Source: Deltaproteobacteria bacterium (GTDB lineage: Bacteria > Myxococcota_A > UBA796 > GCA-2862545). From it: 40,648 bases of DNA. The stretch lies in contig DRPG01000496.1 in assembly GCA_011376105.1 (NCBI GenBank), positions 1-40,648 on the forward strand. The letters are read 5' to 3'. Shown piece by piece: positions 1 to 40,648 of the stretch. Position 1 is the stretch's first letter. Every line of letters starts with the position of its first letter. The notes beneath the pieces were generated by a model, which worked only from the letters and a program-made list of their open reading frames with translations, was not told where the DNA came from and ran no database searches. The translations under genes and the position numbers were made by a program.

Positions 1-262
1 CATCGGTGTAGTTGGCTGTGCCATCGCCGATCTCGGCGCCGACGTGGGTCCCCAGCCCCGACCGACGCTTGACATAGGGGGACGTGTACCACAGCAGGCC
101 AGGATCTGTGACGAGATCCCCCTCCGCCTTGTGCCGCCTCAGGCGGTAGTTGTAGTAGGGATTCGAGTCGTCCAGGGCGACGGAGTGGGCCGAATCCCCA
201 GACAGACCACGGGTTTGTTGATTGTCGGCTTGGAATAGACCAGCAACCCACTCGAAGGCCAT
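1..262 (-). CDS. Unrecognised protein, N-terminal 87 residues only (runs off left edge)
   Basis: Reading the minus strand from an ATG at 262-260 gives 87 codons without a stop up to the window edge, so this is a partial gene with its C-terminus missing. The start is supported by a GGAG about nine bases upstream. The protein begins MAFEWVAGLFQ and later has a Tyr/Asn-rich stretch (NPYYNYRLRRH) and a Gly-rich stretch (GAEIGDGTANY). No signal peptide or membrane segment is visible. I do not recognise the family. Codon choice is less GC-biased than in the neighbours: CAA, AAT, CTA, GGT and GTT codons cluster in the first 20 positions, which could mean foreign origin or a translation-initiation effect. 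It is divergent from the DUF1015 gene, with 116 bp between the two starts. Confidence 0.55.
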   Translation of the reverse strand, partial: MAFEWVAGLFQADNQQTRGLSGDSAHSVALDDSNPYYNYRLRRHKAEGDLVTDPGLLWYTSPYVKRRSGLGTHVGAEIGDGTANYTD

Positions 263-378
263 GGAGCTAGCTCCGGAGTTTGCCCGCGGGGGGCTTGGGA
301 ATGGAGGCATCGTAGCCATGAACCCAGCTGCGGGCCAGCGGTGCGGGGGATAGCTGGGGAGGCGTTGGGGGATTTCCC

Positions 379-1626
379 ATGGCTGATGTCCGTCCTTTCC
401 GTGCGCTGCGACCCCGTGACGATCTGGCGTCCCAGATCATCGCCCCCCCCTACGATGTCCTCGACGAGACAGCAGCCAGGGCCCTGGCGCAGGAGCCCCG
501 CTGCTTCGTGCGGGTGACGCGTGCTGAGGTGGATCTCCCTGAGGGGACCGATCCCCACTGTGAAGCAACGTATCACAAGGCTCGGGAGAACCTCGACGCC
601 TTCGTCTCCGACGGGCTGCTGGTCGAAGACCGCCGCCCCACCTACTACCTGTACGGTCAGGTGATGGGGGACCACGAACAGGTCGGGGTGCTCGCCGCCG
701 CCTCGGTGGCCGAGTACGACGACGGTGGGATCGCGAGGCACGAGCTGACCCGCCCCGACAAGGAAGACGATCGAACCCACCACATGGACGTGCTCGACGC
801 GCAGGTCGGGCTCGTGTTCCTCACCTACCGCCCCACCGATCGCCTCACCGAGCTGCTCGCCGAGCTCTCCAGCCGGGCCCCGGCGTGGGAGGTCACCACA
901 GAGGACGAGGTGATCCATCGGCTGTGGCCCGTCCCCCTCGATCGGGTGGAGGCGCTGAGGGCTGCGTTTGCGGAGGTGGATCGACTCTACATCGCAGACG
1001 GACACCACCGCTCCGCCGCCGCCAGCCGGATCCATGCCCAGCGCCGGACCGAGGCCTCCTCGGGCTTCCTCGCCGGGCTTTACCCTGCGGATCGGCTGCA
1101 GGTCTTGCCCTACAACCGGGTGATCTCGGATCTCAACGGGCACACCCCCGAGTCCTTCCTCGAGGCGATCGCCATGGCCTACGAGGTCCACGCCAACGGG
1201 CCCGACACCCCGATCCGGAGGGGGGAGCTGTCGATGTACCTCGACGATCGGTGGTTTCGCCTGATCGCACGCCCCGAGGTCCGCAGCTTCGATCCGGTGG
1301 CCGGGCTCGACGTCTCCATCCTCCAGGATCGTGTGCTCAGCCCCGTGCTGAGCATCGATGATCCCCGTCGATCGACTCGGATCTCCTTCGTGGGGGGGAT
1401 CCATGGGCCCGGGGCCCTGGAGGAGGCGGTGGACGCGGGCGCGGCGGTGGCGTTCCACCTGTACCCCACGGGCCTCGAGCAGCTGTTCGCGGTGGCCGAC
1501 GCCGGGGAGGTCATGCCCCCGAAGTCGACCTGGTTCGAGCCCAAGCTCCGGGAAGGGGTCGTCGTCCGCAGGCTGTCGTCCGCAGGCCGTCGTCCGCAGG
1601 CTCAGGGCACCGGGCGCCCGAGGTAG
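379..1626 (+). CDS. DUF1015 family protein
   Basis: This 415-residue protein matches the DUF1015 family in length and sequence. It has the usual N-terminus (VRPFRALRP, then APPYDVL), the HELTRPDKEDDRTHHM segment, and the family hallmark IADGHHR around residue 205. The biochemical role is not firmly established. DUF1015 genes are known to sit beside serA and serC in many bacteria, and serA and serC follow here at 2776 and 4229, so a link to serine or phosphoserine metabolism is a fair inference. The DGHHR motif resembles one in ParB/sulfiredoxin-fold free-serine kinases (SerK, SbnI); that comparison is mine. The ATG at 379 has only a weak upstream GGGG. The last 25 bp overlap the convergent response-regulator gene, and the C-terminal codons lie in a 14-bp triplicated repeat, so the tail is probably not functional sequence. 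Confidence 0.9.
   Translation: MADVRPFRALRPRDDLASQIIAPPYDVLDETAARALAQEPRCFVRVTRAEVDLPEGTDPHCEATYHKARENLDAFVSDGLLVEDRRPTYYLYGQVMGDHEQVGVLAAASVAEYDDGGIARHELTRPDKEDDRTHHMDVLDAQVGLVFLTYRPTDRLTELLAELSSRAPAWEVTTEDEVIHRLWPVPLDRVEALRAAFAEVDRLYIADGHHRSAAASRIHAQRRTEASSGFLAGLYPADRLQVLPYNRVISDLNGHTPESFLEAIAMAYEVHANGPDTPIRRGELSMYLDDRWFRLIARPEVRSFDPVAGLDVSILQDRVLSPVLSIDDPRRSTRISFVGGIHGPGALEEAVDAGAAVAFHLYPTGLEQLFAVADAGEVMPPKSTWFEPKLREGVVVRRLSSAGRRPQAQGTGRPR
1561..1602 (+). repeat. 14-bp tandem repeat, 3 copies, at a convergent gene overlap
   Basis: The unit GTCGTCCGCAGGC plus T or C occurs three times in a row (1561-1574, 1575-1588, 1589-1602). It encodes the end of the DUF1015 protein in three different frames, because 14 is not a multiple of three. 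Its last base is the first base of the stop triplet of the opposing gene. Confidence 0.85.
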
Positions 1627-2684
1627 TAGCCCTGGACCAGCCGAACCCCGCAGTCGGTCAGGGCGTCGAGCTCCTCGGAGGTCTCCACCCCCTCCGCGAT
1701 CACCGCGGCGTGGTGGGTCGCCCCGAAGCCCTGCAAGAAGCGGATCACGTCGCGTTGTTGGGGGCTGTGCTGCAGATCCTGCACCAAGCCCATGTCGATC
1801 TTGATGTAGCGGGGCTTGAGCCGGACCAGGTTGGTCAGGGTGGCGTGCCCTCCGCCCAGATCGTCCATCGCGATCGTGAACCCCCGCCCCCGGAGCACCT
1901 CCACCGAGGCCTCCCAGCCCTCGATCCTCGACAGATCGAGGCGCTCGGTGATCTCGAAGACCACGCGCTCGGCGGCGTGATCCAGGTGGGTGAGCCCCCG
2001 GGACAGGCCGCCTGGATCGCTTAGCTGGGTCGGGTGCAGGTTCACGAACAACAGCTGATCGGTGGGCAGGGCCTCGAGGCGCTGGGCGGCGAGCTCCAGC
2101 ACGACCGCACCGAGCCGCATCACCCAGCCATGGCGCTCTGCGACCTCGAGCAGCGTGGTGGGGGTGTCGAGGACGGGGTGGGAGGATCGCAGCAGGGCCT
2201 CGTGGGCGAAGGGGACCCTCGAGCCATCGTCTTCGATGCGCACGATCGGCTGCAGCGCCAGGCTCAGCCGGTCGATCCGGATCGCCTCGCTGAGGTGCCC
2301 CACGCTCCCCATCTGGGCCAGGGCGCTCTGGACCGCCTCGAGCAGGGCCGACGTCCCGATGGGCTTGCTGATGATCTGCCCGGCACCGCCGGTGTTGACC
2401 GCGTCGCGGAACACCTCGCCCTCGGAGCGGCCGGTGAGCAGGATCCGGGCGCAGTGGGGGCGGATCCTGCGCAGGGCCTGCAGCACGGTGGTGCCGGTGC
2501 CGAACGGGAGCGTGTAGTCAACGATGGCACAGTCCAGCTCACAGAGGTGGATCTGCTCGATGGCGTCCTCCACCTCAGCGGCAACGACGACCTCGTGCCC
2601 CGCGCTCCTCAAGGCCCTTCGGATGGCCTCGAGCAAGGTGCGATCGTCGTCGACTATGAGGATCCTTGAGATCGCAACCTCCAA
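1602..2684 (-). CDS. Response regulator with EAL (c-di-GMP phosphodiesterase) domain
   Basis: An N-terminal receiver domain (about residues 1-125) is followed by an EAL domain. The receiver has the acidic pair (IVDDD), a phospho-acceptor Asp in AIVDYTLP, the Thr in LLTG and the Lys in SKP. The EAL domain keeps every usual catalytic position: EALLR, VNLHPTQL, FEITER, DDLGGG, YIKID, AEGVET and VQGYYLG. It should therefore hydrolyse c-di-GMP, with phosphorylation as the likely input; no partner kinase is adjacent. The start is uncertain. Coordinates use TTG at 2684, but that codon overlaps the GGAGG. An ATC at 2672-2670 lies exactly five bases after GGAGG and would give the classic receiver N-terminus SRILIVDDD right after the initiator. 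The 3' end overlaps the DUF1015 gene by 25 bp; the gene is divergent from serA. Confidence 0.92.
   Translation of the reverse strand: MEVAISRILIVDDDRTLLEAIRRALRSAGHEVVVAAEVEDAIEQIHLCELDCAIVDYTLPFGTGTTVLQALRRIRPHCARILLTGRSEGEVFRDAVNTGGAGQIISKPIGTSALLEAVQSALAQMGSVGHLSEAIRIDRLSLALQPIVRIEDDGSRVPFAHEALLRSSHPVLDTPTTLLEVAERHGWVMRLGAVVLELAAQRLEALPTDQLLFVNLHPTQLSDPGGLSRGLTHLDHAAERVVFEITERLDLSRIEGWEASVEVLRGRGFTIAMDDLGGGHATLTNLVRLKPRYIKIDMGLVQDLQHSPQQRDVIRFLQGFGATHHAAVIAEGVETSEELDALTDCGVRLVQGYYLGRPVP
2670..2682 (-). promoter_or_regulatory. Ribosome binding site pointing to an AUC start
   Basis: On the minus strand GGAGG (2682-2678) is followed by TTGCG and then ATC (2672-2670). The only conventional in-frame start nearby, TTG at 2684-2682, overlaps the GGAGG and has no site of its own upstream. 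The five-base spacing is the same as for serA, pntB and several GTG or TTG starts in this window. Confidence 0.5.
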
Positions 2685-2775
2685 GGTCCAGGATGCATGA
2701 CTGTACTGCAAACATAGCCCAACGAGGTCCAGGGACGAACCAGGACCCGATCTCCTCACCCGGTCGGAGGCTCTC

Positions 2776-3972
2776 ATGCGCGTGTTGATCGCAGACAAGC
2801 TCCATGACGCTGCCCGTACCCGGCTCGCCGCCAGCGGCTTCGAGGTCCGCGCCGAGCCTGGGCTGTCGGGCGAGGCGCTGGTCGCACGGCTCGCCGAGCT
2901 CGATCCAGAGATCCTGGTGGTCCGCTCCACCGCGGTGACCGAGGCCCACACCCTCGCGGGCCCGCGGCTGTCGCTGATCGTGCGAGGGGGCGCGGGGGTG
3001 AACACCATCGACGTGGCGGCGTGCTCGCGGCGGGGGATCTTCGTCGCCAACTGCCCGGGCAAGAACGCGGTGGCGGTCGCAGAGCTGACCCTGGCCCTGG
3101 CCCTGGCCCTGGATCGCTCGATCCCCGACAACGTCTCCGATCTCCGGGCCGGGCGATGGGACAAGGCACGCTACGCCAAGGGGCGGGGCCTGTCGGGCCG
3201 GACCCTGGGGATCCTTGGGGTGGGCGCGATCGGGGAGGCCGTCGCCGAGCGGGCGGCGGCGTTTGGGATGACGGTGGTGGGCTGGTCCCGCTCCCTGACC
3301 GATGCAGGCGCCGCCCGGATCGGGATCGTCCGCCTGGACACCCCCCAGGCCGTGGCGAGGCGCGCCGACGTGCTGTCGATCCACCTCGCCCTGACGCCGG
3401 AGACCCGGGGGCTGATCGGCGAGTCGATCTTCTCTGCGATGGCGCCAGGGAGCCTGTTCCTGAACACCAGCCGGGCGGAGGTGGTGGACGAGGGCGCGCT
3501 GCAGCGGGCCCTGGAGCGGGGGATCCGGGCGGGCCTCGACGTGTTCTCCGGTGAGCCCACCGACAAGACCGCCCCGTTCTCCCACCCCCTCGCCTCCCAC
3601 CCCTCAGTCTACGGTACGCACCACATCGGAGCCTCCACTGAGCAGGCCCAGCTGGCCGTCGGAGACGAGATCTGCAGGATCGCCGAGACGTTCCGCGACG
3701 AAGGGCGCGTGATCAACGGGATCAACCGGGTGATCACCTCCTCCGCCAGCCACCGGCTGGTGGTGCGCCACCTCGATCAGGTGGGGGTGCTCGCCCGGAT
3801 CCTCGAGCCCCTGAGCGAGGCGGGGATCAACGTCCAGGAGATGGAGAACATCGTGTTCCCTGCCGGAGCCGCGATCGCGCGGATCCAGATCTCGTCCGAG
3901 CCCTCCCCCCAGCTGCTCGAGGCGCTGCAGGCGCTGTCGGCGGTGCTGAACGTGTCGGTGGTGACGCTGTAG
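2776..3972 (+). CDS. serA: D-3-phosphoglycerate dehydrogenase
   Basis: The 398-residue protein oxidises 3-phosphoglycerate to 3-phosphohydroxypyruvate with NAD+, the first step of serine synthesis, in the cytoplasm. The Rossmann motif is LGILGVGAIGEA (around residue 145). The catalytic Arg lies in NTSRAEVVDE, the Glu in FSGEP and the His in GTHHIGASTEQAQ. A C-terminal ACT domain (about residues 327-398, starting RLVVRHLDQVGVLARI) suggests serine feedback. There is no intervening ASB domain, so this is a short form. The ATG has an ideal GGAGG five bases upstream. The next gene on this strand, serC, begins 256 bp downstream after a repeat array. The gene's last bases are duplicated just after the stop. 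Confidence 0.96.
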   Translation: MRVLIADKLHDAARTRLAASGFEVRAEPGLSGEALVARLAELDPEILVVRSTAVTEAHTLAGPRLSLIVRGGAGVNTIDVAACSRRGIFVANCPGKNAVAVAELTLALALALDRSIPDNVSDLRAGRWDKARYAKGRGLSGRTLGILGVGAIGEAVAERAAAFGMTVVGWSRSLTDAGAARIGIVRLDTPQAVARRADVLSIHLALTPETRGLIGESIFSAMAPGSLFLNTSRAEVVDEGALQRALERGIRAGLDVFSGEPTDKTAPFSHPLASHPSVYGTHHIGASTEQAQLAVGDEICRIAETFRDEGRVINGINRVITSSASHRLVVRHLDQVGVLARILEPLSEAGINVQEMENIVFPAGAAIARIQISSEPSPQLLEALQALSAVLNVSVVTL

Positions 3973-4027
3973 GGCCCCGCGCCAGCCCTCCCCCAAGACG
4001 CTGCAGGGCCCCCGCGCCAGCCCTCCC
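3963..4027 (+). repeat. Direct duplication of the serA 3' end
   Basis: About 30 bp spanning the serA stop codon (3963-3992) recur almost unchanged at 3997-4027, with one extra C and TAG changed to CAG. This looks like a local tandem duplication that did not affect the coding sequence. Confidence 0.8.
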
Positions 4028-4040
4028 TCGATCCCCGGCC

Positions 4041-4190
4041 GGCCACGGCGGGTACCGCCGCGGAGGCCACGGCGGGCGCCGCGGAGGCTACGGCGGGCGC
4101 CGCGGAGGCTACGGCGGGCGCCGCGGAGGCTATGGCGGGCGCCGCGGAGGCTATGGCGGGCGCCGCGGAGGCCACGGCGGGCGCCGCGGA
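4041..4190 (+). repeat. 21-bp tandem repeat (7 units) between serA and serC
   Basis: One 24-bp unit (4041-4064) is followed by six 21-bp units (4065-4190) of the form GGC-YAY-GGCGGGCGCCGCGGA. The units differ only at C/T in the second codon position group (CAC, CAC, TAC, TAC, TAT, TAT, CAC along the array). Read on the plus strand they spell a repeated GG(H/Y)GGRR peptide like the RGG tails of RNA-binding proteins, but no start codon opens that frame. On the minus strand they spell an Ala/Pro/Val repeat. Each unit contains GCGCCGCGG-type self-complementary sequence, so the serA-serC transcript could fold strongly here. Confidence 0.9.
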
Positions 4191-4228
4191 GGCAACAGGA
4201 TAGGCAGGCTGCTGCACGGAGGGACGCG

Positions 4229-5314
4229 ATGGCTCGGATCCACAACTTCTCGGCTGGCCCTGCGGTGCTGCCCGAGCCCGTGCTGCGCCGGACCCAGGCC
4301 GCGCTGTGGGAGTACGGCGACAGCGGGCTCGGGATCGCGGAGTGCAGCCACCGCTCGGCGCTGTTCGAGGGTGTGATCCAGGCCGCGCGGGAGCGGATCA
4401 CCCGCCTGCTCCACCTCGACGAGGATCAGGTCGTGCTGTTCCTCCAGGGCGGTGCCCGGAGCCAGTTCTACATGTGGCCCGCCAACGTGCTGCGGGGGGG
4501 GCGGGCGGTCTACCTCAACACCGGGCGCTGGGCCGATCTGGCCGCCGCAGACGCAGCCCGCTACGGCACGGTCCACACCGCGTTCTCCAGCAAGGAGGCC
4601 GGCTGGGATCGGGTCCCCTCACCCGGCGAGATCAGCTCCGCCGGAGACGGTGCGGTCTATCTGCACTACACCTCGAACAACACCGTGGCCGGGACCGAGT
4701 TCAGCCAGATCCCCGACGCGGGCGGGGCGATCCTGGCCTGCGACATGAGCTCGAACTTCCTCTCCCGCCCCATCGACGGCTCCCGCTTTGGCTTCGTCTA
4801 CGCCGGCGCGCAAAAAAACCTGGGCCCCTCGGGGGTCACCGTGGTGATCGTCCGGCGCTCGCTGCTGCCCCGGATGGATCCGGAGCTCCCCGCGATGCTG
4901 CAGTACGCGAAGCAGGTCGAGAGAGACTCGATGCTCAACACGCCCTGCACCTTCGGGATCTATGTGATCGGCGAGGTGTGCCGCTGGCTCGAGGAAGACA
5001 TGGGCGGTCTCAGGGGGATCGAGTCCCGCAACATCAAGCAGTCCGAGCGGATCTATGCCGAGATCGATCGCACGGGGTTTTGGAAGGGCAAGGTGGCGCG
5101 GTCCAGCCGCTCGCGGATGAACGTCACCTTCAGCAGCGGAGACGCAGCCCTCGACACCGCGTTCCACACCTCAGCGGCGGCCGGGGGGCTGTCGGGCCTC
5201 AAGGGCCACAGCTCGGTGGGGGGGCTCCGGGCCAGCCTGTACAACGCCCAGACAGACGAAGCCGTCGATGCATTGGTCGAGTTCATGCGAGCGTTCGAGC
5301 AAACCCACGGCTGA
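4229..5314 (+). CDS. serC: Phosphoserine aminotransferase
   Basis: The 361-residue PLP enzyme transfers the amino group from glutamate to 3-phosphohydroxypyruvate, giving 3-phosphoserine, the second step of serine synthesis. The family start HNFSAGPAVLP, the FLQGGARSQF substrate loop and the PLP lysine in GAQKNLGPSG (Lys196) are all present; family length is normal. The start has GGAGG six bases upstream. It follows serA on the same strand, with the repeat array between, and overlaps nothing. The DUF1292 gene starts 10 bp after its stop, so these two are probably cotranscribed. No serB was found in the window. Confidence 0.96.
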   Translation: MARIHNFSAGPAVLPEPVLRRTQAALWEYGDSGLGIAECSHRSALFEGVIQAARERITRLLHLDEDQVVLFLQGGARSQFYMWPANVLRGGRAVYLNTGRWADLAAADAARYGTVHTAFSSKEAGWDRVPSPGEISSAGDGAVYLHYTSNNTVAGTEFSQIPDAGGAILACDMSSNFLSRPIDGSRFGFVYAGAQKNLGPSGVTVVIVRRSLLPRMDPELPAMLQYAKQVERDSMLNTPCTFGIYVIGEVCRWLEEDMGGLRGIESRNIKQSERIYAEIDRTGFWKGKVARSSRSRMNVTFSSGDAALDTAFHTSAAAGGLSGLKGHSSVGGLRASLYNAQTDEAVDALVEFMRAFEQTHG

Positions 5315-5324
5315 GGTGCAGGCC

Positions 5325-5645
5325 ATGTCCCCAGAGCACGAGAACGGTGAGGGTCACGTCGACGGGTTCGACGACTCCGAGACCCTGAGCGAAGACGATC
5401 TGGTCACGATCACCGACGACAGCGGCGTGGAGTATCTCTGCGTGATCCTCGAGGTGATCGAGTACTCGGGCTCCGAGTACGTGATGCTGTCCCCGAAGGA
5501 TCAGCTGGAGGACGAGGACGCAGAGGAGATCGATCGGTTCTTGTTCCGGTACGAGCTCACCGGGGACGGGACCCCGACGTTCTCCTACATCGAAGACGAC
5601 GAGGTCTTCGATGCGATCCTCGAGATCTTCGACGCGTTGCTGTAG
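5325..5645 (+). CDS. DUF1292 family small acidic protein
   Basis: A 106-residue, strongly acidic protein with the DUF1292 pattern: a DLVTITDDSGVEY strand, an EYVMLSPKDQ strand, a FRYEL strand and the closing EDDEVFDAILEIFD helix. The family (for example YrzB) has no known function. The start ATG at 5325 was preferred over an upstream in-frame ATG at 5268, because the latter lies inside serC and gives an unrelated Ser-rich extension; only a weak GAGGTG precedes 5325. Ten bases separate it from serC, suggesting cotranscription. It converges on rlmH with a 10-bp gap. Confidence 0.85.
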   Translation: MSPEHENGEGHVDGFDDSETLSEDDLVTITDDSGVEYLCVILEVIEYSGSEYVMLSPKDQLEDEDAEEIDRFLFRYELTGDGTPTFSYIEDDEVFDAILEIFDALL

Positions 5646-5655
5646 CTGTGGCTCC

Positions 5656-6114
5656 TCAGTGGTGGTAGGGCACGCCCTCGAGCAGGGTCATGGCGCGGTA
5701 GAGCTGCTCATAGAGCAGCACCCGGGCCACCTCGTGGTTGAGCACCAGCTCAGACAGCCGCACCGTGCGCCAGGCTGAGGCCCGCAGGGCCGCACCATGT
5801 CCGTAGGGCCCCCCCAGGGCAAAGGCCAGCCGGCCGGCCCGCCGGCCCTCGTCGACCAGGCGGGCGAAGGCCTCGGTGCTCAGCGTCTCCCCCCGCTCGT
5901 CGAGGGCGACGAGCTGAGCCCGGGCGCCAGCCGCCAGCAGCCGCTCGGCCTCTGCGCGCCGGACCACCTCCACGTCCCCCCGGAAGCGCTCCGGGCGGAC
6001 GCTGTGCTCCTCGATCCCGCCATAACGACGGAGCCGTCGGGTGTAGTCCTCGACGGCCTCGTTGGCCCATCCCGTCCTGGATCGGCCCACCGTCCACACG
6101 CTGAACCGCGCCAT
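5656..6114 (-). CDS. rlmH: 23S rRNA (pseudouridine1915-N3)-methyltransferase
   Basis: The 152-residue protein has the length and knot signature of the RlmH SPOUT family. It contains the SAM-binding loop ALGGPYGHG, the conserved helix LNHEVARVLLYEQLYRA and the usual YHH C-terminus. RlmH methylates pseudouridine 1915 in helix 69 of 23S rRNA on the assembled 70S ribosome. The ATG at 6114 gives the family-typical start (MARFSVWTVG); a longer in-frame extension would run back through the rsfS end and has no family support. It lies 58 bp downstream of rsfS on the same strand, the classic rsfS-rlmH order. Confidence 0.95.
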   Translation of the reverse strand: MARFSVWTVGRSRTGWANEAVEDYTRRLRRYGGIEEHSVRPERFRGDVEVVRRAEAERLLAAGARAQLVALDERGETLSTEAFARLVDEGRRAGRLAFALGGPYGHGAALRASAWRTVRLSELVLNHEVARVLLYEQLYRAMTLLEGVPYHH

Positions 6115-6172
6115 CGTCCCTCGCTCCTTGCCCCACGGCCCGCGGGGACGCTCGAGCGCTCCCGCAGGCGGG

Positions 6173-6580
6173 TCAGGCCCCGAAGGGCTCGGGGAAGCGC
6201 TCGTCTTTGTCCTCAGCGCTCCCCTCGACCTGGGGGATCTCGAGCCTGGGGGCGTCCGCCCACAGCCCGTCGAGGTTGTAGAACGCCCTGAGGGGTGCGT
6301 CGAAGATGTGCACCACCACCGACTCGAAGTCCACCAGGACCCAACGAGCGGCGGGCAAGCCCTCGATCCCTGCACAGGGCAGATCCAGCTCCCGCTTCCC
6401 GATCTGCCGGATCTCATCGGCCATCGCCTGTACATGGCGGCGGTTTCGCGCCGTGCAGAGCACGAAGAGATCGGTGTAGTCGACCAGCTCGCGCATGTCG
6501 AGGATCACGACATCGGTTGCGTTGAGAGAGAGTGCAGCGGCGGCCAACGCCTCCGCGACGGCCTCTGGCTCGATGGTCAC
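6173..6580 (-). CDS. rsfS: Ribosomal silencing factor RsfS
   Basis: A 135-residue RsfS/Iojap protein, which binds L14 on the 50S subunit and blocks subunit joining when nutrients are scarce. Family signatures include VVILDMRELVDYTDLFVLCTA, HVQAMADEI, and the segment ARWVLVDFESVVVHIF that forms the L14-facing sheet. The acidic C-terminal tail of about 20 residues is extra. Coordinates use GTG at 6580-6578, but this GTG is part of the AGGAGGTG ribosome site. An ATC at 6574-6572 sits five bases after AGGAGG and may be the true initiator, shortening the protein by two residues. A consensus TATAAT lies just upstream. Confidence 0.95.
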   Translation of the reverse strand: MTIEPEAVAEALAAAALSLNATDVVILDMRELVDYTDLFVLCTARNRRHVQAMADEIRQIGKRELDLPCAGIEGLPAARWVLVDFESVVVHIFDAPLRAFYNLDGLWADAPRLEIPQVEGSAEDKDERFPEPFGA

Positions 6581-6585
6581 CTCCT
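6572..6585 (-). promoter_or_regulatory. Ribosome binding site of rsfS, favouring an AUC start
   Basis: AGGAGG (6585-6580) is followed by TGACC and ATC (6574-6572). The alternative GTG (6580-6578) shares its first base with the AGGAGG, so the site cannot serve it at normal spacing. No other in-frame start codon lies upstream before a stop. Confidence 0.5.
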
Positions 6586-6592
6586 GTGCCTC

Positions 6593-6598
6593 ATTATA
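6593..6598 (-). promoter_or_regulatory. Consensus -10 box for rsfS-rlmH
   Basis: The minus strand reads TATAAT at 6598-6593, a perfect -10 hexamer in otherwise very GC-rich DNA. Transcription would begin near 6586, leaving a leader of about a dozen bases that starts at the AGGAGG itself. No convincing -35 hexamer is visible at 16-18 bases. Confidence 0.5.
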
Positions 6599-6649
6599 GC
6601 CCCGAGCCTCGGAGGTTCATCCCCTGTCTATGTCGAATCGTGCCCTGGC

Positions 6650-6672
6650 CCTCAGAATCCTGAGGTTTTGTT
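6650..6672 (+). terminator. Small hairpin followed by T-run (plus orientation)
   Basis: CCTCAG (6650-6655), a four-base loop and CTGAGG (6660-6665) form a 6-bp stem followed directly by TTTTGTT. It has intrinsic-terminator form on the plus strand, although both flanking genes are on the minus strand; it could stop antisense transcripts entering the small secreted-protein gene. On the minus strand it is a plain hairpin just after that gene's stop. Confidence 0.35.
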
Positions 6673-6675
6673 CAC

Positions 6676-7113
6676 CTACGAGGCGCCCTTGGAGAAGGTG
6701 GTGACCACCAGGTAGCGGACCCCATCGACCTCGAGCACCTTGCCCTGAAGCTCGAGGCGAGCCTGCAGCGAGCCTTGGCGATCGAGCAGATCGAGCACCT
6801 CGTTCGCGACGACGTGGATCCTGCCGTTGGGGCCGACGGTGTAGGGGGCCGCGACCCTCGACGCCAGCTCGTTGTGGCTCTCGATCAGGTGGCCCACGTA
6901 GGTGTAGGGCACGCCCTCGTCAAGCACGCGCTCCGCCATCATCGCGGTGGTCCACGAGCAGTTGCTGAGGCCGATCAGCTCTGCGCGCTTGGCGCTCTCG
7001 CTGGGATCGAGCGCCTCGGGCCGATCCCCGTCTGTGCAGGCAGGATCATCGGGCCCGCCACAGGCCCAGGAGCCGGTGGCGGTCATCAAGGTCGCGAGGA
7101 GGCCATGGATCAT
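6676..7113 (-). CDS. Small putative secreted or lipid-anchored protein
   Basis: A 145-residue protein. The chosen ATG at 7113 has GGAG upstream and gives a short hydrophobic N-terminus (MIHGLLATLMTATGSWAC) that ends in Cys. This resembles a signal peptide with an imperfect lipobox, so export to the periplasm or outer membrane is likely but not certain. The mature part starts with a Cys/Asp-rich linker, then has a helix-rich region and ends with a strand pair (LQGKVLEVDGVRYLVVTTF) suggesting a small beta-domain. I do not recognise a family. It sits between obg and rsfS on the same strand, 93 bp after obg. Confidence 0.7.
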   Translation of the reverse strand: MIHGLLATLMTATGSWACGGPDDPACTDGDRPEALDPSESAKRAELIGLSNCSWTTAMMAERVLDEGVPYTYVGHLIESHNELASRVAAPYTVGPNGRIHVVANEVLDLLDRQGSLQARLELQGKVLEVDGVRYLVVTTFSKGAS

Positions 7114-7206
7114 CGGGGGGACTCCAGCCAGACGCGAGCAACCTACCCACACCGCAACGACTGCTCAAGGCACCCACGACAAACGATGACCCCGGGGGGA
7201 TCCGGC

Positions 7207-8226
7207 TCACAACTTGTCGATCTCTGTGTCGGGGGGATCCGGCTCCTGGATCAGGGCTCGGATCTGGTGGAGCAGCGCAGGCAGCCCGGCTCCGGAGACC
7301 GCAGAGATCGGCAGCGCCTCGATCCCCGCCCCCCGCAGGGTCGCGAGGCGCTGGGCGGTGCCCTCCTCGTCGAGGAGATCGATCTTAGATAGGGCCACGA
7401 TCCGGACTCGATCCGCCAGGGCTGGATCGTAGCTGCGGAGCTCACCCTGGAGCACGTGCACGCCCTCGACCGGATCGGCCCCGGCGTCGGCGGCGACCAG
7501 GTGCACCACCACGCGACAGCGCTCGAGGTGCCGGAGGAAGCGGTGGCCCAGCCCAGCCCCCTCGCTCGCGCCCTCGATCAGGCCCGGGATGTCGGCCACG
7601 ACGAAGGAGCTGCCCTCGCCGAGCTCCACCACCCCGAGGTTGGGGACCAGGGTGGTGAAGGGGTAGGCGCCGATCTTGGGACGGGCTGCGCTGATCCGGG
7701 AGATCAGCGTGGACTTGCCCGCGTTGGGGAAGCCGAGCAGGCCCACGTCCGCGAGCAGCTTCAGCTCTAGGCGGACCTGGAGCTCGGTGCCGGGCTCGCC
7801 GTCCTGAGCCATCCGCGGGGTGCGATGGGTCGCGGTCGCAAAGTGGGTGTTGCCCTTGCCTCCGCGCCCCCCCGGCACGCTCCAGCGCGCCCCGGGGGCA
7901 GAGAGATCGGCGAGCTGCTCGTCGGTCTCGGCGTCGTAGATCACCGTCCCGACGGGCACCTGCAGCACCCGATCCTCACCGGAGCGACCGTTCTGGTTGC
8001 GCCGGGCCCCGGGACGCCCAGCGCTCGCCCGGTAGACCTTGTTGAACCGGAAGTCGACCAGGGTGTTGCGGCTGGTGGTCGCCTCGAAGATCAACGCACC
8101 GCCGCGCCCTCCATCTCCGCCGTCGGGCCCGCCGCGGGGCACGAACTTTTCCCGGAGGAAGGAGACCGCACCCGCGCCCCCGGCTCCGGAGGCGATGTGG
8201 AAGGTGATCTCGTCTACAAAGCGCAC
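7207..8226 (-). CDS. obg: Obg family GTPase (ribosome assembly)
   Basis: A 339-residue GTPase that helps 50S assembly and links it to the stringent response. The Gly-rich Obg fold occupies about residues 1-158. The G domain follows, with G1 GFPNAGKS, switch II DIPGLIEGASEGAGLGHRFLRH, G4 SKIDL (Ser in place of the usual Asn) and G5 ISAVSG. There is no C-terminal OCT domain, as in many proteobacteria. The GTG start at 8226 gives the family N-terminus (RFVDEITFHI). It lies 37 bp after rpmA, the standard rplU-rpmA-obg order. Confidence 0.96.
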   Translation of the reverse strand: MRFVDEITFHIASGAGGAGAVSFLREKFVPRGGPDGGDGGRGGALIFEATTSRNTLVDFRFNKVYRASAGRPGARRNQNGRSGEDRVLQVPVGTVIYDAETDEQLADLSAPGARWSVPGGRGGKGNTHFATATHRTPRMAQDGEPGTELQVRLELKLLADVGLLGFPNAGKSTLISRISAARPKIGAYPFTTLVPNLGVVELGEGSSFVVADIPGLIEGASEGAGLGHRFLRHLERCRVVVHLVAADAGADPVEGVHVLQGELRSYDPALADRVRIVALSKIDLLDEEGTAQRLATLRGAGIEALPISAVSGAGLPALLHQIRALIQEPDPPDTEIDKL

Positions 8227-8263
8227 GGTGGGCCTGCCTCGCCACGGCCGGAGCCGGGGCGGT

Positions 8264-8530
8264 CTACTCGGCTGCAGCCTCGAGGGGCGTGACCGAGATG
8301 AAGCGACGTCGGTTGCGGATCTCGAACCGCACGCGCCCCTCGATCGTCGAGTAGAGCGTGTAGTCGCGACCCTGGCCCACATTCTGGCCGGGGTGGAAGT
8401 GGGATCCAACCTGCCGCACGATGATCGAGCCACCCTTGACGAGCTCGCCGTCGTACTTCTTCACGCCGCGGTACTGGGGGTTGGAGTCGCGGCCGTTCCT
8501 GGTGCTGCCCTGTCCTTTCTTGTGTGCCAT
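8264..8530 (-). CDS. rpmA: 50S ribosomal protein L27
   Basis: An 88-residue basic protein matching bL27 over its full length. The N-terminal tail [15 protein letters not shown] reaches toward the peptidyl-transferase centre. There is no N-terminal cleavable extension of the Firmicute kind. It lies nine bases after rplU and 37 bp before obg on the same strand. Confidence 0.97.
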
Positions 8531-8539
8531 GGTCTCCCC

Positions 8540-8848
8540 TCAGGCCTCGATGCCGAGGATCTCGAGCTGTGTGTGGCTGTGCCGGAAGCCAACCCTCCGG
8601 CGCTGCCTGCGGGTGGGGCGGTACTTGAAGGTGATGACCTTCTCGCCGCGTGTGTGATCCTTCACCCGGGCCCTGACCTTGGCCCCCGCGACGAGGGGGG
8701 TGCCGACCTGGACCTCGTCGCCATGGATGAGCAGCACCCGATCGAGGACGATCTCGGCGCCGACATCTGCCTGGAGGCGATCCACCTGGATGGTGTCGCC
8801 CTGAGCCACACGGAACTGTCTCCCGCTGGTTTCAACGATCGCGTACAT
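8540..8848 (-). CDS. rplU: 50S ribosomal protein L21
   Basis: A 102-residue bL21 protein, starting MYAIVETSGRQFRV and ending with the RQRRRVGFRHSHTQLEILGIEA RNA-binding tail. The ATG at 8848 is preceded by GGGAGGAG and was preferred over upstream in-frame starts that give an unrelated extension. This is the first gene of the rplU-rpmA-obg operon; the promoter should lie in 8849-9005, where I see no strong hexamers. Confidence 0.97.
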   Translation of the reverse strand: MYAIVETSGRQFRVAQGDTIQVDRLQADVGAEIVLDRVLLIHGDEVQVGTPLVAGAKVRARVKDHTRGEKVITFKYRPTRRQRRRVGFRHSHTQLEILGIEA

Positions 8849-9005
8849 GGATCTCCTCCCCGGGCGCGCAGGGGCTGCGACTTGGAGGGCCCGGCTCGAC
8901 ACCGCAGCGCCGAAGGGTGAACGGGTCGTGGCGTCCGACCCAAGACCCGGGGCTCCTAACCCAGGGAGCGCTCACATCGCCACCAGGAGATCGCACCGCC
9001 GCCTG

Positions 9006-10394
9006 CTAGAAGATCGTGTAGGCGCCCCCGTAGACCCAGATCACCCCGGCCACGTTGCTGGTGGAGTCGTTGTGGGGCAGCACCTGGGCGTCGGTGACGA
9101 CGCGCCCCACCTGGATGTGCAGGAAGTCGTTGGCGTACCAGCCAGGCCAGGTCTGGGCGGGGATCGAGAACGCGCCGGTGTCGGGCACTGCGCAGGTCAC
9201 GATCCCGTCGTCGTGCCAGGCCCCAAACACGCCCTGGTACTGGCGCAGGATCCAGATGACCACGTAGTCCCCGCCTGCGCCGGTCCAGGTCAGATCGATC
9301 TGGCGATCGGTGTTGGGGGCCTGAGGCGCGTCAAGGCCGACGACGGTGAAGGGCGCACCGATCTGGACCGCGGTGGACAGCCCAAAGCCAGGCCAGTCGG
9401 GCCCACCGAGGACTGGATCGAGATCGTAGATCGTGTTCGGGACCACGCCGCTGGTGGGCAAGCTGGAGCTCCCAAACCACAGCGCGCCCAGCTGGGCGGT
9501 GGCGTCGGGCAGGGTGAACGAGGGCCCCGCCGAGGAGCTGAACTGGAGGCTCGTGGCGCCGGTGTCGAGCCGGCCAGGGGCGGTGAGGGCGTGGTCGAAG
9601 GCGCAGGAGCCGAAGGCCGGTGCGTAGTCCTGCCACAGCTCCCAGGCCGAGCCGGTGGAGAAGGCGAACGTGCCATAGGCGAAGTCGCTGGCGCCGCCGG
9701 ACCAGTACCCGCCGACCTGATCGATGTAGGAGATCTCGCCGACAACACCCGTCATGCCGGACTCGTCGAGCCAGTACTGGTAGCCGGACGCCAGGGTGAC
9801 GCTCTGGGCCCCGGAGCGGACCTCCACGTCGACCCAGCCGGTGCCTGCGTTGGACGGGGTGGCCACCCGCAGCTCAGCGCCGGTGGACGACAGGATCGTC
9901 GCCTGCGAGCCCGCGAACCAGACCTCAGTGTTCATGTCGAAGGTGCCCGTCAGCAGGACCTCCTTGCCCCCTGCGTTGGTGCCAAAGTCGGGCTCGATCG
10001 AGCTTAGCTGGAGCACGACGGGGGGCTGGGTGGTGCCGGTGGTGCCGGTGCCGGGCGCGGTGGTGGTTCCAGGCGTGGTTCCGGGCGCGGTGGTGGTTCC
10101 AGGTGTGGTTCCGGGCGCGGTGGTGGTTCCAGGTGTGGTGCCGGGCGCGGTGGTGCCGGGCGCGGTGGTGCCGGGCGCGCCGGTGTCGGTGGGGCGATCG
10201 GTGTCGGTGGGGCGATCGGTGCCGGTGTCGTCTGTGGGCCCCGTGTCGAGGCTGGGGCGCTCGCCCGGGGTGGTCGTGGACGAGAGGGGATCCTTGACGC
10301 CCTCGAGGTAGCTCTCGAGAGAGCCACACGACGCCAGGAGCCAAGCTCCACACAGACCACCGGCTGGCCACAGCCAGGGCTGAATGCTGGACAT
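9006..10394 (-). CDS. Outer-surface lipoprotein with Thr/Pro linker and IPT/TIG domain
   Basis: A 462-residue protein with a signal peptide ending in the lipobox LLASC (Cys23), so it is a lipoprotein. Residues about 40-125 are a Thr/Pro/Gly/Asp-rich linker containing repeated TTAPGTTPGT units, typical of cell-surface lipoproteins of Myxococcota. An IPT/TIG-like domain (about 130-210: SIEPDFGTNAGGKEVLLTG) follows, then a beta-rich C-terminal part of about 250 residues that I do not recognise. The ATG has GGAGG four bases upstream. It lies 82 bp after the TonB-dependent receptor on the same strand, so it may be that receptor's surface partner. Confidence 0.85.
   Translation of the reverse strand: MSSIQPWLWPAGGLCGAWLLASCGSLESYLEGVKDPLSSTTTPGERPSLDTGPTDDTGTDRPTDTDRPTDTGAPGTTAPGTTAPGTTPGTTTAPGTTPGTTTAPGTTPGTTTAPGTGTTGTTQPPVVLQLSSIEPDFGTNAGGKEVLLTGTFDMNTEVWFAGSQATILSSTGAELRVATPSNAGTGWVDVEVRSGAQSVTLASGYQYWLDESGMTGVVGEISYIDQVGGYWSGGASDFAYGTFAFSTGSAWELWQDYAPAFGSCAFDHALTAPGRLDTGATSLQFSSSAGPSFTLPDATAQLGALWFGSSSLPTSGVVPNTIYDLDPVLGGPDWPGFGLSTAVQIGAPFTVVGLDAPQAPNTDRQIDLTWTGAGGDYVVIWILRQYQGVFGAWHDDGIVTCAVPDTGAFSIPAQTWPGWYANDFLHIQVGRVVTDAQVLPHNDSTSNVAGVIWVYGGAYTIF
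10040..10200 (-). repeat. Repeats coding the Thr/Pro linker of the lipoprotein
   Basis: A 30-bp unit (GGTGGTTCCAGGCGTGGTTC-type on the plus strand) recurs about three times, followed by shorter 15-bp units. All copies stay in frame, giving TTTAPGTTPG and APGTT repeats. Copy-number change would alter linker length without breaking the frame. Confidence 0.75.
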
Positions 10395-10428
10395 GGGACC
10401 TCCACCGTGGGCATCTTAGCGCAGCCCC

Positions 10429-10460
10429 GGGCGGCCTGTGGCAAAACCCTTAGGCCGCCC
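10429..10460 (-). terminator. Intercistronic hairpin between TonB receptor and lipoprotein
   Basis: GGGCGGCC (10429-10436) and GGCCGCCC (10453-10460) form a perfect 8-bp GC stem with a 16-base loop in the 82-bp gap. No T-run follows on the minus strand, so attenuation or transcript processing is as likely as full termination. Confidence 0.4.
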
Positions 10461-10476
10461 ATAGGGGCGCCTGACC

Positions 10477-13344
10477 CTACAGGTTGACCCGAAGGGTGGC
10501 GAAGAAGTTACGCCCCAGCTGCGGCAGCTCGTCGATCAAGAGATCGGCGCCCCCGGGATGGGTGATCGGCCAGTCGAGGAGGTTGCGCACGCCGATCCCG
10601 TACTCGAGGGTGGGTCGATCCAGGGTCCCGGTGAGGGTCACATCCCAGACCACGGCGCCGTCGGTGAGGTAGCCCGCCTGGGTCAGCCTCGCGGACTCTC
10701 CGCGGATCTTGTTTGCCAGCGTGACGCCGGGGCTCAGGGGGGTCGCGGTCATGAAGGAGCCGAGCAGGATGGGGCTGTTGGTCAGCGCGTCTCCATCGAT
10801 GAAGCCCCCCGTGCGGGTCCGCTGCCAGGAGATCTGGCTCGCCAGCATCCAGCCCGAGCGCCACCAGCGCCGGAGCTCGACCTCGGCCCCGGCGGTGCGG
10901 ACCGGCGCGTCGATGTTGGTGTACCGGAACACGCCGTTGTCGTCGATGATCTCGGTGTCGATCAGGTTGTTGATGCTGTTGTAGTAGCCGCTGACGGTGT
11001 GGGTGAGGACCTCGGAGTAAGCGTGGGTCCACTCGAACTCGCCGGTGAGGATCGTCTCCGATGACAGGCCCTCGGCGGCGGGCACCTGAGAGATCCCCCC
11101 GTCGGAGTAGAAGAACTCGAAGGGGCTCGGGGCCCGGAAGGCCGAGCCGGCGATGAACTTGAGGACCTCGTCGCCCGGAGAGAGGATCAGCGCGCCCCGG
11201 GGATGGGCGTAGGTGTTGCTCGTGGGATCACCCGCGTCGGTGTCCGCCGTCTCGTAGCGATCGATCCGGCCCCCGAGGTTGAAGGTCACCAGCTCCCCGG
11301 GGTGGAGATCGAGCACCCCGTAGGCCGAGTAGATCTGGGAGGCCGCGTCCTTGTCGAGGGGCTGGTTGAAGGGCTCGGCGTCGAGCGCCTCGATCTCGAA
11401 GCTCTCCAGGGTGGTGATGAAGTGCTGCCGGGTCTGGCCCCCGAGGGTGAGGCTCATGGCCTCGCCGAGGCTCTGGTTGAGCTGGGCGAGGGCGCCGAAC
11501 CACTGATCGTGGTTCTGGTCGTTGTAGAGGTAGCCCACACCATAGGGGCCGATGAACTCGTTGGCGTAGTTGTCGTAGAACAGCCGGAGATCGAGCTTGG
11601 TGTTGGGGGCGTCGGACTGATAGCGGGCCTCGAGGAAGCCGCGGTAGTCGTTGTTGGCCGAGCGATGATCCCCGAGGTTGGTCTGAAACGCTCCGGTGGG
11701 GATCTCTTTTTCGCTGGTGGTGTACATGCCGTGCAGGGTGAGGTTGCCGGCCCAGGCCTTGGCGTGCAGGGTGCGCGCCAGCGACTCGTCGGCGTCCTCC
11801 GAGATGCCCTGGCTGGGGGTGTCGGCGTACTCCCGGAACTCGTAGTCCCGGCCGGGATCGTACATCCCGGAGAGCGAGGCCCAGGCGCCGACGGACTCGT
11901 CCCCGATCCCCGCCCCCACCCGCGCCCGGATGGCCTGATCCGCGCCGGTCAGCGCCACGTGGGGCTGGTATCCATCGCCTCCGCCCTTGGTGACGAGGTT
12001 GATCACCCCGAACACCGCGTTGGAGCCATACAGGGCCGAGCCCGGCCCCCGGACGACCTCGATCTGCTGGATGTCTTGTAGATCGGCGATGCCATCGAGG
12101 CCGAGGTACGACGAGCCAAAGACGTTGTCGTTGAGGCTGTGGCCATCTGCGGTCAGCAGGATCCGGTTGCTGTAGTCGCCGAGGCGGGAGAAGCCCCGGA
12201 CCCCGAGGCCCTCGTAGGACAGATCGTTGGTGGGGTACAGGCCCCGGCTCCCGACGATCGCCTCGAGGATGCTCTGGTACCCAAAGGCCTTCAGCTCCTC
12301 CTGAGGGATCAGGGTGACGCTGGCCGGGGCCTCGGCGACGTTCTGGTCGAAGCGGCTCGCCGCGGTGACCCGGAACAGCGGGTTGAGATCGATCGAGCCC
12401 ATGTCGATGGTCTCGTCCTCGGAGATGTCGAAGGTCGCCCGGTAGGGCTCGTACCCTCCATAGGAGATCTGCAGCTCGTGGGAGCCCACCTGGACGTCGG
12501 TGAGCACCGCGGGGGTGTAGCCCACCGGGGCACCGTCGATCTCGATCAGCGCGCCGCGCTCGCCGGCATCGACGATCAGCGTGCCGGTGATGGGGGAGAG
12601 ATCTGCGACCAGCTCCAGCTCCTGATCCTGGAACACCTCGATCAGGTTGGGCTGGTTGCGGAAGCCCGGCTTGCGGAAGTACAGGATCTGCTTGCCCTCG
12701 GGCAGCTCCAGGACGCAGGGGATCTCACAGGACGGAGGTGCATCCTCGGTCTCGACGTGGACCGTCGCGCCCACCTCGCCCTCGATCGACACGCGGCCGA
12801 CGATCGGGACCAGCTTGAGGTCGACCTCGATCTGGGTGCCCGTCCGCTGTAGATCGTAGTCCTCGGTCTCGACGGTCTCGTAGCCTGGCTTCTCGATGAT
12901 CAGGCGGTAGCTGCCTGGCCTCCGGGGGATGTCCAGCGGGGTCTGGCCGATCGAGCCGAGGTTCCGGCGATCGATGTAGACCGTCGCGTCAGGGGGATCG
13001 GTGACGACCTTGAACAGGGCGATCCGGTCCTCGATCTTGTCGAGGCTCTCCAGGATCTTCCGGACGGTCTCCTCGCTGGGGGTGTCCTCCGCCTCCAGCG
13101 CGTCCTGGTACCAGCGGTAGGCCTCCGGATACTTCCCGAGGGCCTCGTAGGCCCGCCCGATGTTGAAGGTGACGTTGCGGTTGGGGGACAGCCGGTTGGA
13201 GACCATGAAGTGGAACAGGGCGGTGTCGAAGTCCCCGCGGTTGTAGGCGTCGCGGGCCAGCTGGAAGTTCACCTCTGCTTCGTCGGCGATGTTGCCTGCA
13301 TGAGCCGGAGTGAACGACGACAGAAGCAACAGCAGCAAGGTCAT
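10477..13344 (-). CDS. TonB-dependent receptor with TPR and PEGA-like N-terminal extension
   Basis: A 955-residue outer-membrane protein. It has a signal peptide (residues 1-16, ending AHA), a TPR-like helical pair (about 20-90), then three PEGA-like beta modules (about 110-185, 187-250, 252-325; for example DPPDATVYIDRRNLG and GALIEIDGAPVGYTP). The TonB plug follows (about 330-460, with IEVVRGPGSALYGSNAVFGVINLVTK), then a beta-barrel to residue 955. Transport substrate is unknown. Ordinary receptors have a TonB box right after the signal peptide; here about 310 residues intervene and I see no clear box. The ATG has no strong ribosome site. The lipoprotein gene follows 82 bp downstream. Confidence 0.93.
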   Translation of the reverse strand: MTLLLLLLSSFTPAHAGNIADEAEVNFQLARDAYNRGDFDTALFHFMVSNRLSPNRNVTFNIGRAYEALGKYPEAYRWYQDALEAEDTPSEETVRKILESLDKIEDRIALFKVVTDPPDATVYIDRRNLGSIGQTPLDIPRRPGSYRLIIEKPGYETVETEDYDLQRTGTQIEVDLKLVPIVGRVSIEGEVGATVHVETEDAPPSCEIPCVLELPEGKQILYFRKPGFRNQPNLIEVFQDQELELVADLSPITGTLIVDAGERGALIEIDGAPVGYTPAVLTDVQVGSHELQISYGGYEPYRATFDISEDETIDMGSIDLNPLFRVTAASRFDQNVAEAPASVTLIPQEELKAFGYQSILEAIVGSRGLYPTNDLSYEGLGVRGFSRLGDYSNRILLTADGHSLNDNVFGSSYLGLDGIADLQDIQQIEVVRGPGSALYGSNAVFGVINLVTKGGGDGYQPHVALTGADQAIRARVGAGIGDESVGAWASLSGMYDPGRDYEFREYADTPSQGISEDADESLARTLHAKAWAGNLTLHGMYTTSEKEIPTGAFQTNLGDHRSANNDYRGFLEARYQSDAPNTKLDLRLFYDNYANEFIGPYGVGYLYNDQNHDQWFGALAQLNQSLGEAMSLTLGGQTRQHFITTLESFEIEALDAEPFNQPLDKDAASQIYSAYGVLDLHPGELVTFNLGGRIDRYETADTDAGDPTSNTYAHPRGALILSPGDEVLKFIAGSAFRAPSPFEFFYSDGGISQVPAAEGLSSETILTGEFEWTHAYSEVLTHTVSGYYNSINNLIDTEIIDDNGVFRYTNIDAPVRTAGAEVELRRWWRSGWMLASQISWQRTRTGGFIDGDALTNSPILLGSFMTATPLSPGVTLANKIRGESARLTQAGYLTDGAVVWDVTLTGTLDRPTLEYGIGVRNLLDWPITHPGGADLLIDELPQLGRNFFATLRVNL

Positions 13345-13647
13345 GGCTCACGCGGGGGTCGAGAGGCGGGACTTATCGCGAAAGCGTTGCTTTGAGCGCT
13401 TTTACGGGGCGATGTGAGACCGTGGGGCTTGGAGACTGTCCCACGTAGGCACAAGCCGTGTCAACGTGGGCGCGAGGTGTCGATCCCGGGCCGGGGCTTC
13501 GTCGGGGGAGCAAGCTGGAGAAAGCGGGGCTTCCCCCACGGGGGCCCGCCGCGTGAGCCTGTGTCTGTCGCTGGCTCGGTGGGATCGCCTGGCTCGCGCT
13601 GGGGACCGGCCCAGAGCCCGAGCCGGGCCCAGGAGATCGCCCCCCTC
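13345..13647. other. Intergenic region upstream of the TonB receptor
   Basis: These 303 bp separate the phosphatase stop from the receptor start, both genes on the minus strand. It should carry the receptor promoter. Next to the receptor is an AT-richer island with a palindrome (listed separately). Near the phosphatase end is a short GCCCG-GCT-CGGGC hairpin without a T-run. I see no open frame worth calling. Confidence 0.6.
13381..13393. promoter_or_regulatory. Palindrome AAAGC-GTT-GCTTT upstream of the TonB receptor
   Basis: A perfect 5-bp inverted repeat with a 3-base centre lies 37-49 bp before the receptor start, in the only A/T-rich patch of the region, and a further GCGCTTTT follows. 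Its position fits an operator or a factor-bound promoter element, but no regulator is identified. Confidence 0.3.
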
Positions 13648-14886
13648 CTAGACGACCTCGATCACCACGAGGGTGATGTCGTCGGAGGGCGGACGCGAGC
13701 CACAGTGGTGCAGCACCGTCTGCTGGATCTTGTCTCGGATCGCCTCAGCGCCCAGGTTCGCGTGCTGCTCGCACAGGGCCCTGACGTGCTTGTCACCGAG
13801 CTCCTGGCCCTTCTCGTTCTCGGCCTCGGTGATCCCGTCGGTGAGCAGGACGATGAGATCGCCGGGCTCCGCGTGGAGGTTGAGCTCGGTGTAGCTCACC
13901 GCCGCCTGGGCCCCCAGGGGCGGCTCGCGGACCCCCTGTACCACAGTGACCTCACCCCGCCGGATCAGCCAGGGGGGCTGGTGGCCTGCGTTGGTGAGCT
14001 GGACGCGGGGGGCGACGGGCTGCAGGGTCAGGGCGACCCCGGTCATCATGTACTCGCCGCGTGCGGCCTCGGCGATGACCCGGTTGAGCATCCGCATGAG
14101 CTGGCTCGGACGCAACCCCCCCCGCATGCCCATCCGTGCCAGATCGCAGGCGCCCTTGACCGCGCCGGTGATGATCGCGGACGGAGCACCATGGCCGGTG
14201 ACGTCTCCGACCACCACCAGGCCCCGCTCCGGGGTGAGCTCGTGGGCGGTCCACCAGTCGCCGCCGCACTGATCTGCGGGCTGGAACCAGGCGTGGATGC
14301 GGGCGCCGGGGACGCTGACGCCGGAGGACGGGGGCACCAGCATGTGCTGGACCGCCCCCGCGAGCTCCAGCTCCTTGCGCCCCGAGGCCATGGTGGAGGT
14401 CTCCTGGACCAGATCAGCGATCGCCTGAGACAGCGCCACCAGCCCTGTGTGCAGCACCCGGACCGAGCTGGCGGCCAGATCGAGCTCGCTGGCCTCGGCG
14501 GGCTCGAACCACTCTGCGCTCAGCTGCAGGTTGAAGCGCTGCTGAGCCGCCCGCAGCGCGGTGGCTAAGGCCTCGTTGTCTCCCTCGGCCGCAGCATCTC
14601 GGAACACCGACACCGCCTCGCGCAGGACCTCCAGCGTCTCCCCGAGATCCTTGTACTGCCGGGTCAGGGACAGGCGCATCCGGGTGAGCTCCTCGGTGGA
14701 GTAGGCCGCGACCTCCTCCAGCGCCTCGATGCGGAGCTCCCGATCGCTGAGCTCGGACTCGATCCGGGCGAGGAAGATCTGCCACTGATCCGGGCTGGGG
14801 GTCGAGCCCGAGAGGTTCAGCAGATCGAGCTGGGTTCGGATCAGCGCGTGGATGCGCTCGGCCGCGGGGGGGGCTTCATGGGTCAT
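13648..14886 (-). CDS. SpoIIE/RsbU-type PP2C phosphatase
   Basis: A 412-residue protein. Residues about 40-175 are helical and probably coiled-coil (receptor or dimer module). The PP2C/SpoIIE domain (about 176-412) has all metal-binding acids: GGDWW (Asp210), GDVTGHG (Asp228), TDGITEAEN (Asp350) and PSDDITLVVIE (Asp402/403). Enzymes of this class remove phosphate from Ser on STAS proteins. It is the last gene of the four-gene operon and its ATG overlaps the stop of the HATPase gene in an ATGA. The STAS proteins encoded upstream are its obvious substrates. No membrane segment is visible. Confidence 0.93.
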   Translation of the reverse strand: MTHEAPPAAERIHALIRTQLDLLNLSGSTPSPDQWQIFLARIESELSDRELRIEALEEVAAYSTEELTRMRLSLTRQYKDLGETLEVLREAVSVFRDAAAEGDNEALATALRAAQQRFNLQLSAEWFEPAEASELDLAASSVRVLHTGLVALSQAIADLVQETSTMASGRKELELAGAVQHMLVPPSSGVSVPGARIHAWFQPADQCGGDWWTAHELTPERGLVVVGDVTGHGAPSAIITGAVKGACDLARMGMRGGLRPSQLMRMLNRVIAEAARGEYMMTGVALTLQPVAPRVQLTNAGHQPPWLIRRGEVTVVQGVREPPLGAQAAVSYTELNLHAEPGDLIVLLTDGITEAENEKGQELGDKHVRALCEQHANLGAEAIRDKIQQTVLHHCGSRPPSDDITLVVIEVV

Positions 14887-15857
14887 GCCTGCACCCCCTC
14901 AAGGTAATACAGCGAGCGGGGGAGGCTGCGGATCTCCCTCTGGTTCACGGTACGATCGAGCATCCACGAGACCAGGGTCTGCCGCCCGGGGACGACCTCA
15001 GCCCGGACCACCGCGCCGCTCGAGAACAGGTTGAACAGCCCCAGGCCAGCGCCTCCATCGGAGACGTCGAGCACGCTCGAGGCCCTCGACGCCAACGCCC
15101 CCGAGCGCCCCCGCAGGATCCCCCCGAACAGCTTCCCCCGGGGCAGCCTCCCGAATGGATCGATAATGTCGAGGGCCAGGTGGGAGCTGTCGACGGTCAG
15201 GCGCAGGACGGGGATCTCGTGCTCTTCGAGCCGGATGTCCGCCTGCCTGTCCTCGGCGTAGCGCGGGCTGCCCGAGGCATCGACGGGCGCGTCGTACATC
15301 GCGTTCATCAGCAGCTCGTGGGCTGCATCCGCGGCGGTGCCCGCGAGGCGGCGACCGATCCCGAAGCGCATGGCGACCAGCTCCACGGCACGGACCGTCT
15401 GATCCCGATCGGAGGAGGTCCTCGGCCTCCAGGTGACCGTGCTCGCTCCCCACAGCAACAGATCCGCGGAGTTGGGGGGCGGCTGCTGGGGAGCGACGAC
15501 CCGGCGGACCACATACGACAGCTCCCAGGGGCGGACGCCGACCGAGCGCCACGCCAGGAAGCCCAGGATCTGTGGAGCCCGCAGCGCAGCCGCCAGCATG
15601 CTGTCGTCGATCTGGTGGGCGAGGACAGCGATCCGGACGTCGTGGATGGGCCGCAGGGCGGCGAGGGTCGAGGGCAGGTGACCGCTGCCGATGACGATCA
15701 GCCTCAGCTGGCCCCGGAGTCGAGCGAGGACCTCGTCGATGGAGCCCCCGACGACCAACGGCATTCCGCTGGCAGCCGAGGTCATGCATCGACCGACCGA
15801 GGGTGCGGCGCCCTCGTCGATCACGAGGGCCATGTGCGGCTGAGCACCGTTTGACAT
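14883..15857 (-). CDS. Pseudo-receiver plus GHKL ATPase (RsbW/SpoIIAB-like)
   Basis: A 324-residue protein. The N-terminal ~120 residues look like a receiver fold (LVIDEG, LIVIGSG, IAVLAHQ strands) but lack the acidic pair and phospho-acceptor Asp. The C-terminal half (about 150-300) has the GHKL marks: N-box HELLMNAMYD (Glu181, Asn185), DPFG (Asp233) and GGAGLGL (268-274). This is the pattern of anti-sigma-factor kinases such as SpoIIAB, which phosphorylate STAS Ser residues. It starts four bases after the kinase-STAS gene and overlaps the phosphatase by four bases, so the three should be made together. The ATG has only a weak ribosome site, consistent with translational coupling. Confidence 0.82.
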   Translation of the reverse strand: MSNGAQPHMALVIDEGAAPSVGRCMTSAASGMPLVVGGSIDEVLARLRGQLRLIVIGSGHLPSTLAALRPIHDVRIAVLAHQIDDSMLAAALRAPQILGFLAWRSVGVRPWELSYVVRRVVAPQQPPPNSADLLLWGASTVTWRPRTSSDRDQTVRAVELVAMRFGIGRRLAGTAADAAHELLMNAMYDAPVDASGSPRYAEDRQADIRLEEHEIPVLRLTVDSSHLALDIIDPFGRLPRGKLFGGILRGRSGALASRASSVLDVSDGGAGLGLFNLFSSGAVVRAEVVPGRQTLVSWMLDRTVNQREIRSLPRSLYYLEGVQA

Positions 15858-15861
15858 GGGC

Positions 15862-18105
15862 CTAACTAACCAGGGGAACGAGGGCGGTGGAGCCTGCGAG
15901 CAGCAACAGCAGCAGGACAGCGACCTGGCGCATGCATCCCCCCCTCGCCCGGCTCGGCTGGGGGGGAGGCGCGACGATCGGTGCAGCGATGACGGGCGGA
16001 GGCTGGTGGCTCAGGGCGGGCGGAGAGGGCACCTGGCCGATCGACAGCGTGTCTAGATCCTGGAGATCGCTCGTGACGGTCAGGGTCCCCCCGCAGCGAC
16101 CACAGCCCGAGTTGATCTGGATCGTGTTGCGTTCCCGCAGGCGCTGGACCTGGAGGATCGCGCGACGCTCGGTCCCGCAGTCGTTGCAGCGGGCCTCGAT
16201 CTGCAGCGACACCACCTGGAGGATCGGCCGCAGGGTCCCGGAGCTCGCGATCGCCTCGCACACCGCGAGGGGCGCTCCGACGATCTCCACGAGCTCCAGC
16301 TGGGTGGCGATCCCCTCCAGCGCATCGACGAAGCCCTCGATGCCCGGGGCCGAGACCGAGGGAGACTCGGACAGATCGAGCCGGATCTGGCCCTCGAGGC
16401 CCTGGACGATCCTGCGCCAGCGTGCATCCGATCGGATCGGACGCCGGATCGCGAGGATGGTCCGATCGTCCTGGACGGTGAGCTCCACGTCGAGCTTTCG
16501 GCCCTGCTCGTCGAGGGTGGCGAGGGCCGCGGTCAGGTGGCTGGGGACCTCAGCGAGGAAGTCACCGCTGAAGTTCAGGTACAGATCCGGCTCGTCGTCG
16601 AACTCAGCGGGCCGGGAGGGATCGGAGGGGGAGGGGACCCGGGGCACCCGGAGGTGCTCGACGGCCTCGAGGCCCTCTCTGCCCTGCAGCAGGACGGTGA
16701 AGTAGGTCCCGTTGCCCGCGTCGATGTACGGCGCATGGAACGACAAGATCTGCCCACCCCCGAGCAGCCCCCGGATCATGGTGACCTGGTTGATGAACGC
16801 GACCGAGCACCGGACGTGGTACAACCCCTTGGTCCTGGAGCGGGACTCCGACACCAGCGCGATCAAGCTGCGGATCCCGAACGAGGTGATCCGGTTGACC
16901 CCGCCGGTGTCGATCACCACCTCGCCACGGAGGTGCTCCACCAACGGGGCATGATCGAACTTCTCGTCGAGCACCCCCGACAGGCGCACGATGGTGACCC
17001 CGGAGACCCGTCGGACGTGGGCGTGATCGTCCTCGAACAAGACCTGGCGATCGTTGGTGGGATCGGGGGGAGCGACCTCCCCCGAGCCGGACGCGGGAAG
17101 ATCGATGGTCTGCGGCACGTTGCCGCTGTTCTGCAGCAGGGCCTCGTCGGGCTGTAGCTGCTGGCGGGGGCCGATGACCTTCTCCACCAGCGAGGAGAAG
17201 CCCACGGTGGAGATGAACAGGCCCTTGGCCTGGGAGAAACGCTCTAGATCGGCGAGCATGTCCCGGGCCGTGGGGTAGCGATCCGCGGGACGCTTCTGCA
17301 GGGAACGGAGCACGATCGCCTCGAGCTCGGGGGCGATCCGGGGGTTGATCAGCCTCGGGCTGGGGGCTGGATCGTCGATGATGCTGCGCATCGTGTCGTA
17401 GGCGTTCTTGCCCCGGTGCGGCACCGTGCCGGTGAGCAGCTGGTACAACACCACGCCCAGGGCGTACAGATCCGTGCGGCGATCCAGCGGTGCGCCCCCG
17501 CACTGCTCGGGGGACATGTACAAGACCTTGCCCTTGAGCACGCCTGACTCAGTGCCCGACAGGCTCTGATCCGTCTTGGCGATCCCGAAGTCGAGCAGCT
17601 TCACGCCACCGTCGTAGGTCAGGAAGATGTTCTGGGGCGAGACGTCGCGGTGCACGATGCCGTGGTTGCGGCCGTCGGGGAGGACCCGATCGTGGGCGTA
17701 GTGCAGGCCCGCGAGGACCGAGCGGATCACGTAGAGCACGTGCTCCAGCGTCAGCACTATCCCCTGGGTGTGGGCCCTGCGGCGAAACTGCTGGAGATCC
17801 GCGCCCTCGAGGAGCTCCATGACGATGACGTACTCCTCCTGGCTCTGGATGACGTCGTACGTCTGGACGATGTTGGGGTGCTGCAGGGTGGAGGCGAGCC
17901 TCGCCTCCTCAAGGAACATGGTGAGGAAGTCCTTGTCCCGGGCGTGGGCTGGCAGCATGCGCTTGAGCGCGACCCGCTTGGTGACCCCCCCCACCCCGGA
18001 GACCTCTCCGAGGTACAGCTCCGCCATCCCTCCGGTGGCGATCCGACGGAGAAATCTGTACTGGGATCGCCCGGGTGACCGTGGGTGGTGCCCGGGTTTG
18101 TCCAT
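15862..18105 (-). CDS. Ser/Thr protein kinase fused to double-STAS and zinc ribbon
   Basis: A 747-residue protein. The kinase domain (about 16-292) looks active: GGMAELY loop, Lys48, HRD 152-154, Asn159, DFG 172-174 and SPE 198-200. STAS module 1 (about 367-455) has RITSFG, with Ser408 aligning with the SpoIIAA phospho-acceptor. A degenerate linker (460-520) precedes STAS-like module 2 (about 548-635). A zinc ribbon follows (Cys640, Cys643, Cys668, Cys671), then a Pro-rich stretch and a hydrophobic C-terminus (about 726-745) that could be a tail anchor. Residues 367-640 are clearly homologous to residues 98-365 of the upstream gene's product. The start codon shares one base with that gene's stop. 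Confidence 0.9.
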   Translation of the reverse strand: MDKPGHHPRSPGRSQYRFLRRIATGGMAELYLGEVSGVGGVTKRVALKRMLPAHARDKDFLTMFLEEARLASTLQHPNIVQTYDVIQSQEEYVIVMELLEGADLQQFRRRAHTQGIVLTLEHVLYVIRSVLAGLHYAHDRVLPDGRNHGIVHRDVSPQNIFLTYDGGVKLLDFGIAKTDQSLSGTESGVLKGKVLYMSPEQCGGAPLDRRTDLYALGVVLYQLLTGTVPHRGKNAYDTMRSIIDDPAPSPRLINPRIAPELEAIVLRSLQKRPADRYPTARDMLADLERFSQAKGLFISTVGFSSLVEKVIGPRQQLQPDEALLQNSGNVPQTIDLPASGSGEVAPPDPTNDRQVLFEDDHAHVRRVSGVTIVRLSGVLDEKFDHAPLVEHLRGEVVIDTGGVNRITSFGIRSLIALVSESRSRTKGLYHVRCSVAFINQVTMIRGLLGGGQILSFHAPYIDAGNGTYFTVLLQGREGLEAVEHLRVPRVPSPSDPSRPAEFDDEPDLYLNFSGDFLAEVPSHLTAALATLDEQGRKLDVELTVQDDRTILAIRRPIRSDARWRRIVQGLEGQIRLDLSESPSVSAPGIEGFVDALEGIATQLELVEIVGAPLAVCEAIASSGTLRPILQVVSLQIEARCNDCGTERRAILQVQRLRERNTIQINSGCGRCGGTLTVTSDLQDLDTLSIGQVPSPPALSHQPPPVIAAPIVAPPPQPSRARGGCMRQVAVLLLLLLAGSTALVPLVS

Positions 18106-20426
18106 CAGGGGCCCTCCAGCGGCAACAACTCCAGGCTCGGGGGCTTGGGAGCGGTCTGCCGCACGAAGCCTACCTCAGCCGGCCTGTCCCCGTGGTAGAG
18201 CTGCATGCTCATCCGCTCGCCCTCTTCCAGATCGTTCCAGATCTGCTTGGCGATCTTCACGTAGTCGTCCGGGGACGTGACGCTGCGCCCCTCGACGGAT
18301 CGCATGCCGTCCTGAGGGGCCGCGGATCGAAACCAGGACGCTGCCTGGGTGATCACGAGCGGGGTCTGCTGGTGGGGCTGCTGGGTGTAGTCGGTGGGGA
18401 ACCTGCGTGCGACGGCCAGCCCACGGAAGGTCCGGCTCGTGCCGTAGTACTCCACCAGACGATCCCACACCTGCTTCGGCAGGGCGTGCTGGGTGACGAC
18501 GGTGATCTCTCCGGCGCTGCGCTTGATGCTCGCGTTCACGCGCTCCGGCGTCGCCCAGTCCCCCACGTCGCGCAGGTACTGATCGACCACCCGATCGGGA
18601 TCGGGCTGGTTGCCGGCCTCAAGGGGAATGAGCGCCTTGCCCGCAGGCTTGCTCCGGATCTCCTGCCGCAGGTTCCGGATCAGCTCGTAGATCGCGGCCA
18701 CCTTGGAGCGCTCTGCGGTCTCGTCGGTGTCGGTGCCGACGGCCGTGCCCACGATCAAGACCTGCTCGTCGTTGACCAGGAAGGTCTGCTCGACCCAGGG
18801 AGGTGGCAGCTCGTTGCCTCCATCCCAGCCCTCGCTCTGGGGCGCGGCGCTCTCGAGGGACCGCTCGCCCGAGGCCACCGCGGGCAGCTGGAACAGATCG
18901 GTCCGCGAGCTGATGATCCAGCCCACCGTGATCAACACCAGGATCGCCCCCACCAGGGACATGAACGCCGCGACCGCCGCGGCCTGCCACATGAGCCCTG
19001 TGTTGTTGCTCGGGGGCGGAGGCTGCTGGGCGTGGAGGATGGGGTGCGGCGTCGACTGGGTCTGGTAGGGCGGAGCTGTGTGGTGGGGGATCGGGGTCGG
19101 ATGAGGAGCGTGGGGGTAGGGTGCTGGCGGAGGCTGGTAGATCCGCTCGGGCTCCGGCGGGTGGTTGTTGGGGCCGAGCTCAGCGGCGGCTCGGAACAAC
19201 ACGTCGGTGTCGGAGATGTCCACCGGGCCGATCGCCCAGTTGGCCTCGATCGGAGGCAGCCGGTGGCTCATCAGCACCTGGCGGCGACGATCGATGTCCA
19301 CCAGGACCGGCCGGGTGATCCGGTTGGCGAGGCAGCGGGCCTCGACGAACATGCTCGAGACATACACACGCCGAACCGGATCGGTCAGCAGGGAGCGGAT
19401 CAGATCGATCGGGGCTCCGTCGAGCCAGACCTCCGAGACCTCGTGATCGAGATCCCGTAGGGCCCCGATGAGGCGGTGCAGCCCCGCTGGATCCACCGCC
19501 GGGGTGACGCTGAGATCGAGGGTGACCCGACCCTCCAGACCGGAGAACGCACGGCGGAGCCGGAGCCGGCCATCCAGCGGCGCGTTGAACCGGATCCGGG
19601 TCTCCTGCTCGGAGATGAACTTCTCGATCGGATCGATCCGGTTGGTGCTGGTGAGGTGGTTGACCACCTGCTGCAGATCCGAGGGCACCGCCTCGAGGAG
19701 GTGCTCGTCGAGGGCGAAGTAGCTCCAGGGATCGTCGTCCATCTCGGCGGCCCCGTGGCAGTTGGGGCACTCCACCTTCGCCGGGCTCCGGCCGAGGATG
19801 TACTCCCGATCCGTGACCGCCTCGTACAGGGCGCCGAACTCCTCTCCACAGCCCGCGCAGGTGTAGGGCACCATCAGGGAGTGGATGTGGCCCGGACCGC
19901 AGAAGTTCCGCATCATGGTGATCTGGTTGATCACCGCCTCGCTGCAGCGGAAGAAGTAGCAGGCCGACATCCTCGAGGTCTCGAGCATCTGCAGCCAGCC
20001 CTTGACCCCGAACGACGAGACCCGATCGACCTCGGCGAGATCGAAGACGACGGTCCCGCTGAGGCTGCGCCCCAGCTCTGCACCCCGGAAGGACTCGTTG
20101 ATCCGACCCCGCAGGGTCACCACGGTCATGCCCCCGACGGGGCGGGCGTCGACGACCACGTCCCCGGGGGGGAGGTAGCTGCGCCGGAGGATCGGACGGC
20201 GCTCAGGGCGGACCCCCTGCGGCTCAGCGGGGGGCTGAGAGCGAGCCTTGGCCTTGGCGGCGGCGTCTGCCTCGCTCTGGGCGAACGTCTCGAACGCGAA
20301 CCCAGGCTCCTCCCCAACAGCGCCGGCGTCTTCGAACACGAGGGTCTTCTCGTATGAATCATCGTCTCCGTCTCGCTGGAAGCGAACCGGGGGGGCCCCG
20401 CCATGCCCCGTGTTTTTGCCTGACAT
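18105..20426 (-). CDS. Membrane double-STAS protein with zinc ribbon and PDZ-like extracytoplasmic domain
   Basis: A 773-residue protein, first gene of the operon. The N-terminal 90 residues are disordered. STAS module 1 (about 98-185) has RVSSFG with Ser138 in the phospho-acceptor position. A zinc ribbon follows (Cys190, Cys193, Cys220, Cys223), then STAS-like module 2 (about 277-365) and a Pro/His-rich linker (420-472). One membrane segment (about 479-505) leads to an outside region. Residues 545-595 (VLIVGTAVG, then helix) resemble an LPP20-type fold, and 685-757 resemble the second half of a PDZ domain (DGMRSVEGRSV). Function is unknown; the layout suggests a sensor linking the envelope to partner switching. 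GGAGAAGG precedes the ATG. Confidence 0.85.
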   Translation of the reverse strand: MSGKNTGHGGAPPVRFQRDGDDDSYEKTLVFEDAGAVGEEPGFAFETFAQSEADAAAKAKARSQPPAEPQGVRPERRPILRRSYLPPGDVVVDARPVGGMTVVTLRGRINESFRGAELGRSLSGTVVFDLAEVDRVSSFGVKGWLQMLETSRMSACYFFRCSEAVINQITMMRNFCGPGHIHSLMVPYTCAGCGEEFGALYEAVTDREYILGRSPAKVECPNCHGAAEMDDDPWSYFALDEHLLEAVPSDLQQVVNHLTSTNRIDPIEKFISEQETRIRFNAPLDGRLRLRRAFSGLEGRVTLDLSVTPAVDPAGLHRLIGALRDLDHEVSEVWLDGAPIDLIRSLLTDPVRRVYVSSMFVEARCLANRITRPVLVDIDRRRQVLMSHRLPPIEANWAIGPVDISDTDVLFRAAAELGPNNHPPEPERIYQPPPAPYPHAPHPTPIPHHTAPPYQTQSTPHPILHAQQPPPPSNNTGLMWQAAAVAAFMSLVGAILVLITVGWIISSRTDLFQLPAVASGERSLESAAPQSEGWDGGNELPPPWVEQTFLVNDEQVLIVGTAVGTDTDETAERSKVAAIYELIRNLRQEIRSKPAGKALIPLEAGNQPDPDRVVDQYLRDVGDWATPERVNASIKRSAGEITVVTQHALPKQVWDRLVEYYGTSRTFRGLAVARRFPTDYTQQPHQQTPLVITQAASWFRSAAPQDGMRSVEGRSVTSPDDYVKIAKQIWNDLEEGERMSMQLYHGDRPAEVGFVRQTAPKPPSLELLPLEGP

Positions 20427-20469
20427 CCCGTCCTTCTCCGTTCAGGGCCCCTGGGGTCGGGGCGGTTCG

Positions 20470-20475
20470 ATAGTA
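20470..20475 (-). promoter_or_regulatory. Possible -10 box for the STAS-kinase-phosphatase operon
   Basis: The minus strand reads TACTAT at 20475-20470, in an A/T-rich patch about 44 bases before the first ATG of the operon. The 138-bp gap upstream of this operon is the only sizeable one near it. A -35 element is not clear. Confidence 0.3.
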
Positions 20476-20564
20476 CTACGAGTCCCTCTCAGCTTGATCT
20501 ACACCTTCGGATCTGGAGCCTTCCGTTTTGGTGAAAACTTGAGCCCCCCGGCTGAGCTCCCGAT

Positions 20565-21152
20565 CTAGCGCTCGTCCTCGATCATGGGCTTTGGGGTTGA
20601 AGGAGATGGAACAGGGGGTGGGGTGGGCCTCCGGACGCGGGGGAGGGTGGGGCTCCAGTGCTGAGTCGGATCATCCATCCGGATCTCCTGGGTCTTATAG
20701 CCCTTGAGCTTGAAGGTCAGGTCTCGCTCGAGGCGCTCCCCAGCGGGGTGATCGATGGTGCAGGGGGTCCGGGAGCACAGCAGGTTGTCAGACTCCCAAA
20801 CCTCGGCGCCCTCGGGGCTCGAGCTGATCTCGATCTGGATGATGCTGTCTTCTTGAGGGACGGGATCGTGGATCGGGAGCCGGATCTCAGCGGTTGGATC
20901 AGGCTCGACCGACTTGACCTGAGGGGACTCTATGACCAAGAAGACGATCAAGACCAGGCCGCTCGCGAGCACGACCGTGCCCATGACCCCGAGGACGAGG
21001 AGCATGGGCAGCAGGGAGCGGGTTGGAGGAGGAGGAGGGAGGGGGGTGGTGAGCTGGAGCATTCCGGTGTGGGGAACCAACTCTGCACCGTCAACGAAGC
21101 AGTACTCAACATGGTCGTCGTACTCAGCACGACACTGTGGGCAACGCTTCAT
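20565..21152 (-). CDS. Zinc-ribbon membrane protein with PEGA-like domain
   Basis: A 195-residue protein starting with a zinc ribbon (MKRCPQCRAEYDDHVEYCFVDG), then a Pro run, one membrane helix (about 49-75) and an outside domain (about 97-155). The outside domain has PEGA character (IQIEISSSPEGAEVWES, then a GY segment). The Cys pair in LLCSRTPC could form a disulphide. The ATG at 21152 was chosen because the zinc ribbon then starts the protein; an in-frame extension to 21236 gives 28 unconvincing residues. The ribosome site is weak (GGCGG). It lies 138 bp upstream of the double-STAS gene on the same strand and shares the ribbon-helix-outside-domain layout with it. Function unknown. Confidence 0.8.
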   Translation of the reverse strand: MKRCPQCRAEYDDHVEYCFVDGAELVPHTGMLQLTTPLPPPPPTRSLLPMLLVLGVMGTVVLASGLVLIVFLVIESPQVKSVEPDPTAEIRLPIHDPVPQEDSIIQIEISSSPEGAEVWESDNLLCSRTPCTIDHPAGERLERDLTFKLKGYKTQEIRMDDPTQHWSPTLPRVRRPTPPPVPSPSTPKPMIEDER

Positions 21153-21670
<518 letters not shown>

Positions 21671-22765
21671 GTGTCCAGCCGTGCCCGGATCTTCGATAAG
21701 GCGGCCTTCCATCTCGACTCAGTCCGGGCCCATGGTCTCGACGATCACCAGGCGGTGGTCCACGCAGGGCTGTACTTTGGCTGGGCGGTGGAGCGTGGGC
21801 TGGTGGCGGAGTGGCTCGAGGCCCGGACCCCCGAGGCGTTCGCAGCCTACCGCGCCCGCGAGATCAGCGGGGGGGAGCTGCTGGCTCGCTGGGACGGCGC
21901 GCTCCTCGAGGACATGTTCACCGACGAGGGAGCGGCCTTTGCCGCGGTGTACCTGGATCACCAGAGCGGGAGCTTCCTCGACGACTACCTGCGCACGATG
22001 GCCCGGGGGCTCCCGTCGGAGTACCACGTCGAGGACTCCCGGGAGAACCACGAGCGGCTCGCTGTGGTGCTCGACGAGCGCTACACCACCTGGCGTCGGG
22101 GCTGGGATCCGGGCGCACCAGGCCCCAGGGTCCCGGGCGCCACCCGCACAAGAGCTCCCGCCCCGCCCGAGCGCGGCAGGATCCCGATCCTGCCGGTGAC
22201 CCAGGGGATCGCGCTGCCTCCGGGCGCTCTGTCGATCCAGGTCCGGCGCCCGGGCTCGGTGGTGGCGATCGAGGCCGCCCGGGCCGGGGACGGCTGGCTG
22301 GGGCTGGTGAGCCCGGCGCAGCCGGGCGGGAGCTCGGATCCGACGCCCGGCGATCTCCTGCAGATCGGAGTGCTGGCCTCCGTCACCCAGATCGCTGAGT
22401 CCCCGGGGGTCCCCGGTGGGCTGGACGTGGGGGTCTGCTGCCGGGCCCGGATCCAGATCGAGGCCTGGGGTGAGGGCTGGTGCGCCGACGTGGTCCGCCT
22501 CCCAGAGCCCGAGCCCACCAGCGGGGACGCAGCGTTGCTCGAGGCTGTCCGCCACGGCGTGGGGGAGGCACTGCGCAGCCGGCGCCGGGCCGGGGAGCCG
22601 CTGGGGCTGCTGGCCCTGGCCCCGACCCTGTCGGGAGCTGCGCTGCTGGACGCGGTCGCCGCTGAGCTGGGGCTGAGCCGAGAGGAGCGGCTGCTGATGC
22701 TTGAGGCCCCGGATCTGATGACCCGGGCCCAGCTGGTGCGTGCGGCCCTAGAGCGTGGGCGCTAG
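21671..22765 (+). CDS. Fusion of DUF7832-like domain and Lon N-terminal-like domain
   Basis: A 364-residue protein starting at GTG with GGAGG five bases upstream. Residues about 5-145 match a small uncharacterised family (I believe DUF7832) by the order of its motifs: DKAAFHLDSV, HAGLYFGWAVERGLV, a WDGALLEDMFTDEG segment, LPSEYHVEDSRENH and DERYTTWRRGW. A Pro-rich linker (150-172) leads to a second domain (about 173-360) starting IPILPVTQGIALPPGALSIQV, which resembles the PUA-like N-terminal substrate-binding domain of Lon protease. No protease or ATPase part is present. The stop codon falls inside the first unit of a 19-bp repeat. It converges on pntB. Role unknown; a substrate-recognition function is speculation. 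Confidence 0.75.
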   Translation: MSSRARIFDKAAFHLDSVRAHGLDDHQAVVHAGLYFGWAVERGLVAEWLEARTPEAFAAYRAREISGGELLARWDGALLEDMFTDEGAAFAAVYLDHQSGSFLDDYLRTMARGLPSEYHVEDSRENHERLAVVLDERYTTWRRGWDPGAPGPRVPGATRTRAPAPPERGRIPILPVTQGIALPPGALSIQVRRPGSVVAIEAARAGDGWLGLVSPAQPGGSSDPTPGDLLQIGVLASVTQIAESPGVPGGLDVGVCCRARIQIEAWGEGWCADVVRLPEPEPTSGDAALLEAVRHGVGEALRSRRRAGEPLGLLALAPTLSGAALLDAVAAELGLSREERLLMLEAPDLMTRAQLVRAALERGR

Positions 22766-22834
22766 CCTGGAGCGTGGGCGCTGGCCTGGAGCGTGGGCGC
22801 TGGCCTGGAGCGTGGGCGCTGGCCTGGAGCGTGG
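22751..22834 (+). repeat. 19-bp tandem repeat, 4.4 copies, spanning a stop codon
   Basis: Units of GAGCGTGGGCGCTGGCCTG start at 22751, 22770, 22789 and 22808, with a partial copy at 22827. The first unit has GCTAG instead of GCTGG, and that single A makes the TAG stop of the upstream gene. The array fills most of the 93-bp gap before the convergent pntB end. Confidence 0.9.
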
Positions 22835-22858
22835 CCGGGATCGTCCTAGAGCGCTGGA

Positions 22859-24265
22859 TCAGGGCTGCTTGAGTCGGGCGACCAGCTCCGACATGGTGTC
22901 CCGGGCGTCGCCGAACAGCATCCGGGTGTGGGGGTGCAGGAACAGGGGGTTGCCCACGCCTGCGTAGCCTGCACGCATCGAGCGCTTCAGCACGATGCAG
23001 GTGGCCGCCTCCCACGCCTCGAGGACGGGCATGCCATAGATCGGAGAGCTCTGATCGGTCTGGGCGCTAGGGTTGACGATGTCGTTGGCGCCGATCACCA
23101 GACACACGTCGGTGTCGGGGAGGTCGTCGTTGATCTCGTCCATCTCCAGCACGATGTCGTAGGGCACGCCCGCCTCGGCCAGCAGCACGTTCATGTGGCC
23201 CGGCAGCCGACCCGCCACAGGGTGGATCCCGAAGCGGACCTCCACCCCCCGCCCCCGCAGCAGGGTGGTGAAGTCCTGGACCGCGTGCTGCGCCTGAGCG
23301 ACGGCCATGCCGTAGCCCGGCACCAGGATCACCCGCTTGGATCTGGCGAGCAGCGCAGCGGCCTCGTCCAGCTCGATGGCGACGATCTCCCCGGTGGGTT
23401 GGTCGCCCTGGGCCGGGGCTCCGCCGCCGGCGTCGGTGCCGAAGCCCCCAAAGACCACGTTCCAGATCGAGCGGTTCATCGCCCGGCACATGATGTACGA
23501 CAAGATCGCGCCGGAGCTGCCCACCAACGCACCGGTGACGATCAGCAGATCGTTTCCGAGCATGAAGCCCGCCGCCGCCGCGGTCCAGCCCGAGTAGCTG
23601 TTGAGCAGCGAGACCACCACGGGCATGTCGGCTCCGCCGATGGCCGCGACCAGGTGGACGCCGAGCAGCCCCGCCAGCCCCGTCATCCCCAGCAGCCACA
23701 CCAGGCCACCTGGATCGAGATCCATCGAGAACGGCACGACCAGGGCTACGCTCCCGCCGGCGACGAGCAGGTTGATCAGGTGGCGGCCGGGCAGCAGCAG
23801 CGGTGCCCCCGACAGCCGGCCCGACAGCTTAGCCCAGGCGACCACCGAGCCGGTGAGGGTGATCGCGCCGATCCCCACGTCGAGGAAGATCTCTACGTCG
23901 TGGACGATCTTCTCGGCTCCGGACAGCACCTCCCCCGGGTGCAGCGCGGTCGAGATCCCGACCAGCACCGCGGACAGGCCGACGAAGCTGTGGAGCAGGG
24001 CCACCAGCTCCGGCATCGAGGTCATCGCGACCCGGGCCGCGAGCCCCGCGCCGATCGCGCCACCGAGGATCACCGCGCCGGCCACCAGCCCATAGCCCGC
24101 GCCGCTGATCCGGGGATCGAGCAGGGTGGCGACGATCGCGAGCCCCATGCCGATCATGCCGTAGAGGTTGCCCCGGCGGGCGGTCTCCTGGTTGGACAGG
24201 CCCCCCAGGGAGAGGATGAACAGGGCAGCGGCGGCCAGGTAGGCCACGGTCAGCAGGTTCGCCAT
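22859..24265 (-). CDS. pntB: NAD(P) transhydrogenase subunit beta
   Basis: A 468-residue membrane protein: about nine membrane helices (residues 1-260), then the NADP(H)-binding domain III (about 290-468) with [33 protein letters not shown] and [16 protein letters not shown]. With PntA it couples proton entry to hydride transfer from NADH to NADP+ in the inner membrane. The start at 24265 uses GGAGG five bases upstream; that site overlaps the pntA stop, so translation is coupled. Without a start there, the frame would run back through pntA as an artefact. Confidence 0.97.
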
Positions 24266-24267
24266 GG

Positions 24268-25815
24268 CTACCTCCGGAACATCTGCAGCATGCGCTGCGT
24301 CACGAGGAACCCACCAAACACATTGATCGACGCAAAGAGGATGGCCACCAGGCCGAGGATCGCGCCGGGCTCCAGCGCTCCAGCGCCGGCCTGCAGCGCC
24401 CCCCCCACCAGGATGATGCCGCTGATCGCGTTGGTCACGCTCATCAGCGGGGTGTGCAGCGCGGCGGTCACGTTCCACACGACCTGCCAGCCGATGAACA
24501 CCGCGAGGACGAAGACGGTGAGGTGCTGGATGAGCTCGGGCGGAGCGAGCTGCCCGATCGCCACCAGCGCGATCGCCGCCACCGCCCCGATCCCAGCCAC
24601 CGCGGTGCCCGGCAGCGGGCCCACGGTGTGGCCGGAGGCCCGGGGCGGCCTCGCCAGCACGGGTGGAGCCGGTGGGGTCTCGGCCCGTGGGGGGGCAGGG
24701 GAGGGCTCGGGAGGGGGGGGAGGAGGCAGCACCTCGCCCCGGCACACCACAAGGGCCCCCCGGATCACCTCGTTGTCGAGGTCTAGCTCGAAGGACTCGG
24801 CCCCTCCCAGCTCTTCGAGGAGGTGGGTGACGTTGCGGGCGAAGAACTGGCTCGCGTGGCCCGACAGGCGGCTGGTGAGATCGGCGTAGCCTAAGATCGT
24901 CACCCCCTGGTGCTCGATCGCCTCGCCCGGCGAGGTCAGCTCGCAGTTGCCCCCCTGAGCCGCCGCCATGTCCACCACCACGGAGCCCGGAGGCATCGCC
25001 TCGACGTGCTCCCGGGTCCACAGCAGCGGCGCTGGCTTGCCCGGGATCAGGGCGGTGGTGATCACGATGTCCGTCCGGGGCGCCTGCTCGAGGAACAAGG
25101 CCATCTCGGCCGCGATGAACGCCTCGCTCATCACCCGGGCGTAGCCCCCCGAGCCCTCGCCCTCCTCCTCGAACACCAGCTCGAGGAACCGCCCCCCCAT
25201 CGACTCCACCTGCTCCTTGACCGCGGCCCGGGTGTCGAAGGCGTAGACCTCTGCGCCCAGGCCCCGGGCTGCGCCGATCGCGGCCAGGCCCGCCACCCCC
25301 GCACCGATGATCAGCACCCGCGCGGGTGGGGTCTTGCCCGCGGCGGTGATCTGGCCCCCGAAGAACCTGGGCAAGCGGTGGGCAGCCTCGATCACCGCTC
25401 GGTACCCTGCGATGTTCGCCATGGACGACAACACATCCATCTTCTGGGCCCGGCTGATCCGGGGGATGCGGTCCAGCGCGATCGCCGACAGGCCCCGGGC
25501 CGCGATCTGCTGGACCAGCTCGGGGTGCTGCTGGGGCCACAGCAGGCTGATGAGCAGCGCCCCCTCCCGCAGGCCCTCGAGCGCTCCGGGCTCGGGGGGC
25601 TCCACCGCGATCAGGATGTCGGCGCCCCTGCGGGCGTCCTCCACCAGCAGCGCGCCGGCCTGCTCGTAGGCTGAGTCGGGGTAGCCGGCCCTGATCCCCG
25701 CGCCTGCCTCGATCCCCACCTCGAAGCCCAGCGCCCGCATCCGCTGTACGGTGTCGGGGGTGGCCGCCACCCGCCGTTCCGTCGATCCCCCCTCCCGGGG
25801 TACCCCGATTCGCAT
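24268..25815 (-). CDS. pntA: NAD(P) transhydrogenase subunit alpha
   Basis: A 515-residue protein starting with the NAD(H)-binding domain I ([20 protein letters not shown]; Rossmann motif [19 protein letters not shown]). It ends with about four membrane helices after a Pro-rich linker (near residue 380). The full-length alpha subunit is one chain, not the split PntAA/PntAB form common in alphaproteobacteria. GAGG precedes the ATG. It lies two bases before pntB and is divergent from the zinc-ribbon membrane gene, with a 115-bp shared promoter region. Confidence 0.97.
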
Positions 25816-25930
25816 TTTGCCTCGCTCCCTCAGCCCGCGGTAGTCTATGCGATCGTGTCGCGTCTGCACCCCGGGCGGGCGAACGCTCCAGGGACGTGTA
25901 GACTGTCGAGCGTCTGAGCCTGAGGTGGGG

Positions 25931-26941
25931 GTGGCGACCACGGAGGAGAGATCTCGAGACCAGCTGCGTCATCGGTGCCCGCTGTGCGAAGCGAGGGTCT
26001 CCCCTGGAGCTTCGGCGTGTGGTGGCTGCGGTGCGTCCCGGCCAGAGCGAGGCTGGGTGCGCGTCACGGAGCTGGTCGTGCACAGCGGGTTTGAGGATCG
26101 CGACGAAGACGAGATCCCCACCATCCGTGGGATCGCGCCGGTCCTCGGTGGCCCGGGGGCGCCCAAGCCCCCCATCCACCGCACGGTCTACCTGGAGGCC
26201 CCCGGCACCCCCGCCCCCCAGGCGGATCCCGACGGTCGGCACACCCTCGGGCTGGCCGCCACCTTCCTCGTGACCTTTGCCGCCACCACGGTGGCGGTCC
26301 TCGCCACCTGGATCGCGATCAGCAACGAGCCCCTGCCCCTGATCCCGGTCGAGCTCCAGCCGGTCCGGCTCGATCCCGTCAGGGCCGCAGCCCAGCCCGG
26401 CGAGGGAGCACCCGTCGGTGATCCCCCTGTCGGTGAGGATCCCAGCGGTGCCTCCAGCGCCGGAGCCCTCGCCGGGGACGCCTCAGGGGCCGAGGGGGGC
26501 GTCGCTGAGGCTGAGGGGGGCGCCGCTGAGGGGGCCGCCGGCTCCTCCACCGGCGGGGCCGGAGCGCCTGGCGTCGGGGAAGATCCGGGGGCCTCCACGG
26601 GCGCGGCTGTCCCTGGTGAGAGCAGCACGATCCCACCCGCCTCCCTGCTCGACGGCCAGTATCTGGGCACGATCAACGAGCGACCCGTTACCTTCTGGCT
26701 CAGCTTCCTCGCGGGAGGGGTGTTGGAGGCTCGCATCGACGGCGATCTCGGCGTGATCGAGGCAAGGGGCGAGTACCAGCTCGAGGGGGACACCGCGACG
26801 ATCCTGTTGGAGGAGGAGGGCGTCCCACAGGCCCTCGTGTACTCCGGCACGGTCGCCCCCGACGGTGCACGGGGCCAGGTCACCTCGTCCCTCGGCGAGG
26901 TTGGCTACTTCTCGGCCCAGCGGTTCTCGGCCCAGCGGTGA
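25931..26941 (+). CDS. Zinc-ribbon single-pass membrane protein
   Basis: A 336-residue protein starting at GTG with GAGG five bases upstream; an ATG-like upstream start (25847) would add 28 unconvincing residues. It has a zinc ribbon (Cys16, Cys19, Cys30, Cys33), an acidic stretch, one membrane helix (about 103-129), and a long Ala/Gly/Glu linker (about 150-225). A C-terminal beta-rich domain follows ([19 protein letters not shown] onward) with the look of a small extracytoplasmic barrel. The last residues are duplicated ([10 protein letters not shown]) by a 15-bp repeat. I do not recognise the C-terminal family. The kinase homologue starts seven bases after its stop, so the two are surely one operon. 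Confidence 0.8.
26909..26938 (+). repeat. 15-bp direct repeat at a gene's 3' end
   Basis: TTCTCGGCCCAGCGG occurs twice in tandem just before the stop codon, duplicating five residues in frame. Confidence 0.9.
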
Positions 26942-26948
26942 GGTGTCC

Positions 26949-28088
26949 GTGCTCTTTCCTGGAAAGTCCACCGGCAGCTGGCTGATCGACGATCTCGTCG
27001 GTCTCGGCATGCCGAGGACCTACAAGGCACGCCACTTAGAGGTGGGATCAGAGTGCCGCCTCAAGGTCCTGCCCCGGACTGAGACCACCTTGAGCTCTCA
27101 GCGACGCGAGGTGGAGGCTCTGCGGAGCATCTCCCACGAGGCGGTCCCCGAGGTCCTGGACTCTGGTGTCGATCAAGAGCGCGAGCTGGTGTGGACCGCG
27201 TTTACCTGGTTTGAGGCCGAGCCCCTGGAGGATCAGCTCCTCGCTGGCCCGATCCCCTGGAGGGATGCCTGCGCGCTGTTTCGGATCCTCGCCGACGCGA
27301 TGTCCCAGATCCACAGCTTGGGCCTGCTGCACCGGGACATCCGTCCAAAGAACGTGCTGGTCGCTCCGGATCCAACCGGAGCAGGCGCCGGCTCAGCCTG
27401 GCTCATCGGGTTCGACTATGCGATGACTCAGCAACAGCTTGAGCGGCTGTCTCATGCGCCCTTCGGAGATCTGGCCTACCTCGCCCCCGAGGTCCTCAAC
27501 GATCCAACCCACCACGGCGCCAAGGCCGACGTCTACGCCCTGGGCTGCCTGATGTATGAGGTCCTGACGGCCGAGCCTGCGTTCCCGGCCGCGGCCTTCG
27601 ACGGAGAGCGGCGGGATCAGGCGCAGCAGATGTTGGAGTGGAAGACCCGCTCCGGGGTGCTCGATCCCGGAGAAGACTGCCCCGACTGGCTCCGCAACAT
27701 GATCGCGAAGTGCACCGATCCCTACCCCCCCCGGCGCCTCCCCGACGTCGACACGCTGCTCGGCTGGCTCGATGGCGCCGAAGAGAGCTGGCGACCCCGG
27801 CCGGCGGCCCCGGCGGCCCCCACCCTCGCGCCTCCCCCGGTGCTGCTACCCACCCGCCCCAGCATCCGCCCCCCCAACCGCCTGCCCCGAGTCGGCAAGC
27901 TCTCCCCCAGGCCCCAGCAGGCTAGGGCCGCTGCTCCTGAGCCGAGGCCACCACCCCTGCCTCCGAAGCCTCAGGGGACCTCCCTGTCGGCCCAGTACCT
28001 GATGGCGGTGGCTCTCGGGGTGCTGCTGGCGCTCGGGTTCTCCGCCCTGATCATCCTGTTCATCGAGCTACAGAAGGGCAGCATCTGA
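26949..28088 (+). CDS. Membrane-anchored Ser/Thr kinase homologue, probable pseudokinase
   Basis: A 379-residue protein starting at GTG with GAGG five bases upstream. The kinase fold spans about residues 10-275. Lys39 (CRLKVL), a helix-C Glu (Glu54), HRD (128-130) with Asn135, and APE (179-181) are in place. The DFG motif reads GFD (WLIGFDYAM, 154-156), so the metal-binding Asp is lost or displaced. The Gly loop (GLGMPRTYKA) is also poor. A Pro/Arg-rich linker (about 280-345) leads to a C-terminal membrane helix (about 350-373), so the kinase domain faces the cytoplasm. It may act as an allosteric scaffold; residual activity through Asp156 cannot be excluded. It is cotranscribed with the zinc-ribbon membrane protein upstream. 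Confidence 0.88.
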   Translation: MLFPGKSTGSWLIDDLVGLGMPRTYKARHLEVGSECRLKVLPRTETTLSSQRREVEALRSISHEAVPEVLDSGVDQERELVWTAFTWFEAEPLEDQLLAGPIPWRDACALFRILADAMSQIHSLGLLHRDIRPKNVLVAPDPTGAGAGSAWLIGFDYAMTQQQLERLSHAPFGDLAYLAPEVLNDPTHHGAKADVYALGCLMYEVLTAEPAFPAAAFDGERRDQAQQMLEWKTRSGVLDPGEDCPDWLRNMIAKCTDPYPPRRLPDVDTLLGWLDGAEESWRPRPAAPAAPTLAPPPVLLPTRPSIRPPNRLPRVGKLSPRPQQARAAAPEPRPPPLPPKPQGTSLSAQYLMAVALGVLLALGFSALIILFIELQKGSI

Positions 28089-28094
28089 TCCGGG

Positions 28095-28115
28095 GGGCGT
28101 TCGCGTTAGACGCCC
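28095..28115 (+). terminator. Hairpin between kinase homologue and DoxX gene
   Basis: GGGCGT (28095-28100) and ACGCCC (28110-28115) form a 6-bp stem with a 9-base loop seven bases after the kinase stop. No T-run follows, so it may be a weak or factor-aided terminator. Confidence 0.35.
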
Positions 28116-28137
28116 ACAGCGAGCGAGGAGATCTCAG

Positions 28138-28566
28138 ATGCAGTGGGTGACCTGGAGCGGGCTGGGGCGGTACCGGGATCTGGGGGTGGCGATCGTCCGG
28201 ATCGGCCTGGGCCTCATGATGATGGTCCATGGCTGGCCAAAGGTGGCGGGCGGAGCTGCGAAGTGGGAGGGCCTCGGCCGCGCGATGGGCGCCGTCGGGA
28301 TCGACTTCGCTCCGATCTTCTGGGGAGCGGCCGCGTCGTTCACCGAGTTCTTCGGCGGTGCCCTGATCGTGATCGGGCTGGCGACCCGGCCGGCCGCAGC
28401 CCTGATGGTGTTCACCCTGTTCATTGCGTCCGCGAGCCACCTCAACGCAGGGGACGGGATCGCCGGAGCGAGCCATGCGATCGAGACCGGGCTCGGGTTC
28501 TTTGCGCTGCTGTTCGTGGGCCCGGGGAGCCTGAGCGTCGATGGGCGGCTGCAGAGGTCCTCCTAG
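28138..28566 (+). CDS. DoxX family membrane protein
   Basis: A 142-residue protein with four membrane helices (about 14-34, 60-78, 82-102, 112-132) and the DoxX marks: IGLGLMMMVHGWPKV in helix 1 and TEFFGGALIVIGLATRPAA in the second and third helices. DoxX/DoxD-like proteins are small inner-membrane proteins, some linked to quinone or thiol redox chemistry; the exact role here is unknown. GGAG lies seven bases before the ATG. It follows the kinase homologue after 49 bp containing a hairpin. Confidence 0.9.
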   Translation: MQWVTWSGLGRYRDLGVAIVRIGLGLMMMVHGWPKVAGGAAKWEGLGRAMGAVGIDFAPIFWGAAASFTEFFGGALIVIGLATRPAAALMVFTLFIASASHLNAGDGIAGASHAIETGLGFFALLFVGPGSLSVDGRLQRSS

Positions 28567-29019
28567 CTCGGGCTGCTCCTCGGAGATGCACGCTGGATGT
28601 CAGGCCCCGAATGTGATCATCTGCTCGTGTCCTGGTCGGGATCGTCCACGATCGAGGAGATCGATCGGGTGCTCCGGCGTCCCGGGGCGCCGACCGGCTG
28701 GTTGATCGGCCGGATCCGCTGGCGGCCCGATCTCTACGGGCCGGCCCTGTAGCCCCTGGACGCGCCCCCCCGCGATCGTTTCCGGTACAGTTGGGTTGTA
28801 TCTCCTGGCGATGTAGGCAACTCGGGTGGCTGTGGGGATCGAGAGGAACAAACGGATCTGCCTTCGAGGGTGCTCATCCTGGCGCGGCCCCGGGCCCCCC
28901 CCTGTGCCGACGGGCACCCACGGGGCGTTCCCCACGCAGCAACCGATCCGGGGCTCCCCCCGATCTAGGGAGCTCCCGGGGGCTCGGCCGGGGCGTCGGG
29001 GCTCCCGGGGGAGGGCGCC
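28567..29019. other. Intergenic region upstream of the hybrid histidine kinase
   Basis: A 453-bp gap. Its first part holds a possible 51-codon frame (listed separately). The rest contains a GTGCC/GGCAC hairpin near 28905-28918, a GGGAGCTCCC palindrome (28968-28977) about 43 bases before the kinase start, and a C/G-rich direct repeat (GCTCCCGGGGG twice). The palindrome is a candidate operator or folding element; no clear promoter hexamers are seen. Confidence 0.55.
28597..28752 (+). CDS. Possible 51-residue protein
   Basis: An ATG-started frame of 51 codons, MSGPECDHLL onward, ending in RWRPDLYGPAL. Its amino-acid mix looks protein-like (an acidic helix, STIEEIDRVLRR, then a GWLIGRIRW strand). 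A GGAG is present but 11-12 bases upstream, longer than usual here. No family is recognised. It could equally be chance in GC-rich DNA. Confidence 0.3.
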   Translation: MSGPECDHLLVSWSGSSTIEEIDRVLRRPGAPTGWLIGRIRWRPDLYGPAL

Positions 29020-32000
29020 TTGATCTGGTGGATCACGAGCGGCCTCGGCCTCGGCCTCGGCCTCGGCCTCGCCTCGCCGTCTGCGGAGGGTCCCGGTGCA
29101 GAGCAGTTCGGCTGGAGCCACTGGGATCTGGCCTCGGGGCTGCCGCAGTCCTCAGTCACGGAGCTGGGCCAGCTGTCCGACGGGACGCTGGCCTTTGGCA
29201 CCTTTGCGGGGCTGGTCCGCTTCGATGGCCTTAGCTTCGACGTCCTGGGGATCGGCGCCCATCCAGATCTCGACGATGTGCGGTTCACCGCGGTCGAGGT
29301 CGGCGCCGACGACGTGCTGTGGATCGGCAGCCAGCACGGCTCGGTGTTCTCCCTCGATCAAGCCCGGCTGTCCCCCAGCCCCCCGGGGCCGAGGGGGGTG
29401 ATCTGGGATCTGCTTGAGCGGGATGGGACCGTGTGGGCTGCAGCCTCCGACGGCCTGTGGGCCCTCGATCGGAGCGCGTGGCGCTTCGTGCCGGGCACCG
29501 GGCCGCTGCGCAGCCTGGCGCGCCTCGATGGGGCGCTGATCGCTGCTGGAGATCTCGGGAGCTTCCGGGTGTCCGATGCAGGGGTGGAGCCCCTCGGGGG
29601 GCCCGCCCTCGCCGGAGCCCTGGCCCCGGATCCAGAGCGCGAGGTGCTCTGGGTCTCGGCGAGCCAGGCCCTCGCGATCCTCGACGGCGACACCTGGGCC
29701 ACGATCCCCCTGCCCACGAGCGCTCAGATCCTGGCGCTGCACCTGGATCGGGACGGGGGCCTCTGGATCTCCCGGGGCGAGCGGCTGCTGCGCTGGGACG
29801 TGGAGGAGATCCTCGACGCGGTCCGGGCCTCTGAGCCCCCGCCGGACGGCGCCGTGTGGTCGTTCGGCAGCCCGATCCGCGATCTGTTCGGAGACAGCGG
29901 CGGTGCCCTGTGGGTGGGGACCGATCACCTGGGGCTGTTCCGGGCTACGCCCCACGCGTTCACGTCCTTTGGGCGGGAGCAGGGGCTCCCATCCCGGGGG
30001 GCGGGGGTGGTGCTCGCCTACGACGACACTGTGCTCGTTGGCTCGGGGTGTGGCTCCTTGGTCCGGCTTGAGGGCGACACCTTCGTGCCCTGGGTCGAGC
30101 CCCTGTCGTGTGTGCGTGCCCTCGCCCGGGCCTCCGACGGTGGGCTGTGGATCGGGCACGGGACAGAGATCCTGCACCACGACGGGCCCACCGATCGGAG
30201 CGGCGGGACGGTGCCGGCGTGGGTGCTGGCCCTGCACGAGGCCCCCGACGAGACCCTGTGGATCGGGACCGCGGGGGAGGGTGCGTTCACCCTCCGGCGC
30301 GGGAGGATCGAGCCGGTGCCCCTGCCCCGGGAGCGGTGGATCAGCGCGATCGAGCCCGGGCCCGATGGCTCGCTGTGGTTCGCGGGCCACGGGGGGATCG
30401 CGGTGCGCTCCGTGGACGGCTCCTGGAGCCACCTGGGCCCCGAGGACGGGCTGCCCCGCGCGGTGATCCGGGCGATCCACCACACCCCGTCCGAGACCTG
30501 GCTGGGCAGCTACGGCGGCGGGCTGATCCGGATCCGTGACGGCGCCATCGCCCGGATCAGCACCGCACAACACCTCCAGGAAGACGTCGTCTCCTGGATC
30601 CTCGAGGACGACGGGAGCCTGTGGCTGGGGGGGAACCGCGGGGTCAGCCGGGTCTCCCTCGCCGAGCTGAACGCGGTGGCGGATGGGGCGCTCGAGAAGG
30701 TGACCGCCCGGCTGTTTCCCTCGGGGGAGGGCAACGGGGGCTCGGCCCCCGGGGGCGCCGTTGGGGCCGACGGTCGGCTGTGGTTCCCCACGATCGAGGG
30801 TGTCGTGGCCATCGATCCCGACGCGATCTTGCCCCCCTCGGAGCCCCCGGTGGCTCGGATCGAGGGGGTCGAGTTCAACGGAGAGCGGTTCGAGCCCGGG
30901 GATCTCTCGGAGCTGCCTCCGGGGATGCGGGATCTGACCTTCTACTTTGGAGCTTCGATCCTTGATCACCCAGAGCTCGGCAGGTTCGTGTACCGGCTGT
31001 GGCCCGAGCAGGACTGGATCCGAGCAGGATCTCGTCGATATGCGCACTATGCAGGGCTCAAGCCCGGCCTGTACCGGTTCGAGGTCCGGGCTATGGCCGA
31101 GGGAGGGGACTGGTCGGAGATCGCCGCCGCCCAGGTGGTGCTCGAGCCCAGCTGGAGCGAGACCTGGAGCTTTCGGCTGTTCGTGATCCTGGTGGGGCTG
31201 CTGGCGGGGGGGGGGGGGTATCGCTGGCGGACCGCCACCATCCGCTACCGCAACGAGGCGCTGCGCAGGGAGGTGGAGTCCAGGCGGGCCTCGGAGGAGG
31301 TCGCTCGCCTCAACGAGGCGCACTACCGCGGGCTGTTCCAGGCCAGCACCGAGGGCCTAGTCGTGGTCTCCAACGACGGAGAGGTGATCCTGGCCAACCC
31401 CGCCGCCGAGCAGATCCTGGGGGTCGGGACCGGGGGGCTGGCGGGGGTGCGGGTCGACGAGTTGTTCGTGGAGATCGAGGGCATGACCTACGGCGCGGCG
31501 GGGGGGGAGCCCGGGCGCCCGGTGCGGATCAGCCCCCAGGTGCCGTTTGGAGAGGGGCAGTACCTGATCACCCTCTCCGATCTGAAGCAGCTGACGGATC
31601 TCCAGGAGCGCCTGGCCCGCTCTGAGCGCCTCGAGGCCATCGGCCGGCTGGCGGGGGGGGTGGCCCACGACTTCAACAACCTGCTGACCGCGCTACGGGG
31701 CAACGCGGCCGTGCTCCAGGGCCTCCTGGCCGGTGCCGAGCCCGACGCCGTCATCTGCGTCGAGGAGATCATCGCGTGCGCCGATCGGGGCACCACCCTG
31801 ACCCGGCAGCTGCTCGCCTTTGGCCGCCGCCAGCTCCTCCGCCCCCGGGTGGTCGATCTGGTCGAGTTCATCGAGGCGTCCCTGCCGTTCCTGCAGCGCC
31901 TGCTCCGCGACAACATCGTCCTGCGGGCCCGGCTGGAGGTGACCGAACCCGTCGTGGTGCGCGTCGATCCCTCACACCTGGAGAACGCTCTGTTCAACCT

Positions 32001-32700
32001 GGTGATCAACGCCTGCGACGCGATGCCCGGCGGTGGAGCGGTGACGATCACCCTGGGCGTGGATCCGGGGGAAGCGATCCTCGCCGTCTCCGACGAGGGG
32101 CAGGGGATCTCCGAGGAGGTGCTCCCCCACATCTTCGAGCCGTTCTTCTCCACCCGGGGGGGGAGCGGCTCGGGGCTGGGGCTGGCCAGCGTGCACGGGT
32201 TCGTGACCCAGTCCGGCGGAGGGGTCCGGGTCACCCAGGGGCGGAGCGGTGTGGGGACCCGGTTCGAGATGCGCCTGCCGCTGGACAGCGCGACCCCCAA
32301 CCTCCCCGAGCGGACGTCGCCCCCCGAGCTCCCGCTGAGCGGGACGGAGCGCCTGCTGCTGATCGACGACGACGATCGGGTGCGCCGGACCCTGAGGCGC
32401 TGCCTGCAGCAGGCGGGCTACGAGGTGCTGGAGGCCGCCGACGGCTACCAGGCCCTGGAGCTGCTCAAGGAGACACAGCTGGTCTTGATGATCACCGATC
32501 TGCTGATGCCGGGGATGAACGGTGTTCAGGTCGCAGAGCAGGCCCGGGCGCTCCACCCCGGGATCGGCGTGATCTACATGAGCGGCTACACCGACGACGT
32601 GCTACCCGAGCGAGAGGCCATGCACCAAGCCTTCCTCCCCAAGCCGTTTCTGCCCGAGGAGCTGCTGGCGGTCGTGCGCCGGGTGCTGGATGGGGGCTGA
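29020..32700 (+). CDS. Hybrid histidine kinase with periplasmic propeller sensor
   Basis: A 1226-residue protein starting at TTG with GGAGG five bases upstream. It has a signal peptide whose core is five Gly-Leu pairs. Residues about 25-620 form a Reg_prop-type beta-propeller (repeats such as GTFAGLVRFDG, DETLWIGT, DGSLWLGGNRGVSRV), then a Y_Y_Y-like domain (about 630-710) and a membrane helix (about 718-740). A PAS domain (about 765-865), HisKA with VAHDFNN (His883) and an ATPase domain (NACDAM, DEGQG, GSGLGL) follow. The C-terminal receiver carries Asp1160 in TDLLMP. It should sense a ligand outside and pass phosphate internally; there is no HPt or DNA-binding part, and no dedicated regulator lies adjacent. 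The gene appears to be transcribed alone. Confidence 0.95.
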   Translation: MIWWITSGLGLGLGLGLASPSAEGPGAEQFGWSHWDLASGLPQSSVTELGQLSDGTLAFGTFAGLVRFDGLSFDVLGIGAHPDLDDVRFTAVEVGADDVLWIGSQHGSVFSLDQARLSPSPPGPRGVIWDLLERDGTVWAAASDGLWALDRSAWRFVPGTGPLRSLARLDGALIAAGDLGSFRVSDAGVEPLGGPALAGALAPDPEREVLWVSASQALAILDGDTWATIPLPTSAQILALHLDRDGGLWISRGERLLRWDVEEILDAVRASEPPPDGAVWSFGSPIRDLFGDSGGALWVGTDHLGLFRATPHAFTSFGREQGLPSRGAGVVLAYDDTVLVGSGCGSLVRLEGDTFVPWVEPLSCVRALARASDGGLWIGHGTEILHHDGPTDRSGGTVPAWVLALHEAPDETLWIGTAGEGAFTLRRGRIEPVPLPRERWISAIEPGPDGSLWFAGHGGIAVRSVDGSWSHLGPEDGLPRAVIRAIHHTPSETWLGSYGGGLIRIRDGAIARISTAQHLQEDVVSWILEDDGSLWLGGNRGVSRVSLAELNAVADGALEKVTARLFPSGEGNGGSAPGGAVGADGRLWFPTIEGVVAIDPDAILPPSEPPVARIEGVEFNGERFEPGDLSELPPGMRDLTFYFGASILDHPELGRFVYRLWPEQDWIRAGSRRYAHYAGLKPGLYRFEVRAMAEGGDWSEIAAAQVVLEPSWSETWSFRLFVILVGLLAGGGGYRWRTATIRYRNEALRREVESRRASEEVARLNEAHYRGLFQASTEGLVVVSNDGEVILANPAAEQILGVGTGGLAGVRVDELFVEIEGMTYGAAGGEPGRPVRISPQVPFGEGQYLITLSDLKQLTDLQERLARSERLEAIGRLAGGVAHDFNNLLTALRGNAAVLQGLLAGAEPDAVICVEEIIACADRGTTLTRQLLAFGRRQLLRPRVVDLVEFIEASLPFLQRLLRDNIVLRARLEVTEPVVVRVDPSHLENALFNLVINACDAMPGGGAVTITLGVDPGEAILAVSDEGQGISEEVLPHIFEPFFSTRGGSGSGLGLASVHGFVTQSGGGVRVTQGRSGVGTRFEMRLPLDSATPNLPERTSPPELPLSGTERLLLIDDDDRVRRTLRRCLQQAGYEVLEAADGYQALELLKETQLVLMITDLLMPGMNGVQVAEQARALHPGIGVIYMSGYTDDVLPEREAMHQAFLPKPFLPEELLAVVRRVLDGG
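29041..29070 (+). repeat. GGCCTC hexanucleotide repeat (5 copies) coding a signal-peptide core
   Basis: Five exact GGCCTC units encode (Gly-Leu)5, the hydrophobic core of the hybrid kinase's signal peptide. Copy changes would keep the frame and alter only core length. Confidence 0.9.
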
Positions 32701-32724
32701 TCCCGATCGCCACGCACCGCTGGC

Positions 32725-33525
32725 TCAGCCCCGGGCTGGATCCCACAGCAGCCGCCCCTCCATGCCCCCCGCCACGGTGAAGATCTCTCCGGTGACGTGG
32801 CGCGAGGCCACGGGGGAGAGCAGGAACGTCACGGCCTGGGCGATGTCGTCGGGGGAGCCGACCCGACGCAGGGGCATGGTCCGGGTCACGCCCTCGATCA
32901 CACCGGGGACCTCCAGCCGCGGGCTCACCGCCGGTGTGGCGATCCAGCCCGGCTGCACGAGGTTCACCCGGGCCCAGGGATCGATGGCGACGATCTCGTT
33001 CTTCAGGGTCAGGGTCAGCCCCACCAGGGCCGACTTTGCGGTGGCGTAGGCGATATGCCCCGCCTCACCGAAGCGACCCGCGGTGGAGCCGGTGAACACC
33101 AGGCTCGCGCCCGTGCCGTCGGGGTGGGGGCCGGTCCTTGCCAGCGCGGTGGTGAACCCCCGGGCGGTGAGCAGCGCGGTCCACAGGCAGGCGTCGACGG
33201 TACCTTGTAGGCGCTCCACCGAGGTCTCCCACAGGGGGGCGTCGGGGATGGGCCACCGGCCCGCGTTGGCCGCGACACCATCGATCCGGCCGAACCGCTC
33301 CAGCAGGCGCTCGAACAGGGCGTCGACCTCCCCTGGATCCGTGAGATCGGCCCGCTCGGGGTGGATCCCCAGCTCGGGGCACCAGGCCCTGAGGGACTCG
33401 AAGCCATGGAGCCCGTGGGCGATGACCGTGGCCCCCTCCGTCGCGAGGGTCGAGGCGATGGTGCGCCCGATCCCCCCGGAGGCACCGGTCACGAGCACCA
33501 CCCTGTCGGTCAGTCCCAGCTCCAT
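32725..33525 (-). CDS. Short-chain dehydrogenase/reductase
   Basis: A 266-residue classical SDR. The cofactor motif is TGASGGIG (13-20), the NAG motif lies in AANAG (near 88), and the catalytic Ser147, Tyr160 and Lys164 (STAG...AYATAKSAL) are present. The C-terminal AVTFLLSPVASRHVTGEIFTVAGG is typical of FabG-like members. Residue 37 region (AHGLHG) lacks the Arg/Lys pair typical of NADPH preference; the substrate cannot be told from sequence. AAGGACAGACAGG precedes the ATG. It converges on the hybrid kinase with a 24-bp gap and lies upstream of tldE on the same strand as nothing obviously related. Confidence 0.93.
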   Translation of the reverse strand: MELGLTDRVVLVTGASGGIGRTIASTLATEGATVIAHGLHGFESLRAWCPELGIHPERADLTDPGEVDALFERLLERFGRIDGVAANAGRWPIPDAPLWETSVERLQGTVDACLWTALLTARGFTTALARTGPHPDGTGASLVFTGSTAGRFGEAGHIAYATAKSALVGLTLTLKNEIVAIDPWARVNLVQPGWIATPAVSPRLEVPGVIEGVTRTMPLRRVGSPDDIAQAVTFLLSPVASRHVTGEIFTVAGGMEGRLLWDPARG

Positions 33526-33614
33526 CCTGTCTGTCCTTGTGCTTGAGAGGGCCGATCCCTGTTGGGGGAGCTGGATCCGGATCTAGGCTGCCCGATCCGA
33601 GCTAGGCCGCTCGG

Positions 33615-34940
33615 TCAGAGGGTGAAGGTGATCGCGTCGATCAGCGCACCGGGGACCCGATCGCTGGCGGTCGAGCGGCGTTCGAAGTGGACGGTGCTCG
33701 GCAGGAGCTCAGCGGTGTCGGACAGGTGCTCTAACCCCGCTCCGAGCAGGTGATACAGCGTGTCGTCGAACCGCAGCACCTCGACGGGGCAGACCACGCG
33801 CCCGTCCTCGACCCACAGCGTGGTGAAGCGGGTCATGCCCGTGATCCGGCCCGCTGGACGATCCGAGAAGTTGAGGTACCACAGGTTGCTGATCCACAGC
33901 CCGGTGCCCAGGGCCGCCAGCGCCTCGGAGGTGGGCAGGGTGCCCGGCTGCATCACCAGGGCGTTGGGGTACTCGCCCGGGCCGCTGTTGCCGGGGACGC
34001 CATACTCCTGAGCTGAGCGGGGGCTCGTCAGGGTGCCGACCAGCTCGCCCCCCTCGATCAGGGGGACGCGATCGGGCAGGGCGAAGCCGTCGCTGGTGAA
34101 CGCGGGGCCCCAGCCCCCCGCGGTGTCTTCTGTGATCGTGAGCTGCTCGGACAGGGCACACTCCCCCCGGATCAGTCGCATCAGGGGGGACTGTGCGGTC
34201 TCGGTGGCCCGCCTGGAGAGCCCCCCCCGCTTCACCATGCCCAGCAGCCCCGCGACCGCGGCGGGGGCGAGCCAGGCCCGGTATCTCCCGGGCTCGAGGC
34301 GCCTCGGTGGGATCGCGAGCAGCGGCAGCTCGCTGCGGATCTCCTCGATGCGGGCAGCGATGGTGTCGGGCGCTGGCTCGGTGCCCGCGAGGGTGGACTT
34401 GATCGCCCGATCGGCGCCCTGGACGACGCTGAAGTCGAGCAGCCAGCCATGTCGCTCGTCCCAGCGCTGCAGCCCACGGCTGCTGGCGAAGCCCGTCCAC
34501 AGCGGTCCTGCGGTGAGCAGCCCCACCAGATCGAGCCCGGCCGAGTGCTCCACCACCGAGGTGATGATCGACTCCGCGGGGGCGGGCCCGCCCTGCTGAA
34601 CCTCGACGGTGGTGCCCTCTTCCTGGCACCACCGCAGGTGGGGATCCGGGGGGACGACGTCGAGGACGTCGTCGAGGCCGTGCATCGCGGTCACGAAGCG
34701 ATCGACGTCGTCGTGAAGATCACGGCCGCCCAGGGTGACGCCGGCGCTCGCGTGACGATCGCCCCGGATCCGCCTCAGGAGGCCCTGCTCCTGGGTGACG
34801 GTGCCCGCCTGGCGGATCTTCCCGTGGTTGAGCCGGACGAACTCAGAGCGCTCGCCCCGCAGGTGGATCGTCGCGTCTTCGCCGGGCGGGAGCCGATCGA
34901 GCACCGCACGGGTGAGCGCCTCGAAGTGCTCACGTTCCAT
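33615..34940 (-). CDS. tldE: TldE/PmbA family protein (inactive-partner subunit)
   Basis: A 441-residue protein of the TldD/TldE family without an HExxxH motif, as expected for the TldE partner. Recognisable segments include SSRGLQRWDERHGWLLDFSVVQG, GLSRRATETAQSPLMR and LWISNLWYLNFSD. Its likely role is to form a heterodimer with TldD that degrades unfolded or modified peptides. The ATG at 34940 lies one base after the tldD stop, so translation is coupled; a longer frame running back into tldD is not credible. The ribosome site is weak, as is common in coupled genes. Confidence 0.92.
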   Translation of the reverse strand: MEREHFEALTRAVLDRLPPGEDATIHLRGERSEFVRLNHGKIRQAGTVTQEQGLLRRIRGDRHASAGVTLGGRDLHDDVDRFVTAMHGLDDVLDVVPPDPHLRWCQEEGTTVEVQQGGPAPAESIITSVVEHSAGLDLVGLLTAGPLWTGFASSRGLQRWDERHGWLLDFSVVQGADRAIKSTLAGTEPAPDTIAARIEEIRSELPLLAIPPRRLEPGRYRAWLAPAAVAGLLGMVKRGGLSRRATETAQSPLMRLIRGECALSEQLTITEDTAGGWGPAFTSDGFALPDRVPLIEGGELVGTLTSPRSAQEYGVPGNSGPGEYPNALVMQPGTLPTSEALAALGTGLWISNLWYLNFSDRPAGRITGMTRFTTLWVEDGRVVCPVEVLRFDDTLYHLLGAGLEHLSDTAELLPSTVHFERRSTASDRVPGALIDAITFTL

Positions 34941-34941
34941 C

Positions 34942-36369
34942 TCAGTGCCCTCCGAAGACGTCGACGTCGACGAACCGACAGGCCGGGGACGCGTGGCCCA
35001 CCTCGATGACCTGCATCGGCTCACCCTTGCCACAGTAGGGGGTCCCGAGGACCTGGTTCGTGCTCTCGTCCCCCACCCCGGCGAGGTTGCGCCAGAAGGT
35101 GGCGGAGATCCCACGGTAGTTGGGGTTGCGTACGACCCCCTTGAGGACACCATCCTCGATCAGGCGACCCCACTCGCACCCGAACTGGAACTTGTTGCGG
35201 GAGTCGTCGATCGACCACGACAGGTTGGTCTCCATCCACACCCCCCGCTCGACCCCCGCGATGAGCTGCTCGAGGCTGCTGTCGCCGGGCTCTAGGTTGA
35301 GGTTGGCCATCCGATCGATCGGGGCCCGGCTCCAGCTGCACGCCCGGGCGTTGGCGACCCCCTCGGTGCCTGCGCGGTGCTGAGACAGGGCGCCTCCGAG
35401 GGGACGCACCAGGATCCCGTCGCGGATCAGGTGGGCTCGCTCGGCCTCGGCGCCCTCGTCGTCGAAGCGGTAGCTAGCGAGCTGCTCGGGCCGGCTTGGA
35501 TCGAAGGTGATGTTGAGCAGCTCGCTGCCGTACCGGTAGCCGCCGAACATGTCGAGGGTGACGAAGCTCGTACCCGCAAAGTTACGCTCATCCCCCAGGA
35601 TCCGATCGAGCTCTAGGGGGTGGCCGATCGACTCGTGGATCTGGAGGATCATCTGGTTGGGTGCGAGGACCACGTCCATGATCCCGGAGGGACACTCAGG
35701 GGCAGAGAGGAGCTGGGTGACCTGATCCCGCAGCCGCTCCCCCGCACCGACGATCCCGACCCGATCCAGCACCTCGTACCCGCCCTGCTGGCAGCTGTCC
35801 TTCGAGCCCATGCTGCGCTGCTGGGCGATGTTGCCCCGGCTGGCGGTGCAGGTGATGTTGGGGGCGATCCGCTCGAAGTGCTGCTCTGCCTGCTCGCCGT
35901 CGGCGGACAGCAGCACGACCTCATCACAGGTGTAGCCCAGGGTGGCGATCGCCTCCACCACCGGATCGCCCCCCATGGCCTCCACCTCGCGCTTCAGCAG
36001 CGCGATCTTGTCGATCAGGGGCACGCTGGCCCAGGGGATCTCGACCACCGAGCGGTAGCTGCCGGTGAAGCGGGCCCGTGGCACCCTGGCGTGATCGATC
36101 AGCGAGATCGAGGCGGTGGCCTCGGCCCAGTCGCGGGCACGGGCAGCGGCCCGGCGGAGCCCCGATGTGGACAGATCAGAGGTGGCTGCGTAGCCCTGAC
36201 CGCCCCGGTGGGACACGGTGATCATCGCACCCCGGTCGAGATCCCGGTGGACGGGCAGCGCGACCTTGTCGCGTACACCGACGAACTCGAAGGTGCGATC
36301 GAGGGCACGCAGGGTGCAGCGATCGACGGCGGGGGCGGCCTCGAGGAAGCGCTCTCGTAGAGAAGACAT
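34942..36369 (-). CDS. tldD: TldD family zinc metallopeptidase
   Basis: A 475-residue catalytic subunit of the TldD/TldE peptidase. The zinc motif HESIGH (245-250) and the C-terminal Cys in PYCGKGEP, the third ligand in the known structure of this family, are present. The complex processes peptides, including RiPP precursors and unfolded peptides, in the cytoplasm. The ATG has GGAG four bases upstream. tldE follows after one base. The next gene upstream is an M48 protease. I looked for a small peptide gene nearby and found none convincing. Confidence 0.94.
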   Translation of the reverse strand: MSSLRERFLEAAPAVDRCTLRALDRTFEFVGVRDKVALPVHRDLDRGAMITVSHRGGQGYAATSDLSTSGLRRAAARARDWAEATASISLIDHARVPRARFTGSYRSVVEIPWASVPLIDKIALLKREVEAMGGDPVVEAIATLGYTCDEVVLLSADGEQAEQHFERIAPNITCTASRGNIAQQRSMGSKDSCQQGGYEVLDRVGIVGAGERLRDQVTQLLSAPECPSGIMDVVLAPNQMILQIHESIGHPLELDRILGDERNFAGTSFVTLDMFGGYRYGSELLNITFDPSRPEQLASYRFDDEGAEAERAHLIRDGILVRPLGGALSQHRAGTEGVANARACSWSRAPIDRMANLNLEPGDSSLEQLIAGVERGVWMETNLSWSIDDSRNKFQFGCEWGRLIEDGVLKGVVRNPNYRGISATFWRNLAGVGDESTNQVLGTPYCGKGEPMQVIEVGHASPACRFVDVDVFGGH

Positions 36370-36522
36370 CCAGCTCCATATCCAGAGGCTCTGTATCCGG
36401 GAGCCCCATATCCAGATCCCCCCGGCCCGGGGAGCCCCGCCCTGGAGTCGATGTAGTGGAGCCGAGCCAGATCACACGACCGGACGATCCGGTCGGCGGG
36501 CTGGAGGAGCGGCACGATCCGA

Positions 36523-37332
36523 TCAGGCAGCCATCGCCCGGAGCCGAGCCACCCGGGCCTCTGTGGCGGGGTGGGTGCGCAGCAGGGGCGGCTGCAGCCC
36601 CCCGGGGATCCCCACCAGGCGCCCCAGCGTGGAGGCCTGTGCGTCGATCACCTGCAGCGCGGTGGCCAGAGCGACGGGATCGCCGGTGAGCTGGACCGCC
36701 CTGTGATCCGCGGCCAGCTCTCGCCGCCGGGACAGGGCCAGCAGCGCCAGCTGGGCCACCAGCGGGCCAGGCATCAGCACCAGCGCGGCGAGGGCGAGCT
36801 GAGGCTGTCCCGAGAGGAACGCGAGGATCAGCAGCACCCCACCGAGCTGCCCCCCCACGGAGCTGAAGTGCGCGAAGGCCTGGGCGAAGGCCATCCGGCC
36901 CAGATCGTCGTGGGCGATGTGGCTGATCTCGTGGGCGAGGACTCCGGCCAGCTCCCTGGCGCTCAGCTGGTGCAGCAGGCCCTGGGTGATCGCGATGACG
37001 GGACCCTGCTGGCTTCCGAGGGCCATCGCGTTGGGGAGCTCCGTCGGGATCAGGGCCAGCGTGGGTGCAGTGGACAGCCCCGCGCGCCGGGCGAGCCGTG
37101 CTGTGAGCCGCTGTAGCGGCTGGAGCTGGCCCCGGTGCAGCCTCCGGGCCCCCACCACCCGGAGCACCAGCTTGATCGGGGCCCGCGACGAGCTCCCGAG
37201 CAGCCCGGCGACGATCAGGACAAACAAGGCCCCGATCCAGCCCGAGAGCAGGTAGCCGAACGCCAGGGCTTGTAGGACGAGGAACCCGAGGATCAGCGCA
37301 GAAGAGAGGTGGTCCTTCAGCTGGTGTCGCAT
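36523..37332 (-). CDS. M48 family (HtpX-like) membrane metalloprotease
   Basis: A 269-residue protease. Two membrane helices at the N-terminus (about 11-30 and 32-48) are followed by the M48 domain with HEISH (His134, Glu135, His138) and the third ligand in RRRELAADHRA (Glu206, with Asp210). Another hydrophobic pair (about 158-178 and 180-202) lies between the motifs, as in HtpX. HtpX-type enzymes clear damaged membrane proteins. The start (ATG at 37332) has no strong ribosome site. It is upstream of tldD on the same strand with 153 bp between. Confidence 0.92.
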   Translation of the reverse strand: MRHQLKDHLSSALILGFLVLQALAFGYLLSGWIGALFVLIVAGLLGSSSRAPIKLVLRVVGARRLHRGQLQPLQRLTARLARRAGLSTAPTLALIPTELPNAMALGSQQGPVIAITQGLLHQLSARELAGVLAHEISHIAHDDLGRMAFAQAFAHFSSVGGQLGGVLLILAFLSGQPQLALAALVLMPGPLVAQLALLALSRRRELAADHRAVQLTGDPVALATALQVIDAQASTLGRLVGIPGGLQPPLLRTHPATEARVARLRAMAA

Positions 37333-37816
37333 GTCTCGAACCTGTCCACCCCGGGCGCGGAGGAAAGGGGCAGGAGCGTACCCTTCGGTCCCGTCTCGTC
37401 CCGACCCGTCGCGGACAGGCCCCGGGCAGGCCCCGGACAGGCCCCGGACGGCCCCGGACGGCCCCGGACGGCCCCCGGACAGGCCCCGGACAGGCCCCGG
37501 ACGGCCCCGGACAGGCCCCGGACGGCCCCGGACGGCCCCCGGACAGGCCCCGGGCAGGCCCCGGACGGCCCCGGGCAGGCCCCGGACGGCCCCGGGCAGG
37601 CCCCGGACGGCCCCGGACAGGCCCCGGGCAGGCCCCGGACGGCCCCCGGATAGGCCCCGGGCAGGCCCCCGGATAGGCCCCGGGCAGGCCCCGGACGGCC
37701 CCGGACGGCCCTGCAGCTCCCTGCGCAGAGGCCCCCGGGCCCCGGGCCCCCCGGGCCCCCCGGCGGCCCCCGGCGCCGGTGACGCCCGTGGCCCCGGCGG
37801 CTCCCGGTCTGGGGCG
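37333..37816. other. Intergenic region made mainly of GC-rich repeat
   Basis: This 484-bp gap lies between the M48 protease start and the large regulator's stop, both on the minus strand. The repeat array (37413-37711) fills most of it. The end nearest the regulator (37730-37780) is a run of GGGCCCCGGG- and GGGGCCCC-like palindromes that could form strong hairpins at the regulator's 3' end. Pro/Arg/Gly-rich frames through this region are repeat artefacts. Confidence 0.7.
37413..37711 (+). repeat. Degenerate GC-rich array, about 28 units of 10-12 bp
   Basis: Units alternate among GGACGGCCCC (10 bp), GGACAGGCCCC or GGGCAGGCCCC (11 bp) and CGGACAGGCCCC or CGGATAGGCCCC (12 bp). The order is irregular but some groups recur (for example the 11-11-10 and 12-11 sets), suggesting growth by slippage and local duplication. 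Because unit length varies, it cannot encode a repeat peptide in one frame. Confidence 0.92.
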
Positions 37817-40648
37817 CTACTCCGCCTCGGGGCGGGCTCCGGGGCGCTTGCGGGGGCAGGCGAGCACCATCCTCACCGCGACCGAGGTGTGCCCTTCGAG
37901 CTTGGACTGTAGCCGGGCGGTGGAGGCCGCCGCCCGCCAGGCCTCGAGGACCTCGAAGAGCATGAAGGCCTCGGGGTTGTCGTGGGGCGCGGCCTGGCGC
38001 TCAAGGGTGGCCACCAGGGCCCGCGCCACTGGATCCGGCAGCGCCCCGACCGCTTCCTCGTGGGCGGTGTCGTGATCGCCCCGGAGCATCAGGTTCAGGG
38101 CGAACAGGGCCTGGATCCGGCTGTGCTCGGGGGCGGAGCCGGCGAGGGCGAGGAAGAACATGCGCTCAGCGTCGTCGAAGTTGTGCTCGATGGTGTAGAC
38201 CACCCCGAGGATCCCCCGCGCCAGGGCCACCAGCCCGTGGGCCGAGGCCTCCCTCGCCGACTCCATCACCTGCTCGAGGTGCTCGGTCGCCTCGTCTGCG
38301 GCTCCGATGCCGACCAACAGCTGAGCCAGCCGCATCTGGCACCGGCAGGCGTGGAGGCGATCGCCTCCGTCGAGGAACACCTCCATCGCCTCGGACAGCA
38401 GGGCCACCGCCCGCCGCCCCTGCCCCCGGGTCGCGAGGACCTCGGCGAGGTGGCGCTGGCTGTGGGCCGAGCCGATGTCGGCGTCGAGGATCCCGAAGCC
38501 GTGGAGCGCCTCGACAAAGGCTCGCTCGGCCCGGGTGCCGTCGCCCTTGGCCACCAGGACACGGCCCCGGAGCAGTGCGGCCGTGGCCAGCACCCAGGGA
38601 TCGGTGGTGGTGAGCCGGTGCAGCGTGGCCTCGGCCTCGGAGGTGGCGCTCAGCTCCATGTGGAGCCAGGCGGCGTTGACCAGCAGCCCGACCTCGCCGG
38701 GGGGGAGCCGCTCCGAGGCCTCCCGCAGGGCCTCCCGCGTCTTCTGAGGCTGGCCGAGGTACAGGTTCAGCCTGGCGCTGGCCAGCAGGGCCGCCGCCCA
38801 CCAGGGGGGGCTGCCCTCGGAGGGCTCCCTCAGGGTCGGCTCCGCGAGGATCCGCTCGACCGCCTCGCACAGGGGTCCGGCCTGCTCCTGGCCGAGGATC
38901 GCGGTCAGCCCCAGCGCTGCCCCCGCGGCGGGGGGCCCGCCCTGCTGCAGCGCTCCCCGGAGGTTCTCCCGCTCCCGGAGCAGCACCGCGCGCTCGGGAC
39001 GCTCCACCCATGGCCGGCACCCCAGGCGCAGCCCCAGCGTGCCGTAGCACACGCCGTGGCGCTGCTGCGCGTCGTCGAGGGCGTAGGGGCTGAGGGTGCG
39101 GCGGAGGTAGGAGCGGACGGTCTCGTACGCGCTCCAGCGCATGCTGGTCGAGTCGGCCCCTGCGGTCATCTTGAGCAGAGAGCGTGCACACAGCGACTCG
39201 ATCGCCGTGATCATGCCCCGGTCACGGACCGGCATCTGGATCACTGACTCAGCGCTCCCTAGATCGAAGCCACCCCGGAAGACGATGCACTGATCGAGGA
39301 CCGCCCGCTCGACACGATCGAGGCGATCGATGGTGGCGGCCAGATCTGCGTCGAGGCCCGCCTCCCCCCACTCGAGATCCTGCCCGCGCTCGAGGCGCTC
39401 GAGCAGCAGATCGGGAGCCAGAAAGGCGGTCTGGGCCGCTGCGGCCTCGATGGCCACTGGCATCCGATCGAGGTGGTTGACGATCGCGGTCGCCAGGGAC
39501 CCATCGATCTCGGTGCCGGGCCGGAACTGAGCCACCCGCTCCCGGAACAGATCGACGGCGTCCTCCTCGTCGAGGGCGACCAGCCGGATGCAGCGCTCCC
39601 TGGGGAGCTTGAAGGCCCCCCGGCAGGCCACCAGGACCCGCCCCCCGCCCTCCTCCGGGGCCCGGGACGACCAGGCCTCGAGCGCCGCCTTCAGCGCAGG
39701 ATCCGGATCGGGGGCCTCGAGGAACAGCAACAGATCGTCCCGCTGGGACAGCATGGTGCCGATGTCGGTGAGGATCTCCTTTTCTTTTCGCCCGATCCTG
39801 CGGATCCCCAGCCCCCTGGCGAGCCTCGAGATCATGGGCTCAGGGCCGTTCACCAGGCAGTGGTGGACCTCCCAGCCCTCCGACTGCAGCTCGTGGGCGG
39901 TCTGCAGAGAGAGCTGGTTGGCTCCGCTGCCGGGGGGACCGACCACGCTGACCAACGGGGCCTCGTCCAGGGCGTCCCGCACGACCTCGAGCTGAGGCTC
40001 CCGGCTGCGGAGCGAGGCGTCGAGCTCCGGCAGGGGCTCGGGGCGGATCTCCGGCGCCTCCCCTGGATCGAAACGGTAGCCGACGCCATAGACGTTGAGC
40101 AGGTGATCAGGCTCCGCCGGATCGTCCTCGATCTTCTTGCGCAGCCGCGTCACGATGCCGCGGATCGAGTCCGGGGATCCGTGCTCCTCTCCGAGGGCCT
40201 CGCGCCAGATCCGCTCGCGATCGAGATCCCGGTGGGAGTTCTGGGCCAGGTACGACAGCACCGCGGTCTGGTTGCTCGACAGCCGGGTGAGCTCCTCACC
40301 CCGCAGCACCAGCCCCTCCTCGAGATCCACGGTCACGGCCTTGAGGTGTAGCACGCTGGCGCTGGCCCTCGGCTGCAGCGGCAGCTCCTCCTGCTCCTGG
40401 GGCTGTGCGCTCCATAGGTCATCGCCCTCGTCGCCCTCGTCGCCCTCGTCGCCCTCGTCGGGGGAGGCGACCGGGCGGGGCTGCAGCGGCAGCTCCCGCT
40501 GAGGCACGGTGGGCTTGGGCTGCACCTGGGGTAGATCGTCCCAGGGCTCGGGCTCTTCGTCCTCGCTGAGGGGGACGTGGCGGGTGGCGATGCCGCGCAC
40601 CACGTGCCCGATGGACTCCACGTCGACGTCGATCTCATCGGGGTCCAC
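37817..40648 (-). CDS. Winged-helix regulator with degenerate ATPase and TPR repeats (reaches right edge)
   Basis: At least 943 residues; a GTG at 40648 could be the start or an internal codon, so treat the N-terminus as open. Residues 1-95 are acidic and disordered, including an EGD repeat. A Trans_reg_C winged helix (about 99-193; LSSNQTAVLSYLAQN, GVGYRF) is followed by a STAND/NB-ARC-like ATPase (about 210-480) and TPR-like helices to the end. The layout matches AfsR/LuxR-like STAND regulators. The Walker A reads GPPGSGAN (237-244), with Ala and Asn where Lys and Ser/Thr are expected. The Walker B-like strand (LLLFLEAPD) has Glu in place of the usual Asp. ATP binding is therefore doubtful. 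No operon partner is seen. Confidence 0.85.
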   Translation of the reverse strand: MDPDEIDVDVESIGHVVRGIATRHVPLSEDEEPEPWDDLPQVQPKPTVPQRELPLQPRPVASPDEGDEGDEGDEGDDLWSAQPQEQEELPLQPRASASVLHLKAVTVDLEEGLVLRGEELTRLSSNQTAVLSYLAQNSHRDLDRERIWREALGEEHGSPDSIRGIVTRLRKKIEDDPAEPDHLLNVYGVGYRFDPGEAPEIRPEPLPELDASLRSREPQLEVVRDALDEAPLVSVVGPPGSGANQLSLQTAHELQSEGWEVHHCLVNGPEPMISRLARGLGIRRIGRKEKEILTDIGTMLSQRDDLLLFLEAPDPDPALKAALEAWSSRAPEEGGGRVLVACRGAFKLPRERCIRLVALDEEDAVDLFRERVAQFRPGTEIDGSLATAIVNHLDRMPVAIEAAAAQTAFLAPDLLLERLERGQDLEWGEAGLDADLAATIDRLDRVERAVLDQCIVFRGGFDLGSAESVIQMPVRDRGMITAIESLCARSLLKMTAGADSTSMRWSAYETVRSYLRRTLSPYALDDAQQRHGVCYGTLGLRLGCRPWVERPERAVLLRERENLRGALQQGGPPAAGAALGLTAILGQEQAGPLCEAVERILAEPTLREPSEGSPPWWAAALLASARLNLYLGQPQKTREALREASERLPPGEVGLLVNAAWLHMELSATSEAEATLHRLTTTDPWVLATAALLRGRVLVAKGDGTRAERAFVEALHGFGILDADIGSAHSQRHLAEVLATRGQGRRAVALLSEAMEVFLDGGDRLHACRCQMRLAQLLVGIGAADEATEHLEQVMESAREASAHGLVALARGILGVVYTIEHNFDDAERMFFLALAGSAPEHSRIQALFALNLMLRGDHDTAHEEAVGALPDPVARALVATLERQAAPHDNPEAFMLFEVLEAWRAAASTARLQSKLEGHTSVAVRMVLACPRKRPGARPEAE
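40421..40459 (-). repeat. 9-bp repeat coding EGD units
   Basis: GTCGCCCTC (plus strand) occurs about four times in tandem, giving (Glu-Gly-Asp)4 in the acidic N-terminal part of the regulator. Confidence 0.85.

Follow-up and report, generated by a model that had tools for sequence, protein, structure and literature searches.

A candidate partner-switching module of Myxococcota whose STAS domains are joined to a Ser/Thr kinase and a membrane protein

Background

Partner switches that act on an enzyme are known from the SiaABCD system (PMC7647112), and SypA provides a further example with no sigma factor as output (PMC8256260). The plan of a receiver domain followed by a Bergerat kinase domain was shown in 2026 for LvrC, which was proposed to act on a sigma factor of unstated identity (PMC13269768). 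Fusions of STAS (COG1366) to Ser/Thr kinases (ELK) were recorded in Sorangium cellulosum in a 2010 survey, which suggested a kinase-linked function for them and reported a link to kinases for few SpoIIE genes; the four-gene module described here is absent from its text (PMC2887360). Our own literature search, to which most subscription journals were out of reach, found no study of this module.

Ser/Thr kinases are very numerous in myxobacteria, and their inputs are mostly unknown. Here we describe an operon of four genes, A to D, in a stretch of DNA of 40,648 nucleotides (the window), in which the proteins of a putative partner switch include a Ser/Thr kinase and a membrane protein that both bear STAS domains.

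Results

An earlier note, made from the sequence alone, had described four abutting or overlapping genes and had recognized in them the parts of a partner-switching module with STAS domains inside a kinase and a membrane protein. The window sequence confirmed the minus-strand operon A-B-C-D at 13648-20426 together with all three junctions: the stop of A and the start of B overlap in TGATG with base 18105 in common, B and C are spaced by 4 bp, and C and D overlap in ATGA (Table 1). The parts list was likewise borne out.

Table 1. Positions of the genes, domains and presumed acceptor residues in the window
Feature	Position	Strand	Description
Gene A	18105..20426	-	773 aa; STAS-zinc ribbon, STAS-degenerate ribbon, membrane helix, C-terminal PDZ region
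A first STAS and zinc ribbon	19728..20135	-	residues 98-233; CxxC at 190 and 220
A Ser138, presumed phospho-acceptor	20013..20015	-	begins helix 138-150 in the model
A second STAS	19209..19607	-	residues 274-406; acceptor position occupied by Pro; most ribbon cysteines lost
A membrane helix	18894..18980	-	residues 483-511 (AlphaFold model)
A post-helix region	18147..18800	-	residues 543-760; C-terminal part PDZ-like
Gene B	15862..18105	-	747 aa; Ser/Thr kinase, STAS-degenerate ribbon, STAS-zinc ribbon, C-terminal membrane anchor
B kinase domain	17236..18060	-	residues 16-290; Lys48, HRD 152-154, DFG 172-174
B first STAS	16588..17001	-	residues 369-506
B Ser408, presumed phospho-acceptor	16882..16884	-	in the first STAS of B
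B second STAS and zinc ribbon	16075..16467	-	residues 547-677; CxxC at 640 and 668; acceptor position occupied by Ala
B C-terminal membrane anchor	15868..15924	-	residues 728-746
Gene C	14883..15857	-	324 aa; receiver-like domain (7-121), Bergerat kinase domain (139-320)
Gene D	13648..14886	-	412 aa; N-terminal region, SpoIIE phosphatase (197-411)
Gene E	20565..21236	-	223 aa; zinc ribbon, membrane helix, PEGA-like domain

Gene E lies 138 bp upstream of A. It precedes A in the window, in a paralogous operon of the same genome (L016) and in the sister species, and is a possible accessory member of the module. About 300 bp after D we noticed a 955-aa protein that joins TPR repeats and two PEGA domains to a TonB-dependent receptor plug (10477-13344, minus strand); the same fusion directly follows D in the sister species (L042:143-3031), and a functional link to the module is possible. 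Elsewhere in the window, a DUF7832 domain is joined to a LON substrate-binding domain (21671-22765, plus strand; present in the sister species too), and TPR repeats are fused to an OmpR-type DNA-binding domain (37817-40648, minus strand).

A and B contain a homologous double unit, in each repeat of which a zinc ribbon follows a STAS-like domain; in alignment the two proteins have ~350 residues in common at 31% identity (E 1e-38). Two STAS repeats had been claimed for each protein, and these stand; the ribbon after every STAS is an addition. No STAS domain exceeds the NCBIfam or Pfam cut-off in A or B (Pfam E 0.009 in A and 1e-4 in B). Built from 35 first repeats, a profile matched 4hyl, a solved STAS structure (4e-5), and the STAS domain of prestin (6e-5); zinc-finger proteins that topped its matches were set aside as chance hits through CxxC pairs. 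The AlphaFold model of A has a pLDDT above 90 across most of residues 90-420 and was matched by Foldseek to the SpoIIAA chains 1thn_B and 1tid_D with a probability of 1.00, at a modest E of 0.013-0.017. The profile and the model of A thus support the STAS folds expected from the sequence.

The ribbon cysteines are intact in the first unit of A and the second unit of B. The full set occurs in 37/40 first repeats, 34/40 second repeats and 16/16 single-unit proteins. Beyond its membrane helix, A has a further folded region, the C-terminal part of which matches PDZ domains in model comparison; Pfam recognizes PDZ in Sorangium homologues, one of them a B homologue with a PDZ tail. One Sorangium A homologue (L056:12282-15965, plus strand) carries FIST_N and FIST_C sensor domains ahead of its STAS pair.

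A phospho-acceptor Ser had been assigned to both A (Ser138) and B (Ser408). Both residues are present, with the correction that each belongs to the first STAS of its protein only. The presumed acceptor is found in 39/40 first repeats, 14 of the 16 single-STAS relatives and 0/40 second repeats. Related sequences are among those counted, and neither these numbers nor those given below for the homologues of C and D represent independent events. In B the first STAS keeps its Ser in 10/11 cases, the exception being the homologue in L086. We take Ser138 and Ser408 to align with the first Ser of the DS[ST]G motif of SpoIIAA (Ser58) and RsbV (Ser56), and sequence and predicted fold agree in placing a Ser at the start of a STAS helix, as in partner switching. 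Since the Ser occurs in first repeats and never in second ones, A and B would each have one switchable and one silent STAS.

In a tree of 87 repeats, the first repeats and single units fall on one side (support 96) and the second repeats on the other, where one B row with its second repeat alone recovered also groups; this is consistent with one old duplication of a tandem repeat. The first repeats of A and B from Type I loci, in which kinase and STAS are fused, cluster together (support 94) in this tree of few columns and many open forks, which does not settle how A and B are ordered inside Type I.

B begins with an unambiguous kinase domain (Pfam Pkinase, 1e-37) that has the catalytic Lys, HRD and DFG of a Hanks-type Ser/Thr kinase, so that its description as a Ser/Thr kinase with a double-STAS tail holds; to this we add that B is predicted to be tail-anchored in the membrane. 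PADLOC matched the kinase domain alone, generically, and a defence system was rejected.

Neither Pfam nor NCBIfam gives a significant match for C. Its AlphaFold model is confident (pLDDT 91), and the closest solved folds are LvrC (9qih, 1.2e-07), SpoIIAB (1.4e-04), SiaB (5.9e-04) and RsbW (9.0e-04). The N-terminal half matches receiver domains weakly in profile comparison (0.006), and, as in LvrC, a receiver fold stands N-terminal to the Bergerat domain. The N-box (E181/N185) and the residues D233/G236 and G271/G273 are kept in 64/64 homologues, which provides the Bergerat (HATPase) kinase of a partner switch in both fold and motifs. The canonical receiver acceptor Asp is replaced by Gly in the window protein and present in many homologues; the earlier note had described C as a pseudo-receiver/HATPase protein. 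D supplies the SpoIIE/PP2C phosphatase alongside, as had been proposed: its SpoIIE domain is unambiguous (Pfam 1.6e-40), the motif residues D210, D228, D350 and D402/D403 are present, and D228 and G231 are kept in 23/23 homologues. The best NCBIfam match of D is SiaA, under the cut-off.

In GTDB genomes, relatives of C were found at 46 loci; most of the records are titled Myxococcales or other Myxococcota, and a few are of Bdellovibrio type. Of 113 related genomes, the window's own counted, 8 have a C relative. All four genes occur together in seven further loci (L042, L056, L058, L059, L060, L065 and L071; L042 shares its genome with L054), whose hosts include the sister species, Sorangium (L059) and Kofleriaceae. 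The orders found, A-B-C-D, C-D-A-B and D-A-B-C, are rotations of one another. The set therefore recurs in other genomes, which answers the concern that the gene order might be found only here and rules out a lone curiosity. Other loci are truncated by contig ends: L061, L073 and L086 retain B-C together with A or its end, and L055, L057, L062 and L063 retain C-D.

In a second arrangement an A-like protein comes after C, and the opposite strand usually bears a Ser/Thr kinase gene. In a third, C occurs with a single STAS-zinc ribbon gene, which in Bdellovibrio adjoins a SpoIIE gene; at most other C loci, too, a STAS-zinc ribbon gene adjoins C. Several large proteins were seen at such loci. A 1717-aa protein with Ser/Thr kinase, AAA, GAF and SpoIIE parts lies beside C and a single STAS gene (L050:933-6086, minus strand), and in L091:1765-10408 and L097:1815-10411 a single STAS-zinc ribbon gene precedes a giant protein of ~2150-2160 aa, with the C relative divergent. 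TPR repeats are present in the giant protein of L091, the one tested. STAS and C are similarly spaced in L094, L096 and L099. A paper on Bdellovibrio MglA was considered as a source on STAS-TPR loci, and its text gave no support.

Among 71 genomes of the window's class, only those of its genus have the double-STAS form; most weak matches to A in other genomes of the class covered the PDZ region alone and were discarded. Across the phylum the distribution is patchy, with matches to the STAS-zinc ribbon profile in 46/284 genomes, some of them weak and over the STAS part alone.

The window's own genome holds a second E-A-B set truncated by the end of its contig (L016), a lone A (L017), a C-D pair (L019) and a lone D (L018). 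Two C paralogues, on C636 and C688 (L002:1285-2445 and L003:729-2027), have no STAS gene in the stretch read, so C relatives may also act elsewhere. These two share a C-terminal extension of ~70 aa that the window's C lacks.

Discussion

With a probability of roughly 0.55, we propose that A-B-C-D is a membrane-associated partner-switching module in which C and D act as a switch on STAS domains and so set kinase B, with A competing. We infer the phosphotransfer, the binding of C to STAS, the direction of control and the signal as follows. C, as an RsbW-like kinase, would phosphorylate the first-STAS Ser of A (S138) and B (S408), and D would strip the phosphate from both. Unphosphorylated STAS would hold C and phosphorylation would free it, while the second STAS and the zinc ribbons could serve in structure or docking. 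As the STAS of B forms one polypeptide with a Ser/Thr kinase, the switch is proposed to set the state of that kinase. By competition for C, A may bring in a signal from the envelope or from a small molecule, sensed perhaps by the PDZ region beyond the membrane helix or, in Sorangium, by FIST. That the Ser/Thr kinase is itself the switched partner, with the RsbW-like kinase acting on its STAS and a membrane paralogue competing, in a family of the Myxococcota, is a tentative proposal.

We count the existence of partner switches with an enzyme output, such as SiaABCD (PMC7647112), in favour of the module reading; the scores of STAS under the Pfam cut-off, the L086 homologue without a first-STAS Ser, the two C paralogues with no STAS gene in the stretch read and the confinement of the double-STAS form to one genus among the 71 genomes of its class count against it. 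Judged from sequence, the link of the kinase to the module is strong where the two are fused (Type I). It is weak where a kinase gene is adjacent alone (Type II), because B's kinase has more than 150 matches in each of the six Type II genomes compared and the neighbour is not the closest of them: the best matches elsewhere score well above the neighbours (about 200 bits), so the neighbour was rejected as an orthologue.

A and B could instead be multi-domain RsbR/RsbS-like proteins of a stressosome-like scaffold that holds C; when a signal comes, C would phosphorylate them, detach and go on to act on D or another protein, the kinase of B being one of several sensor or output heads. Such a scaffold would suit the joining of STAS to varied heads and tails (the kinase in B, FIST in the Sorangium A homologue, the PDZ tails) and the presence in each module of a pair of distinct STAS proteins that both have the Ser. 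However, the RsbR/RsbS plan is not known to include tandem STAS with a silent copy, zinc ribbons or membrane anchors, and RsbT lacks a receiver-like domain such as that of C; with their tandem STAS-zinc ribbon units and receiver-like domain, A, B and C do not fit the pattern of an RsbS-like single STAS, an RsbR with an N-terminal sensor and a receiver-less RsbT. We regard the scaffold as unlikely.

An ordinary switch with a remote output, in which C would sequester a sigma factor whose gene lies elsewhere, with A and B as membrane-tethered antagonists, draws on the fold of C, nearest to LvrC, SpoIIAB and RsbW, and on the proposal that LvrC acts on a sigma factor (PMC13269768). We nevertheless think it decidedly improbable: as the earlier note had held for the neighbourhood, scans of genes in the window and of flanking genes at the two related loci (sister species and Sorangium) turned up no sigma factor, and such a switch would not explain why STAS is fused to a kinase. 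That B acts upstream, phosphorylating C, D or A with its STAS region serving merely to dock it, fits the intact kinase and the unfused Type II kinase gene near C and A but has very little chance of being right, given that docking alone would not need the Ser kept in the first STAS of B and that the Type II adjacency may be unrelated in view of the abundance of kinases in these genomes.

If C and D do switch the STAS of B, one class of these kinases would gain a concrete and testable input, and protein kinases would join sigma factors and cyclases among the outputs of partner switching. As C has no family match and the STAS domains lie under the cut-off, the module escapes standard annotation and is likely under-counted. 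The pairing of a switchable with a putatively silent STAS, each with a zinc ribbon, makes a clear target for structural work and biochemistry.

Comparison with known systems

The module has in common with RsbV/RsbW/RsbU and SpoIIAA/SpoIIAB/SpoIIE the STAS Ser at a helix start, the Bergerat kinase and the SpoIIE phosphatase. Its STAS domains, however, are tandem, bear zinc ribbons and are fused to a kinase or a membrane protein instead of forming a small free antagonist, and no sigma gene was found near it. SiaABCD of Pseudomonas aeruginosa has the same phosphatase/kinase pair acting on a SpoIIAA-like protein with an enzyme, not a sigma factor, as output; D finds its best NCBIfam match in SiaA, if under the cut-off, and C resembles SiaB. 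The output there is a separate protein, a diguanylate cyclase, whereas here a Ser/Thr kinase covalently bears the STAS.

LvrC of Leptospira (9qih), the best structural match, has the two-domain receiver and Bergerat plan of C. Its receiver is canonical and is phosphorylated by LvrB, whereas the window's C is without the acceptor Asp and is encoded together with its presumed STAS partners. The RsbRST stressosome likewise combines STAS fused to other domains with a Bergerat kinase and a PP2C-type phosphatase, and the module differs from it in the tandem STAS-zinc ribbon units, the membrane anchors, the Ser/Thr kinase head and the receiver-like domain on C. The ELK fusions of Sorangium cellulosum show the same joining of STAS and kinase in a myxobacterium; the survey reached them via COG1366, and Pfam STAS gave no match in the Sorangium B homologues tested. 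STAS-kinase fusions and non-sigma partner switches are already known, and we read the present set as a probable partner-switching module built into a kinase.
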